Shown here piece by piece: positions 1-64,000 of a stretch of 64,000 nucleotides of DNA. The stretch is from Nitrospirota bacterium (GTDB lineage: Bacteria > Nitrospirota > Thermodesulfovibrionia > Thermodesulfovibrionales > Dissulfurispiraceae). The stretch covers positions 1 through 64,000 of the forward strand of contig JADFXU010000007.1 of the NCBI GenBank assembly GCA_015233365.1, written 5' to 3'. Made by a program: the position numbers and the translations under genes. Position 1 is the first letter of the stretch, and every line of letters begins with the position of its first letter. The notes under the pieces were generated by a model that saw only the letters and a list, made by a program, of their open reading frames with translations, was not told the origin of the DNA and searched no databases.

Positions 1-63
1 TTATGGGCTGCGAAATTCTATCCTGTTTACCGCAATAATACCTTTATCCTTTCAAACGGTTTT
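1..63. repeat. Perfect inverted copy of 1797..1859 (internal to the TPP-enzyme gene)
   Basis: ttatgggctgcgaaattctatcctgtttaccgcaataatacctttatcctttcaaacggtttt is the reverse complement of 1797..1859. Confidence 0.95.
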
Positions 64-1309
64 TGCATTCTGCTGTCTTGTCAATAGCCACCTGCACAAG
101 CCCTTTGCCGATCATAAATGTAGCCATGTCCTCCTGCATCTGTTCTGCGCTGCTGAACAGGCCGGAGGAGTATTGCTCGGATTCCTGCATTTGCCTGGTT
201 GTCTGCATGCTTAATGAATGTATTTCAGAGACCTTGCCATTAATATCATCGTTCGTTTGCGAGAGATTCTCAATTGCTTCAGTTATTTTGTTCAGTTGAG
301 CACTGTTATTCTCGAAGTCCGATAACATTCCCCTGAAATCTTCCGAAGTCTTTTCGACTGCGCCTTTTGTATGGACAGTATATTCGCTGATCTCTCTGAT
401 TTCGGACAATGTACTCGATACCTGCTTTGTCATTTCATTTATATTCCGGGATATCTCTTCGGTGGCAGTATTGACCCTTTCAGCAAGCTTCCTCACTTCA
501 TCCGCCACAACAGCAAACCCCCTTCCATGTTCCCCGGCCCTTGCAGCCTCGATGGCGGCATTCAAGGCAAGGAGGTTTGTCTGGTCGGATATGTCTTTAA
601 TTAAAGATACTATTTCCCTGATGCTTTCGGAATTTGAATTTAAAGTCGTCACTGTTGAACTGAAACTTAATAACCTTTGATTGATCTTATTTACCTCATC
701 CGTAACGTATTCAAGTTCTTTCAGAGAAGATTTGGCTATGGCGAGATTCTGGGATGTTGAGCCGGAAATCGACTGGGCATTGCCGGCAACATCAAGTATT
801 GCTGCACTGGAGGTATTGCTCAAGTTCAATATCACATCGGCCAGCTCGCTTTGTTTGCCGGCCCCCTCAGCCGTTTCCTTTATTCTCTTTGCGACATTTG
901 CAGACTCATTGGCAACTTTCATGGCCTCATTCAAATTGGTCGCTATTGTTTGTCTGGGTTTTTCTATACTGTCATACAAAACTTCAGCTAATTCTTTGTC
1001 GTACAAGGCAAGGTCATCCACAGAAAAAGAGCCTTTCTTTTTTGAAAGGGCGTAAAAAAACGATTTTGTTTGATTTGCAGGCTTTAAAATCGATAAATAT
1101 ATATAAGCAATTCCTGAAATAATGGCTGACGACGATAATAGATATAAGTAAAGATAGGCTGTTGTATTTTGGTTGACATAGAACAATGTAAAAACAAGAG
1201 TTTGGAATAAAAAAAGAAAAAATGCACAGATAACCAGATTCCTGGTAAATGTTGCCGATTTTTTTTGTTTAGCTGTGCCGCCAATGCCCATATTACCCCT
1301 CCGCTGCAA
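44..1309 (-). CDS. Methyl-accepting chemotaxis protein: two TM segments, very short periplasmic loop, MCP signalling domain
   Basis: ORF with MCP signalling hairpin ([39 protein letters not shown]). The last 5 codons and stop lie in a 63-bp inverted copy of the downstream TPP-enzyme gene, so the C-terminus is suspect. Confidence 0.9.
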
Positions 1310-1391
1310 AATTTTTTTTATAAGTTTACTATTTATGAGATTTTAAAATCAAATTCAGTTCTCTTGCGGCGGGTCAGGAAACAAGCTTGCA

Positions 1392-3014
1392 CTACAGAAG
1401 ATTGTAGATCATCTCGTTATCGCTGTAGTCCATGGGCACGTCGATGATAACAGGCACTTTTTTTGTCAAAGCCTCTCCCAGTATGCTTTCAAATTCACTT
1501 GAGGATTTCAGTTGTATCCCGATGGCCCCGAAACTCTGGGCGAGTTTGACGAAATCGGGGTTCGCATAGCTGACACCGAAGGCTGTCCCGAACTTTTTCT
1601 CCGACTTCCACTTGATGAGGTTATAGGCGTTATCGTTAAAGATGACAATTACAATATTCAACTTCAGCCTGCAGGCCGTTTCCAGATCCTGCACGTTCAT
1701 CATGAATCCGCCGTCTCCGCAGAGGGCCACGACATTTTGTTCCGGGTTGATGAGTTTTGCCACTATTGCCGTAGGAAGAGAAAAACCCATGGAAGCAAAA
1801 CCGTTTGAAAGGATAAAGGTATTATTGCGGTAAACAGGATAGAATTTCGCAGCCCATAACTTGCACGTGCCCACATCAGACACCAGGATATCGCTCGCGT
1901 CGAGGACCTTCCGGATTCCGTAAATGATGCGCGACGGTTTCGGCGGCCATGAGTCAACCGCGCCCTCCCTCTCAAACCGTTCAGTAAAATCCTTCCTCAT
2001 CGAGATAACGCACTCGGTTTTTTTATTGGTGCTTAATATGCCTTCAAGCAGTTCCAGGGTTTCCCGGATGTCGGAAATGATCTCAATTTCGGGTACGTAA
2101 TGGAGATCGACCTCGCTCGCTGTAAAATCTATATGAATGATCTTCTTGTCGAGTTCAGGGTTCCAGTTTTTCGGAGCGTATTCAACAAGGTCGTAGCCGA
2201 TGGCGACGATGAGATCAGCCCTCGAAAAAACTTCGCTGATCTGCCTGTCGTTGGCGAGTCCCATTGTGCCGATGCAGCAGTCGCTTTCCGCGGTCATTCC
2301 GCCCTTGCCCATAAAAGTCGTAACAACCGGAATATAGAAGAGTTCGGCGAACTTCCTCAGCTGATCACTGGCACCCTTGCGTACAACACCATGCCCCGCA
2401 AGAATAACGGGGAATCGCGCCTGCTCAATCAGCTCTGCCGCTTTCCTGAGAGACTGCCTGTCCGGGGAACTTCTTCTGGGACGGATAGGCGCGATCATGC
2501 CGGTATACATTTCATCGACTTCCATTGCAGCTATATTCTCGGGCAGTTCCAGATGCACCGGACCCGGTTTTTCCGCCTCTGCAACTTTAAAAGCCTTACG
2601 GACCATTTCCGGGATTACATCGGGCGACTCTATCCTGCCGTTCCATTTGGTGACACTTTCAAAATTCTCAACAATGTTGATATATTGATGTGACTCTTTG
2701 TGAATTCTTTTGAGATCAGCCTGTCCGGTTATTGCGACAAGCGGAGATTTATCAAGGAAAGCATCGGCAATTCCCGTAAGAAGATTTGTGGCTCCGGGGC
2801 CAAGGGTGGAAATGCAAACGCCTGCCCTGCCTGTGAAACGGCCATACGCGTCTGCCATAAACGCAGCGGCCTGCTCATGGCGGGTCAGGATAAAACGGAT
2901 CCTGGAAGTCCTGAGCGACTCCATAAGGTCGAGCGTTTCTTCGCCTGGAAGACCGAATATGTACTCAACTTCCTCATTTTCAAGACACTTCACCAACAGA
3001 TCGGACGCTTTCAT
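1392..3014 (-). CDS. Thiamine pyrophosphate enzyme, acetolactate synthase large subunit-like
   Basis: N-terminal VEYIFGLPGEETLDLMESL and C-terminal TPP motif (ALCGDGGFMMNVQDLETACRLKLNIVIVIFNDNAYNLIKWK). Confidence 0.9.
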   Translation of the reverse strand: MKASDLLVKCLENEEVEYIFGLPGEETLDLMESLRTSRIRFILTRHEQAAAFMADAYGRFTGRAGVCISTLGPGATNLLTGIADAFLDKSPLVAITGQADLKRIHKESHQYINIVENFESVTKWNGRIESPDVIPEMVRKAFKVAEAEKPGPVHLELPENIAAMEVDEMYTGMIAPIRPRRSSPDRQSLRKAAELIEQARFPVILAGHGVVRKGASDQLRKFAELFYIPVVTTFMGKGGMTAESDCCIGTMGLANDRQISEVFSRADLIVAIGYDLVEYAPKNWNPELDKKIIHIDFTASEVDLHYVPEIEIISDIRETLELLEGILSTNKKTECVISMRKDFTERFEREGAVDSWPPKPSRIIYGIRKVLDASDILVSDVGTCKLWAAKFYPVYRNNTFILSNGFASMGFSLPTAIVAKLINPEQNVVALCGDGGFMMNVQDLETACRLKLNIVIVIFNDNAYNLIKWKSEKKFGTAFGVSYANPDFVKLAQSFGAIGIQLKSSSEFESILGEALTKKVPVIIDVPMDYSDNEMIYNLL

Positions 3015-3020
3015 AAATTA

Positions 3021-6000
3021 TTATGCAATATTTCGCCTTTTTTTTACTCGTTCACTCAGTCGTTCCAGGGCAACATAGAATACCGGAACAAACGGGATGG
3101 CAAGCAGGGTCGATGATATCATGCCTCCAAAAACAACAGTTCCTATGGCCCGCTGGCCTGCTGAGCCGGCGCCGAAAGCAACCACAAGCGGCGCCACTCC
3201 CAGGATGAAAGCAAAAGAAGTCATAACAATGGGCCGGAACCTGCGGTGGGTAGCCTCGATTGCGGCTTCCTCTATACTCATGCCTCCATGGTGCAGTTCA
3301 CGGGCAAATTCCACGATGAGAATCGCGTTCTTGCTCGCAAGGGCGATCATCAGCACCAGTCCCACCTGGGTATACAGGTTGTTGTCATAGCCACGGGCCA
3401 TAATGGCCAGAAGGACCCCGACAAGAGCTATAGGGACAACCATGATAACTGCCGCCGGAGAGGTCCAGCTCTCATATAAAGCGGCCAATACCATGTAGAC
3501 CAGAAAAATGGAAAGGGCGTATATGAAATAAGCCTGTTTGCCCACTTTTTTTTCCTGGTAACTTGTGGATGTCCAGTCATAAGCAATTCCCTCCGGCAAC
3601 AGTTGGGCAGCCATCTGTTCCATCAGATTAAGGGCCTGGCCGGAACTGTACCCTGGCGCAGCAGACCCAAAAATAGCCGCAGCCGGATAAAGGTTATAGC
3701 GTGTGATCAACTCAGGGCCCTGCACCTGCCTGACGTTCAGCAGGCTTCCAAGGGGGATCATGTCCCCTTTCTGATTGCGGACATACAGGTTCTTTATGTC
3801 CCGCGGCTGCAAACGGTAACGGCTGTCGGCCTGTATGTAAACCTGAAAGACCTGGTTGTATTTGTTAAACAGGTTAACAAACGAAGATCCCATATAAGCC
3901 TGGAGCGTATCCAGAACATTAGACAGCGGAACCTGAAACGACTCCGCTTTGGTACGATCAATATTCAGGTATATCTGCGGGCTGCTCAGAATAAAAGTGG
4001 TGTTAAGTCCCTGCAGGTTGGGGTGGGAATTTCCGTTCCGGACAAGTTCGCTTGTTGCCCTCTGGAGTTCGTTTAGACCTGCATTGCTGCGGTCTTCGAC
4101 CATCATTTGCAGACCACCTGTCTGGCCCAGCCCCCTGATCGGCGGTGGGACCAGCATAAAGGCCTGTGCCTCCTGAATTCCGGAAAGCTCCCGGTTGATG
4201 CTCGAAAGTATCACATCCTGGTTTAATGAAGTGCCGCGATCTTTCCAGTCCTTGTAAACCACAAATGTCGTGGAAACATTAGAGACATTTGCGTTGTCCA
4301 GAATCGACAATCCCCCTATATGCACCCAGTTCTCAACGCCGGCAGTCCTTCTCAGGATAGCATTAATCTTATCGGCAACTTCCCGTGACCGTGGCTGGGA
4401 CGCACCTTCCGGCAGATGGGAGACTATGATGCCGTAGCCCTGGTCTTCGGTTGGAAGAAACCCTGTAGGGCGGCTCAGAAAAACAAGGAACGTTACACTG
4501 ATTATAACGGCAAATATGACAATAAACAGGACCGGCCTTTTCACCATCCTGGTAACGGCATCCAGATAGATCTTGGTCACTGCCTGAAATCCCCTATTGA
4601 ATCCCCGATAAAACCAGTTGGGAGGTTTATCCCCCCGGGGTTTCAGCCAGAAAGAGCACTGTACAGGCTTTAACGTCAGCGCATTTATGGCGCTGATAAC
4701 AGCGGTAGAGGCGATCACAAGGGCAAATTGCCGGAATATCTGTCCTGTAATGCCGGGCAGGAAGGCAGCCGGCAGGAAGACTGCGATCAGGGCCAGGGTA
4801 ATACCCATCACCGGTCCGGTGAGTTCGTTCATGGCTTTGATAGTTGCTTCTTTGGGCGGCATTCCCTTTTCGATATAGTGGGAACTGTTCTCTACAATAA
4901 CTATGGCATCATCCACCACTATGCCGATAGCAAGGACCAGGGCAAACAGGGTCATCAGGTTTATAGTGAAACCGAGGGCGGCTATTGCAATGAAAGCACC
5001 GATAATGGTGACAGGAACTGTAGTGGCCGGGACCAATGTGGCCCTGAAATTTTGCAGGAATACGAGAATCACTATCAGCACAAGGACGCCGGCTATGATG
5101 AGTGTCTCATATACCTTTGAAATGGCCTCCCTGACAAACCTTGTGGTATCGAACCGGATGCCATATTTGAGGCCTTCGGGAAATGCCTTGCTCAAATCAG
5201 CCGTGGCCTTATAGACACTGTCGGCGACAGAGATGGCATTGGCATCCGGCAATGCAAAAATCACTACCTGGGCCGACTTGTGCCCCGTAACTCGCGAATA
5301 GTTATTGAAATTCTGCTGGCTCAAATCCACGCGGCCTATGTCGCGGATCCTCACTATCTGCGCCGCTGCTCCGGTAGTGGATTTTACAATTATATTTTCA
5401 AATTGGCTCTCATCCGACAAGCGGCCAAGGGCCGTAACCGTTAACTGCAAAGACTGGTCATTCGGCACTGGCGGGGCGCCAAGCTGTCCGGCGACTACCT
5501 GGACATTCTGGCCCTGAATAGCGGTGAGGACGTCGGCTGGAGTAAGGCCGAAAACCTGGAGTCTTTTAGGGTCCAGCCAGACCCTCATACTGTAAGGACC
5601 GGCGCCGAAGACCCTCACCTGGGCTATACCGGGAAGACGCGCCAGAGGGTTTTGAAGATTGATGACTCCATAGTTGGAGAGAAAAACTTCGTCAAACCGT
5701 TCGTCGTCGGAATAGAGGCTTACAACCAGCAATATGTTAGGAGTGATTTTCTTGACAGTGACACCTTGTTGTTGAGAGGCTCCAGGCAATTGGGCCAGGG
5801 AACTGTTCACCAGGTTTTGCACCAGCGCTACCGACTTGGTAAGGTCAGTCCCGACATCAAAAGTGATCGTCAGTGTGTAACTGCCGTCGCTGCCGCTGGT
5901 AGACGACATATAAATGGAACCTTCGACGCCGTTGACCGCCTGTTCGATGGGCACTCCAATCGTTTGCGCTACGACTTCGGCGCTCGCGCCCGGATAACGC

Positions 6001-6143
6001 GTAGTAACCTGAATCGTCGGCGGCACGATCTGCGGATATTGAGCAACTGGAAGGCCGAAGAGTAACACAAGCCCGATAACTATTGTTATCACAGCGATAA
6101 CATTCGCGAAAATGGGCCGTTCGATAAAGAACTTGGAGATCAT
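3021..6143 (-). CDS. RND efflux pump inner-membrane transporter, HAE1/AcrB family
   Basis: 1040 aa; MISKFFIERPIFANVIAVITIVIGLVLL and typical RND TM motifs. Confidence 0.95.
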   Translation of the reverse strand: MISKFFIERPIFANVIAVITIVIGLVLLFGLPVAQYPQIVPPTIQVTTRYPGASAEVVAQTIGVPIEQAVNGVEGSIYMSSTSGSDGSYTLTITFDVGTDLTKSVALVQNLVNSSLAQLPGASQQQGVTVKKITPNILLVVSLYSDDERFDEVFLSNYGVINLQNPLARLPGIAQVRVFGAGPYSMRVWLDPKRLQVFGLTPADVLTAIQGQNVQVVAGQLGAPPVPNDQSLQLTVTALGRLSDESQFENIIVKSTTGAAAQIVRIRDIGRVDLSQQNFNNYSRVTGHKSAQVVIFALPDANAISVADSVYKATADLSKAFPEGLKYGIRFDTTRFVREAISKVYETLIIAGVLVLIVILVFLQNFRATLVPATTVPVTIIGAFIAIAALGFTINLMTLFALVLAIGIVVDDAIVIVENSSHYIEKGMPPKEATIKAMNELTGPVMGITLALIAVFLPAAFLPGITGQIFRQFALVIASTAVISAINALTLKPVQCSFWLKPRGDKPPNWFYRGFNRGFQAVTKIYLDAVTRMVKRPVLFIVIFAVIISVTFLVFLSRPTGFLPTEDQGYGIIVSHLPEGASQPRSREVADKINAILRRTAGVENWVHIGGLSILDNANVSNVSTTFVVYKDWKDRGTSLNQDVILSSINRELSGIQEAQAFMLVPPPIRGLGQTGGLQMMVEDRSNAGLNELQRATSELVRNGNSHPNLQGLNTTFILSSPQIYLNIDRTKAESFQVPLSNVLDTLQAYMGSSFVNLFNKYNQVFQVYIQADSRYRLQPRDIKNLYVRNQKGDMIPLGSLLNVRQVQGPELITRYNLYPAAAIFGSAAPGYSSGQALNLMEQMAAQLLPEGIAYDWTSTSYQEKKVGKQAYFIYALSIFLVYMVLAALYESWTSPAAVIMVVPIALVGVLLAIMARGYDNNLYTQVGLVLMIALASKNAILIVEFARELHHGGMSIEEAAIEATHRRFRPIVMTSFAFILGVAPLVVAFGAGSAGQRAIGTVVFGGMISSTLLAIPFVPVFYVALERLSERVKKRRNIA

Positions 6144-7279
6144 TATCTTCCTGATCGTCCCGGCCCGTTCTCAGCAACAGGAGTAACCTGGCGTCCGGGC
6201 ACTCCTTTTAATACCCCGATGGTAATAACCCATTCTCTTCCGTCAAGGCCCTGTTCGATGATCCGCATATTATCTATCGAAGGGCCGGTTTTAATCTGGC
6301 GACGTTCCACAATATGCCTTTCGTTTACAACCAGCACATATTCGCCCTGCTGATCATTGCCAACAGCAGCCTCAGGCAAGAGAAAAGCGGCTTTCTTCTC
6401 CAGGGGCACGCGCACCCTGGCAAACAGGCCCGGCAGTATCCTTCCGGACGGATTTGGAAAAACTCCCCTCATCAGGAGGGTCCCGCTGGTGGGAGCAAGG
6501 CTGATTGAAGCAAAATCGAGGCTGCCCTGATGCGGATAGTCTTTTTCATCCGTCAACCCGATAAATACCGGCCATTTCTTGGGACCCCCGCGTCCCGGGA
6601 TCCCGTGTGCGCTCTTCATAAGCCGGGCCAAATCCGTATCGCTGACCGTGAAATAAACATATATCGGGTCAATTTGGTTGAGCTGTGCCAGCACAGAATT
6701 GCCGGTATCTGTGCCCACAAGGTTCCCCGGGTCCTGCAGTCTTCTGTCGATACGGCCGTCAAAAGGCGCGGCAACCTGCGTATAACCCAGGTCAAGTCTG
6801 GCAAGGTCCCGTTGTGCTTCAGCTGTTTTCAGGTTGGCCTGGGCAGCGTCCCGCTGGTATTTCCAGTTGTCTACATCAGATTGGGCGGCAGCTTTTTCCG
6901 GTAACAGTGCGGAATACCGGACAAACTGGTTCCCGGCATATTCCAGTTGGGCCCTTTGAGTTAAAATTTGACCCTCTGCCTGCTGAAGCCTGGCTACATA
7001 AGTATTTTGCTGGATAAGAAAAAGTGTTTGGCCTTTCTTGACCGTTTGACCGTCGTGAAAAAAGACCTTTTCAAGATAACCCGGCACTCTTGCGACCAGT
7101 TGCACGGTATTTATGGCCTGGGTATTTCCGGAGAGTTCGAGAGAGTCGGTCACGGTCCGCTGTTCAGGCTGCCTTACAGTAACGCTCGGCGGAGGAGGAG
7201 GCGGGGCCTTCTTTGCCTTACACCCAACCAGGAGAAACAAACCCAGGAATATCGCGCAGCCAACAATTCTTATTTTCAT
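6143..7279 (-). CDS. RND periplasmic adaptor (membrane fusion) lipoprotein, AcrA-like
   Basis: Lipobox LLVGCKAKK; biotinyl-lipoyl-like segment (RVPGYLEKVFFHDGQTVKKGQTLF); adjacent to the transporter. Confidence 0.93.
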   Translation of the reverse strand: MKIRIVGCAIFLGLFLLVGCKAKKAPPPPPPSVTVRQPEQRTVTDSLELSGNTQAINTVQLVARVPGYLEKVFFHDGQTVKKGQTLFLIQQNTYVARLQQAEGQILTQRAQLEYAGNQFVRYSALLPEKAAAQSDVDNWKYQRDAAQANLKTAEAQRDLARLDLGYTQVAAPFDGRIDRRLQDPGNLVGTDTGNSVLAQLNQIDPIYVYFTVSDTDLARLMKSAHGIPGRGGPKKWPVFIGLTDEKDYPHQGSLDFASISLAPTSGTLLMRGVFPNPSGRILPGLFARVRVPLEKKAAFLLPEAAVGNDQQGEYVLVVNERHIVERRQIKTGPSIDNMRIIEQGLDGREWVITIGVLKGVPGRQVTPVAENGPGRSGR

Positions 7280-7295
7280 TTTACCTCCAGGGTCG

Positions 7296-8918
7296 TTACC
7301 AATCAGGTGGCCGGATTGAGGGCTTGGGCTCCGTCAATACAGGCGGATTATATGACGCCGGTGCGAGCAATTCGCCCCAATCAGTACGTTTCGCCATTTC
7401 CTCTTTGACACCGGGAGGCACCAACTCCTTGCCTTCACGAATTTCCCAGCCTCCGCCCAGGGACCTGTAGACCCCAACCAATCCGCTCGAAATACTGCCC
7501 AGTGCAACAGCCAGGTTGTCCTGCTCATTCAAAAGACTCTGTTGGGCCACCAGCACAGTAGTAAAGTCCCTGATGCCTTGCCGATATTGTTTGACAGCGA
7601 GATCAAGGGCATTCCTGGCAGCAACAGTGCTTTGGGTCAAATACCCGGCCCGTTCCTGTGCCCTCAGAAAGGCAGCCAGATTATCTTCCACATCCTGTTG
7701 AGCTTTCAAAACCGTGTTCTGATATGTGATAAGCAATTCCTGGAACCTGGCATCCTGGGCGCGGACATTATTCGTGATCTGTCCATAATTAAGAATATTC
7801 CACTGGAATGAAGGGCCTATCTGGAACATGCGGCTTTTCCACTTAAAGATGTCGGCGAGATCGGATTTTCCTCCTGCGCCACCGAAGACAGAACTCGATC
7901 GGTCGACATTGGTTGACAGAAAGCCAAACGATCCATTCAGGGAAAAAGCCGGATAAAGGTCAGCTTTGGCCACCCCGATCAGGGCTGACTGGGCAGCTGC
8001 TTGGTATTCCGCACTCCGGATGTCCGGTCTTCGCCTGAGAAGGTCTGCCGGAATGCCCGCAATTACCTGGGGCGGCGAGACAGGGATTTCCGAAGTCCCT
8101 TTGAGTAAATCCGAAAGATCCCCCGGCGCAATCCCCAGCAATACGCACAGGGCATTCTCCTGCTGCCGGAGCTGGGTTTCGAGTGAGGGAATGGAACCGA
8201 GTGTGTTATTGAGCACTGTCCGTGCCTGCTCCACATCCAACTCAGTGACTGTGCCAAACCGGAACCGGGCTTCTGTGATCTTCAGATTCTCTTTCTGGAT
8301 TTCCACATTTTCGCGGGCAATGGCGATACGTTTTTCGAGCGTCCTTATGGCAATATATGAATTGGCGACATCAGCCGTAAGACTGACCAGGGCATTATCA
8401 TAATCAGCGACTGTGGCCAGCCAGGTGGCATTGGCCGACTCGATCGAGCGCCTGAACCTTCCCCAGAAATCGAGTTCCCAACTTGCGTTTAACCCTATTT
8501 GATCCTGGGAATATATGAACGGAGGAACGGCCTGGTCAGCAGACTGACTTGTCCTGATACGCTCCACAGAACCCGAAGCCTGCTGGCTTTGAGGAAATAT
8601 ACGCCCTATGGCAATGCCGAGTTGGGCCCTGGCTTCCAGTACACGAATTCCTGCAATCTTCAGCGTGAGGTTTTCACGGTATGCACGCTCGATAAGCCGG
8701 CCCAGTACCGGGTCGTTGAATGCCTTCCACCATTCACGGTAATCCGTAGGCCCATTTCGCACCCGCTCGTCTCCGGCATCTATCCAGCCAGGCGAAACCA
8801 CACTCTCCGGCCTGTGAAAATCCGGTCCCACCTTGAAACAACCGGACAGAAGAAAGACAATTGCGAGCGCAAATGCACAAGACCTTCTTTCATGGAACAT
8901 GCTGCACTCCCCGCGCAA
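7296..8918 (-). CDS. Outer membrane efflux factor, NodT/OprM family lipoprotein
   Basis: LLSGCFKVGPDFHRPE start, [13 protein letters not shown] motif. Confidence 0.93.
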   Translation of the reverse strand: MRGECSMFHERRSCAFALAIVFLLSGCFKVGPDFHRPESVVSPGWIDAGDERVRNGPTDYREWWKAFNDPVLGRLIERAYRENLTLKIAGIRVLEARAQLGIAIGRIFPQSQQASGSVERIRTSQSADQAVPPFIYSQDQIGLNASWELDFWGRFRRSIESANATWLATVADYDNALVSLTADVANSYIAIRTLEKRIAIARENVEIQKENLKITEARFRFGTVTELDVEQARTVLNNTLGSIPSLETQLRQQENALCVLLGIAPGDLSDLLKGTSEIPVSPPQVIAGIPADLLRRRPDIRSAEYQAAAQSALIGVAKADLYPAFSLNGSFGFLSTNVDRSSSVFGGAGGKSDLADIFKWKSRMFQIGPSFQWNILNYGQITNNVRAQDARFQELLITYQNTVLKAQQDVEDNLAAFLRAQERAGYLTQSTVAARNALDLAVKQYRQGIRDFTTVLVAQQSLLNEQDNLAVALGSISSGLVGVYRSLGGGWEIREGKELVPPGVKEEMAKRTDWGELLAPASYNPPVLTEPKPSIRPPDW

Positions 8919-9066
8919 TTATATTGTAAATATTTGGCCCAAGTTACGCATATTTCGTATAGGGTTAATGCTATGTAACTTTTTGTACTATCACAGACTT
9001 GATCTAATAGAAAATATAGGGCCGAATTGAATTGATGTCAAGTCCTTGAAAAATGGAGGGTCCGTC

Positions 9067-11820
9067 TTATTTCTGGTCGAGCGTTTCCCGCACTCTTTTA
9101 AGGAGTTCGCTCGGAGGTAACGGTTTTGCCATGAACTTGAATTCTGCGTCAGGAAATCCCTTTCCCAGAACGTCCGGCGCGTAACCGCTCATAAAAAGGG
9201 CTTTAATATCCGGTTTTATCGCCAGTATTTCCCTGAACGCTTCTATGCCGTTTTTATTCGGCATTATCACGTCACTGATAAACAGCTTTATTTTGTCTTT
9301 ATTTTCTTTGAACCTGGCCACTGCTTCTTCCCCGTCCGCTGCCTCTATCACTGTATACCCGAACCCCTGAAGCGCCATCCTGAGCGCCCTGGTCAGCGCC
9401 TCATCATCTTCTGCCAAAAGTATGGTCTCGGAACCCCCTGTCGGGGGTACGGGTTCTACATAGGTTTTATGTTCAGCCTTGGCCCGGACTGCGGGCAGAT
9501 ATATTTTGAATTTGCTGCCTGCACCAGGTGCGCTTTCAACCTGAAGAAATCCGTCGTGCTGTTTTATTATTCCATAAACCATAGCCAGACCCAGTCCCGA
9601 CCCTTTGCCCACTTCCTTTGTTGTGAAAAATGGTTCGAATATCCTCTCCGTAGTCTGTGCATCCATACCGATGCCGGTATCTGCCACTGTGATGAGGCCA
9701 TATCTGCCTTCTTTGCCATATCCGTGGATCTCTATGAATTCGCGATCGATTTCCACCTCTTGAGTGTTTATGCTTATTGTACCGCCATTGGGCATGGCGT
9801 CACGTGCATTGGCTGCCAGGTTCATCAACACTTGTTCCAGCTGTCCGCTGTCAGCAATAACAACCAAATTTTCATCTGCAATATTTGAATCCAGTTTTAT
9901 ATTCTCACCAATAATTCTCTTGAGAAATCTGAGAACTGTTTTTATGCTGTCACTCAGGCTTATGTGCCTTAAATCGATAACCTGTTTTCTGCCGAACGTG
10001 AGAAGACTTTTTGTCAAATTTGCCGCCCTTTCACTCAAAGTGAGAATATTGGCTACATACTTGTGTGCAGGCTCGTATTCCTTCATTTCAATTTGACACA
10101 GGGAGGCAAATCCCATCATAGCGCTGACAATATTGTTAAAATCATGCGCTATGCCTCCTGCAAGCTGCCCGACCACTTCCATTTTCTGTGCCTGACGCAG
10201 TTGATGCTCCAGTTTCTCGTGTGCTTCCTCAGCCTGTTTGCGCTCCGTGATGTCGCGGAAGGTGACAACTGCGCCGATGATTTTCCCCTGCTCCAGAATG
10301 GGGGAACTCATATACGATACCGGAAAGCTCGAGCCGTCTTTCCTCCAGAAAACTTCATTTTTGTTGCGGTGAAACTTGCCGTCCTTAAAGGTTTTATATA
10401 TCGGGCACTCTTCTTCCGCATAACGGCTCCCATCTTTTTTTGTATGATGCCATGTCGAGTGGCTGCGCCTGCCTATAAGCTCTTCTTCTCCATAACCGAG
10501 CATCCTGGCAGCCGATGGATTGACAAATGTGTGATTTCCATTCAGGTCCAGGCCTAAAATACCTTCCCCTGATGACCTTAAAATCAAATCTTTTTGATAA
10601 CCCAGCTTCTTGAGTTCATTCTCAGTCTCAATGTGTTCAGTTATATCACGGATCGATTCTATGCCCCCGATTATATTCCCATCCGGATTGAGAAGCGGCG
10701 ACACCGTTATCCAGATGTACGCCCCTTTGCCGTTGTAAAGTCTTGAAGCAAACACTTCGGCAAATAATACACTCCCTTTTTGCTCGACATATTCATACTT
10801 AGCAACAAGCTCTTTATCGTTTTGAAGCACAAGATCTACCAGAAACGGGCGCTGTTCGCCGTAAAAAGCCACTGCGCTGTTGGAATAATGCTTTCCTATT
10901 ATGTCGGCTTTTTGAATACCGGTCATCTCCTCTATGGCACGGTTCCATGCAATCACATTTCTATTTTTATCGATTATTAATGTGGCGTCGGGAAGAAACT
11001 CGATAACATCTTCGAGTTGTTTGTAAGATATTTTCAGTTTCTCCTCTGCTATCTTCTGCTCTGTGCTGTGCTTCTCAAGTGCTGCAGCCATCTTGTTGAA
11101 ACTCATTGCAAATTGATCGATTTCATCATTGCGGTCCGAAATCGCGGCCCTTACACCCAGGTTGCCGTTTGCCAGTTCATCTGTTGCTGCTGCAAGCCCT
11201 CCCATTCTGCGCATGATAAAAAAATCACTCCCGAACCAGGCAATTAAACTTGCCGCAAATCCGGTCAATGTCAATAATATGATGTCACGAAGGAGCTTTC
11301 GGTTAACCTTGGCAAACGCCATATCTGAAGAGATGCCCAGGCATACATAAATACCTTTATCCGTGCCTCTTACCGGTGTGAAAGAAAATATTCGTTTATT
11401 GCCTGCTAAACCCCTGCTCTCAACAGTTCCTTCCTCCTGCGTAAGAATGACCTTTATGATGCCGGAATCCAGCATGTTTTTTCCAACCCATTTCCCGGGA
11501 TCAGGATAGCGGGCAATAATTGTCCCCGATCGGTCAACAGCAAAGAATGACGTTCCTTCAGTCTTTTGAAGATTTGCAATTTTTTCATTAAACCGGTTTG
11601 GATCGATACTCAGCGCAACGCCTGCCGTAACTCGTCCTTCTTTAATTTCACGCTCTATCTCACGGGAGATTAACTTCGCGGAATTAAGCGATTCAGCCTG
11701 TATTGCGGTAATTTCCTGAGCGCGCTGCTCGGACGCCTTGTACAGCAAGAGTAATAGCACAGGAACAAGCGAGATAAAAACTATCGCTAAAATACGTATT
11801 CTTATTGATCTGATACCCAT
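9067..11820 (-). CDS. Hybrid sensor histidine kinase (periplasmic sensor, HAMP, two PAS, HisKA/HATPase_c, C-terminal receiver)
   Basis: [21 protein letters not shown]-box, [19 protein letters not shown]-terminal [12 protein letters not shown] receiver. Confidence 0.93.
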
Positions 11821-11917
11821 TTTATCCTTACATTATTAGGTCCTTATAATCTTTATTGTAAGCAGCTTGACCTTGTTTGTCAAAGGCTTGCAGTTCACAA
11901 AAGAACCGGCTTCAGAA

Positions 11918-13621
11918 TTACAGCCCGAATTTCTCAATCTTGTAAAACAGACTTCGTATCGATATTTGAAGCAGGGCGGCAGCTTTTGTGCGGTTACCCT
12001 TTGTTTCACGAAGGGCCTCTGTAACGGCAGCGCGTTCCGCTTCATCCACAACCTTTCCGAGAGGCTGTGACCTGACAGAAAGAGGCCGGCTGACTTTTTC
12101 TTCACTGCTCAAGAGTGGAAGGTGTTTCAGTTCCAGAACAGTATCCTGGGGACGCATGGTAATCATGGCCCTCCCGAGTACGTTTTTTAGTTCTCTCACG
12201 TTGCCCGGCCAATCATAAACGGCAAGCGCATCAAGGGCCTCATCCGATATCTTTTGCACTGTGCGCCCGAATTCCTGATTTACTTTAATGATGATATGTT
12301 CCGCCAGGGCTTTTATGTCCTCTTTATGTTCTCTGAGAGCCGGGATATGTATTGGTATAACATTCAGCCGGTAGTAGAGGTCTTCCCTGAACGCACCGGA
12401 CTGAACTTTTTGTTCCAGGTTTGCATTTGTTGCACAAATAACCCTCGCATCTACGGGAACAGCTAGAGTACCCCCTACCCGGACTATTTCTTTTTCCTGG
12501 AGCACCCTCAAGAGCTTACTCTGCAGGCTGTTGCTGATATCTCCTATTTCATCGAGGAAGATAGTTCCGCTGATCGCCTCTTCAAAAAGCCCCCGTTTCC
12601 CCCCCTTCAGCGCACCCGTGAAAGCGCCCCCTTCGTAGCCGAACAATTCGCTTTCAAGAAGATTTTCGGCTATGGCTGCACAATTGACCCTGACAAACTG
12701 TCCCTTCCTCCGCAGGCTTGCATTATGAATGGCATGGGCAAAGAGTTCCTTCCCTGTCCCGCTCTCTCCTCTTAAAAGAACGGTGGCAGGTGTTTCCGCC
12801 GCCATTTTGGCTTGTTCCTTTGCCCTTTGAATAATCAGGCTGTCACCGATAATGTCTTCCCATTTGTAACGCGCCTCCAGATGGCGAAGCAATTTTTTAG
12901 TTCTGGAAAGTTCTTCGGTCAGGGCGATGATTTCGGTGATATCCTGGATCACTCCTACGCTGCCGCGTATTTTCCCTTCTATAAAAATCGGCGCGACATT
13001 CACGATTACCTCTTTTCTGGCCGGCCCCACTTTCATTCTCACATTAAAAACCGGCTTCCCGGTTTTAAGTACTTTTATATGCATGCTCTCACCCTCAGCA
13101 ATATCAACTGTGACCGGTTTGTCAATTACGGCATCCTTCGGAAGCCCCGTGATGCGCGTGTAGGACGAATTGACAATAATATTATTCCCCTTCTCATCTG
13201 CCACAGAAATGGCGTCTCGGGTTGCTTCGATGATCGCCTCGAGAAGACTTCTCGCCTTCCACAGATCGGAAACCTGCCCCGCCAGACTTTTGATTTCTGT
13301 GATATCGCGGAAGACTGCCACTGCCCCTACTATTTGTCCTTCTTCATTCCGGACAGGGACCCTGCTGGTGATAATAAGGGTATCGCCGATGTTCTGCTGC
13401 TGGTTCAGTTCGGGCTCTCCGCTGGACAGGACAAGGGGCAGCCGCGTATTGGGGATGCCGTCAACAGCAGGGCGTCCAATAACGGCATTTGCACGCAATC
13501 CGGTGATTCTCTCGGCAGCTTTGTTGAAGAGGGTCACGATCCCGGCTTCGTTAACGGCAATCATACCGTCATGGGTTGAGTCCAGGATGATTTCTATCTC
13601 TCTTTTGGTTATGGAGCACAT
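11918..13621 (-). CDS. PAS-PAS-sigma54 interaction-Fis transcriptional regulator
   Basis: [18 protein letters not shown] Walker [13 protein letters not shown]-terminal HTH ([27 protein letters not shown]). Confidence 0.95.
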
Positions 13622-13657
13622 CAGATAAGCTGACTGGCAGACAGGCCCGGCAGAGGA

Positions 13658-14227
13658 TTAAGCCACTTCTTCATCTCTACCGTCTTTTTCCTGTTCCTCG
13701 ATAAATCTGAAAAGCTTTTCCATGGCGTCAATCTGCTGAAGCTTCTTGTTCCTTCCCGAAAACCTTATGATGTCCTCAATGAAATCAGGGGACTCCGGCA
13801 TTTCGGTATTATAAACTCCCCTGTTTGTCACTTTATATCCTTCGATTTCTGTTTTCAGGCCGCTTCCGGAAGCTTCAATCTTCCGCACCGCAATATATCC
13901 GTTCTTTACGTTGAGGAGAGAGAGCGCCGATCGCATATAGCTTATGGCCTCATTCCAGTTCTCAAGCGAGAAATCTATTTCTGCATGAATGAGTACTTCG
14001 TTTTCTCTGGTGATATCAATTGTGCTGATTGAATGCTCTTTTGCAAGATTCCACAGCCTATCGGTTATATTCTGACTGATCTTTTTGTATACGTATGGCA
14101 GCCTGATGTAAAACGCCCGAATTTCCCGGAACAGTTCCATGGCTAATTTTATATCAAGAGAACAGAAAAAGGCAAAAACATTTGGCCCCCCCTGCCCTGG
14201 ATACCCATTGACTTTTCGCTCATGCAC
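13658..14227 (-). CDS. Hypothetical protein (189 aa)
   Basis: ORF fills the intergenic space; no recognisable domain. Confidence 0.65.
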   Translation of the reverse strand: MHERKVNGYPGQGGPNVFAFFCSLDIKLAMELFREIRAFYIRLPYVYKKISQNITDRLWNLAKEHSISTIDITRENEVLIHAEIDFSLENWNEAISYMRSALSLLNVKNGYIAVRKIEASGSGLKTEIEGYKVTNRGVYNTEMPESPDFIEDIIRFSGRNKKLQQIDAMEKLFRFIEEQEKDGRDEEVA

Positions 14228-14240
14228 TCAATAGAATTTA

Positions 14241-14579
14241 TTGGGTATGAAGAAGAATAAGACACTTTATGAATTGCAGGCCGAGATCTGTAAGATACTG
14301 GCCAGCCCTATAAGAATAGAAATCATCGCTGCATTGAAAGAGGGAGAAAAATCCGTCACCGAGCTGATTGACATTGTCGGCATTGCCAAGGCAAATGTTT
14401 CCCAGCATCTTGCCGTAATGAGGCTTAAAGGCATATTAAAAAGCAGAAGGGACGGAGTAAATATTTACTATAGCATTGTCAACCCGAAAGTCATCCAGGC
14501 TTGCGGCCTTATGAAGGAAGTCCTTTCAGACCTGCTGGCCGAAAGGGGCAAAATGGCCTCTCTGATAACAAGGTCCTGA
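14241..14579 (+). CDS. ArsR-family winged-helix transcriptional regulator
   Basis: ASPIRIEIIAALKEGEKSVTELIDIVGIAKANVSQHLAVMRLKGIL. Confidence 0.9.
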   Translation: MGMKKNKTLYELQAEICKILASPIRIEIIAALKEGEKSVTELIDIVGIAKANVSQHLAVMRLKGILKSRRDGVNIYYSIVNPKVIQACGLMKEVLSDLLAERGKMASLITRS

Positions 14580-14718
14580 GTATTTCAAATATTTTCCTCA
14601 GTTCAATTTCCTCGCTGCGATGAGTGTCAATAATTCAAAACCAGCCTGCCGTTACACTTTTTCGAGCGGCTTGTTATATAATAAATAGAATTTTTTCACC
14701 GGCAAAGGAAATATACAG

Positions 14719-15576
14719 ATGAAAACAGTAATGCAACCCTCCGATATCCTCTCTCTGACAGAACAGGCTCGAATTATCAGAATTGAAATCTTGAAGATGC
14801 TCACTGCCTCGGGCTCCGGCCATACAGGAGGCTCCCTCTCGGCAGCGGACATTGTTACAGCTCTTTATTTCTATAAAATGAGACACCGCCCCCAGGAGCC
14901 GTCATGGCCGGGAAGGGACAGGTTTATTCTGTCAAAAGGTCATGCCGCGCCTGTTCTTTATGCGGCTTTGGCGCTGTCGGGATATTTTGACAAATCCCTT
15001 CTCGCCAATCTCAGGAAACTCGGCTGTCCGTTGCAGGGCCATCCGTCATCAAAACTTATTGAGGGAGTCGAGGTCTCGACAGGTTCTCTCGGGCAGGGTC
15101 TCTCTATTTCAAACGGCATTGCTTTAGGGCTGCGGCTCGATAAAAGTCCTTCCAGGGTTTATTGCCTTATGGGCGACGGAGAAACTCAGGAAGGACAGGT
15201 GTGGGAAGCGGCGATGTCGGCCGGCCACTATAAGCTTGATAACCTTTGCGCCATTGTGGATGTGAATGAACTTCAGATAGACGGTAAATGCGCCGATGTC
15301 ATGAAAATAGAGCCGATTGCGTCAAAATGGAAGTCTTTCAACTGGCATGTATTTGAAATAGACGGTCACAATATGGAAGAGATTGTAAAAACGTTCGATG
15401 AAGCTGAAAAAATAAAAGGTAAGCCTTCGGTGATACTTGCCAGGACAATAAAAAGCAAAGGGGTATCTTTTTTCGAGGGCAAAGCAGAATACCACGGCGT
15501 GACGCCGACAAATGAGGAGCTTGAAAAGGCACTACTGGAGCTGGGTGGAAATGGGAAGCAGAGAAAAGGGAACTGA
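14719..15576 (+). CDS. Transketolase, N-terminal subunit
   Basis: TPP-binding half: SGHTGGSLSAADIV, LMGDGETQEGQVWEAAMSAGHYKLDNL. Confidence 0.93.
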   Translation: MKTVMQPSDILSLTEQARIIRIEILKMLTASGSGHTGGSLSAADIVTALYFYKMRHRPQEPSWPGRDRFILSKGHAAPVLYAALALSGYFDKSLLANLRKLGCPLQGHPSSKLIEGVEVSTGSLGQGLSISNGIALGLRLDKSPSRVYCLMGDGETQEGQVWEAAMSAGHYKLDNLCAIVDVNELQIDGKCADVMKIEPIASKWKSFNWHVFEIDGHNMEEIVKTFDEAEKIKGKPSVILARTIKSKGVSFFEGKAEYHGVTPTNEELEKALLELGGNGKQRKGN

Positions 15577-16558
15577 AACCAAATCGCAAAATACAGATTT
15601 CTGCGGCAAGGCAGTGGCCACGCGTGATGCTTACGGGGCAGCGCTTCTGGAATTGGGCAAACGCAATGAAAAAGTGGTAGTGCTTGACGCAGACCTGTCG
15701 GGTTCAACTAAAACTGCAAAATTCGCCAAGACCTTTCCTGACAGGTTTTTTAATATGGGCATTGCTGAACAGGATTTGATCGGCACGGCAGGCGGTCTTT
15801 CCCTGACAGGTAAAATCCCTTTCGCATCGACCTTTGCCGTGTTTCAGACAGGCCGCGCCTGGGAGCAGATACGGCAGACCCTTTGTTATTCGGGGCTTAA
15901 TGTAAAATTGGTTGCCACTCACGCCGGCGTCACGGTCGGTGAGGACGGGGCATCCCACCAGGCGCTGGAGGATATCGCCCTGATGAGGGTCATCCCTCAT
16001 ATGACAGTCATTGTGCCTTGTGACGGCTTTGAAACCAAACAGGTAATTGATGCGATAGCAGATTATGATCACCCTGTCTATGTCCGGCTCGGCAGGTCCA
16101 AGGTCCCTCCTGTCATGCCTGAAGATTACAGGTTCGAGATCGGCAAGGCCTTTACGTTCGGCATAGGCCGGGATGTCACAATTATCGCAACCGGGCTGAT
16201 GGTGGCAATAGCCCTGCAGGCCGCAGAACTGCTGCAAAAAAACGGGTTGGATGCCGGTGTTATCAACATGTCCACTATAAAACCGCTCGACACGCATGCA
16301 GTATTAAAAGCTGCGAAGGGATCCAAATTAATTGTTACCGCCGAGGAACATTCCATTATAGGCGGCCTCGGGGGCGCGGTTTCCGAGGTCCTGTCTGAAA
16401 GCTGTCCGACTCATCTTCGAAGAATAGGCACAAGAGATACCTTCGGGTGCTCTGGGTCTCCGGATGAACTTATAAAACTCTTCGGACTCTCTTCAGAAGA
16501 TATAGTCAAAACCGTAGAGAGTTTTTTCAAAGAATACCACTCTGATGATAGCGTTTGA
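15551..16558 (+). CDS. Transketolase, C-terminal subunit
   Basis: TRDAYGAALLELGKRNEKVVVLDADLSGSTKT; start chosen at ATG 15551; overlaps the N-terminal subunit gene. Confidence 0.93.
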   Translation: MGSREKGTETKSQNTDFCGKAVATRDAYGAALLELGKRNEKVVVLDADLSGSTKTAKFAKTFPDRFFNMGIAEQDLIGTAGGLSLTGKIPFASTFAVFQTGRAWEQIRQTLCYSGLNVKLVATHAGVTVGEDGASHQALEDIALMRVIPHMTVIVPCDGFETKQVIDAIADYDHPVYVRLGRSKVPPVMPEDYRFEIGKAFTFGIGRDVTIIATGLMVAIALQAAELLQKNGLDAGVINMSTIKPLDTHAVLKAAKGSKLIVTAEEHSIIGGLGGAVSEVLSESCPTHLRRIGTRDTFGCSGSPDELIKLFGLSSEDIVKTVESFFKEYHSDDSV

Positions 16559-17207
16559 AAACGTTTCAAAATTTTACGACCATAATACCGTATTAAAGAA
16601 TATTACATTCACCGTGCAGAAAGGTGAAATGGCGTTTATCACCGGACCCAGTGGCGCCGGGAAATCTACTCTGCTCAAGCTCATGTATATGGAGGAGCTG
16701 CCTGACGAGGGCAACATTTCGATAGAAGATATTCATCTTTCCTCTTTAAAAATGTCGGAAATACCTTTGCTGCGACGAAATATAGGCGTTGTTTTCCAGG
16801 ATTTTAAGCTCATTAATAATCTTACGGTTTTCGACAACGTGGCACTTGCATTGCATATCAGGGGGGTATCTGAAAGAGAAGTGCATTCCTTTTCTTCTGA
16901 AGCGCTGAAAAAGGTGGGGCTTCGCCACGTGGCAGACAGCTATCCCAAGAGTCTTTCTGGCGGAGAGCAACAGAGGGTTGCCATTGCGCGCGCAATAGTA
17001 GGCGGCCCTGTGGTACTGCTCGCCGATGAGCCCACAGGCAATCTCGACCCTGATACGGCACTTGATATTATCACACTCTTTCGCGAGTTGAATAGCCAGG
17101 GGACAACAATACTTATTGCTACACATAACAGGGAACTGCTCAAGAACACCGTCAAGAGGTTACTGAGGCTTGACAGCGGGACCTTGACTGAGGAGACAGT
17201 GTTATGA
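16545..17207 (+). CDS. ftsE: Cell division ATP-binding protein FtsE
   Basis: ABC ATPase motifs ([28 protein letters not shown]); followed by ftsX. Confidence 0.93.
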   Translation: MIAFENVSKFYDHNTVLKNITFTVQKGEMAFITGPSGAGKSTLLKLMYMEELPDEGNISIEDIHLSSLKMSEIPLLRRNIGVVFQDFKLINNLTVFDNVALALHIRGVSEREVHSFSSEALKKVGLRHVADSYPKSLSGGEQQRVAIARAIVGGPVVLLADEPTGNLDPDTALDIITLFRELNSQGTTILIATHNRELLKNTVKRLLRLDSGTLTEETVL

Positions 17208-18079
17208 CAATGTCATACTCCTTTATATCTGCCTTCAAGAGCCTCGGAAGAGAAAAATGGATCAATATTCTTTCAACGCTCACTGTGGCTTCCAGCCTGC
17301 TGATCATAACCCTTGCGGTTTTCTTTCTTTACAATATTGAGCTTATTGCCAATCATCTTCCGGAACGGTTCTCCATGATGGCTTATCTTGAGGACCCGCT
17401 TTCCCGGGAAGAAACCCGGAACATAATTGATTCGCTCAAAAAAAGGCCGGAAGTAGCGAACGTCAAATATATATCCAGGGATGACGCCCTGATTGAATTA
17501 AAGCATACCCTTAAAGATTCCAGGTCTCTCCTTGAAGGCCTTGATGAAAATCCGCTCACATCTTCGATAGAAATAAAATTAAGGAGAGAATTTGTTACTC
17601 CTTCAAGTACTTCCCGGATAGCCGAGGAGATCAGGAAGATACCCGGTATCGATACTATTTATTACGGGGAAAGGATAGCCGAAGCTATACACCTGTTGAA
17701 GCAGTCGGTCCGGAATATAAGCATCATCATTTTTCTGACCATATCTCTGGGCGTTGTTTTTGTGGTCTACAGCACCGTGAAAATCCTGTTCTACAGGAAA
17801 AATGAAGAAATAGAAATCATTAAACTCCTGGGTGCAACCAGCGGCTTCATCAGGACGCCCTTTCTCATCGAAGGGGGTATAATAGGACTGTCAGGCGGCA
17901 TTCTGGGCATCGTCGGAGCATTTGTTTTTTACTTTGCAGTGACCTATCGGTTGAGTACGGTCATCCCTATATTAAAGACGCTGGTTTTCCCGTTCGAGGT
18001 CCTTATTGCCCTCCCCTTTGTCGGCATTATACTGGGGGTAATCGGCTCTGCCATTGCCATAGGCCGGATAAGGCTCTGA
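17204..18079 (+). CDS. ftsX: Cell division protein FtsX
   Basis: FtsX-type permease; overlaps ftsE by 4 nt. Confidence 0.92.
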   Translation: MTMSYSFISAFKSLGREKWINILSTLTVASSLLIITLAVFFLYNIELIANHLPERFSMMAYLEDPLSREETRNIIDSLKKRPEVANVKYISRDDALIELKHTLKDSRSLLEGLDENPLTSSIEIKLRREFVTPSSTSRIAEEIRKIPGIDTIYYGERIAEAIHLLKQSVRNISIIIFLTISLGVVFVVYSTVKILFYRKNEEIEIIKLLGATSGFIRTPFLIEGGIIGLSGGILGIVGAFVFYFAVTYRLSTVIPILKTLVFPFEVLIALPFVGIILGVIGSAIAIGRIRL

Positions 18080-19351
18080 TTGATGCAGGGTGCGCGTTGC
18101 AGAATGCACATTGCACTTTCTACGGGTAAATCCGGTTTTTTCATTTTTCTCGCCTTTTTCCTGTTGAATCTGATCCTGCAATTCCCTGCCGGTATCCCGG
18201 GGTTTGGACCCTCGTGCGCGTATGCAGAACGCGCTCAGGAAGAATACAAGCGTATTCAAAAGGATATCAGGACACACAAACAAAAGCTGGAGTCAGTTAA
18301 AAAACAGGAGCAGTCCGTTGCCGAAGAACTGAGGAAAATGACTTCCGAACTGGCCGAAATTGACCAGCAGTTGTCGGCAAAAAAGAACAAGATAAAACAG
18401 TTGAACAGCAATATTCTTGCGCTGCAGGGAGAGATTGCAGGCAACAGCGCCATCCTGCAGGAGCACAAGATCCGCCTGAAAAAGAGATTGAGAATGCTGG
18501 CGGTGCTTAATGTAAACAAGGACGCGCTTCTGATTTTGCTTAGCGGAGAAGATTTCACACAAACATTGAGGATTGAGAGATACCTGAAGGACGTCTCGGA
18601 CTATGATTACGGGCTCATAAAAAAATATAAGACGGAACTGCAGATTCTGGCGAAAAAAAATGCCGAGCTGAAAACTCTTTATGCGGCTCTCAAGGAAGAG
18701 GAAACTAGTCTCAGGAAACTGGAAATAGCCTTAAAGGAAAAGAAGAAGGAGCGCGAGACGCTGCTCGCCCAGGTCAGAAAAGAAAAAGGCATCTATGAAA
18801 ATATGATTAAGGAGCTGAGAGAGACATCCAACAGATTGCTCGCAATAATCCAGGAGGCTGATAAGAGGGAGCGCGAAGCGAGAAAAAAAAGGAATATCAA
18901 AACAAAACCCGGAAAAAAAGAAGAAGAAGAGGCGCCGGACGACAGCGTGTTTCGCAAACTTAAAGGGAAACTTCCCTGGCCGGTAGCAGGCAATGTTGCA
19001 TTGCAGTACGGGACGCAGGTCGACCCCATCTTCAATCTCCCTGTCTTCAGAAGCGGCATCCATGTGAAAGCAGAAAGCGGCGCCCAGGTAAAAGCGGTCT
19101 ATGACGGCAAAGTCGTTTTTGCAGACCAATTCAAGGGATACGGACAACTGATCATAATAAGTCACGGAAGCGGATACCATACACTTTACGGTAACCTTTC
19201 CAAGATTTTTTCAAAAAATGGCGCTATAATAAAAGAATATCAGACTATAGGAGAGGTGGGGGAATCAAGCATGCTGGGGACAGGCGGCCTGTATTTTGAG
19301 ATACGGTTCAAAGGAAAACCTATCGACCCTCAGCAATGGTTAAAGAAATAG
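18080..19351 (+). CDS. Murein hydrolase activator EnvC-like, coiled coil + LytM/M23 peptidase
   Basis: Long coiled coil then GIHVKAESGAQVKAVYDGKVVFADQFKGYGQLIIISHGSGYHTLYGNLS. Confidence 0.92.
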   Translation: MMQGARCRMHIALSTGKSGFFIFLAFFLLNLILQFPAGIPGFGPSCAYAERAQEEYKRIQKDIRTHKQKLESVKKQEQSVAEELRKMTSELAEIDQQLSAKKNKIKQLNSNILALQGEIAGNSAILQEHKIRLKKRLRMLAVLNVNKDALLILLSGEDFTQTLRIERYLKDVSDYDYGLIKKYKTELQILAKKNAELKTLYAALKEEETSLRKLEIALKEKKKERETLLAQVRKEKGIYENMIKELRETSNRLLAIIQEADKREREARKKRNIKTKPGKKEEEEAPDDSVFRKLKGKLPWPVAGNVALQYGTQVDPIFNLPVFRSGIHVKAESGAQVKAVYDGKVVFADQFKGYGQLIIISHGSGYHTLYGNLSKIFSKNGAIIKEYQTIGEVGESSMLGTGGLYFEIRFKGKPIDPQQWLKK

Positions 19352-19385
19352 ATAACGGTATAAACGTTATAACGAATTACGAGGA

Positions 19386-20690
19386 GTGAACATGCATCTA
19401 AAGAGAAAATGGCTTGTCGCCACTGTTATTATCTGTTTTGCACTTACGACTGCTCTTATCGGCAAGTGGACCATAGGAACAGTGAATGCCCAGAGCAGCT
19501 ATGAGGAATTGAAGACCTTCACGGAAGTTCTGAGCTTAATAAAGAAAAATTATGTCGATGAGGTCAAGACAAAAGACCTGGTTGAATCAGCAATAAAGGG
19601 CATGGTCTCCTCACTCGATCCCCATTCAGGCTATATGACTCCTGAAGCATACAAGGAGCTTCAGGTCGAAACCAAGGGCGAGTTCGGCGGTCTCGGCATA
19701 CAGATCGGGGTAAAAGACAATGTTCTTACTGTCATTGCGCCAATTGAAGATACCCCGGCATACAGGGCGGGAATCAAAGCCGGTGATAAGATCGTGAAAA
19801 TAGCCGGGGAATCCGCGAAAAATATGGCAATAACCGATGCTGTTGCAAAAATGCGCGGGCCCAAAGGCTCTTCTATCGTATTGAGCATACTAAGAGAGGG
19901 ATGGACCCAGCCGAAAGATTTCACCATAGTAAGGGATACGATAAAAATAAAAAGCGTCAAGGCAAGAATGATAGACACCTCTATTGGATACATAAAGCTT
20001 ACGCAGTTCCAGGAAGCCACTGGCGACGATCTTTCTGCGGCACTTGCCAACCTTAAAAAGAGTGGCATGTCATCCGTTATACTTGATCTCAGAAATGATC
20101 CCGGCGGTCTGCTCGATAGCGCAGTTGATGTGGCTGAGCAGTTTCTCCCGCCCAAGCAGCTTATTGTGTATATAAAAAGCAGAAGCGGAGAAAAAAAGGA
20201 ATACTTTACAAGCGGAGAAAAGCCCTATTACACTGATTTGCCCATGGTCGTCCTTGTCAATCAGGGAAGCGCGAGCGCGTCGGAGATCGTTGCCGGTGCC
20301 CTCAAAGACTGGAAGCGGGCTGTAATCATAGGCGTCCAGACTTTCGGCAAAGGCTCTGTGCAAAGCCTTATACCGCTAAGTGACGGATCGGGTCTCAGGC
20401 TTACTACGGCAAAATACTACACCCCCAGCGGAACAAGCATCCAGAGTATCGGTATCACGCCGGATATCGTTGTCAAGCTGACTTCCAAAGACGGGAAGGA
20501 AAACCATACCGTTGTGAGGGAGAAGGACCTCGAGAGGCATCTTAAAAACGACAACGTGAAAGAAGAAGGCGAGGACAATGAAATAGCTCCTTTCGAAGTT
20601 GAAGAAAAGGACGATGTACAGCTGCAGCGGGCTGTAGACACGCTCAAGACGTGGAAGGTGTTTGAAAGTATGCTGAAAAAAGCAGCATAA
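19386..20690 (+). CDS. C-terminal processing peptidase (S41, PDZ domain)
   Basis: GEFGGLGIQIGVKDNVLTV (PDZ), NQGSASASEIVAGALKDWKRAVIIG catalytic region. Confidence 0.94.
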   Translation: MNMHLKRKWLVATVIICFALTTALIGKWTIGTVNAQSSYEELKTFTEVLSLIKKNYVDEVKTKDLVESAIKGMVSSLDPHSGYMTPEAYKELQVETKGEFGGLGIQIGVKDNVLTVIAPIEDTPAYRAGIKAGDKIVKIAGESAKNMAITDAVAKMRGPKGSSIVLSILREGWTQPKDFTIVRDTIKIKSVKARMIDTSIGYIKLTQFQEATGDDLSAALANLKKSGMSSVILDLRNDPGGLLDSAVDVAEQFLPPKQLIVYIKSRSGEKKEYFTSGEKPYYTDLPMVVLVNQGSASASEIVAGALKDWKRAVIIGVQTFGKGSVQSLIPLSDGSGLRLTTAKYYTPSGTSIQSIGITPDIVVKLTSKDGKENHTVVREKDLERHLKNDNVKEEGEDNEIAPFEVEEKDDVQLQRAVDTLKTWKVFESMLKKAA

Positions 20691-20702
20691 GTAAAAACAA
20701 CG

Positions 20703-20794
20703 GGCGAAAGGCAAAGGGCAATAGGCTATAGGTGAAGAAAAAAGTCTCTTTCTGTTTTTTTGTTCCTATAGCCCTTAGCCCATTGCCTTTCGCC
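20703..20794. terminator. Long imperfect hairpin followed by T-tract
   Basis: 20703..20732 pairs with 20765..20794 (26/30), followed by a T-run. Confidence 0.7.
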
Positions 20795-20805
20795 TTTTTT
20801 TTATT

Positions 20806-21480
20806 ATGAGCCGTATCATCTTTGATATAGAGACTTGCGGGACTGAATTCGGGTCTCTTGATCCCGCCGTTCAGGAGTACTTCCTTAAAGGGGCCGTTGC
20901 CGAAGAAGAGGTCATCCGCGTAAAAGAGGGCCTTTCCTTATATCCGCTGACTGCAGAGGTCATAACAATAGGAATGCTGAATCCGGATACCGGCAAAGGG
21001 GCTGTTTATTTCCAGACCCCCGGCGACATGCTGTTGCCTTTTGAGGAAGAAGGCATACTGTATGAGTGCGGAACGGAAAAGGAAATCCTCGAAAAATTCT
21101 GGAGCGCCATCAGGACATACGATCAATTCATCACCTTTAACGGCAGAGGGTTTGATTGCCCGTTCATTCTCATCCGCTCGGCGCGGCATAAAATAAAACC
21201 CTTACGGGAATTGATGCCGAACCGTTACAGCGGCCCCCATATAGACCTGTTCGATCAATTGTCTTTTTTCGGGACTTCAAGAAAGCGGTTCAGCCTTGAC
21301 ATGTGGTGCCGCACATTCGACATAAAAAGCCCCAAGGCCGACGGCATTTCCGGCCGGGATGTGAAAGAACTGTTCGGGGCAAAACGGTACATCGACATTG
21401 CGCGTTACTGTGCCGGCGATCTCAGGGCCACAAAAGAACTCTTTCTGATATGGGAGAATTATCTTAAGTTCTCTCCTTGA
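20806..21480 (+). CDS. Predicted 3'-5' exonuclease / ribonuclease H-like (PolB-like family)
   Basis: IIFDIETCGTE and TFNGRGFDCPFILIRSA DEDD-type motifs. Confidence 0.82.
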   Translation: MSRIIFDIETCGTEFGSLDPAVQEYFLKGAVAEEEVIRVKEGLSLYPLTAEVITIGMLNPDTGKGAVYFQTPGDMLLPFEEEGILYECGTEKEILEKFWSAIRTYDQFITFNGRGFDCPFILIRSARHKIKPLRELMPNRYSGPHIDLFDQLSFFGTSRKRFSLDMWCRTFDIKSPKADGISGRDVKELFGAKRYIDIARYCAGDLRATKELFLIWENYLKFSP

Positions 21481-21674
21481 GAAAAAGACCCGCGCTAAGC
21501 ATATATCCCTTACATCTTGTCGGCATTTTTCACGCTTTCGCGTTTCTTTTTTAAATGGTTGCAAGTTAAAGCGTTAAGTGCGATTGTTTATCAGGGCGGC
21601 ATACCACAGGAACGCGCACTGGAGGGTATTCTGAATATGCTGCGGGGTACGATTGAAAATACTCAGGGTTTATT

Positions 21675-22055
21675 TCAAGACTGCAAGGCTCGTACATTCA
21701 CTTTCGTGTCATAAAAGGTGCTGCCTGCGCCACGGTCTGTAAGACGCTGTGAAGTGAGCGCATTTACAGAGCGAGCACCGGGAGCCTTTTGAAGCCACCA
21801 AACTCCTTCGGCAACTACAATACCGACCGGCACTCTGCGTGTAACCGAGAGATGGAACACGGCTTCGCCGCGCAAATTGAAGGCTATCACCCTCTGACCG
21901 TCAGCAAGCCCCTTGGCCGTTGCATCTGCCGGATTCATCTTCAATGTCATTCTCTCTTTAGCAAGAAGGTCGTCGCGCTCGTTGAACGAAGAATTCAGCA
22001 TCACGGGTGTCGGGACAGTCGTATGGGCAAACGGAGCGTTTGATTTCAGTCGGCA
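21675..22055 (-). pseudogene. C-terminal fragment of a molybdopterin oxidoreductase
   Basis: ...TPVMLNSSFNERDDLLAKERMTLKMNPADATAKGLADGQRVIAFNLRGEAVFHLSVTRRVPVGIVVAEGVWW; frame stays open upstream without a plausible start and the catalytic body is missing. Confidence 0.75.
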
Positions 22056-22405
22056 TGATGTTTCTCCCGGGAACTGTTTTTATTATACGGTGTCGGTTCG
22101 GGCAATTCCAGCGAAAAAATGGGATTGAGTCAATGTTTCAAGCGCAAATCAACATTTTTTACAAGATGTCTGCGGTGAGTAGTATCAGGTGCACTCGACT
22201 ATGCATCAGAAGCTGAGATCAGTCGGGCGGGAGAGATAAGGAGACGATAGCCACAAACACCCCGATTTTCCGCGCAGAGCAGGCAATAAGAATATCATTC
22301 TGTATATGTGAAAGGTATCTCGCTTCAAAACCATACTTCTTTCTCAGTCCGGGAATGATAATGCCTGCCCGCCGCCAATCCCGGCCATGTTGTATAATAA
22401 GCACT

Positions 22406-22519
22406 ATGAAAAAGAAGCCTTTGAAACCTAGTGGCAAAAATATTGAGATTGCCCTTGAACTGCTCGAACTCTCCTTAATTCTGAAAACTGCTGTCAAAAA
22501 GGCAGTGAAGAAAAAATAA
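22406..22519 (+). CDS. Small Lys-rich protein (37 aa) coupled to downstream nucleotidyltransferase
   Basis: MKKKPLKPSGKNIEIALELLELSLILKTAVKKAVKKK; stop overlaps next start (TAATG). Confidence 0.5.
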   Translation: MKKKPLKPSGKNIEIALELLELSLILKTAVKKAVKKK

Positions 22520-23073
22520 TGTCCATTGTCGATGCTTTCATAAAGACAATCGCAGTTTTCGACGCGTTAAAGGACGAGAAGATCATCGAGGATTATGCCC
22601 TTATCGGCGGACTCGCATTATCTGCATGGGTTAGACCTCGAACCACAAGAGATGTTGATCTGGCAGTTATTATCTCAAAACAACTTAAATGGCCCGACCT
22701 GATTTCCATCATGGAAACGAGGTTCCATAAGAGGATATCCATTCACAAGGCAACTCCGCGTGCGACTATAAAAGAAAAATTCTCTTTTATATCAGGACAT
22801 TTTCAGGTTGATATTATAGGTACAGGAGATTTTAATTTAGCTGCAGAAGCAATTAAAAATGCCGTTGTTGCCGAAGTTTTCGACAAGAAAATCAAAGTTG
22901 CAACCCCTGAATATTTGATTCTCCTGAAATTATTGCCTTTAAGCAATCAAGATACTCTCGACATTAATATGCTCGCAAAAAAAGCCGATATGGGCATCGT
23001 TAGAAATCTTGCCCAAAAACATTTTCTCCTTCCGAAACTAGAATCTGTTCAATCAATAAGAAGTAAAAAATAA
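22519..23073 (+). CDS. Nucleotidyltransferase-superfamily protein (AbiEii-like fold)
   Basis: YALIGGLALSAWVRPRTTRDVDLAVI: G-G...R-x-T-x-D-x-D NTase motif. Confidence 0.8.
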   Translation: MSIVDAFIKTIAVFDALKDEKIIEDYALIGGLALSAWVRPRTTRDVDLAVIISKQLKWPDLISIMETRFHKRISIHKATPRATIKEKFSFISGHFQVDIIGTGDFNLAAEAIKNAVVAEVFDKKIKVATPEYLILLKLLPLSNQDTLDINMLAKKADMGIVRNLAQKHFLLPKLESVQSIRSKK

Positions 23074-23132
23074 AAAACAATGAATATTTTCTTCCCTGAA
23101 TTTATCGATAGGTTGCAACGCCCAGGTTTCTT

Positions 23133-23438
23133 TTAATTGTTTGATAACTTGACCGGATAGCCGAGTATTCTATCCATAGGTACTGCAATCTTCCTGGCTT
23201 CTACTCCCTCTTCGTTAAGATAGGACACAAATTCCAAACAAGTATTGTACCTGTATATATTATAAGTTCTCCATAAGCCCCTTACAATTTCAGGTTTCCC
23301 ATTGAACAGGAAACTGCCTTCCCCTGTATTAATATAAAAAGGCATTTCTTTTTCGCATCTTACTCTCCACTGCTGAAGCTCCCTGAGCTTAGTATTACGA
23401 TCGACCTTAGAATTATCTCTTTTCATGTCTTTCACCAT
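23133..23438 (-). CDS. Hypothetical protein (101 aa)
   Basis: Isolated ORF; no recognisable domain. Confidence 0.5.
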   Translation of the reverse strand: MVKDMKRDNSKVDRNTKLRELQQWRVRCEKEMPFYINTGEGSFLFNGKPEIVRGLWRTYNIYRYNTCLEFVSYLNEEGVEARKIAVPMDRILGYPVKLSNN

Positions 23439-23690
23439 TTATATTAGTTATCGGCTGAAATTGCAAACAAAATAGTCCCCGCAGTCCCGCCATCTTTCCT
23501 CATGACAAGACAGGAAATATTTTCCTGCGCAGTTATGCCAGGGAGGAAAATCCTTCCGGACGGCAACTTAACCCCCGGTCACAAAAAGGAATGGGTTCAA
23601 TGACCGGACCCGAACAACCACTTTTTACAGGCTTATAACAGATTGAAATTACCCTATAAAATGGAACGGGAGTGCACACGCCGAAAACTA

Positions 23691-23705
23691 TGGCACAGAA
23701 GTTGC
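23691..23705 (+). promoter_or_regulatory. Sigma54 -24/-12 promoter
   Basis: TGGCACAGAAGTTGC matches TGGCAC-N5-TTGC exactly; strong SD and GTG start follow within 60 nt. Confidence 0.85.
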
Positions 23706-23748
23706 GAAAGGTTTCAGGGATATCTATTAATAAAGGAGGTGAAAATTA

Positions 23749-24375
23749 GTGACGATACAATCAATCGGCAGCAACTATCAGGCAATGAGCTCAATGAGGT
23801 CGGATTTTCAGAATTTCAAGACAGACGCTAAAGCGCTTCAGAGTGCCTTGAGTTCAGGGAATCAGGATCAGGTTACTCTTTCGGAAGGTGCCTTGTCTAC
23901 TTCGTTGACCCAGCTTATGAGCGACGTTTCCGGTAATACGCAGGGGCAGTCGGCGTCAGGCAGCAGCAGTCAGGTTCAGAACACCGGAAACAGCAACCAG
24001 CAGAATTTTCAAAACGACCTGCTTGCCCTCCAGAATGCCCTGAATTCATCGGGCCAGAGCCAGGGCACCTCTACACAGAATTCAGTGGCGAGTGCGTTGA
24101 ACCAGGTCGTAAGCGACCTTGAGAACATGAAGGGCCATGGTCACCATCACCACCATCACGATGCAAACGGGGCCTCCGGCAATAGTGACACTAATGTATT
24201 AGCACAACTCATGAATATGCTGAATAATAACGCCAATAGCACTTCGGGCGGCAATAGTATTTCCTCTCTTGCCAGTGTCCTTAGCTCCGGTAATGGCAAC
24301 ACCACATCTCTGGCATCGCTCTTTGGCATGGTACAAAATCAGAGCAACACTAGCGGCATTAACATCAAGACGTAA
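23749..24375 (+). CDS. Ser/Asn/Gln-rich low-complexity protein with HGHHHHHH tract
   Basis: GTG start after aaaggaggtg SD; contains MKGHGHHHHHHDANG. Confidence 0.85.
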   Translation: MTIQSIGSNYQAMSSMRSDFQNFKTDAKALQSALSSGNQDQVTLSEGALSTSLTQLMSDVSGNTQGQSASGSSSQVQNTGNSNQQNFQNDLLALQNALNSSGQSQGTSTQNSVASALNQVVSDLENMKGHGHHHHHHDANGASGNSDTNVLAQLMNMLNNNANSTSGGNSISSLASVLSSGNGNTTSLASLFGMVQNQSNTSGINIKT

Positions 24376-24400
24376 AAGTGTGGGTCTTGCTCAAGAAGGC

Positions 24401-24422
24401 GGAAGAGCCGGGAAACTCTTCC
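24401..24422. terminator. Hairpin between convergent genes
   Basis: ggaagag ccgggaaa ctcttcc, with further flanking complementarity. Confidence 0.55.
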
Positions 24423-24438
24423 AGCCTCCTTCCCTTCT

Positions 24439-25950
24439 TTACGGCATGGATTCCCAGCCGCCGCCCAGGGCTTTGTACAGGGCGATGAGATCAATTGTGA
24501 TATTACTCTCGCTTTGCACTAAAGCGTTTTCTGAGGTGTAAAGCGAAAGCTCAGCCACGAGAACGTTCAGGAAAGGGATCTGGCCCTCTGTGTAAAGCTG
24601 CAAGGACAAGTCCACAGCCTTCTGGTTGGCGATCACGGCATCGTTGATCGACTTGTGGTGCTCCTGCTCTTTCCTGAATGCAATTAAGGCATTCTCTACA
24701 TCCTGAAACGCTGCCAGTACTGTTTTCTGGTATGTAATGAAAGCCTGGTCACGCAGCGCCTCCTGCAAACGCACGTTAGATATAGTAGCCCCGCCCTGGA
24801 AAACCGGCCAATTCACTGACGGACCGAATGAGAACGAGCGGCTGGAATCGGTCCACCAGGTGCGAAGCAGGTTACTATTCCAGTTTACCGTTCCGGTCAG
24901 CGAAAAAGACGGAAAGAGCTGTGCTACAGCCACACCGATTTGCGCAGTGGCGGCATGGAGCTGCGCCTCGGACTCGCGGATGTCAGGCCGGCGGCGCAGC
25001 AATTCCGACGGCAGACCGGCAGGGATTTTAGCGGGCACCCTGGGGAGGCTGCCTGCCGGTGACAACTTATCGAGCAAAGCAGCAGGCGGCTGCGCCAACA
25101 GGACACTTAAAGCATAAATGGATTGCTGTGCGGAAGTTTCAAATACCGGGATCTGAGCTTCCGTTGTAGCAACAGCAGAGTCGGCATTGGCGGCATCGAG
25201 TGCGCTGGCAAAACCCACGCTCAGCAGCTTATGGGTAATGTCGGCGGTATGCCGCTGGGCTTTAAGATTGTTTTGTGCGATCACAATCTGTTGCTGGAAA
25301 CCGCGGAGCTGGGTGTAATCAAGAGCTACTTCGGCAATGAGGCTCACCTGGACGTCGCGCATGTTCTCGATTGCGGCCTGAATATTGGCCCCTGCCGATT
25401 CGACGTTGCGGCGTATGCCCCCGAACATGTCGAGTTCCCACACAGCATCCAACCCGGCCTGATAAAGATCCTCCGTCGAATTGTTAGTGGTTGCCGTGTG
25501 TAATCGCTGATAACCGGCTGAGGCGGCAACAGACGGCAACAGACCCCCAACGGCTATGCCGCGCAAGGCACGGGCCTGTCGCAGGCGCGTGCCGGCAATT
25601 TGAAGGTCAAGGTTAGTCTTGACCGCTTCCTCAACGAGTTCATTCAATATGGGGTCGTTGAACTGCCTCCACCACTGAACAAGGTCAGCAGGCTGCGCAG
25701 TGGCCATAGATGGTTGATCCGCTGGAAGCTTTGATACCCCGGACCATGCAGGCGGGACCGCAGCAGGCTGCGGCGGGTGATATTCCGGCCCGACCATGCA
25801 TCCGCCGGTTATAGACAGGGCCAAACCCGCGGCAATCAGTACAGCAACAGAATTCCATAGTTTGTTCACATTCATCCTTACATCTTCATTCATATCTGAG
25901 GGCATCGATGGGATCCAGCCGGGAAGCTTTCCATGCCGGATAGAAACCAA
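24439..25950 (-). CDS. Outer membrane efflux factor, NodT family
   Basis: [46 protein letters not shown]. Confidence 0.93.
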
Positions 25951-27259
25951 AAATTACCCCAACACTGGCAGACACGACTACTGAAACCACGATCGCACCC
26001 ACTGAGGCCGCTGTCGGCCAATGCAGCACCGACGTTACGACATACGAAGCGCTGCGTCCCACTATTATACCCATAGTGCCGCCTATGAGACACAAAACTA
26101 CAGCCTCCATCAAAAACTGCCGCAGGATGTCGGCGGGCGCCGCGCCAACCGCCATGCGCAGGCCGATCTCGCGCGTTCGTTCGGTGACTGAAACAAGCAT
26201 GATGTTCATGATGCCGATACCGCCGACAATGAGAGAGATCATCGCAACGCATAGCAGGAGTTTGGTTATCAACGCTGTCGTCGAAGTCATCGCCTTGGTA
26301 ATCTCGGTCATGTCGCGTATGTTGAAATCATCCGGGTCCGGGGGGATAATGTGGTGCTTCTCCCGAAGCAGCACAGTCATCTGCTGTATGGCGGAAGGAA
26401 TCTGGATGGCAGACCGGGCAGCAGTCAGTATCTGGTCCACGTTGGTAAAGCGGATAGGCTGCGGCGTGTCGGCCTGCTCTGTGGCAGAGGCAACCGGGTA
26501 GAGGTTCTGCTGGAGATTCGGATATATCTGATTGAGCGTATTTATTTCGGTGCTGTTCGCTGTAGTCGTGTTGCTCTGGTTGGCAGCGGAAAGCGAGGTA
26601 GCCACCACGCGGTATTTGATAGTAGTCCACGGCGCCAGGAGGATATCGTCCTGGTCCATGCCCATCATGTTCGCTCCCTTTGTGCTCAATACGCCGACGA
26701 CCTTGAACGCCACATTCCGGATGCGGATTTCTTTGCCTATCGGGGATTCTCCGCCGAACAACTGTCTGACGATTGTCTGACCGATTATGCAAACTTTATT
26801 TACGTTGCGGACATCATGATCGGTGAATGCCTCACCACTGTCCAGATCAGTCCAGTCCCGGATGTCAAGGAATGAAGGGGTAGTGCCGTACAGATAAGTC
26901 GGGACATAGTTGCGGTTGCCGAATACCAACTGCGTGCGGGCGCGCACTATCGGCGCCACACTGCGGATAGCAGGGCACTCTTTGATGATCGCATCCGCAT
27001 CCTGAGGAGTCAAAGTCATCATGCTGCCGAATCCGAAATTTATGCCGCCGGTGCTGGCAGCCCCTGGAATGACCACAAGGGTGTTGGCGCCCATGCTGGC
27101 CATGGTACGCTGGATAGCGATGGACGCGCCGTTGCCTATTTCCGTCATTGTGATGACCGCTGCGACGCCTATGACAATGCCGAGGGTAGTAAGCATTGTC
27201 CGCATGACATTGCGGCGAAGGGCATTCAGGGCAGTTTTCAGGATGCCGTACCAATTCAT
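25886..27259 (-). CDS. MacB-type ABC transporter permease
   Basis: [28 protein letters not shown]-terminal FtsX-like domain. Confidence 0.93.
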
Positions 27260-27966
27260 ACGCCATCCCGGGGTTCACATAAATAGGGACTTTTTTCTAT
27301 CAGCCCGTCCTTGATGTAAACGGTCCGCCCTGCATGCTGCGCGACGCCGGGATCGTGGGTGACAAGGATGATAGTGATGCCGTCTGAGCTGTTAAGCTGC
27401 TGGAACATCTGCAAGAGTTCCTCGTTGGTGCGGGAGTCGAGGTTGCCGGTCGGCTCATCTGCAAGAAGCACCTGCGGACAGTTGATCAGCGACCGTGCGA
27501 TAGCCACCCGCTGCTGCTGGCCGCCCGAAAGCTGAGACGGCAGGTGGTCAAGGCGGTCGGCCAAACCGACTTTTTCGAGCAATACGGCAGCACGCTGCTT
27601 CTTTTGATGCTCAGTGAGGTTCTCCCTCGCATAGATCAGGGGCATCATGACGTTTTCGAGCGCACTCGTCCGGGGCAGCAGATTGAAGGTTTGGAAAACG
27701 AAGCCGATCATGCGGTTCCGCAGCCTCGCCCGTTCACTTGCATTAAGACTCGAAATCTCCCTGCCGTCAAGCCGGTACTCGCCTGCAGTCGGGCGGTCCA
27801 GGCAGCCGACAATATTCATCAGCGTGCTTTTGCCTGAGCCGCTGGAGCCCATCAACGCCACGAATTCGCCGCGTGAAACGTTCAGCGACACTCCCATAAG
27901 CACCGGCACATTAACTTCGCCCAGACGGTAAGTCTTGCGAATATCGCGCAATTCTATCAAATCCAT
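27256..27966 (-). CDS. MacB-type ABC transporter ATP-binding protein
   Basis: [40 protein letters not shown]; start assigned to MDLIELRD rather than the longer track ORF. Confidence 0.93.
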
Positions 27967-27973
27967 ATTGCTC

Positions 27974-29287
27974 TTAGCGCTTTCCCCTGCCCATTTGGGG
28001 CGCGAACGGATTCTGCTCCGCCCCGGTTGCGGGACCGGCCTTGCTTTCAGTGGTCGTTTCTCCAACAACGGCTTGCAGGCCTTCAGCCAAATCCCTGCCT
28101 TCCACTTCAGTTACTATGCCGTCAGTCAACCCAACATTAACATGGACAGGCCGGACAAATTTGCCTTGTTCTACCCAAAGGGTCCCCTGAATCTGTGTAG
28201 CGCTGCCGGCGCCATGCACCCCTTCCCTGTCCGGACCCGCCGGACCTGAGGTTCCGGTATGACCTCGGGACTTGCGCCGGGCTTCAGGCGCTATCTGGTT
28301 CGGCAAGGGGGACCAGCGCAACGCTGAATTCGGAACTACCAGCACTCCGTTTCTGCGGCCCATATTGAATTTTGCATTGGCAGTCAGGTAGGGCAGAAGT
28401 TTGCCGTCGTCGTTGTTTGTGTTGACCTCAACAGTATACGTGACAACATTCTGCGTCATAGTAGCATTGAGTCTGATTTTGCCGACCTGGCCATGGAATA
28501 CCCTGTTAGGAAGCGCATCCACAGTAAAAGTCACCTGCTGACCTGTCGAAATACCGCCGATATCGGCCTCATTAACCGAGAGCCAAACCTGAATGTGTTT
28601 TAAGTCTTTCGCAATCAGGAACAGGCTGGTGGCAGACATGCTCGAAACAACAGTCTGGCCGATATTTACCCTCCGGTCAATAATCACACCCCTGACCGGC
28701 GACTTGATGGTACAGTAACCCAGATTCACCTGCGCGCTGTTGAGGTTGGCCCTGGCTTGCGCTACGGCTGCCTCAGCAGCTGCCAGGTTGGCCTTGGCAA
28801 CCTCGTAATTTGCCTGGTACTGGTCATAAGCACTTTTTGCCAGCGCATCGGATGGACCAAGCTTCTGCGCCCTGTCCCAGTCCTGCTGTGCCTGCAGCAA
28901 TTTGGCTTTCATCTGAAGGACATTGGCGTCGGCGCTCATCTTGGTGGCCCTGGCAGCTTCTGCAGCAGCGGAATAAAGCGAATCATCAATTCTCGCCAAT
29001 ACTGTTCCGGCTTCAACAGGCGAACCGTAATCGATCATCTTCCCATATTTATCTTTACCGAAGGTGCTGATGATGCCCGAAACCTGGGCGCCTACATCCA
29101 CTACTTGCTCCGGCTCTACCGTGCCTGTTGCGCTTATAGTGGCCTCAAGGTCGCCCCGCTTGACCGCTGCAGTTCGAAAAATAGTCCCTTTATCCCCTTT
29201 GGACCGAAACCACCACGCGCCGGCACTGACCAAGGACAGTACAATAGCTATCAGAATTGCATTTCGAATTGTTAGTCGCAAGCGCAT
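27974..29287 (-). CDS. MacA-like periplasmic adaptor
   Basis: KRGDLEATISATGTVEPEQVVDVGAQVSGII; adjacent to ABC genes. Confidence 0.93.
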   Translation of the reverse strand: MRLRLTIRNAILIAIVLSLVSAGAWWFRSKGDKGTIFRTAAVKRGDLEATISATGTVEPEQVVDVGAQVSGIISTFGKDKYGKMIDYGSPVEAGTVLARIDDSLYSAAAEAARATKMSADANVLQMKAKLLQAQQDWDRAQKLGPSDALAKSAYDQYQANYEVAKANLAAAEAAVAQARANLNSAQVNLGYCTIKSPVRGVIIDRRVNIGQTVVSSMSATSLFLIAKDLKHIQVWLSVNEADIGGISTGQQVTFTVDALPNRVFHGQVGKIRLNATMTQNVVTYTVEVNTNNDDGKLLPYLTANAKFNMGRRNGVLVVPNSALRWSPLPNQIAPEARRKSRGHTGTSGPAGPDREGVHGAGSATQIQGTLWVEQGKFVRPVHVNVGLTDGIVTEVEGRDLAEGLQAVVGETTTESKAGPATGAEQNPFAPQMGRGKR

Positions 29288-29408
29288 TCGTATAATTTAG
29301 CAGAATGCTTCAGATACTTGCCAGCATCCGGTGTCTACTAATTTTCAGCATTATTCCAATTGAGTCGCCGGATAAAGGATAAAGGTTACAACCGCTGAAT
29401 ACAATCCC

Positions 29409-30467
29409 TTATTTAATGTATTCAATTACCCGCGAGACTTCGAACTTGTCAATCGACAAAACCTTCCGTACGAACTTAAATATTTTGGTGCGGACCTCCT
29501 GTGTTACCTCAGGATAAAAAACCGGATTTGCAACAACCACGCCCCTGAATGCAAAAAATGGAGCTAAAACCTCATAGAGTTCGTCATCTCCGGATAGGGA
29601 GACATATTGTTCAAAAAACAGGTGCAGGGCCTCCAGAAAAGACCCTTTAATGGTCCCGTGGGTGCGCAGAGAGAAAAACAGGTAATTTATCGTCAGTGCC
29701 GTCACGTCATCTGCCGCATCTCCCCAGGGGCCACGGCTTCTGTCCAGGAGTACAAAATCAAAATCCTCCGCCTCTTTTTCTGTTTTAAACCATATATTGC
29801 CGGGGTGAAAATCGCCGTGAATCTGACACAGCCGGCCCGCCCTGGGCTTAAGCCGGGCCCTCCAGTCCACACACAGCTTTTCTATTTCGGCCATGTCTTC
29901 GTAGCTCATAACTCCATCAGGGTATGTATCGAATACTCCCATGAGGCACTCTCCATGTCCGATAGTGTCCCTTATTTTTCTCCAGTAAAGCTCCCGCGAG
30001 TCCTTTTTTACGGCATGTATGGAGGCAAGGTAGGCAGACATGGACCTGATTTTCCCGATGTCAGGGGCACTCAGCCGGTCTTTGCGGGCAAATCCGCCGA
30101 GATCGACAAAATAGTCCTGTCCTTCGACCTTCTCCATGAGCAAATAATATTCCCTGCCCCCGCCTATCGGCTGTATAGAACCGTTCTCATGCTCGGCGAG
30201 CACATCTATCGCCGCAACATGTTTCGGAAGGTTCTTGTACTCATCCAAGTCGAGAAGAAACACGGCAGCCCTATCCGATGGATAGTCATGACCCAACCCC
30301 TCTGACAGAAGCTTCTTTACCACATACGACTGCACACCTGAGGGCAATTTAACTTCCACCAAGAAACCGGAACCCTGAACACCCGAGCCGAGTTTTCTGA
30401 TGTCCACTGCCAGTGCATTGCTGAATTCTTTAAAAAGATAGGTCCTCAGCGCATCCTCATTGATCAC
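29409..30467 (-). CDS. Aminoglycoside phosphotransferase-fold kinase (APH family)
   Basis: CQIHGDFHPGNIWFKTE...FVLLDRSRGPWGDAADD. Confidence 0.85.
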   Translation of the reverse strand: MINEDALRTYLFKEFSNALAVDIRKLGSGVQGSGFLVEVKLPSGVQSYVVKKLLSEGLGHDYPSDRAAVFLLDLDEYKNLPKHVAAIDVLAEHENGSIQPIGGGREYYLLMEKVEGQDYFVDLGGFARKDRLSAPDIGKIRSMSAYLASIHAVKKDSRELYWRKIRDTIGHGECLMGVFDTYPDGVMSYEDMAEIEKLCVDWRARLKPRAGRLCQIHGDFHPGNIWFKTEKEAEDFDFVLLDRSRGPWGDAADDVTALTINYLFFSLRTHGTIKGSFLEALHLFFEQYVSLSGDDELYEVLAPFFAFRGVVVANPVFYPEVTQEVRTKIFKFVRKVLSIDKFEVSRVIEYIK

Positions 30468-30480
30468 GATAACCCCCTAA

Positions 30481-30533
30481 AGTGTAACGGAGGATGTGTC
30501 TCTGAGCGTAAGACACATATCCTCCGTTACACT
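30481..30533. terminator. Strong hairpin between APH-like and PfkB-like genes
   Basis: agtgtaacggaggatgtgtct / agacacatatcctccgttacact, near-perfect arms with 2-nt bulge. Confidence 0.7.
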
Positions 30534-30535
30534 GT

Positions 30536-31468
30536 CTACAGTTTTCCGAAATTGCTCTCATACCGTTCAATAAAATCATTATATGTATAGTAATGCTCCT
30601 GTGTCCCGTATTTCTCAATCGCATATGCGGCAGTTACAGTGCCGATCTTTGCCGAGGTCTCGAGGTTTTTGCCCGTGACAATACCTTTGATGAAACCGGC
30701 CCTGTAAGCGTCCCCTGCGCCGGTTGGGTCGACAATAGCGGCGGCTCTTACAGCAGGCACGCTTGTTTCGCCTTCGGAAGTGGCGATGAGAGACCCTTTT
30801 TCTCCAAGTGTAGTTATAACAGCCCCCGTCAATTCCAACAGCCGCCGTTTGTCCATGCCGGTCATATTCACGATCAGCTCCAGTTCATAGTCATTGGAGA
30901 TGAGAAGCATTGATCCCCTTATCCACTCAACAAGCTCTTTGTTGTCCCACGCTGTGAGTGACTGTCCCGGATCACAAATGTACGGTATTTTTTTCCGTTT
31001 ATATGTCCTGGCATATTCAATCATGTCGAGAAGATTCCCGGGCGCTATCAGGCCGATCGAACTGTCTCCTTCCAGGCCGCCGAATTCATATTCCGACGGA
31101 TATTTCATTGCGCCCGGGTTGAATCCCGTAATCTGATTGTCCGACCGGTCCGTCGTTATATACGCCCCGGCGGTAAACTCTTCATTAATAATCTTTATCC
31201 CCTCAACAGATATATCGTTCTTCTTTAACCAGTCGAAATAGCTGGAGTAATCCTTGCCTATAGTTGCAAGGATGAGGGGCCGTTCCTCAAGCAGCCTCAA
31301 CGAGTAAGCGATGTTGCCGGCAGTACCGCCGAACTTTTCTATCATGCCGTTGACAGTAAAGCATACATTCAGAATATGAATTTTATCCGGCAGAATGTGG
31401 TCGGAAAACTTTCCCGGAAAATCCATTATCCGGTCATATGCTACCGATCCGGAAATATAAATATGCAT
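30536..31468 (-). CDS. PfkB-family carbohydrate/nucleoside kinase
   Basis: VDPTGAGDAYRAGFIKGI signature. Confidence 0.92.
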   Translation of the reverse strand: MHIYISGSVAYDRIMDFPGKFSDHILPDKIHILNVCFTVNGMIEKFGGTAGNIAYSLRLLEERPLILATIGKDYSSYFDWLKKNDISVEGIKIINEEFTAGAYITTDRSDNQITGFNPGAMKYPSEYEFGGLEGDSSIGLIAPGNLLDMIEYARTYKRKKIPYICDPGQSLTAWDNKELVEWIRGSMLLISNDYELELIVNMTGMDKRRLLELTGAVITTLGEKGSLIATSEGETSVPAVRAAAIVDPTGAGDAYRAGFIKGIVTGKNLETSAKIGTVTAAYAIEKYGTQEHYYTYNDFIERYESNFGKL

Positions 31469-31483
31469 ACCCCCTCCCTAGTG

Positions 31484-31643
31484 GACGGTTTCGTAAAAAG
31501 TTCATAGGCAAGGCGCGCAAAGCCTGAGGAATGAGGCGTACTTTGTGTACGCCGCACAGGGTCCCCAAAAGCCGAAGTCTTTTGGGGTGCGAGTGACGAA
31601 GGATGCAGCGCAACGCAGCATATGGACTTTTTACGAAACCGTC
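31484..31643. repeat. MITE-like intergenic element with 23-bp terminal inverted repeats
   Basis: gacggtttcgtaaaaagttcata ... tatggactttttacgaaaccgtc (22/23); nested ccccaaaa...ttttgggg hairpin inside. Confidence 0.8.
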
Positions 31644-31651
31644 TTATTATA

Positions 31652-33427
31652 TTATGTGCCGGCCTTCATCTCCTCAAGGAGCCGCTCGGCAATTCTCCTG
31701 TTGAAGCCCTTGATAGTTAATATGTCGTCTATCGTTGCGCATCTGATTCCCTCGAGACTGCCAAAATGTCTCAATAGCTCGAGCCTGCGCTTCCTGCCTA
31801 TGCCCGGAATCCGCGTCAGAGGCGAATCCATGAGCCTTTTGTCCCTTAATTTCCTGTGGAAAGTGATGGCAAACCGGTGGACTTCATCTCTTATTCTCTT
31901 CAGCAAAAGTGAAGCCTTGTCCTTGTCTTCAAGGCTGATCATCTCTCCGTTCAGGAGGAAGGCCCTGTCAGGATTTTTCGCGATCCCGATGAGATCCTTT
32001 ATGATGCCGAGTTCCTGCAAGGCCTTATACGCGACATCCAACTGCCCTTTTCCGCCATCAATGACTATAAGGCCGGGGGTCTTGTCGTCGAGATTCCTCA
32101 TCGTACGGAGGACGATCTCCCTCATCATGGCATAGTCATCCACACCCTGTGTTTCTTTTATCCTGAGATGCCTGTAAAGCGCCTTTTTGAATGAGCCCCG
32201 CTCCCAGAAAACAAAGGCCCCGACCGACTCGCTGCCCTGGATAGTGGAAACATCAAAAGCGCCTATTGATACGGGCTCCTGCACGAGGGACAATTTCTCC
32301 CCCAGTTTTTGCATAACGTCGTCACCTGCCGATCTTTTCCTGGTTTCGAGGTGGAGCCGTGCGTTTTCATTCGACATCTTCAGCAGGTCGCGTTTCTTGC
32401 CGCGTCGCGGTATTTCTATATTGACACTCCCTCCGCGCTTGTCTCTGAGCCAGCTCTTCAAAGTCTCCCTGTCAACCGGCATAACGCCGACCAGAATACT
32501 CTCGGGCGGAATTATGTCCTTCGCATAAAACAGCTCTATCACACTTTTCATGATCTCCTGCTCCTCGGACTCCGGTACTTTTTCAAGAAAAAAATCCTTG
32601 GACCCGATTAAAACTCCCTTTCTCAGAAACAGGATATTTATGGCCGCCATATCGCCTTCGCGGAAGAAACCGATAAGGTCGTGATCTCCGAGTTCCGGCG
32701 CTATGACTTTCTGGGATTCAAAGGCCCGCTGGAGCCTGCTGATGCTGTCCCTCACCTGCGCAGCTTCCTCATAGCGCATCTGTTCGGAATAAACGCGCAT
32801 TTTAAGCTCCAGGTTTTTCACCAGCTCTTTTTTCTCGCCGGAGAGGAAAAGCTTCACGTCCTCTACAACATCCATGTATTCTTCTTTGCTCGTCTTTCCC
32901 GCACAGGGGGCCGGGCATTTTTTCATCTCGTACTGAATACACGGCCGCATCACCCTGTCAAGGGAGTAATTGCATGGCCTGAGGAGAAAATTTCTTCTTA
33001 TGAAGGCCACTGCTTCCCACATCGCCTGCGCAGGTATATATGGGCCGAAATAAATGTTCCCGTCCCGCTTTATCCCCCGCACCACCTCGAGCCTCGGCCA
33101 CTTTTCAGTAACAGTCAGTTTTATATAAGGATAGTTCTTGTCATCCCTCAGGATAATATTGAACCTGGGCTTGTGCCGTTTGATAAGGCCGGCTTCGAGA
33201 ATCAGCGCTTCAAGTTCGTTGTCCGTGACGATATAGGAGAAATCTTTAATCATCTTCACCATTGCCGCTTTCCGGGGTTCAAGGCCGGACGATTCGCGGA
33301 AATAACTTCTCAAACGGTTCCTGAGGTTCTTTGCCTTGCCCACATAAAGGACCTTTTCCTTTTGCGCTTTGAATATATATACGCCGGGCCTGCGAGGAAC
33401 ATTTGACAGTTCTGCAATCATACGCAT
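31652..33427 (-). CDS. uvrC: Excinuclease ABC subunit C
   Basis: VPRRPGVYIFKAQKEKVLYVGKAKNLRNRLRSYF (GIY-YIG), C-terminal HhH. Confidence 0.96.
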   Translation of the reverse strand: MRMIAELSNVPRRPGVYIFKAQKEKVLYVGKAKNLRNRLRSYFRESSGLEPRKAAMVKMIKDFSYIVTDNELEALILEAGLIKRHKPRFNIILRDDKNYPYIKLTVTEKWPRLEVVRGIKRDGNIYFGPYIPAQAMWEAVAFIRRNFLLRPCNYSLDRVMRPCIQYEMKKCPAPCAGKTSKEEYMDVVEDVKLFLSGEKKELVKNLELKMRVYSEQMRYEEAAQVRDSISRLQRAFESQKVIAPELGDHDLIGFFREGDMAAINILFLRKGVLIGSKDFFLEKVPESEEQEIMKSVIELFYAKDIIPPESILVGVMPVDRETLKSWLRDKRGGSVNIEIPRRGKKRDLLKMSNENARLHLETRKRSAGDDVMQKLGEKLSLVQEPVSIGAFDVSTIQGSESVGAFVFWERGSFKKALYRHLRIKETQGVDDYAMMREIVLRTMRNLDDKTPGLIVIDGGKGQLDVAYKALQELGIIKDLIGIAKNPDRAFLLNGEMISLEDKDKASLLLKRIRDEVHRFAITFHRKLRDKRLMDSPLTRIPGIGRKRRLELLRHFGSLEGIRCATIDDILTIKGFNRRIAERLLEEMKAGT

Positions 33428-33458
33428 ACTATATCATAAAAGCAAAAGACTAAAAGAA

Positions 33459-33574
33459 CCGTAAAGCGTGATGCGTAATGCGTGATGCCTATACAAACAA
33501 CTGCTGAATAAATATTGTTCCATCCGGTGTCTTTAATCTTTTACTCATCACTCATCACGGACTGCGCTTTACGG
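33459..33574. repeat. Imperfect inverted repeat of degenerate 'gtgatgcgtaatgcgtgatg' type
   Basis: ccgtaaagcgtgatgcgtaatgcgtgatg (33459..33487) versus catcactcatcacggactgcgctttacgg (33546..33574). Confidence 0.6.
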
Positions 33575-33611
33575 ATTTTTGCAGCATGGATTTTTTATAA
33601 TATTGCAGGGT

Positions 33612-35390
33612 ATGTCGTCCTTTAAGTGGCAAAAGTTCATAGTAATAGCTGTTCTGGCAATGTCCCTCGGCGCCTTCGGCGGCTTTGTCTACTGGAGCCT
33701 TTCAGATCTGCCTGAAGTCAGGTCCCTTGAGGGCTATACTCCTATGGAGTCTTCTTTCGTCTATTCCGCGGACGGCAAAGTGCTGGCAGAATTCTATCTT
33801 GAAAGAAGAAATTTCATACCGCATTACAAGATACCCGACATGGTGAAGAAAGCGTTCATAGCTATCGAGGACCAGCGGTTTTACTCTCACCCCGGCGTTG
33901 ATTTCATAGGTATACTCCGCGCGCTTTACCGGGACATCATGGCAAAGAGCATCGTTGAGGGCGGAAGCACCATCACCCAGCAGTTGACGAAGATGCTGTT
34001 CCTGAGGCCGGAAAAAAGCTTTTCGAGAAAAATAAAAGAAGCTGTTATTTCCGTGCAGATCGAAAAGCGTTACACCAAAGACGAGATATTGGGCATGTAT
34101 CTTAATAAGGCGTATTTCGGTGCGCGTGCATACGGCATAGAGGCTGCAGCCCAGACTTATTTCGGCAAGTCCGTCAACGATATGACAATTGCCGAAGCCG
34201 CAATGCTTGCGGGACTGCAGCGTGCCCCTGCAACGTACTCTCCCTTCAGGAATTCAGAAAAAACATCCGTGCGGAGACAGCTCGTTTTAAGAAAAATGCT
34301 TGAAAACGGCTTCCTGACCTTGAAGGAATATCAACAGGCCAACGAAGAGCCCCTGCCGACCGCAGCCCACCACAGAAAATATGAGGCCCCGTACTTTGTC
34401 GAGATCGTGAGACAGCAGCTCGAAGCACGGTATGGCGAAAAAATATACACCTCGGGCCTGAGAGTATACTCAACCATCGACTACTCTTTGCAGCAAATTG
34501 CTGAAGAGGCTGTGAGGAACGGCATTGCCATTCTCGAAAAACGTGTAAAACCTGGTGTTCAGTCTGCCTTGATAGCAATAGATCCGCGCGAAGGCTCAGT
34601 GAAGGCCATGGTAGGCGGCACGGATTTTTGGGAAACGCAATTCAACAGGGCCACGCACGCCCTGCGGCAGCCCGGTTCGGCATTCAAACCTTTCGTTTAT
34701 GCAACTGCCCTGGAATCCGGGATGTCGACAGACGATGCAATCCTTGATGAACCGATATCCTTTCCCGGCCCGAAACCCAATTCCACATGGTCGCCCAAGA
34801 ATTACGATAACGAGTACCACGGGTATGTTCCCCTGAAAACAGCTATTGCCCTTTCTTTGAACACTGCCACGGTGCGTCTGGCCCATGATGTAGGCATCGA
34901 TAAAGTGATAGCCCTTGCCAAACGATGCGGGATCAAAAGCACTCTTCAGCCCTATTTGCCGATCGCCCTCGGCGCTTCTGATGTCACTCTGCAGGATTTG
35001 ACCTCTGCATACGGAGTGTTTGCTACCGGCAGACGGACCGAACCCCTGACATATACCAAGATCCTCAACAGGGACGGCGTCCCCATTGAAGAAGTCCACC
35101 CATCCTCAGAGGAAGTGCTTCCCCAGGATACACTCGACAAAATGAAAGAGCTCCTGCGGGCAGTCGTCGAATCCGGGACCGCTGTAAAAGCCAAGGAGCT
35201 TAACCGGATGGTTTACGGCAAGACAGGCACGACAAACGAGTTTTCGGATGCATGGTTCATAGGATTTGACGACAAGCTGGTTGTCGGCGTCTGGGTGGGA
35301 CGGGACGACCACAAACCTATAGGACCCAAAGAAACAGGTGCGCATGCCGCGCTGCCCATATGGATGGATTTCATGAAGCATTCGCAATAA
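33612..35390 (+). CDS. Penicillin-binding protein 1A-type bifunctional transglycosylase/transpeptidase
   Basis: IEDQRFYSHPGVDFIGILRA, GGSTITQQLTKMLFL; RQPGSAFKPFVY; KTGTTNEFSDAWFIG. Confidence 0.95.
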   Translation: MSSFKWQKFIVIAVLAMSLGAFGGFVYWSLSDLPEVRSLEGYTPMESSFVYSADGKVLAEFYLERRNFIPHYKIPDMVKKAFIAIEDQRFYSHPGVDFIGILRALYRDIMAKSIVEGGSTITQQLTKMLFLRPEKSFSRKIKEAVISVQIEKRYTKDEILGMYLNKAYFGARAYGIEAAAQTYFGKSVNDMTIAEAAMLAGLQRAPATYSPFRNSEKTSVRRQLVLRKMLENGFLTLKEYQQANEEPLPTAAHHRKYEAPYFVEIVRQQLEARYGEKIYTSGLRVYSTIDYSLQQIAEEAVRNGIAILEKRVKPGVQSALIAIDPREGSVKAMVGGTDFWETQFNRATHALRQPGSAFKPFVYATALESGMSTDDAILDEPISFPGPKPNSTWSPKNYDNEYHGYVPLKTAIALSLNTATVRLAHDVGIDKVIALAKRCGIKSTLQPYLPIALGASDVTLQDLTSAYGVFATGRRTEPLTYTKILNRDGVPIEEVHPSSEEVLPQDTLDKMKELLRAVVESGTAVKAKELNRMVYGKTGTTNEFSDAWFIGFDDKLVVGVWVGRDDHKPIGPKETGAHAALPIWMDFMKHSQ

Positions 35391-35405
35391 TGCGGAGTAG
35401 TCAGT

Positions 35406-35575
35406 AGGGAATATGGCATATCAGTATTCCGGCAAAATAGCACGGGTGAGCTGGAGCAGGGGCGAGTAACGCCGAGCCCCGGACGAGAATGGGCACGCAC
35501 TAAACTGTTAGTTAAAATTAGTGTTGGCAGGGAAGTAGTTTTATTTTGCCGGAATACTGATATGCCATATTCCCT
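35406..35575. repeat. MITE-like element with perfect 34-bp terminal inverted repeats
   Basis: 35406..35439 is the exact reverse complement of 35542..35575. Confidence 0.85.
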
Positions 35576-35618
35576 GGACAAGTAATAACCTTCTCGAAAA
35601 TGATACAATAATTACTCT

Positions 35619-36398
35619 ATGGGAAAAACAATTGTGATCGCCAATCAAAAAGGCGGGGTTGGGAAAACAACCACGACCGTCAACTTGTCGGCCTCTCTTG
35701 CCCTTGCAGAAAAGGATATTCTCGTCATTGATACAGACCCCCAGGGCAATCTGACCAGCGGGCTGGGAATAAACCGCGACAATCTCCAAAAGAGTCTTTA
35801 CGACGTCTACGCGGGCAGGGGAACGCTGGAAGAGACGATCATCGGGACTGCGGTGCCGCATCTGTATATTGTCCCTTCCACCATAGATCTGCTCGGCGCT
35901 GAAATAGAATTGGTGCAAAAGGACGGACGTGAAAGAATCCTGTCCGGTCAGATCGCACCTATAAAGCATAAGTACAAGTACATCTTCATCGACTGCCCCC
36001 CGTCGCTCGGCCTCCTCACACTTAACGGGCTTGTCGCGGCTGATTCCGTGATAGTGCCTGTGCAGTGCGAGTATTATTCCCTCGAAGGTCTCGGCCTGCT
36101 CTCAAGAACGCTCAAACTGATACAGGGATCGTTCAATCCGTCGCTTGATATAGAGGGCATACTGCTCACCATGTTCGACGCCAGGAATACACTCTCGCAT
36201 CAAGTAGTTAGTGAGGTCAGGAGATTCTTTAACGAGAAGGTATATAACACCCTGATACCACGGAACGTCACGCTCAGCGAGGCCCCGAGCCACGGCATGC
36301 CGGCGATACTCTATGATGTGCGGTCTAAAGGCGCCCAGAGCTATCTATCACTTGCAAAGGAGATGTTGAATGAAAACGGCATTAGGCAGGGGGCTTGA
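35619..36398 (+). CDS. parA: ParA/Soj chromosome partitioning ATPase
   Basis: VIANQKGGVGKTTTTVNLSASLA deviant Walker A; followed by parB. Confidence 0.95.
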   Translation: MGKTIVIANQKGGVGKTTTTVNLSASLALAEKDILVIDTDPQGNLTSGLGINRDNLQKSLYDVYAGRGTLEETIIGTAVPHLYIVPSTIDLLGAEIELVQKDGRERILSGQIAPIKHKYKYIFIDCPPSLGLLTLNGLVAADSVIVPVQCEYYSLEGLGLLSRTLKLIQGSFNPSLDIEGILLTMFDARNTLSHQVVSEVRRFFNEKVYNTLIPRNVTLSEAPSHGMPAILYDVRSKGAQSYLSLAKEMLNENGIRQGA

Positions 36399-37212
36399 AG
36401 CACTGCTCCCGGAAAAGGGCGACGAAGTAATCAAAATCGACATTGAGAAGATTCTGCCTAATGAGTACCAGCCGAGAAAGGTATTCAGGGACGATGCACT
36501 CCAGGACCTTTCCGCCTCCATCAAGGAAAAAGGAGTGCTCCAGCCGGTGCTGGTATCCAGGGTCGGAGACGGGACCTTCAAGCTGATTGCCGGTGAGAGG
36601 CGGTGGCGGGCCGCGCATCTGGCTGGACTGAGAAAGATACCGGCCCTCATTAAGGAGGTCTCTTCCCAGGACGCTATAGAAATGGCCCTCATAGAGAATA
36701 TTCAGCGTGAAGATCTCAATCCCATAGAAACCGCGGAGGCATTGAACCGCCTTTCCAGGGACTTTAATCTTACGCAGGAGACCCTGTCACAGCGTGTCGG
36801 CAAAGACCGCGCGACCGTTGCCAATTATCTGCGCATCCTCAAGCTGCCCGACGAGATAAAGGCCCTCGTTAACGACGGGAGCCTGTCAATGGGGCATGCC
36901 AAGGCGCTCCTTTCCATCGAAGGGAGACAGAAGCAAATCGAAGCAGCAAGGAATATTGTAAACCGGGGATTGAGTGTGAGGGAGACCGAGGCCCTGTGCA
37001 AGAAATTGTCCGGGTCAGCCGGGTCGGGCGAATCCAAGGTAAAAAAGAAGCCGGTCAAACTCCCGGAAGTGGCAGACCTCGAAGACAGGCTTACACAGGC
37101 CTTCGGCACTAAAGTGAGAATATATCACAAAGACAAGAAGGGGAAGATAGAGATCGAATACTATTCCCTGGAAGAACTCGACAGATTGCTGGAACAGCTG
37201 CTGCAGGAGTAA
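36370..37212 (+). CDS. parB: ParB/Spo0J chromosome partitioning protein
   Basis: LIAGERRWRAAHLAGL, ALIENIQREDLNPIETAEAL. Confidence 0.95.
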   Translation: MKTALGRGLEALLPEKGDEVIKIDIEKILPNEYQPRKVFRDDALQDLSASIKEKGVLQPVLVSRVGDGTFKLIAGERRWRAAHLAGLRKIPALIKEVSSQDAIEMALIENIQREDLNPIETAEALNRLSRDFNLTQETLSQRVGKDRATVANYLRILKLPDEIKALVNDGSLSMGHAKALLSIEGRQKQIEAARNIVNRGLSVRETEALCKKLSGSAGSGESKVKKKPVKLPEVADLEDRLTQAFGTKVRIYHKDKKGKIEIEYYSLEELDRLLEQLLQE

Positions 37213-37220
37213 CCTTCGGC

Positions 37221-37604
37221 TTATATCAATATCCTGGATATGGATATCATCAGCTCTTCAGTAGTGCCGAGTTTTGAAAATATAAAGTTGTCCCCTGCTA
37301 TGCCTTTCATGTCCCTGACATCCTCTTCATTTGCAAGGGCTGTGAGGAATGCTATCACTATGTCCTTTGTGTCTTTATTTCCCTTCAGTGCAGCAGCCAC
37401 AGTCATTCCGTCCATTTCAGGCATTAAAATATCAAGCAGAATAAGGTCCGGTTTGTTTTCTTTTGCAAGTTTCATAACGTCATTCGGATTTGTTGTCGTC
37501 AACACCTCAAAAGGCCCTCTTTTTTCTAGGTTCAATTTCAAGAGCGTGCAAAAGTTGGTTTCGTCATCAACTAACAATATCTTCTTTAAGTGTTTTTCTT
37601 GCAT
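37221..37604 (-). CDS. Single-domain response regulator
   Basis: KKILLVDDETNFCTLL...LILLDILMPEMDGMTVAAAL; no output domain. Confidence 0.9.
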   Translation of the reverse strand: MQEKHLKKILLVDDETNFCTLLKLNLEKRGPFEVLTTTNPNDVMKLAKENKPDLILLDILMPEMDGMTVAAALKGNKDTKDIVIAFLTALANEEDVRDMKGIAGDNFIFSKLGTTEELMISISRILI

Positions 37605-37652
37605 CTTACCTCCAAGGTAAATGCTTATAAAAAACCTTACCTGCTTTTGGTT

Positions 37653-38546
37653 TCATTCTGCAACCCCTTCTTTTATTTCATTCACATGACATGGCAGCTC
37701 AATAATTACACCTGTGCCCCCGCCGGGTTTATTTTCTATTTTTATGTCACCCTTATGTTTTTGGATAATGCCTTTAACAACAGACAGCCCGAGCCCGGTC
37801 CCGCCGGATTTCTTTCTGGTGGTATAGAAAGGATCGAAAATTCTTTGCTTGTCTTCGTCCGAAATTCCGTGGCCGGTATCTGTAATTACGATCCGTACAA
37901 TTTTCCTGTTATGGATATTTTTGGCGCTTTCAGCAGCTATAGTGATGGCGCCGCCCTCAGGCATTGCCTCCGCAGCATTCGTCAGCAGGTTGATAAACAC
38001 CTGTTTCATCTGATTGGGGTCAACTTTTACCATCGGCAAACCATGTGAAAAGTCTCTGGCGATTCTTATCTGTTTAAGGCTGAATATGTGATCGACAAAA
38101 GACAATGTTTCATCTATGACCATGGCCAGGTCTATTTCCTCAAGTGCAGGCGCGCTTTCTCTTGAAAAAGTCAGCAGGTCTTTGGTTATTTTGCTTGCCC
38201 TGAAAACCGCGTCTTTCATCATGGCCAAAACATCGCCGACATCTTCCTTCAGCAATGAAATCTCGAGTAATTCTATCCCCTGGAGGATGATTGCGAGAGG
38301 GTTTTTTATTTCATGGGCGACCCCGGCAGACAATACACCAAGAGACGCCATTTTCTCATCCTGGATAAGCCGTGATTCCGCTGAGAGCAACCGCTCATAG
38401 CGTTTTTCGATTTCGAGCAACGCCTGCTGATCGCTCTCTTTTTCCTGTTGGTGTTCAGACCCCGCCTTTTTAAGTTCGGCGTTCTGCCGGCGCAACGCTG
38501 CCAATTCAGTTATAAGCTGCTCTTTCGTTTTATTAATGTCTTTCAT
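37653..38546 (-). CDS. Soluble sensor histidine kinase
   Basis: LSAGVAHEIKNPLAIILQGIELLE, GGTGLGLSVVKGIIQKHKG; no obvious TM. Confidence 0.92.
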   Translation of the reverse strand: MKDINKTKEQLITELAALRRQNAELKKAGSEHQQEKESDQQALLEIEKRYERLLSAESRLIQDEKMASLGVLSAGVAHEIKNPLAIILQGIELLEISLLKEDVGDVLAMMKDAVFRASKITKDLLTFSRESAPALEEIDLAMVIDETLSFVDHIFSLKQIRIARDFSHGLPMVKVDPNQMKQVFINLLTNAAEAMPEGGAITIAAESAKNIHNRKIVRIVITDTGHGISDEDKQRIFDPFYTTRKKSGGTGLGLSVVKGIIQKHKGDIKIENKPGGGTGVIIELPCHVNEIKEGVAE

Positions 38547-38726
38547 GTAAACACCGAAACAGTTTAATGTCAGGCGCCTCTGTTACTAGTTTGCAAGGAT
38601 TTTACAGGAATTGCAACAATCATCCCTGGCCCCCCGGATCTGCGCACAATAACTGTTTCGGGAAACTTTATTTCAACAGCAAACTTTTTTGTGCTTTTGT
38701 CTGTAATTATATTATCATGGATTGTA

Positions 38727-39848
38727 ATGGACAACAGCGATTTATTAAGCGAAATAAAGGAATTGCGGGAACGCCTGAGAAACCTGGAACTATCGGAAGA
38801 AAAGCGGATATCTGCAGAGGACCGGTTGCAGGTTTCTGAACCCGAAAAGTTTGAGCGTGAACAGGGAAAGCCCGGCGTGGAGGCGGAACTCTCTCTCGGG
38901 CAGATGCTGGGCACGAGCGGCAAAATGAGGGAGATAATCGAACAGATACGCCGGATCGCAAAGACGGATTTTACTGTCCTGCTCCAGGGGGAAACAGGAG
39001 TAGGAAAGTCATTTGTTGCAGGCATAATCCATAAGTTAAGTCCGCGCGCCAATAATCCATTCATAAAAATTGATATCGGGACCATACCCGAGACCCTCCT
39101 GGAAAGCGAACTTTTCGGATATGAGAAAGGCGCCTTCACAGGAGCCGACAAAAAAAGAAAAGGCATATTCGAGCTTGCCGCTGACGGCGGGACCGTATTC
39201 ATTGATGAACTCGAAAACATGACTCCATATGCTCAAAGCAGGTTCCTGACAGTCATCGAGGAAAAAAAATTTCATCCGCTGGGAAGCTCGGAAACAAGGG
39301 ACATAGATGTACGCATAATCTCCGCTACAAACAAGGAAATAAAAGAGGCCCTGGCAGGGAAGACCATCAGGAAGGACCTGTTTTACCGTCTGAGTGAATT
39401 TATCGTAACCATTCCTCCATTGAGAGAGCGGGTTGACGACATCCCATTTCTTGCGCAGAAATTTCTGGCTGAAGCTGAAGTCAAACTGAATGCCCCGGTG
39501 AAAAAATTCAGTGAAGAAATATTTGAAGTCCTCAAGAGGTATCCATGGCCGGGAAATGTCAGGGAATTAAGAAATATTGTTATGAGGAGGGCTGTGCTCA
39601 TGTCCCAGATCCATTCAATAAAGCCCGGTGACATGGAATTCTTGCTCGCTGACACGCAGGGGAGCACAGAATCTTTCGATCTGTTGCCGCTCAAGGAACT
39701 TACCACCATGGCTGTCAGAGATGTTGAAAAAAAGGCGATAAGAAAGGCATTGGAATTAACAAAGGGCAATAAGTCGAAAGCTGCGTCGCTTCTTCAGATA
39801 AATTACAAGACGCTCCTTATAAAGATCCAGGAATACAATTTATCATAA
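38727..39848 (+). CDS. Sigma54-dependent activator lacking a receiver domain
   Basis: GETGVGKSFVAGIIHKLS, GAFTGADKKRKG, Fis-type HTH; short coiled N-terminus instead of REC. Confidence 0.93.
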   Translation: MDNSDLLSEIKELRERLRNLELSEEKRISAEDRLQVSEPEKFEREQGKPGVEAELSLGQMLGTSGKMREIIEQIRRIAKTDFTVLLQGETGVGKSFVAGIIHKLSPRANNPFIKIDIGTIPETLLESELFGYEKGAFTGADKKRKGIFELAADGGTVFIDELENMTPYAQSRFLTVIEEKKFHPLGSSETRDIDVRIISATNKEIKEALAGKTIRKDLFYRLSEFIVTIPPLRERVDDIPFLAQKFLAEAEVKLNAPVKKFSEEIFEVLKRYPWPGNVRELRNIVMRRAVLMSQIHSIKPGDMEFLLADTQGSTESFDLLPLKELTTMAVRDVEKKAIRKALELTKGNKSKAASLLQINYKTLLIKIQEYNLS

Positions 39849-39965
39849 GGGTCGCAGACCCTGAAATCCCTTTTTATGGTTTCTGCACCATAAATTATGG
39901 GGTCAATCCCATAGTTTCCACGAGGTCCTGCTTTAAATATTCTTTAGATTCAAAAGCCCTTCAGT

Positions 39966-39980
39966 TGGCACTGTTCTTGT
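39966..39980 (+). promoter_or_regulatory. Probable sigma54 -24/-12 promoter
   Basis: TGGCACTGTTCTTGT: TGGCAC-N5-TTGT (one deviation from TTGC) upstream of the 78-aa ORF. Confidence 0.65.
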
Positions 39981-40067
39981 AATACTAATTTTCAAACGAT
40001 GCAACAAATAGCGGTTTTTGGAATCTGTTATCAATAATATCAAACTGTTTTACAAGGAGGACATTTT

Positions 40068-40304
40068 ATGAGCGGAGGAATCGGGGGTATCGGCGGTGCG
40101 GGTAATATGGGCATGTCCCAGATGTCATCAGTGGCCCAGACTAACACAGATATGACAACGTTGAGCATACACAAGAAAAAACATCACGGAGAGGACAACT
40201 CATTTGCTGCCCAGCTCATCACCCTCAATACCCAAAATGCACATGGCGTTCAGTCCGCGTCCGGTGGAGGGGCAGTTGGGATGAACGTAAATAAGTTCGT
40301 TTGA
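40068..40304 (+). CDS. Small Gly/Met/His-containing protein (78 aa)
   Basis: MSGGIGGIGGAGNMGMSQMSS...; strong SD (aaggagg). Confidence 0.75.
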   Translation: MSGGIGGIGGAGNMGMSQMSSVAQTNTDMTTLSIHKKKHHGEDNSFAAQLITLNTQNAHGVQSASGGGAVGMNVNKFV

Positions 40305-40350
40305 TTATCGGCACAGTAAGTATAAGCGCAATGTCGTATGGCCTTCGGGG

Positions 40351-40375
40351 GTCACGGTTTTTTTACAACCGTGAC
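40351..40375. terminator. Hairpin between convergent genes
   Basis: gtcacggtt-ttttac-aaccgtgac with T-rich loop region. Confidence 0.5.
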
Positions 40376-40908
40376 TTCAAATAGTCATCAACTGCTGACG
40401 ACCACGCCTTGTATCCTTTGTCGCTCACGTGGACACCGTCGTCGAGCAGGTACTCTTTTTTCGGTTCGGACCCAGGGCTCATAAAGATAGAGTACAAGTC
40501 GAGGTATTCCGCCTTGAAGTCTTTCGCCATCTGTTTCAGCGATTCATTGAGTTGCCTTATAATCGTGCCGTCGATCCATGGGATTCTTACCGGTAAAATG
40601 CTCTGTATCACTAACTTCGACCCGCTGAAAGAAGCGGCTATGGCCCTGATAACTTCCCTGTAGACCGCAATTATTTCGTAGTCTTCCATCGCTATATTAT
40701 TGATGCCTGTCATGACAAAAATAAAGTCAGGATTGCGGCCGCCTTTTTGTATGGCAGGAATGATTCTGTCCAAGCGCACCAAAAGACCTTCAACCGTCTC
40801 ACCTGAGACGCCCAGATTCAAGACATCACAGGCCGGGAAAGAACTCTGCCAATCGAAAAATTCTGTTAACGAATCGCCAATGAATACAAGAAGTTTTTTG
40901 TCGGGCAT
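40363..40908 (-). CDS. SGNH/GDSL-family hydrolase
   Basis: VFIGDSLTEFF, DDGVHVSDKGYKAW. Confidence 0.88.
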   Translation of the reverse strand: MPDKKLLVFIGDSLTEFFDWQSSFPACDVLNLGVSGETVEGLLVRLDRIIPAIQKGGRNPDFIFVMTGINNIAMEDYEIIAVYREVIRAIAASFSGSKLVIQSILPVRIPWIDGTIIRQLNESLKQMAKDFKAEYLDLYSIFMSPGSEPKKEYLLDDGVHVSDKGYKAWSSAVDDYLKSRL

Positions 40909-40938
40909 TATTGAATCTCCAATTCGTGTTTATCTGTT

Positions 40939-42882
40939 CTACAGGTGTTCCGGCGGTGTTCCGGGCTGGCACCCCGTGGTCTTTGATTCCTGTATTATGC
41001 GTCCCACCGCATTTCTGTCCAGGGTTTCTTCCTGTATAAGGGCTTCGGCAAGGCAATCAAGCGTGTGGCGGTTGTTCTTCAATATCTCCTCTGTCTTGGC
41101 CTCAGCATCGATCATCAACTGCCGTATTTCCTGGTCCATGACCCAGGCCATCTGTTCGCTGTACCGTTTCGGCATAGCAAGCTCCTTTCCCAAAAAGGGG
41201 TGCTCTTCTCCCCTGCCGAGCGATACGGGACCGACCTTGTCGCTCATTCCCCACTGTGCAACCATTTTTTCGGCAATCGCAGTGGCTTCCTTGAGATCGT
41301 TTTGCGCGCCGCTGCTCGTATCGTTGAAGACGAGCCTTTCCGCACCCATTCCGGCGAGAGCCACGCTCAGCCTGTTCATGAGATATGTCTTGGGATAATA
41401 ATGCCTGTCCTCCTCAGGCAGCAATTGTGTTACCCCCATTGCCATTCCCCTCGGAATAATACTCACTTTATGAATGGGATCGGTGTTGGGGAGTTCCCAT
41501 GCAACGAGCGTGTGCCCGGCTTCGTGGTAAGCGGTAATCCGTTTTTCCGTCTCACTTATAGGTTCACCTCTTATGACGCCCATCAGGACAATGTCCCTTG
41601 CCTCTTCAAAGTCGGCCATTGTTACCTTCTCGCGGTTTCTTCTTATAGCAATAAGCGCGGCCTCATTCGCCAGGTTTTCCAGATCTGCGCCTGTCATGCC
41701 GGGCGTGCCTCTTGCGACGCTGTCGAGATCAACATCGTCGGCCAGGACTTTTCCCCTAACATGCACTTCGAGAATACCCTTGCGCTCTTTCAACCCAGGC
41801 CGGTCGATCATGATATGGCGGTCAAACCTTCCGGGCCGGAGCAGGGCAGGATCGAGGACATCGGGCCTGTTGGTCGCAGCCATAACTATTACTTCCTCAT
41901 GAGGGTCAAATCCGTCCATTTCGCTAAGCAGTTGATTGAGTGTCTGCTCCCTTTCATCGTGCCCTCCTCCAAAGCCGGTCCCCCGGGTGCGTCCGACTGC
42001 ATCGATCTCATCGATGAAAATGATACTGGGCTGATTTTCTTTCGCCTTCTTGAACATGTCTCTCACGCGGGACGCCCCCACTCCGACAAACATCTCTATA
42101 AACTCCGAAGCGCTTATATTGAAGAAAGGGACCCCGGCTTCACCAGCCACCGCACGCGCCAGCAGAGTCTTTCCGGTGCCTGGATATCCTGCCAGCAGAA
42201 CACCTTTCGGGATTTTGGCGCCAAGTCTTTTGTATTTCTCAGGGTTTTTCAGAAACTCGATGGTTTCCTGCAGTTCCTGCTTCACATTGTCCATGCCGGC
42301 GACATCTTTAAACGTAGTGGTCGGTCTCTTTACATCATACAGTTTGGCCTTGCTCGCCCCGAAACTGAAAAGACCGCCGGGCCCCCCCTGCATCTGCTGG
42401 CTGCGCTTCATCAGCATTATCCAGAAACCTACTATGAGCAGGAGCGGAAGAAGACTGATGAGAAATTGGCCCCAGAATGAGGTCTTTTCAAGGGAAATTA
42501 CGTTTATTATGACCTTTTTGTCCCGGAGCCTGGCAATCAGCCCCTCTCCCTGAAAAGGGGGCAGGGAGGTCTGGAAATTCCTGACCTGGGCAGTTTTCTT
42601 ATCCTCAGGGAGCTGGATGGAAACCGCTTTATTGAATTCTCCAGTTACATCGAGGCCTTTTATTGTAACTGACTTTACATTGTCGGCATCCAGTTGTTCC
42701 ATAAACTGGGTGTAATTGACAGGATATTGTTCCTGCCCCTTCTGACCAACGACCCCGAGAAATCTCCCCCAGTAGATCATGACACCGATAATCACCAGCA
42801 AAGCTACCGCCATCCTCCATTGGGGATTTTTGAATCTCTGGGTCAAGTTTTCCTTATCAGGGGATTTGTCAGCCATGTTCAT
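40939..42882 (-). CDS. ftsH: ATP-dependent zinc metalloprotease FtsH
   Basis: [35 protein letters not shown]. Confidence 0.96.
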
Positions 42883-42969
42883 CCTTCCCTATTATCTTAA
42901 ACCACTAACGGCAATATAGTATCATGATTTACAGGGAAGGGCAACGTAGGTTAAAAATGGTACAATTAA

Positions 42970-44403
42970 GTGATGCAAATTCTCGTTATAAATACCAATT
43001 CTCATACAGTGCCCGTGCCGGTCATGCCTTTAGGGGCGTGTCTCGTCGCAGACGCGGCAGCATCGGCAGGACAAACGGTCCGGTTTCTGGATTTAATGTT
43101 CGCAAAGAATCCCCGGAAGGCACTCACACAGGAGTTGGCGGCATTCCCTCCTGATGCCATCGGCCTTTCAGTGCGTAATATTGACGGTAACGATATGCAA
43201 AGCCCCCTTTCTTTCATTGCCGATCTTCCGCCCCTGCTTGATACGATCCGTCTCTTGTCCCGGGCCCCGGTCATTCTTGGCGGCGCAGCAGTTGCGGTAA
43301 TGCCGGAAGAAATGATTTCTTATACAGGGGCGCCTTACGCAGTACTGGGTGATGCCGCGCGTGTTTTTCCCCTCTTGCTGGAGGCCGTGGCTGACAACCG
43401 CATCCCTGAGGAAATCCCGGGTGCAGCCTGGCTCGAAAACGGGAAAGTGAGGATAAACCCCTGCGCGCCATCACCGGATATGAGAACGCACTGTCCTGTT
43501 CCCGCCTACCGGCGCTGGATCAATGTGAATAAATATCTTTCACTACAAACCACCGCGCCCCTGCAGACCAAGCTCGGATGCCGGTTTAACTGTGTCTACT
43601 GTACTTACAGCCGGATTGAGGGAGGCAACTACAGCCTCTGCACCCCGGAAAGCGTGCGTGATGCCGTTCAGAACCTTGTTTCTCAAGGCTTCAGGGACAT
43701 TGAAATCGTCGATAATGTATTTAACGCCCCGTATGACCACGCAATGGAAGTATGCGAAGAACTTGCCGGGTCGCCATCCCCTGCGCGGTTGCAGAGCATG
43801 GAGCTGAACCCGCTCTTTGTTGATGATGCCCTCCTGCAGGCAATGGCAAAGGCCCGCTTCAACAGCATAGGGATAACAGTTGAGAGCGCTTCTGATAAGG
43901 CCCTCAAAGGCCTCGGGAAGAATTATTCTGCCCGTGAAGTTTATCATGCTGCGGAGGTTGTGGCCCGCCATGACCTTCCATGTCTCTGGATATTTATGCT
44001 CGGAGGACCGGGTGAAACAGAGGAAACGGTCAAAGAGACGCTCCGTTTTGCCGAAACCCGGATACGAAAGAACGACGTTGCCTACTTCAATCTTGGCATA
44101 CGCATTTATCCGGGAACAGAGCTGGAAATGATTGCGAGAAAACAGGGCCTGCTTTCGCTCTCCCGCCGGGAGATGCTTGAACCTGTTTTTTATGTTTCTC
44201 CTGAAATATCGTATTCGTGGCTTATTCTGCATATGAGAAAAACCATCTCTGCTCATATGAACTTTGTCTGCTCGGACACTTTGGGAATGCCTTCCCTCCC
44301 CGCTATTCAGCGCTTAGGCTATACGCTGGGTATCAGGCCCCCGCTGTGGCGGTACACCCGCCTTATTCGGAGCGGGCTCCGGCTGCTGGGACTCGCCGCG
44401 TGA
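42970..44403 (+). CDS. B12-binding-domain radical SAM protein
   Basis: KLGCRFNCVYCTYSRIEGG (CxxxCxxC); N-terminal Rossmann-like B12-type domain. Confidence 0.88.
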   Translation: MMQILVINTNSHTVPVPVMPLGACLVADAAASAGQTVRFLDLMFAKNPRKALTQELAAFPPDAIGLSVRNIDGNDMQSPLSFIADLPPLLDTIRLLSRAPVILGGAAVAVMPEEMISYTGAPYAVLGDAARVFPLLLEAVADNRIPEEIPGAAWLENGKVRINPCAPSPDMRTHCPVPAYRRWINVNKYLSLQTTAPLQTKLGCRFNCVYCTYSRIEGGNYSLCTPESVRDAVQNLVSQGFRDIEIVDNVFNAPYDHAMEVCEELAGSPSPARLQSMELNPLFVDDALLQAMAKARFNSIGITVESASDKALKGLGKNYSAREVYHAAEVVARHDLPCLWIFMLGGPGETEETVKETLRFAETRIRKNDVAYFNLGIRIYPGTELEMIARKQGLLSLSRREMLEPVFYVSPEISYSWLILHMRKTISAHMNFVCSDTLGMPSLPAIQRLGYTLGIRPPLWRYTRLIRSGLRLLGLAA

Positions 44404-45452
44404 GCAGCGTCAGTATTCTATCTGTTGCAACTGCTTCGCCGCCTTACAGGGTTGACCAGGCCTTTGCAAAAGAATTCATGATGCAGCACTATGCCGGAAG
44501 TCTCAGTCCTAGACTCCTGGGAGCGCTCGAAAAGGTCTTTTCTCACCCCAGTGTAAAACAGAGGCATTTCGCACTTGATGATCCTGAAACTATTATTGAC
44601 GAGGACCCTGACAGCAGAATAGCCAGATTTACCCGGTGGTCAATCGAGCTGTCGTCCGCAGCTGTTACAAAGGCTCTCGCCCTGGCCGGCGTTGCCCGTG
44701 ACGAGGTGACAGGTCTGGTTGTGAACACATGCACCGGCTACTTATGTCCCGGCATCTCAACTTACCTCATCGAACGTTTGGGGCTTAGGCGGGACACAAG
44801 CGCTCATGATCTGGTCGGCAGCGGTTGCGGAGGGGCTATTCCCAATCTGCGGATATCAGCGGCGCTGGCAAATGAATCCGAAGAAGCGGTCGTAGTCAGT
44901 GTTTCATCCGAAATATGCAGTGCAACTTTTCAGATGGGTAATGACCTGGGACTGATAGTTTCAAATGCGCTTTTCAGCGACGGCGCTGCAGCAGCAGTGC
45001 TCCGGAGGAGTCCGAATGGGCTGGAACTGGTGTCCTCCTCGAACTTTTTAGCTCCGGAACACCGTGATAAGATACGCTACGTGTACAGGCGCGGGGAGCT
45101 TTACAACCAGCTATCAACCAATCTGCCGCTTCCGGTCAAAAGAGCTGTTGCGCAGGTTGTCGCCGACCTCCTTATGCAGCGCAATCTGAGCGTCGGGGAT
45201 ATCAGGCACTGGGCCCTCCATACAGGAGGAGAAAAGATTATAACAGCCATCAAATCCGAGATCGGGCTTACCGAGGCGCAGCTCGGTCCGACACGGTCCG
45301 TCCTCGAAAACTACGGCAATATGTCTTCGCCAACCGTGTGGTTTGTGTTGAAGGAAATACTTGATAAGGGCATTGACAAAGGCGACTGGTGCACCATGAT
45401 CGCCTTTGGCGCCGGTCTCTCCGCCCACGGATACCTGCTGAGAAAACGTTAG
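44400..45452 (+). CDS. Type III polyketide synthase (chalcone/stilbene synthase-like)
   Basis: [16 protein letters not shown] (Cys), [12 protein letters not shown] (His), [17 protein letters not shown] (Asn); GTG start overlaps upstream stop. Confidence 0.92.
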
Positions 45453-47092
45453 GGGAAGAGCGAGCGCTTCTCTTTGAGCGCTGCCCCGATAAACCCTTTA
45501 AACAACGGGTGCGGATCAATGGGCTTTGACTGGAATTCCGGATGGAACTGGCAGCCCACAAACCAGGGATGATCTTTCAACTCGACGATTTCGACCAGCT
45601 CACCATCAGGAGAGGTGCCGCTTATCACAATCCCTTTATCGCAGAGAAATTGACGATAGTCATTGTTGAATTCATAGCGGTGGCGGTGCCGTTCCGATAT
45701 TTCTTTTTTCCCGTAGGCCGTGAACGCATGTGTTCCCTCTTTGAGCTCGCATGGGTAAGCGCCGAGTCTCATGGTCCCACCCATTTGAGAGTCTTTGGAA
45801 CGCTCTTCCACTTTGCCTGTCCTATGGTTGAACCACTTGCCCATAAGGTATATTACGGGATCTTTTATGCCGGCATCGAATTCAGTGCTGTTTGCCTGAA
45901 GCCCGCAAACATTGCGGCCGAATTCGATAACAGCTGTTTGCATACCGAGACAAATGCCGAAATACGGTACTTTCTTTTCCCGCGCATACTTTATTGCCGC
46001 TATTTTACCCTCGATTCCCCTGGAGCCGAACCCCCCTGGGACCAGAATCCCGTCAACTTCAGAAAGATAATTTTCCGCGCCTTTAGCCTCTATTTCTTCG
46101 GAATCGACCCATAGCAGGGTTACCCGCGTATTGTTGGCTATGCCGCCGTGCAGCAATGCTTCGGCAAGGCTTTTATAAGCATCTTTCAGCCCCGTATACT
46201 TTCCGACTATGGCAATAGTTGTCTCAAATCCGGGTTGCTTTATACGCCGCACGACTTCCAACCAGACCGACAGGTCGGGCTCCGGCGGATTAACAAGCGA
46301 CAGGTTCTTATCCAGCAACTTGCCCAGCCCTTCAGCCTGAAAACAAATCGGGACTTCATATACGGTCTCCACATCTACTGCTGCAATAACGGCATCGGGA
46401 TCGACATTGCAATGCAGGGCAATTTTCCTTTTCACTTCGGGGGAAAGGGGCCTGTCGGCCCTGCAAAAAAGTATATCAGGCTGGATACCTATTGCCCTCA
46501 GCTCTTTGACGCTGTGCTGGGTGGGCTTGCTCTTTAACTCGCCGGCAGCAGATATATACGGCACAAGCGTCAAATGGGTATAGACGACATTCTCTCTTCC
46601 GACATCGTAACGGAACTGTCTTATCGCTTCCAGAAAAGGAAGGCTTTCGATGTCCCCAACCGTGCCGCCGATTTCAACAATAATAACATCATACTCCGGA
46701 GTAGCTACGGACTTTATTGCACTCCTTATTTCGTCGGTGATATGGGGCACAACCTGCACAGTGTCGCCGAGATAATCTCCTCTTCTCTCTTTTGTTATAA
46801 CGTTATTATAGATTTTCCCTGAGGTGAAGTTATTGGCAACAGAGGTCTTTGCATGGGTGAACCTCTCATAATGCCCCAGGTCAAGGTCGGTCTCGCATCC
46901 ATCATCAGTTACATAGACCTCCCCATGCTCAAAGGGGCTGAGCGTCCCCGGATCAACGTTGATGTAAGGGTCCAGTTTCTGCAGTGTGACCCTTAGACCT
47001 TTTGCTTCAAGGAGCGCGCCGATTGACGAGGCGGCGATCCCCTTGCCCAAAGCTGAAACAACTCCTCCTGTCACGAAGATGAATTTAGGCAT
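45449..47092 (-). CDS. pyrG: CTP synthase
   Basis: [47 protein letters not shown]. Confidence 0.97.
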
Positions 47093-47841
47093 TTTTCAAC
47101 CCTCTCTAGATCAATAGCAGTATCTACGCCGATTGTTTCATACGGGGTTTCATGCACTTTAATCGTCAAACCCCGCTCCAAAGCCCTTAATTGTTCAAGT
47201 TTCTCTATTTCTTCCAGCACCGTAGGCGCAAGCCGCGAAAAATGCAAGAGCACGTCTTTTCTGTAGGCATAAATACCGATGTGCTTATAATAGTGATGCG
47301 TGGCTGGTGATAACTCATCACGGTGGTATGGTATCGGGGAGCGTGAAAAATAAAGAGCAAAGAACTCATCATTGAAGACAACTTTTACTACATTCGGATC
47401 ATTTATCTCTTCCAGCCGGTCTATCTTTCTTGAAAGAGTTCCGATTGCCGCCCGTTTGTCTGCCATAACCCGTATTACCGAATCGATCATCTCAGGCATA
47501 ATCATTGGTTCATCGCCCTGGACATTCACGATAATCTGTTCATCCTGTTCGCCGTGTCCCTTGATTTTCCCGTCTGCCGCCAGTTTTGTTACAGCCTCGG
47601 CAATTCTGTCGGTGCCTGACCTGTGGTCAGTCGATGTCATGACCGCCTTGCCCCCAAACCCTTCAACGGCAGAAAAAATTTCCGGACTGTCAGTAGCGAC
47701 AAAAACGTCACTTGCCAGACGCGCTCTTCCGGCCTTTTCGTAAACATGCTGGATCATGGGTTTTCCTAAGAGGTGACAAAGGGGCTTCCCGGGGAAGCGG
47801 GTCGAACCATATCGGGCCGGTATAATTACAATGGCAGGCAT
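47071..47841 (-). CDS. kdsB: 3-deoxy-manno-octulosonate cytidylyltransferase
   Basis: [33 protein letters not shown]. Confidence 0.95.
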
Positions 47842-47935
47842 ATCTTTCGTTATGATAACATAGTTTTGTTCGACGTGATTAGTTTACAAAATTACCGCAT
47901 AAAATTGATAGGAAGAAATACATGGACGAAGCAGG

Positions 47936-49501
47936 GTGTGCTTTATGAAAAGTTTGAAAGCGCTTTACGAGCGCCTGTACGGGCCTGCCTTTCTTTCAGG
48001 GTTTCTGCTCGTTCTTTCTTTCCCGACAGTCAATTTCTTTCCTCTCGCCTGGATAGCTCTTATTCCCCTGTTGCTGTTTCTCCGCGATAAAGACCAGTGG
48101 ACGGCCTTTACAGGGGGCTTTTATTTCGGGTTCGTCTATTTTTTAGGCACCCTTTACTGGATATACCATTCTCTTTATTATTATGGCGCCATCCCTTTAG
48201 TGCCGAGTATTCTGCTGATTGTTGTCTTATGCATGTACTTCAGCCTTTATCCGGCCTTCTTCGCATTACTCTATGCCGCGAATATAAAAAGGACCGATAT
48301 GCCTTCTCTCATTGTGGCGCCGATGATATGGACAGCCCTTGAATTCCTGCGTTCATATGCCCTTAGCGGTTTCCCCTGGTCGAGTCTGGGGTACAGCCAG
48401 TATGCGTTCCTGCCTCTCATACAGATCGCCGATATTACGGGAGTATATGGGGTGTCCTTTCTTATCGTATCCGTTAACGGCGCACTGGTCGATGTTCTCT
48501 TGCTGAAACAGAGGTATAAAGAGCGTCCGCTTGCTTCATACCTGCCTACAACGGGCGGCTTTGCAGTCCTCATTTTTTTTCTGATCTTTACTCTCGGTTA
48601 TGGAATATACCGCCTGCAGCAGGAACGGCCGGGTTCCTCAATAAAAGTTGCCGTTGTTCAGGGCAATATAGAGCAGGACAAAAAATGGGATCCCGAGTAT
48701 CAGAAGTCGGTTATCTCCATATATAAAGATCTCTCTTTTGCCGCGGCGCGCGAAACCCCTGATGTAATAGTTTGGCCTGAAACTTCCGCACCGTTTTTTT
48801 TTGGGGCGGATAAAGAGCATACCGCTGAAATGGTCTCTTTTGAGCGCCAATTCAATTCCTATCTCCTGTTTGGGAGCGTCACGGTAAAAAACAGGACTGC
48901 CCGGGCCCCGCTATCCCGGCCCCGCTATGCCAATAGCGCCATACTCCTTGATAAAAATGGCAATATCACCTATTTTTATGATAAAATACATTTGGTCCCG
49001 TTTGGGGAATTTATTCCGCTCAGACCGCTTCTGTCCTTTGTTGATTTGACGGGCGCAATAGGAGATTTTGTTCCGGGAGAAGATTATACAAAGGCTGTGA
49101 CTCCCTTTGGAAGTTTCGGGACTCTTGTCTGTTACGAGATTACATTCCCCGGCCTCGTGAGAAAGTTTTTTACGAATGGAGGGGATTTTATCGTAACAAT
49201 AACCAATGATGCGTGGTTCGGAAGGACGCCCGGTCCGTATCAGCATTTCAGTATGGCTGTATTCAGGGCGATAGAGAACAGAAAGCCTGTGATAAGGGCG
49301 GCAAATACCGGAATATCGGGGTTTATTGACAGCAGTGGAAGGATTCTCGGAGCGACAGGCCTTTTCACAAGGACGTATCTGGTATCTTCTGTAAAAACCG
49401 ACCGTACTTTGTCGTCTTACACAAAATATGGAGATATCTTTTCTTATCTGAGCATTGTTGGTACACTGCTCATGATGATAAGAAAAAGAAACAGATATTA
49501 A
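47936..49501 (+). CDS. lnt: Apolipoprotein N-acyltransferase
   Basis: Polytopic N-terminus; nitrilase-like domain (VVQGNIEQDKKWDPEY, VWPETSAPF, VCYEITFPGL). Confidence 0.94.
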   Translation: MCFMKSLKALYERLYGPAFLSGFLLVLSFPTVNFFPLAWIALIPLLLFLRDKDQWTAFTGGFYFGFVYFLGTLYWIYHSLYYYGAIPLVPSILLIVVLCMYFSLYPAFFALLYAANIKRTDMPSLIVAPMIWTALEFLRSYALSGFPWSSLGYSQYAFLPLIQIADITGVYGVSFLIVSVNGALVDVLLLKQRYKERPLASYLPTTGGFAVLIFFLIFTLGYGIYRLQQERPGSSIKVAVVQGNIEQDKKWDPEYQKSVISIYKDLSFAAARETPDVIVWPETSAPFFFGADKEHTAEMVSFERQFNSYLLFGSVTVKNRTARAPLSRPRYANSAILLDKNGNITYFYDKIHLVPFGEFIPLRPLLSFVDLTGAIGDFVPGEDYTKAVTPFGSFGTLVCYEITFPGLVRKFFTNGGDFIVTITNDAWFGRTPGPYQHFSMAVFRAIENRKPVIRAANTGISGFIDSSGRILGATGLFTRTYLVSSVKTDRTLSSYTKYGDIFSYLSIVGTLLMMIRKRNRY

Positions 49502-49509
49502 AAAAATCA

Positions 49510-49586
49510 ATGTTGGATGTTGCATTTTAAATGTTAAATTATGGAAATTTTCATTAATTCAACATCCAACATTTAACATTCAACAT
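49510..49586. repeat. Imperfect inverted repeat of degenerate 'aacatccaacatttaacat' units
   Basis: 49510..49539 versus 49557..49586, immediately upstream of the prfB SD. Confidence 0.6.
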
Positions 49587-49606
49587 AAAGTTAAGAGGAG
49601 GAAGTT

Positions 49607-50717
49607 ATGTTATTGCAGAGTGAATTAATGGAGGATCTGGCCCGTTTAAAGGGAAAAGTTCTTTCCTTAAGAGGTTATCTTTGATGTCGATAAACTGAAA
49701 AATGATTTAGCGCAGATAGAGCAGGAGCTTTTATCAGAAGAAGTATGGACCAGTCCCGATAAAATCAATGAACTGCAAAAAGCCAAATCGGAAATAGCTG
49801 AAACTATCCGGCCGGTTGAGTCTTCTCTTGATAAGGTGAATTACCTTGAAGAATCATCGACTCTTTTAAACGAAGAGGGTGGTGAGATATTCCTCGAAGA
49901 ATTCAAGAAAGAATTGGACACTCTTAAGCAGGAACTTGACGATATGGAGTTGAAGATTCTTCTTTCGGGAAAACTCGACAAGAATAATGCAATAATCACT
50001 ATTCATCCCGGGGCAGGAGGCACAGAAAGCCAGGATTGGGCCCAAATGCTTATGCGGATGTATATGCGGTGGGCTGAACGTCATGGATTTAAAGTTGAAA
50101 TAGCAGACCTGCAGCCCGGAGACGAAGCGGGAATTAAAGGCACAACCTTTACCGTTACCGGCGCTTACACTTACGGTTATCTTAAGGGGGAAGCGGGGAT
50201 TCACCGCCTTGTGAGGATTTCCCCTTTTGATGCAAATAAAAGAAGACACACTTCTTTTTCAGCAGTACTGGTTTATCCTGAAATAGAGGATGATATTCCG
50301 GTTGAAATTAAAGAAGAGGATTTGAAAATGGATACGTTCAGGGCCTCGGGTGCAGGAGGACAGCATGTCAACAAAGTATCTTCGGCTGTCAGGATAACCC
50401 ATATTCCTTCCGGAATAATTGTTGCGTGCCAGACAGAACGTTCTCAGTACAGGAACAGGGAGATGGCGATGAGAATTCTTAAATCGAGACTCTATGATAT
50501 GTCCGTTAGGGAGAGGGAAAAGAGAATGGATACTATTATAGGCGATAAAAAAGGAATATCCTGGGGCAATCAGATAAGATCGTATGTGTTGCAGCCTTAC
50601 CGGCTTGTGAAAGATCATAGGACAAACAGTGAAACAGGCAATGTTGATGCTGTTCTGGATGGGGATATAGATATCTTTATCAGAGGGTATTTGAATTCCA
50701 ATTTAGCTGTGGCATGA
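49607..50717 (+). CDS. prfB: Peptide chain release factor 2, join(49607..49681,49683..50717) by programmed +1 frameshift
   Basis: MLLQSELMEDLARLKGKVLSLRGYL then TGA at 49682 in CTT-TGA; +1 frame continues DVDKLKNDLAQIEQELL into the track ORF; GGQHVNKVSSAVRITH motif. Confidence 0.95.
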
Positions 50718-51038
50718 TGGTTGTCTTCCCTGCTGTTAAATCTTAAGTATTTAAAGAGTAGTAGTAGTAAGCGCTGTTGAATTGTTAGCAATGGATAAAA
50801 AAGATGAAATGGCAGTTAGTTTGAGCGGCAATATCTTGAACTACTTTTCTTGTCCTTTAAACATTTGGGGAAGGTCGTATTTTTAAACAGCTCAACTGAC
50901 AATTTATTGCCCTTGTTTTAACGGATAGGATATAATTACGAGGCAAAGATTATAGAATTATTAACAATTGTCAATATCATGTTAATAACAGAGGGTTTGT
51001 TTTAATTGTTTCGGGACATTTGTTTTTTATAAAGTACT

Positions 51039-52394
51039 GTGTATCGGGGATGGACTGCCGTGACTATAGAAGAAATATGGAATAAGAATCTTTTGGAGAT
51101 AGCAAAGAAAGTAGGAGACAATCTTTTTGAACTGTGGTTCAAGCCGATGAGACTGCTAGGACTTAAAGACAAGGTAATGACTATCGGCATTCCCAACAGG
51201 TTTTTCAGGGAGTGGATTGAGGATTATTATCCGTCAATTGTGAATGAAACAGCCGAAGTCATTATAGGGTATCCTGTTTCGGTCAAATATAAGATTATAG
51301 AGAAAGAAGATGCGGCGCTAAAAAAGCACGACACCAAGCTGGAGAGCAGAAAAATCAAGCTCGCAAGCAGGGGAATATATCTGAGTCCGAAGTACACTTT
51401 CGATACCTTTGTTGTGGGCCCGTCGAACCAGTTCGCTCATGCGGCCTCCAGGAGAATCTCCGAGAACCCGGGAATCGCATATAATCCTTTGTTTATTTAC
51501 GGGGGGGTCGGCCTCGGCAAGACGCACCTGATGAATGCGATAGGCAACATGATTGTCGATAAGTACCCTGATAAAGTGGTGTGCTATGTTTCTGCCGAGC
51601 AGTTCACGAATGAAGTCATTTCAGCGCTGCGTCACGAAAAGATGGCGGAGTTTAAGGACAAATTCAGAAATGTGGATGTAATGCTCATAGATGATATTCA
51701 GTTTATAGCCAATAAAACCACGACACAGGAAGAATTTTTCCATACGTTTAACGCCCTTTATGAAAAGCAGCGCCAGATTGTTGTGTCGAGCGACAGGGCG
51801 CCGCTGGAGATATCCGATATTACGGACAGGCTCAGGTCCAGGTTCAGCATGGGGCTCATAGCTGATATTCAGCCGCCTGAAGTCGAAACTAAAGTCGCGA
51901 TTATTTTAAAAAAGGCCGGAGCGGAAAAGATGGTCATCCCGAATGATGTGGCCTATTTTATTGCGACAAAAATAAAGTCCAACATAAGAGAACTGGAGGG
52001 GTGCCTGATAAAGCTGGGGGCGCATTCGTCGCTTACAGGCCTTTCGATTGATACCGAAATGGCCAAGGTGGTGCTTAAAGATCTTATAATGGACGATGAA
52101 AAACCCATTACCGTCGAGCTGATACAGAAGATTGTGTGCGATTATTTCGGTCTGAAAATTCAGGATATAAGGGCACGGAAGAGGACAAAGGAAATAGCGA
52201 ATGCACGGCAGATAGCTATGTATATAGCAAAGCGTAATACCAACCTCTCGCTGAGTGAAATAGGAAGGTATTTTGGGGGAAAAGATCATGCGACCGTAAT
52301 CTATGCCTGCAAACAGATAGAAGAAAAACGCGGCAAGGATGAAAACCTGAACAAGAGTGTCGAAAATATAGTTCGGAGAGTTACCGGCGTATAA
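51039..52394 (+). CDS. dnaA: Chromosomal replication initiator DnaA
   Basis: NPLFIYGGVGLGKTHLMNAIGN, C-terminal GGKDHATVIYACKQIEE. Confidence 0.97.
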   Translation: MYRGWTAVTIEEIWNKNLLEIAKKVGDNLFELWFKPMRLLGLKDKVMTIGIPNRFFREWIEDYYPSIVNETAEVIIGYPVSVKYKIIEKEDAALKKHDTKLESRKIKLASRGIYLSPKYTFDTFVVGPSNQFAHAASRRISENPGIAYNPLFIYGGVGLGKTHLMNAIGNMIVDKYPDKVVCYVSAEQFTNEVISALRHEKMAEFKDKFRNVDVMLIDDIQFIANKTTTQEEFFHTFNALYEKQRQIVVSSDRAPLEISDITDRLRSRFSMGLIADIQPPEVETKVAIILKKAGAEKMVIPNDVAYFIATKIKSNIRELEGCLIKLGAHSSLTGLSIDTEMAKVVLKDLIMDDEKPITVELIQKIVCDYFGLKIQDIRARKRTKEIANARQIAMYIAKRNTNLSLSEIGRYFGGKDHATVIYACKQIEEKRGKDENLNKSVENIVRRVTGV

Positions 52395-52436
52395 AACGTT
52401 CGAGGCAGAGTTAAAAACGGAATGACGGAGGGATTG

Positions 52437-53540
52437 ATGAAGGTAACGGTGGAAAAAAATGAATTGCAGAAAAAGCTTTCAGACATTCAGAACATAGTTG
52501 AGAAAAAGAATACCATGCCCATCCTGAGCCATTTTCTTCTTGTGGTCGAGAAGAGCGAAGCATACATAACGGCCACGGATCTCGAAACCGCCTTCAGGGA
52601 ACCTCTTAAGGTGACTGCGGTCGCCGATGGGAAGCTGTGCATCCCTGCAAAGAAACTGTTCGAAATTGTGCGGGAAGTGGAAGGCGATATCGTGCTTGAA
52701 TCGGGCGATCAGAAATGGCTTAAAGTCAAAAGCGGGAAAAGCAACTTCCGTCTCGCCTGTCTCTCCGCCGATGAATTTCCGGTCTGGCCGGCGCTGGCGG
52801 AAGATACTGAAAAGATGGAAATAGATTCCCTCCTGCTTCTCGAAATGATCGATAAAACCCTTTATTCCGCAGGAGAGTCGGACACCCGGTATGTTTTGAA
52901 CGGCCTGCTTTTTAACATAAAAGCGGACGGCAGTCTTACGGTTGTCGGCACCGACGGCCACAGGCTTGCGCTTTCCACCAAGGCAACGGGTTCAACACTC
53001 AAAGAAGAGAGAAAGATTATCTTTTCGAGAAAATCCCTGTCTGAACTGCGCAGGTTCCTTGATGAGGAAGCAAAGCCGGTCAAGATGGTGATGGGGAAAA
53101 ATCACATCCTGTTCGAGATCGATTCTATACAATTTCTCACCAGGCTTATAGAAGGTACTTATCCCAATTACGAACAGGTCATTCCTGCTGCAGGGGACAA
53201 GACGATTATTATAGACAGGATCGCGCTGATGAAATCGCTGCGAAGGGTCTCCATAATGAGCAAAGAGAGGAGCAGCGCCGTAAAGGTCGATATCGAGCCC
53301 AATACTATCAGGATCTCCGCTTCCAATCCCGACCTCGGGGAAGCCAAGGATGAGATTGCGATGGAATATGCGGGCGACCCGATCACGGTAGCATTCAACG
53401 CGCGGTATATTCTTGATGCCTTAAGCGTAATGAGCACGGACAACATTCTTATCAAACTGAATGAGCCGTTGAGTCCGACGCTTATAATGGAAAACGAAAG
53501 CGATGATTACAAATACGTTGTTATGCCTATGCGGCTGTAA
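52437..53540 (+). CDS. dnaN: DNA polymerase III beta subunit
   Basis: MKVTVEKNELQKKLSDIQNIVEKKNTMPILSHFLL; C-terminal VVMPMRL. Confidence 0.97.
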   Translation: MKVTVEKNELQKKLSDIQNIVEKKNTMPILSHFLLVVEKSEAYITATDLETAFREPLKVTAVADGKLCIPAKKLFEIVREVEGDIVLESGDQKWLKVKSGKSNFRLACLSADEFPVWPALAEDTEKMEIDSLLLLEMIDKTLYSAGESDTRYVLNGLLFNIKADGSLTVVGTDGHRLALSTKATGSTLKEERKIIFSRKSLSELRRFLDEEAKPVKMVMGKNHILFEIDSIQFLTRLIEGTYPNYEQVIPAAGDKTIIIDRIALMKSLRRVSIMSKERSSAVKVDIEPNTIRISASNPDLGEAKDEIAMEYAGDPITVAFNARYILDALSVMSTDNILIKLNEPLSPTLIMENESDDYKYVVMPMRL

Positions 53541-53629
53541 AAAAGAAGCAGTCAGTTATTGGTAAAGACACCCAAAATTTTATCTGTCATGCCCGAAGTT
53601 TTTAATCGGGCATCCAGGTCGTTTTATAA

Positions 53630-56083
<2,454 letters not shown>

Positions 56084-56101
56084 GTACAAGCGAGGGTTCA
56101 T

Positions 56102-56419
56102 GTGCAGCAAAAAGATCTTAAAATAGCTGAAAAGTTCAAGTCTCTGGTCGCGCAGAGGGTAAAAGTTCACGAAGTCAAAATCTTCGGTTCCCGCGCACGG
56201 GGCAATGCCACTGAAGAGTCGGACCTCGACGTTCTTATTGTAGTTGATCATCTTGATCATGCACTGGAAAAATTTATAAGCGAGTGCGCATGGGAAGCGG
56301 GGTTTCCCGAAGATGTTGTTGTCGTGCCGATCGCCATTAGCATCGATTCCATGAAAAGCAGCGCACTCCGTGAGTCAGTATTCATCAAGACGGTTTATAG
56401 AGAGGGAGTAGCAGTGTGA
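56102..56419 (+). CDS. MNT-type minimal nucleotidyltransferase (putative antitoxin)
   Basis: VKIFGSRARGNATEESDLDVLIVV: GSRARG...SDLDVLI motif. Confidence 0.9.
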   Translation: MQQKDLKIAEKFKSLVAQRVKVHEVKIFGSRARGNATEESDLDVLIVVDHLDHALEKFISECAWEAGFPEDVVVVPIAISIDSMKSSALRESVFIKTVYREGVAV

Positions 56420-56820
56420 ATGAAAAGATACTCGCGCTGATACAATACAGACTTCAACAATCCGACGACTCTATCAAAGAAGCAACAGTTCTTTTAAAAG
56501 AACGTATGAGCTATAGGGCAGTGATTAACCGTTTATATTACGCCATGTTTTATGCCGTGTTAGCCCTTTTACAGGAGAAGCAGATAGGCACTTCGAAACA
56601 CTCCGGAGCAATTTCTCTCTTCGACAAGGAATTTATCAAAGGCGGTATTTTTGATAAAGGCCTATCCATGACCCTGCATCGGGCCTTTGAACTCAGACAA
56701 AAAGGCGATTATATGGAACAGGCTGAGGTTACCAAAGAGGATGTGGACGAGATATTTCCAAAGGCCTTGGATTTTGTGAACAAGGCGAGAACATGCCTGC
56801 TCGGCACAGGCAATTCTTAG
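56416..56820 (+). CDS. HEPN-domain protein (putative toxin partner)
   Basis: [24 protein letters not shown]; overlaps the MNT gene by 4 nt. Confidence 0.88.
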
Positions 56821-56847
56821 TAAAAATGGGATATGTTCCTCAAGGCA

Positions 56848-56960
56848 AAGACTCGGTAAAGGCGGATGAAATGTTTACCGTGCTCATGGGCGACCAGGTA
56901 GAGCCGAGAAAGGATTTCACCACCAAGCACGCGCTTGAGGCGAGGAATATAGATATTTAA
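56848..56960 (+). repeat. Displaced duplicate of gyrB 3' end (copy 2)
   Basis: Encodes [37 protein letters not shown] in frame; 5 differences from gyrB. Confidence 0.93.
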
Positions 56961-57017
56961 GGCTTATGTTGTTGTAGGTTTAAGCATAAAGTGAAATTGC
57001 CCAGCGAAAATGCTAGA

Positions 57018-57443
57018 CTATTTCTTACTTAGAATTCGAAAAATGCGGTTAACTTCCCTTTCCAAATTTGTTTGGCTCTGAATTGTACATTCCCATACGA
57101 CGATTACTGACCAGCCATTCCTTCGCAGTGCCTTGTCATTTCGTGTATCTCGGCGCTTATTATTGAGCAGTTTTGGCTCCCAGTATTCTTGTCTGCTGCG
57201 GGGAATATGTCCGTCGATGCAGTCATGTCCGTGCCAAAAACAACCCCTGACTTGAATTACTGTTCGGTAAATTGGCAGAACGATATCAGGTTTGCCAGGT
57301 AACGTATTCACATGAAGGCGAAACCGAAGACCTTGCCTGTGGAGGACTTTTCTCAGGGTTATCTCTGGTTTTGTATCCTTTGACCTAATGCGGCTCATTA
57401 CCTCTGAGCGTTTCTTATTTGTAAAAACATCAGGCATGCTCAA
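57018..57443 (-). CDS. vsr: Very short patch repair endonuclease
   Basis: MPDVFTNKKRSEVMSRIRSKDTKPEITLRKVLH...VRGCFWHGHDC. Confidence 0.95.
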   Translation of the reverse strand: MSMPDVFTNKKRSEVMSRIRSKDTKPEITLRKVLHRQGLRFRLHVNTLPGKPDIVLPIYRTVIQVRGCFWHGHDCIDGHIPRSRQEYWEPKLLNNKRRDTRNDKALRRNGWSVIVVWECTIQSQTNLEREVNRIFRILSKK

Positions 57444-58633
57444 TTTGCATCAAAGCGAATTCTTTTTTCTTCGGCCCATTGAGGATAGAGGTCTACTTGG
57501 TACCGTGCAGTCTTTAATAAAATAGCATTTTCTTCAACTAGAGACGACCACAGGTGTGGATCGGCATCGACTTCTTGGTCGATATCTCTGAATCGTTCTG
57601 TCTGATCAAGAATCCCCATGGCAAGGGATTGCTCGTTGATGTGTGGTTCGGGGTTCTTAAGAGATAAGCCACTTTTGTCGTTTATTGGCACATTAACCGG
57701 CGAGAAAAGAAAAGCCAAAGACAACATGTTTGGGAAAGAAACGGGCGTTTGGTTGTTTTCGACCCGGTACCAACAACTGTCAAGCATCTCAACAAGCCAG
57801 TTATTATTGGTGTCATAAAACAACTGTATGAGCCATTTGCCGAATCCAGCAGCGAATAGTTTTACGAATTCCCTGTCTCTACATCCCACAAGAACTTCAT
57901 CGACATTTACGCTTTCATTGTACCTGGTAAAATCCCAGTTCGACATTTCTACTAGTCGTTGACCAAACAACGAATTACTCTCAGAATTATTCTTAAGGCA
58001 TTTCAGATAGTGGGGAAGGTGAGCAACATTTACCTGCTCGTATTCTGCTCTTGTAGTAAGGAAAAGCAACCATTTTTCTCTACTATTATTTATTTGGTAT
58101 TCACAAAGATTATGCAACACCTGGTGGTTATCCGGGAAATTGATGCAAGAGATTGATCCGCAAAGATCCAAATTTACAATATCAAAGGGGCCGTGTCCAC
58201 GTATATAGTTGAATCCTTGGGAGTCGGTGCTTTTAAGCACCGATATATTGTCGGTAACTATGACAGAGCCAGGCTGGATGTTGTTGCTTATTTCGTTCCG
58301 GGAGATGTTTACCTCCGTCTGAGATGTGCGATCCCTCGCTTCTTCGTCAAAGCCGAGGCACTTTAGTTGCAGCCCTTTTTCGTTGCAAAGGTGTGCCAGA
58401 ACACGGATGTCAAGCATGTCTTCTCCTGGAAGGGAAAGGTATCGCAGAGACCGACCATCTAATCGAAGATGAGGAATTAGAGCCTTTATCTCTTTGAGCC
58501 ACTGATTGTTGCGAACCCACTGTTTCCTTGGTTTATGCCAAGGCTTGAACTCCCTCGCAGTAACAGGCGATTCATGTGAGATTTTTTTCGGAGCAATGCC
58601 TTCAATAAGGCCATTTTCTGGTTTATCAAACAT
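57440..58633 (-). CDS. Uncharacterised 397-aa protein with Rossmann/SAM-MTase-like N-terminal region
   Basis: RYLSLPGEDMLDIRVLAHLCNEKGLQLKCLGFDEEA ... GPFDIVNLDLCGSISC; stop overlaps vsr start. Confidence 0.75.
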   Translation of the reverse strand: MFDKPENGLIEGIAPKKISHESPVTAREFKPWHKPRKQWVRNNQWLKEIKALIPHLRLDGRSLRYLSLPGEDMLDIRVLAHLCNEKGLQLKCLGFDEEARDRTSQTEVNISRNEISNNIQPGSVIVTDNISVLKSTDSQGFNYIRGHGPFDIVNLDLCGSISCINFPDNHQVLHNLCEYQINNSREKWLLFLTTRAEYEQVNVAHLPHYLKCLKNNSESNSLFGQRLVEMSNWDFTRYNESVNVDEVLVGCRDREFVKLFAAGFGKWLIQLFYDTNNNWLVEMLDSCWYRVENNQTPVSFPNMLSLAFLFSPVNVPINDKSGLSLKNPEPHINEQSLAMGILDQTERFRDIDQEVDADPHLWSSLVEENAILLKTARYQVDLYPQWAEEKRIRFDAN

Positions 58634-58644
58634 GTTACCTCTGA

Positions 58645-60597
58645 TTATCGAGAGAAGATGGCAACAATGTCCTGTAATAAACGCTGCTGTTTATCATAGG
58701 GCATGTCATTAAAGACGCCATATGCGTCGAGGACTTTGGCGACGGCTTTAATTTGAGCCTCAAACTTTGTCTCTTCCAGTTTGTTATCTTTTGTTTTCCG
58801 TAATGTTTCATCCCTATCTTTAAATACAGTTGATTTCTGGAATGCTAAAATCCCATCTTTTCTAAGCTTCACTTGATTTTCATGATCGTCCGTGAATTCG
58901 ACTTTTGGCAGAGGAGTATCCTCATCTGGAATAATGGATCGCAAGGATTTATTAGTTTGCTGCTCCAATTCATCCAGTTCTTGTTGTGCTTTTTCTGTTT
59001 TTGTACTAACCCTGATTTCTTTAGCAAGCGATTTGTGACGGTTTGCGAGTTGACGGAAAGCGTTATGCACCCAATGAGTAATATATTGATAATGTGGATG
59101 CGAGAAGTTGAAGGATTCCCGGTCTATATTCAAAGCTGCGTCCAATCCCTTTGTCACAAATATCTCTGCTGTAACTTGATCCTTGCGTCGCTGTTCAGAC
59201 ACAGGATAGTGTAGAAAACTGTTATCGAAGAGTACCCCGTTTGAATCGTTAATGCGGATTAATACTCCTGCGTGTTCTTTAGGCACTACCGTGTGATTCC
59301 AGAAAAAATAGGCCTCAAATTCCAAATCACCGCCTCTCACCTCTGCTGGATATGCAGAGAGATCGGGGGCATCTTTACCCACGAAAAGGAGTGAGTAAGG
59401 GACTGACTCAAGGGTTTTGGGAAGATTTCGAAACCGAATTGGGCGAAATAACTGAACCCCATCAATGACAACACGAAAATCTGGTGTTTTCCCTCTTTCT
59501 GGCGATAATAATTCCAATTTATGACGTATACTTTCACCTGCGTCAAGATTCAATTCTTCTGCTTGATCTTTCTTCGTATTCCCTATAACGAATATCTTAA
59601 GGCCCGATTCCGAAATAAGTTCAAAAGGATGCCCATCAACGTAATCTACAGGTGCTGAAAGACTTAATATCCATAACATTCTCAAATAATAATCCAGATG
59701 ATCATAAATGCTTGGATTGCGGTCTGTCCGGCCACGAAGGTCGTACATTTTATCAATAAGTTTGCCGAAACGTTTTTCAGGACTATCGGATGCATCCCAT
59801 GGTAGGACGGCCCTTTGGGCAATTAAATGCGGGGGATCATTGTGAACACAGCCAATATGAAATGCTGGAGGGTTCGGAGGAGCTATGATTACATCCGTCA
59901 TTCCCTCTGTTGTCTCTGGATTGCATCTAACCCACATCTCCTTGCTTGTAAGATCGTCTTTTGTCTTGGGGAGAAGATTTCTCAACACCACTTCTGTGCC
60001 ATGGCTATCGATGTCTGTAGCTGTAACCTTCCATATTTTGACGGTGCCTGTTGTGTATTCTTGTTCCGGAGTATCTATGGAGTCTTCGGAGTAAGTATGC
60101 AGAATGACGTCAGCAATTGTACGATGATTGGCACCCTTTGTCTTGGTAATTATTTGGAACTCCTTAGTTAACTGGGATACTGAGAATAAGCCTATACCAA
60201 TTTTGCCAATTAATTTTCTCCCCCCTGGACTGCGGAATTTATCTGTTGTGCTACAAACACCCATGCCAGAACCGTCAGATGTTCTCTTTGAACTGCCTCC
60301 GATACTATGTATCAGGTAAGAAAGAGCCTCTGGCGTTAGACCATTTCCGTTATCGCGGACGATGATTTGTTCAAATCTAGGGGGATCTGTTTGGATCTCA
60401 ACTAAAGTAGCATCAGCATCATAGGCATTTGAAATGAGTTCTCGCAGTGCAGATGAAGGCTGGCGATAAATACCATCTGTGACACGGTTGAGGACTCGTT
60501 CTGAAGTTGCAAGCTTTCCCTCTACAACTTTGTTGTCAGAAGCATTGAGAATTTCTTGTGCAAATAGATGGATTTTATCACGGGTGTCTTGGTTCAT
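58645..60597 (-). CDS. GHKL (HSP90/MutL/MORC-like) ATPase
   Basis: ALRELISNAYDADATLVEI (N-box), VRDNGNGLTPE (DxGxG), IGKIGIGLFSVSQL (GxGxxS). Confidence 0.88.
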   Translation of the reverse strand: MNQDTRDKIHLFAQEILNASDNKVVEGKLATSERVLNRVTDGIYRQPSSALRELISNAYDADATLVEIQTDPPRFEQIIVRDNGNGLTPEALSYLIHSIGGSSKRTSDGSGMGVCSTTDKFRSPGGRKLIGKIGIGLFSVSQLTKEFQIITKTKGANHRTIADVILHTYSEDSIDTPEQEYTTGTVKIWKVTATDIDSHGTEVVLRNLLPKTKDDLTSKEMWVRCNPETTEGMTDVIIAPPNPPAFHIGCVHNDPPHLIAQRAVLPWDASDSPEKRFGKLIDKMYDLRGRTDRNPSIYDHLDYYLRMLWILSLSAPVDYVDGHPFELISESGLKIFVIGNTKKDQAEELNLDAGESIRHKLELLSPERGKTPDFRVVIDGVQLFRPIRFRNLPKTLESVPYSLLFVGKDAPDLSAYPAEVRGGDLEFEAYFFWNHTVVPKEHAGVLIRINDSNGVLFDNSFLHYPVSEQRRKDQVTAEIFVTKGLDAALNIDRESFNFSHPHYQYITHWVHNAFRQLANRHKSLAKEIRVSTKTEKAQQELDELEQQTNKSLRSIIPDEDTPLPKVEFTDDHENQVKLRKDGILAFQKSTVFKDRDETLRKTKDNKLEETKFEAQIKAVAKVLDAYGVFNDMPYDKQQRLLQDIVAIFSR

Positions 60598-60605
60598 AGT
60601 TTCTT

Positions 60606-60728
60606 CTATCTAACTAATTTGAGCAGCACACTAAGTGCAGCGCTCACCATTGGCGCTGGCACCGCATTGGTGACTTGGCCCATCTGATGTTGATCTGCAA
60701 CCATTTTTTTCCACTTTTTTGGTGATTG
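60606..60728 (-). pseudogene. C-terminal stump of a second C5-cytosine methyltransferase
   Basis: Minus strand reads SPKKWKKMVADQHQMGQVTNAVPAPMVSAALSVLLKLVR*; QVTNAVPAP resembles C5-MTase motif X. Stop is 8 nt before the GHKL ATPase start; an in-frame TAA lies just upstream. Confidence 0.6.
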
Positions 60729-60844
60729 ATTTTAGAACTCGTCAGGCAATTTTGTCTATAGCGATAGTCATGGGTAATGCGATCCGTTGCTGAGTTAGTA
60801 AATACGCGATCGGTAAACAGCTCCCCCATTCTCCATCCCTAAAA

Positions 60845-61939
60845 CTATATGACTAGGTCAAATGGCAGGTCAGATATGTCACGCAGCCTGTTTAAATCCT
60901 TCAGGACATTTAGCCAGTCAAGTTCTGTCATGCGACTTGATGTTTGTTTATTGGCAAATAATCCTTCATCTGTAGCTGCTTCATCGATAGTTGTCTTATC
61001 ATCTTCTGGCATTGATCCAATCCCATGAATAACCTGTTCAAGCTCAGGAAGGCACACGTGATACACACAATCTATGTCGACTCCCATTGCCAAAGACCTG
61101 ATTCTTGACGGCCTCGGCTCACCGACAACAACAACAAAATGTGGCGCTCTTCCGCGACGTTCCCTTGTTGAAAAAGCCCCTTCAGTACGGGCATTCTGTG
61201 CACGGTCGCTTCTAATAGTCCACTTCACGCTTATTATACCATGCAGCAAGTCAACATCTTCGGCTCCACTGTCCTGGAAAAGCACCGTATTGTTTGCAAC
61301 ACTCTTGTCTACTAGTGGAGACGCCTCATCGGTGCCTTTGCATAGACTGTTTGCAGCATCTTTACTTATTCTTTTTCTGGCCAGAAGCAAATCAGGCTTT
61401 ACGGAATACGACGCAAAATTAGCTCTTACTCTGTTTCTGACCCTAATATCATGAATAGCTTCTATGGCTATGTTCATATCTTTAAGATGACGATACTGAT
61501 CATATTCTTCAAGTAATTTTCCTCCTCTTTCAATTCTAAATGTGCCGGGTCTTAAAGGCAGCAAGTGTGCAATAAAGGTATCCTCTATGAAGAGTCTTAC
61601 CAGTTTTTCCAATTCCGTCCCGCATGACTGTCCTGAGAACGGTTTTTTTGCCGGCTGCCCTTTGATAGTAACAAGCATTTTTTTTGTTTCTTCGATGTTC
61701 TCAAGATCATTCCACCTCTTAACGCCTAGTGATTCAGCAAGAGCATCTGCAATGTGACATTTGCCGTCTGCATTTGATGGCCTCCAGTATCGGGTGTCAG
61801 AATCGTAAGCTCGAAAATAGAACGGGCGCACGCCTCTTTCCAAATCCGCCGTCCCATTCATTTTGAAAGCTGGGCGTCCAAAAATCATCTCACGGATAAA
61901 TTTTTCTCTGATTTCTCCAATCTTGCAGGAATGAGTCAT
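60845..61939 (-). CDS. Type II restriction endonuclease, NgoMIV-like
   Basis: VKPDLLLARKR ... LHGIISVKWTIRSDRAQNARTEG ... VVGEPRPSRIRSLAMG, PD...SxK active-site layout; start taken at MTHSCKIGE. Confidence 0.75.
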   Translation of the reverse strand: MTHSCKIGEIREKFIREMIFGRPAFKMNGTADLERGVRPFYFRAYDSDTRYWRPSNADGKCHIADALAESLGVKRWNDLENIEETKKMLVTIKGQPAKKPFSGQSCGTELEKLVRLFIEDTFIAHLLPLRPGTFRIERGGKLLEEYDQYRHLKDMNIAIEAIHDIRVRNRVRANFASYSVKPDLLLARKRISKDAANSLCKGTDEASPLVDKSVANNTVLFQDSGAEDVDLLHGIISVKWTIRSDRAQNARTEGAFSTRERRGRAPHFVVVVGEPRPSRIRSLAMGVDIDCVYHVCLPELEQVIHGIGSMPEDDKTTIDEAATDEGLFANKQTSSRMTELDWLNVLKDLNRLRDISDLPFDLVI

Positions 61940-61946
61940 CTTGTCT

Positions 61947-62906
61947 TTATGCAGCCGTCCTGCGCCTGCGTGCTCTCGCCGCTGCTTCAAATGCTGCAGC
62001 AAGAGAAGATGCAACTGCCTGCGCTACAGGTGGAGGGAAAGCGTTGCCGACTTGTCTATAAGCATTTGTTTTTTTGCCACAAAACTCCCATGCATCTGGG
62101 AAACCTTGCAGCCTGGCTACCATCCTGACTGTCAGCCGCGGCATGCCGACAAAGCCATCGGAAGGAGCACTATCTGCAATCCCACCGCCATCGACTCCAA
62201 GACTTGCCCACGCTTTCTTTGCCCGCGTCGGACCTAAGTCAGGGCCTCCATGCTTTTTAGATCCACCAACTATAGTAGGCGCAATATCGTTTGCGCGATT
62301 TGCCCACAAGGCTGCCCCACTCCATCGGTTTGCCGCCATTAAATCAAGAAGGGCATAACCGACTGTTTGTTGCTGCTCATCTTGTGGGATGGGCCAATTG
62401 AAATGCCTTGCTATACTGCGGGGCATAGCAACGAAAACAACACGCGGACGTAGTTGAGGCACACCAAAATCCGAAGCGTTAAGTAACCTCCAAGAAACGG
62501 AATAGCCCATTCCTTGTAGTTTTTTCATCACCCTTCCACGATAATCATCAAAAACAGTATCCAAAATTCCCCTGACATTTTCAAACATTATTGCACGTGG
62601 TCGAGCCGCATCAACAATATCAAGCCCAACATCGAAAAGATTTCGTTCATCAGCTTCCCCCAATTGTTTCCCTGCTTTCGAAAAGGGAGGGCACGGAAAT
62701 CCGCCTGCTAAGAGATCAACACCCCTCCATGCTGCTACGTCCTGCTCGGCTATATCACCCTGAATTATATTCCAGGACGGCCTGTTTGCTCTCAAGGTAT
62801 CACATGCATGTTTATCAATTTCGACAAGAGCAATGGGCGCGAAGCCTGCTGCATGCAGCCCGGCAGCCTGCCCCCCCGCTCCGGCACATAATTCAACGCA
62901 ATCCAT
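61947..62906 (-). CDS. DNA (cytosine-5-)-methyltransferase
   Basis: VELCAGAGGQAAGLHAAGF (I), GGFPCPPFSKAGKQ (IV), FENVRGIL (VI), YRQVGNAFPPPVAQAV (X); start taken at MDCVELCAG. Confidence 0.94.
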   Translation of the reverse strand: MDCVELCAGAGGQAAGLHAAGFAPIALVEIDKHACDTLRANRPSWNIIQGDIAEQDVAAWRGVDLLAGGFPCPPFSKAGKQLGEADERNLFDVGLDIVDAARPRAIMFENVRGILDTVFDDYRGRVMKKLQGMGYSVSWRLLNASDFGVPQLRPRVVFVAMPRSIARHFNWPIPQDEQQQTVGYALLDLMAANRWSGAALWANRANDIAPTIVGGSKKHGGPDLGPTRAKKAWASLGVDGGGIADSAPSDGFVGMPRLTVRMVARLQGFPDAWEFCGKKTNAYRQVGNAFPPPVAQAVASSLAAAFEAAARARRRRTAA

Positions 62907-63113
62907 AACGCCTCTCTGTATCCATAGAATTTTGGGAGCATCGGCACGTGCTATTTCATAAAACACGCTCCCGTACAACCTCGCTGCCAATGTAAAAGAT
63001 CACTACATTCGTTGCTCACGATTTGCTTACACTATTGGAATAGTTTAAACTATCTTATAATTAAAAAGCAATAACAATTAATAACAGCTAAAAACATCAA
63101 ATAATATTTTTAT

Positions 63114-63152
63114 TGACTAATATGAATAAGGCTGATAGCATATTGCTATCAT
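63114..63152 (+). promoter_or_regulatory. Promoter (TTGACT-N17-TAGCAT) with operator-like palindrome over the -10
   Basis: Palindrome tgatagca-tat-tgctatca at 63134..63152 upstream of the 74-aa HTH gene. Confidence 0.6.
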
Positions 63153-63190
63153 GAAGGTGATTTTGCAGTGTTTATGGCGTCTCGGCTGAT

Positions 63191-63415
63191 ATGGAAAAGG
63201 AAATACTTACAACTCAAGAATGCTGCGTCTTATTAGGGGTATCTGAGAGCAATCTCCGGACGATGATGAAGGAAAAGACTAATCCTATCCCTTACTCGCA
63301 ACTTTCATCGGGAGAGAGAGGGACGGTGAGGTTTCTTAAAAGCAGTGTTATTGACTGGGTAAAGAGCCGAGAGGTCAGGAACAGCGCTAAAAGGAAAAGA
63401 AAAACGCCTAAGTAA
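63191..63415 (+). CDS. Small helix-turn-helix (excisionase/AlpA-like) DNA-binding protein
   Basis: LTTQECCVLLGVSESNLRTMMKE...VRFLKSSVIDWVKSR. Confidence 0.75.
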   Translation: MEKEILTTQECCVLLGVSESNLRTMMKEKTNPIPYSQLSSGERGTVRFLKSSVIDWVKSREVRNSAKRKRKTPK

Positions 63416-63480
63416 CCACTTCTGGCCGGACTACTGTTAATCGGCTTTGAATGTTGACCCATGATCGGCATCCCGCAAAT

Positions 63481-63534
63481 AAATAGGGACAGCGACCATT
63501 TTTGTGTCACCAAAAATGGTCGCTGTCCCTATTT
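63481..63534. repeat. REP/MITE-like perfect hairpin, 23-bp arms
   Basis: aaatagggacagcgaccattttt-gtgtcacc-aaaaatggtcgctgtccctattt. Confidence 0.85.
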
Positions 63535-63558
63535 TCTGGTTCTTCTGAATAGCAGAGA

Positions 63559-63963
63559 TTATGTAAGCTTAATGCTCAACTTTTTCCCGAGTACAAGCGC
63601 GGCCTTCTCCAGAGTATTTAGAGTAACCGAGATATTTTCAGGATCAAGTAGACGATCAACGGAGGTCCGGCTCGTCCGCATCCGAGTTGCCATCTCAACC
63701 TTTGTTAATTTCTTTTTTCCCATCTCCTTTTCAATCTGGAAGGACAGTAAACGTTTTGCCGCAACAGCCTCCGCGCCGGTGAGCATGTTCTGCTCCCTAA
63801 GAAAATCATCAAAATTACTACCGAGATGCTTGCTTTTCATAATGTCCTCGCCCACAGCCTTTCGATCTTCTTTCCGTAACTTTTTGAGCCATTCCCTCAC
63901 AGGCTCCCCGCCGCTTTCGCTTTTATAGAAAATTACTCTCAGAACAGGATCTCTATGCTGCAT
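63559..63963 (-). CDS. HigB-like toxin N-terminal remnant fused in frame to HigA-like XRE antitoxin
   Basis: Residues 1-41 toxin-like (VLRVIFYKSESGGEPVREWLKKLRKEDRKAVGEDI); residues 42-134 antitoxin-like (MKSKHLGSNFDDFLREQNM...KKLTKVEMATRMRTSRTSVDRLL). Confidence 0.8.
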   Translation of the reverse strand: MQHRDPVLRVIFYKSESGGEPVREWLKKLRKEDRKAVGEDIMKSKHLGSNFDDFLREQNMLTGAEAVAAKRLLSFQIEKEMGKKKLTKVEMATRMRTSRTSVDRLLDPENISVTLNTLEKAALVLGKKLSIKLT

Positions 63964-63968
63964 AGTTC

Positions 63969-63997
63969 AGTGTACCTTATTTGGTACATATTGTCAA
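63969..63997 (-). promoter_or_regulatory. Sigma70-type promoter with operator-like palindrome
   Basis: Minus strand TTGACA-N17-TACACT; palindrome tgtacc-N6-ggtaca at 63971..63988. Confidence 0.65.
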
Positions 63998-64000
63998 TAC

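Follow-up and report, generated by a model that had tools for sequence, protein, structure and literature searches.

A GHKL ATPase and a partner of predicted methyltransferase fold in a restriction-modification-like cassette whose own C5 methylase is reduced to a stump

Three closely spaced genes of a Nitrospirota bacterium, coding for a GHKL ATPase, a 397-aa protein (here protein X) and a Vsr-type endonuclease, raise the question of whether they form a complete system, and of what kind. They lie within a 64,000-nucleotide stretch of one contig, which was analyzed as a whole and is called the window. The first-pass annotation, made from the letters of this stretch, placed the three open reading frames correctly on the minus strand and was also right about the 11-nt gap between GHKL and X. 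It was mistaken in letting the gene string end at the GHKL gene: an NgoMIV-family restriction endonuclease (REase), a C5 methyltransferase and the stump of a second methylase lie upstream on the same strand. The features are as follows:

57018..57437, minus strand: Vsr-type endonuclease of 139 aa, an optional gene at the end of the cassette (PF03852, TIGR00632, PDB 1cw0)
57440..58633, minus strand: protein X, 397 aa, PP_RS20740 family (NF047698)
58645..60597, minus strand: GHKL ATPase, 650 aa (HATPase_c_3)
about 60609..60731, minus strand: stump of the C5 methyltransferase that originally belonged to the cassette (match to a C-terminus profile)
60845..61939, minus strand: NgoMIV-family type II restriction endonuclease, 364 aa (PF09015, PDB 1fiu)
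61947..62906, minus strand: intact C5 cytosine DNA methyltransferase, 319 aa (PF00145)

The cassette of the window stands behind dnaA-dnaN-gyrB and an MNT-HEPN pair, and that of one relative (L007) likewise stands right behind dnaN-gyrB.

Scans for X yielded 8 loci in species genomes, 1 more in Pseudomonadales and a further 12 from viral contigs. Besides these viral contigs, Pseudomonadota, Elusimicrobiota, Planctomycetaceae and Geobacteraceae have loci with the GHKL-X pair, while plasmids, isolated phages and E. coli genomes gave no match to the cassette (E. coli being searched by DNA only). A C5 methylase (M), GHKL and X follow each other in this order, closely packed, in each of the 19 relatives that have sequence upstream; two further loci, L023 and L030, begin inside X and are left out of this count. 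X had been taken for the only other partner of the ATPase. The constant partners of GHKL are in fact the C5 methyltransferase and X, with Vsr as an occasional extra. In one bacterial order, GHKL orthologues were found in 2 of 390 genomes, and X in precisely these 2. The pairwise identities of GHKL and X correlate with r = 0.96 over 15 loci, and those of M and GHKL with 0.74, both values coming from loci that are partly related and so not independent. The pairing is more than chance, and GHKL and X are an obligate pair, a single unit.

The window holds this unit next to what is left of its methylase. The 247 nt between the REase and GHKL genes encode QMGQVTNAVPAPMVSAALSVLLKLVR, in frame as far as a stop that immediately precedes the GHKL start. 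It represents the C-terminal motif of a C5 methylase, directly upstream of GHKL. A profile built from the C-termini of the cassette methylases finds the stump with an E-value of 4.7e-5 among the 2281 six-frame segments of the window, where the intact methylase is the sole other significant match. The stump shows 46-52% identity to the L002 and L004 methylases over 25-26 aa, and its QVTNAV motif is like those of the cassette methylases (QVSNAV, QISNAV, QVTNAV), the intact window methylase having QVGNAF. The latter is a C5 methyltransferase (PF00145, 7e-68) with only 26-31% identity to any cassette methylase. The REase beside it (PF09015, 3.1e-51; PDB 1fiu, NgoMIV, 2e-35) keeps the PD, SxK and RSDR stretches of NgoMIV in the alignment to 1fiu. 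The intact methylase is the partner of this NgoMIV-like REase and is not of the cassette's own type. The window is an altered copy of M-GHKL-X, with or without Vsr, in which a type II R-M pair displaced M: the cassette's own methylase is lost to a C-terminal stump, and the NgoMIV-type M-R pair is now in its place. No 5′ remnant of the displaced methylase was found upstream of the NgoMIV pair, and no convincing flanking repeats mark an insertion of the M-R pair. Relocation of the original methylase within the genome was also considered, and the NgoMIV-type methylase was the only one found in the 81%-complete assembly. The sequence GCCGGC is not clearly avoided in the window (28 seen vs. 35 expected).

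The methylases of the relatives fall into at least three groups. That of L002 is 27-32% identical to all others, those of L009 and L017 share 54% with each other and 26-32% with the rest, and the remaining ones are 44-95% identical mutually. Since the methylase groups are far apart but the GHKLs between them retain 35-47% identity, the methylase has probably been exchanged around a constant GHKL-X. The window is a further exchange, in which an entire M-R pair of NgoMIV type came in. L018 and L019, from two genera that belong to the order of the window organism, carry GHKL followed, with a 1-nt overlap, by a 334-aa X′ that is 97% identical between them; the profile matches are 3.9e-7 for X′ and 5.5e-12 for its GHKL. 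No C5 methylase was found in the 14-15 kb fetched for these two loci. Taken with the window, they suggest that GHKL-X can exist without a methylation of its own. As the pair is kept without its own M here and is free of M in L018 and L019, methylation would not be strictly needed for self-protection. The window, with GHKL, X and Vsr intact in the absence of their own methylase, is a natural experiment on whether these GHKL machines have this need.

The 650-aa protein is a GHKL ATPase, as first annotated (HATPase_c_3, 1.1e-14). Residues E53, N57, D82, G84, G86, GKxGIG 131-136, G200-T201, R493, H500 and H502 are invariant in 16 sequences, and the ATP-site residues are, judged by these alignments, intact. 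The predicted structure (pLDDT 80.7) shows an ATPase and transducer (S5-like) module followed by C-terminal helices, and matches Hsc82 (6xlg, Z 17.2), Morc3 (5ix2, Z 16.5) and MutL (9n2k, Z 15.5). Over residues 30-528 the predicted fold corresponds to Hsp90, MORC, MutL and topoisomerase VI-B, and the link to MORC/MutL-like GHKL ATPases of R-M contexts, drawn at the outset, holds. No nuclease domain was recognized in GHKL by Pfam or by fold comparison, which barely covers the residues after about 530. In the model, H500 and H502 open a long helix, adjacent to the NIDRESFN loop; in our own reading the invariant stretch ALNIDRESFN resembles the Hsp90-type ATP-catalytic loop. A comparison of GHKL with the neighboring frame of L016, itself partial, was negative.

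The closest family model to the GHKL domain is that of the restriction enzymes BbrUII/HgiDII (NF050001, 4.5e-24, the best family match to its N-terminus), and PADLOC models of type II REases match all 16 GHKLs. GHKL-X could on this basis do the restricting in an ordinary type II-like R-M system resembling HgiDII/BbrUII, with a nuclease site in a divergent region (HxH 500-502 of GHKL, or X), which we regard as unlikely. The NF050001 match is confined to the ATPase domain (profile positions 9-172 of 659), comparisons of the predicted folds gave no nuclease, and a host that lost M, as in the window, should come to harm unless the new methylase compensates. As for the two histidines, their place beside the NIDRESFN loop gives them, we infer, an ATP-catalytic look, although they agree with the HxH of paraMORC5, which Iyer et al. 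described and proposed as a possible nuclease site (PMC2292703).

The 397-aa protein had been labeled unknown. This is no longer so for its family, which has a name (NCBIfam NF047698, PP_RS20740 family; 6e-95, 318.7 bits over residues 10-387, past the curated cut-off of 200 bits), and still holds for the function, which the family entry lacks. The structure prediction that had been proposed for it was run with AlphaFold2 (pLDDT 81.7, pTM 0.84) and points to a class-I SAM-methyltransferase (Rossmann) fold, not a nuclease: 820 of the 1000 top PDB chains reach Z ≥ 8, and the best match is Trm1 (3axs, Z 14.2, 227 residues, rmsd 4.1). The fold is not visible to sequence searches. LPG 68-70, D75, N154, D156, C158 and T193 are invariant in 21 sequences and Q180 is conserved, the motifs being LPGxDxxD and NLDxC; in the model, strands 1, 4 and 5 end at these invariant residues. 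An N-terminal stretch, WHxPRK...R..QW, is also invariant in the 21 sequences. A distant relative of X keeps P35, K37, R41, W45, LPG, D72, D75, N154, D156, C158, Q180, T193 and Y289. SAM motif I (GxGxG) is absent from all 21 sequences, which have YLxLPGxDxxD instead. Methyl transfer by X is therefore doubtful, and X may not be an enzyme at all. According to its predicted structure, X is a conserved protein with a methyltransferase fold that binds a ligand or acts as a catalyst, and not a demonstrable methyltransferase. A nuclease was considered as well, and sequence searches of Pfam, PADLOC and PDB brought no convincing match. The same applies to Response_reg_2, with no Pfam match and a negative hhalign comparison with the single RR-like protein (L016). 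With an obligate GHKL partner and a fold now assigned to the PP_RS20740 family, its role is directly testable. One experimental paper, on furfural tolerance, deals with the member PP_RS20740 of Pseudomonas putida (PMC9630843), and no other on members of the family was found in the literature.

The fold of X lends itself to another explanation, namely a modification or chromatin-like system in which GHKL-X compacts, silences or modifies DNA without cutting it, X being an active methyltransferase. The predicted fold of GHKL is like that of MORC, a protein that entraps and compacts DNA, no nuclease was found, and the loss of M is tolerated. The absence of the canonical SAM motif I speaks against methyl transfer, and we consider this explanation slightly less probable than a restriction arm. 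In animals and plants, MORC relatives act in DNA silencing, which gives the mechanism of the bacterial ones a wider interest.

The copy in the window might also be a decaying remnant, with GHKL, X and Vsr as passengers beside an active NgoMIV-type R-M system. The reduction of M to a stump, with no other cassette-type M found in the 81%-complete assembly, fits such decay. Against this, the 1,186 codons of GHKL, X and Vsr are still open with conserved residues intact, and an M-free GHKL-X′ pair exists elsewhere (L018 and L019). Decay seems very unlikely.

The last gene of the cassette, a 141-codon open reading frame, was correctly annotated as Vsr (PF03852, 5e-33; TIGR00632, 6e-41; PDB 1cw0, 4e-28). 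The protein keeps the PGKPD and GCFWH.H.C stretches in the alignment to 1cw0, and His64 of E. coli Vsr corresponds to Arg. We take the Asp of PGKPD to be the metal-site residue and His64 to be the active-site histidine. The 4-nt overlap with X that had been described needs an upstream TTG start. Vsr homologues begin with MPDVF, MTDVF or MADVL, which makes the ATG at 57437 the likely start and places Vsr 2 nt behind the stop of X. Vsr is divergent in L002, upstream of M in L003 and L017 and downstream of X in the window. Sparse and placed differently among the loci, it is an add-on, acquired in more than one arrangement, to a core made up of M-GHKL-X. The least probable explanation of all is a module dedicated to very-short-patch repair, with a MutL-like GHKL aiding Vsr and no part in defence: MutL works with Vsr in E. 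coli (literature cited in PMC2292703), GHKL has MutL-like family matches and Vsr is close-coupled to X in the window, but just these 4 of the 22 cassettes have a Vsr, in 3 of them upstream of or divergent from M, and none was found in the prophage loci.

Phage-type integrases adjoin the cassette in L005, L008, L021, L024 and L031 (Pfam/PHROG), and in L022, L026 and L028 there are ORF starts near-identical or similar to those of integrase ORFs. McrBC adjoins L002. The GC3 of the window cassette is 0.37-0.44 vs. 0.53-0.61 for dnaA, dnaN and gyrB of the host. In general, these data indicate that the cassette is a mobile, horizontally moving unit, probably for defence against foreign DNA. The earlier description as a candidate defence system stands as far as such context carries it (prophage or island integrases beside the cassette, McrBC near L002), and no further.

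Of the explanations considered, the one we favor is that GHKL-X is an ATP-driven DNA-surveillance effector in an R-M-like defence cassette whose methylase gives self-protection, a proposal that we see as about evenly balanced between being right and wrong. GHKL and X would form one ATP-driven machine. GHKL would act as a dimeric clamp like those of MORC, MutL and Hsp90, closing on DNA upon ATP binding, and X would bind DNA or a small ligand in the conserved, non-canonical LPGxD...NLDxC pocket and supply either recognition or the chemical step. M, by its known function, would mark host DNA as exempt from GHKL-X, and Vsr, in the cassettes that have it, would repair T:G mismatches from deaminated m5C. 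In the window genome, M has shrunk to the stump and the NgoMIV-type M-R pair has taken its place, leaving GHKL, X and Vsr intact. As GHKL and X have no recognized nuclease domain, a surveillance effector leaves the destruction of DNA unexplained. The missing SAM motif I of X and the persistence of GHKL-X without a methylase of its own speak against the proposal as well. We know of no phage phenotype for any member of the GHKL-X cassettes. A bolder variant, possible though doubtful, is that GHKL-X is a nuclease-less ATP-driven effector with X, a degenerate methyltransferase fold, as its DNA- or ligand-sensing or catalytic subunit; it would work with interchangeable C5 methylases or none and be a defence mechanism of its own, not the restriction arm of an R-M system.

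Among known systems, the exact gene set is not a named one in PADLOC-DB 2.0, which has no convincing model for X. No Z1 helicase or AIPR match was found among the cassette genes of the window, as had been stated, and hence no sign of MZA or Z1/AIPR membership. The literature relevant to GHKL came down to three papers (PMC2292703, PMC8011034, PMC12137116), and that on X to PMC9630843. GrwAB, considered as a GHKL-receiver relative, is GmrSD-like according to its paper and unrelated. The NgoMIV type II R-M system resembles the upstream M-R pair, a neighbor standing where M stood and outside the GHKL-X family. BbrUII/HgiDII (NF050001) share the GHKL N-terminal domain (4.5e-24), but the match covers the ATPase domain only (85 bits vs. 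a cut-off of 550), and X always accompanies GHKL here. The two-component-like HEF_HK/Response_reg_2 pairs (PF19191/PF19192) combine a paraMORC-type GHKL, a small receiver-like partner and a C5 methylase, often with Vsr beside the partner gene (PMC8011034); the cassette shares the methylase and the type of GHKL, but neither GHKL nor X of any member matches PF19191 or PF19192. In VcSduA, a paraMORC3 Shedu, a GHKL ATPase with a fused DUF4263 nuclease acts in proven phage defence (PMC12137116). GHKL is common to both, whereas a DUF4263-like nuclease was not recognized in the cassette.

Iyer, Abhiman and Aravind (2008) described R-M operons in which paraMORCs occur with C5 methylases and Vsr (PMC2292703). 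The composition of the cassette had been called possibly distinct, which applies to X as a partner, not seen in this role in the literature found, and not to the paraMORC/C5 methylase/Vsr setting. A methyltransferase-fold partner does not appear in the text consulted, though the operon may be drawn in a figure there; that figure aside, neither such a partner nor the obligate pairing or the displacement of M was found in the literature. Like those operons, as far as this text describes them, the cassette has a GHKL and S5-type ATPase by a C5 methylase, sometimes with Vsr, an invariant HxH as in paraMORC5, and a patchy, laterally mobile distribution. By contrast, no helicase and, apart from the occasional Vsr, no nuclease was recognized in it. 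We judge it to be a variant of the paraMORC R-M cassettes, with X, of predicted methyltransferase fold, as the constant partner.

The window carries dnaA-dnaN-gyrB (51039-56820, MNT/HEPN pair included) with the cassette just behind them on the other strand, and between them lies a toxin-antitoxin-like pair, an MNT nucleotidyltransferase and a HEPN protein (56102-56820), which adjoins the cassette. In Chromobacterium (L007:1-5935), the cassette stands directly behind dnaN-gyrB; these are two insertions adjoining the same replication genes. In a prophage-borne copy (L028:2246-4230), the GHKL gene is split over two frames.

Upstream of the window's intact C5 methylase, a perfect inverted repeat of 24 nt (63481-63534; GGGACAGCGACCATTTTTG / CAAAAATGGTCGCTGTCCC) looks like a mobile repeat or a strong bidirectional terminator. 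The single ORF at 63559-63963 resembles a HigB-like toxin at its start and an XRE-type antitoxin at its end; a Pfam search with it gave no match at 0.001.

A GHKL gene paired with X′, a distant relative of the cassette's protein X, occurs without a C5 methylase in the fetched 14-15 kb of two loci (L018:4440-8212 and L019:4767-8539). X′ is 97% identical between them, across two genera. Next after the pair comes a 369-aa protein, which had no Pfam match at 1e-4 and contains a CFRKCNFCG stretch similar to radical-SAM enzymes. The GHKL-X′ pair may form a separate defence-like module.

Follow-up and report, generated by a model that had tools for sequence, protein, structure and literature searches.

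A 26-codon remnant beside a MORC-like ATPase suggests replacement of a module's own C5-methyltransferase by a GCCGGC-type enzyme

The 64,000-nucleotide stretch of Nitrospirota DNA analysed here (the window) carries, directly upstream of a MORC-like GHKL ATPase gene, a 26-codon stump that, judging from comparison with related loci, is well supported as the relic of the original C5-methyltransferase of a conserved gene module. It is fairly probable that this module depends on methylation of GCCGGC and that an isospecific methyltransferase replaced the module's own, leaving the 26-residue stump.

The operon and the methyltransferase stump

The operon consists of five full genes on one strand: M, R, the ATPase, X and vsr. 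Pfam matches identify M as a C5-methyltransferase, R as an NgoMIV endonuclease, the ATPase as HATPase_c_3 and vsr as Vsr, and there is no Pfam match for X. The features of this region, all on the minus strand, are the following.

57018..57443, minus strand: Vsr mismatch endonuclease (Pfam), overlapping the end of X
57440..58633, minus strand: X, PP_RS20740-family protein, 397 aa, intact, with a class I SAM-methyltransferase-like predicted fold
58645..60597, minus strand: GHKL ATPase, MORC/paraMORC-like, 650 aa, intact (Pfam, predicted fold, conserved columns)
60609..60686, minus strand: stump of 26 codons, motif X of the putative ancestral ATPase-linked C5-methyltransferase (tblastn, HMM, frameshift-aware alignment); stop codon at 60606-60608
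60606..60706, minus strand: possible 32-codon mini-ORF enclosing the stump, ATG near 60706, putative, from sequence; ends 8 nt before the ATPase start
60687..60844, minus strand: junction of 158 nt without detectable methyltransferase homology, holding the in-frame TAA at 60729-60731
60845..61939, minus strand: R, NgoMIV-type restriction endonuclease, 364 aa counted from an ATG immediately behind the M stop, complete to the C-terminus
61947..62990, minus strand: M, the present C5-methyltransferase, NgoMIV/NaeI-linked clade, all core motifs present

The GHKL ATPase and the adjacent PP_RS20740-family protein are thus both present on one strand, and the stump is all that is found of an adjacent ATPase-linked C5-methyltransferase. 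A single C5-methyltransferase was detected in the assembly that includes the window; as the completeness of the genome is 81%, a further methyltransferase, of the cognate (ATPase-linked) type, could be encoded elsewhere.

The minus strand at 60606-60728 reads NQSPKKWKKMVADQHQMGQVTNAVPAPMVSAALSVLLKLVR followed by a stop codon, with an in-frame TAA just upstream, and this stop is 8 nt from the ATPase ATG at 60597. The first-pass annotation, which had noted both the TAA and the spacing, took this 40-residue tail for motif X of a C5-methyltransferase with a lost body. For evaluating this claim, relatives were collected by the ATPase N-terminal domain alone, to avoid circularity, and 80 loci from many phyla were kept of the 432 candidates passing. 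The best tblastn matches of the tail are the last residues of the C5-methyltransferase directly upstream of the ATPase start in these loci, with L050 at the top (47%, E = 1.2e-6), followed by L051, L032, L017, L045 and L008. An HMM made from the C5-methyltransferase C-termini that adjoin the ATPase in the relatives, with the window left out of the build, was used to scan all six-frame segments of at least 20 aa in the window (n = 1808). The stump ranks second of the 1808 (22.2 bits, E = 1.3e-5), outranked only by the intact methyltransferase of the window, and the next non-methyltransferase segment scores 8.0 bits. Frameshift-aware alignment confines the homology to 26 residues (60609-60686), 16 of which are identical to those in L050, so that the motif X assignment stands, in narrower bounds. 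Neither KKWKKMVADQH, ahead of these residues, nor the DNA as far as the REase stop at 60845 resembles methyltransferases above the chance level (22 of 40 shuffles score equally), the remaining catalytic motifs are absent, and the frameshift-aware search yields no signal upstream of 60686. The stump is a remnant and not an enzyme. The string LPDEF before the TAA resembles the end of motif IX, a likeness that the frameshift-aware search did not support.

A chance resemblance to motif X is extremely improbable and is refuted at the level tested: the similarity covers only 26 residues, and the 40-residue tail has no match in Pfam, in PDB by phmmer, or in tblastn of plasmids and phages, but the independent HMM places it second in the entire window, and it lies at the exact position, on the strand and in the frame where the methyltransferase of the relatives ends. 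The stump might, alternatively, be retained for a function, either as a 32-codon leader peptide translated from the ATG near 60706 or for translational coupling to the ATPase. An open frame extends from this ATG to just before the ATPase start, the methyltransferase stop in the relatives is close to or overlaps the ATPase start, and motif X is well preserved. However, a recent deletion accounts for the preservation equally well, promoter-like matches at the stump are no more frequent than in shuffles, and there are no close relatives on which selection could be gauged; a retained function is, accordingly, quite improbable.

The ancestral module

Comparison of the relatives indicates that the conserved module consists of a C5-methyltransferase, a MORC-like GHKL ATPase, the PP_RS20740-family protein X and, sometimes, Vsr. 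X is also encoded in 77 of the 80 ATPase loci. In 35 of the 80, an intact in-line C5-methyltransferase immediately precedes the ATPase, often overlapping it by a few bases, and in 21 it is convergent, directly after X. The exact order dcm-ATPase-X-vsr, which had been postulated as the ancestral operon from the window alone, exists intact in L017, L023, L032 and L036, and operons with an intact dcm in front of the ATPase, as had been anticipated, were recovered. The ATPase tree places the window in a group with L038 and L008 (SH-aLRT 96), and the in-line methyltransferases of these two loci belong to the subtype closest to the stump (SGHRAPPAH ... QMEQVTNAVPPPLA). The tail and the ATPase are two independent lines of evidence that point to the same ancestral arrangement.

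The methyltransferase ORF in front of the ATPase in L083 (560-2221, from a WOR-3 MAG) has C-x6-C-x2-C-x5-C at its end, as in endonuclease III/MutY, and this is possibly a fused mismatch glycosylase that replaces Vsr.

The module resembles several known systems. In paraMORC neighbourhoods, a MORC/MutL-like GHKL ATPase is encoded in laterally mobile operons with C5-methyltransferases and Vsr (Iyer et al. 2008, PMC2292703), that is, the same ATPase fold in the same context as in the window. Many of these neighbourhoods include SFII helicases, whereas the 80 loci centre on X, and in the available part of that report, no description of methyltransferase decay or replacement was found. The HEF_HK / Response_reg_2 pair also adjoins C5-methyltransferases, with Vsr often downstream of the second protein (PMC8011034), and shares with the module the order of C5-methyltransferase, GHKL protein, second protein and, often, Vsr, but none of the ATPase or X relatives matches PF19191 or PF19192, so that identity with this pair was rejected. 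The BbrUII/HgiDII (SalI-like) enzymes with a GHKL domain (NF050001) share the N-terminal ATPase domain (85 bits, residues 35-213); the window ATPase is far below the family cut-off of 550, no similarity is reported over the remaining residues and, unlike these restriction enzymes, the window ATPase matches no nuclease-domain family.

The ATPase and X

Neither of the two core proteins of the module shows decay in the window. The ATPase deviates at 2 of 110 strongly conserved columns (the median of the relatives is 2) and X at 0 of 26 (median 1). The predicted model of the ATPase (pLDDT 90.7) matches MORC2, MORC3, topoisomerase VI-B and Hsp90 and contains the GHKL and transducer fold and the ATP-binding motifs that characterize paraMORC/MORC-like proteins. 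By analogy (PMC2292703), the ATPase is likely to act in a restriction-like response, as an ATP-driven engine that clamps or loops DNA; there is no obvious nuclease in the conserved module core.

X is a full-length member of NF047698 (PP_RS20740; 318.7 bits against a cut-off of 200), a family that all 72 relatives match as well, and its predicted model (pLDDT 91.7) has the class I SAM-methyltransferase fold. No function is assigned to this family, which is tied here to a C5-methyltransferase module; its founding Pseudomonas putida gene was encountered as a hypothetical protein in a study of furfural-tolerance evolution (PMC9630843). In the predicted model, at high confidence, the conserved N154, D156 and C158 lie near the catalytic position.

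The ATPase is rare, with 1 occurrence among 248 Streptomyces genomes and 1 among 298 genomes of the Roseovarius family; these two sets were searched for ATPase-bearing genomes that could provide an independent test, and there were too few. A single-sequence scan of viral contigs detected no ATPase.

The NgoMIV-type cassette

R aligns to NgoMIV (PDB 1FIU) with E = 2e-35 through to the natural C-terminus, is homologous over the catalytic core with SVKWTIRSDRAQN, and is adjacent to M, as in NgoMIV restriction-modification systems. On plasmids, NgoMIV-type M-R pairs stand alone, with M directly before R. The M of the window is 63-65% identical (~64%) to those of the plasmid cassettes and belongs to a 100/100-supported clade apart from all ATPase-linked methyltransferases. 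The stand-alone plasmid pairs and the separate M clade imply that the NgoMIV-type pair is a foreign cassette and that the system in the window is a chimera, as surmised in the first-pass annotation. What distinguishes the window from ordinary NgoMIV/NaeI type II systems is the location of the pair upstream of ATPase-X, where it would replace the module's own methyltransferase.

NgoMIV recognizes GCCGGC, and NgoMIV and NaeI represent different branches of PD-(D/E)xK enzymes (PMC4081073); NaeI recognizes GCCGGC as well (PMC7653180). The replacement Ms have both kinds of partners, an NgoMIV endonuclease in L096 and NaeI endonucleases in L093 and L089, and the TRD core APTIVGGSKKHGG.DLGPTRAK is common, with few changes, to all 16 clade members compared. 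Given these partners and the common TRD core, the clade is most simply interpreted as one of GCCGGC methyltransferases, and M and R of the window are predicted, from family membership, partner endonucleases and TRD conservation, to methylate and cleave GCCGGC.

HNH nucleases are encoded beside the NgoMIV-type methyltransferases that adjoin ATPase-X in L019 (5292-5768) and L058 (4391-5281), so that at least three types of endonuclease occur as partners of this methyltransferase clade.

Loss of the cognate methyltransferase across relatives

All 13 related genomes that were judged to lack the cognate M encode an M of the NgoMIV/NaeI-linked type. Five of these (L019, L020, L024, L053, L058) were noted partly because of a nearby NgoMIV-type M, and eight (L013, L026, L039, L047, L064, L067, L068, L082) were chosen blind to it, solely because an intact methyltransferase was not detected beside ATPase-X. 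In each of these eight genomes, the NgoMIV-type M is present and is unlinked to the ATPase. Two of the loci, L064 and L068, include less than 500 nt of the DNA upstream of the ATPase, too little to directly exclude an in-line methyltransferase; a genome-wide PF00145 search found no cognate-type methyltransferase in either. In several of the 13 genomes, the NgoMIV-type M is the sole C5-methyltransferase, and none of the other C5-methyltransferases fetched from the 13 is of the cognate type. Among genomes with a cognate M, none of 57 (0/49 + 0/8) carries an NgoMIV-type M. Seven further genomes with neither a GCCGGC-type nor a cognate M were considered ambiguous. L014, L070, L072 and L075 have another C5-methyltransferase in the locus and L009, L061 and L081 are on truncated contigs, with no GCCGGC-type M in any of these genomes.

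This association could be a by-product of lineage composition and clustering of genes in defence islands, in which case the stump would be a relic and the specificity of the replacement unconstrained. GCCGGC-type Ms are indeed common in Streptomyces (98 of 248 genomes at E 1e-50, and ~33 of 248, or ~13%, at 50% identity or higher, the class to which the Ms of the three Streptomyces genomes among the relatives belong) and are present in 30 of 298 genomes (10%) of the Roseovarius family. The losses, moreover, are clustered in the phylogeny, with about five independent events, roughly three of these with unlinked replacements. However, the signal, which for the eight against the 57 is 2e-10 in an unstratified Fisher test, survives stratification within Actinomycetota (6/6 vs 0/5, 0.002) and within Alphaproteobacteria (2/2 vs 0/16, 0.007), the replacements occurred in five separate lineages, and several genomes contain no other C5-methyltransferase. 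At the 13% background, about five independent losses correspond to a probability of 4e-5, and the three unlinked ones alone to ~0.002. The evidence is the excess among the losses; 0/57 on its own is not below the background. We regard the by-product explanation as unlikely.

Two additional lineages show the decay in progress. In Arthrobacter (L020, 6370-6942), the ATPase is preceded by a 190-aa, internally deleted C5-methyltransferase in which motif I is joined in frame to the TRD and motif X; L024 (6478-6942) carries a similar but more decayed relic, and in both loci a GCCGGC-type methyltransferase follows X. In Roseovarius lutimaris (L067, 7994-8191), a 65-aa C-terminal piece of a methyltransferase is located after X and is convergent with it, and an NaeI-type restriction-modification system is encoded elsewhere in the genome.

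Replacement or uncoupling

These observations can be accommodated by the following scenario. The stump is almost certainly the last 26 residues of the module's original C5-methyltransferase, and a self-contained NgoMIV-type M-R cassette would have inserted upstream of the ATPase, at that end of the operon, where it now takes the place of the old enzyme. The incoming M most likely marks m5C in GCCGGC, as the old M would have done, so that ATPase-X, putatively an ATP-driven DNA-looping or restriction effector dependent on the GCCGGC mark, would have kept the methylation that it reads as a signal or that restrains it. Loss of the old M would be tolerated because the incoming one most likely makes the same mark: on the economical reading that the module's own M also marks GCCGGC, an isospecific enzyme makes it redundant. 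The chances appear about equal for and against the broader proposition that the module reads one fixed word, GCCGGC, across phyla, with its own M interchangeable and free to decay given an isospecific M anywhere in the genome. If this is true, a gene remnant reveals the target of an uncharacterized defence system.

The first-pass annotation had arrived at a different inference, namely, that the system may be uncoupled from its original methylation signal. Under this explanation, the cognate M was destroyed, the specificity of the NgoMIV cassette is a different one, and ATPase-X-vsr is now a passenger or acts independently of methylation. The absence of the cognate M, the large phylogenetic distance between it and the present M, and the relatives in which ATPase-X is not adjoined by a methyltransferase all fit. 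Uncoupling, however, is at odds with the lack of decay in the ATPase and X, and does not predict a GCCGGC-type M in every relative judged to lack the cognate enzyme; it is probably wrong.

The data on the specificity of the cognate Ms are compatible with replacement by an isospecific enzyme. In the 39 main-type cognate Ms, the TRD is conserved at 0.48 vs 0.43 for the catalytic part, as would be expected if a single site is fixed, and there is no indication that specificity varies among them. Against this, the cognate Ms comprise subtypes that differ in their TRDs, and a compatible site would be required of them all. Our literature search found neither a published m5C site for any cognate methyltransferase nor a target site or a mechanism of action for this type of MORC-like ATPase module. 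In the RIMS-seq and MspJI tables, GCCGGC is given for Aeromonas hydrophila, and the motifs given elsewhere are different. The Xanthomonas enzyme XvDMT2 (538 aa) was considered as a cognate M and rejected, as it does not match the 377-aa Xanthomonas gene of the relatives. Isospecificity is derived from the association described above, which makes it about as likely as not, or likelier, that the old and the new enzyme share a GCCGGC site.

Should replacement be the correct explanation, the module would have a concrete, directly testable target, GCCGGC, and an unrelated restriction-modification system would be able to provide its methyltransferase in trans. More generally, the site of an uncharacterized module could then be deduced from whatever replaces its lost methyltransferase.

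Two features of the flanking DNA were observed in addition. The 3' end of gyrB forms a direct repeat of 112 nt (96%), at 55971-56082 and 56848-56959 of the window, on either side of an MNT/HEPN-like gene pair (56102-56820) next to the restriction-modification island, which suggests a mobile unit inserted at the gyrB end. A possible cassette boundary or regulatory site is located upstream of the M gene, at 63481-63534, where a perfect inverted repeat of 24 nt encloses a loop of 6 nt.
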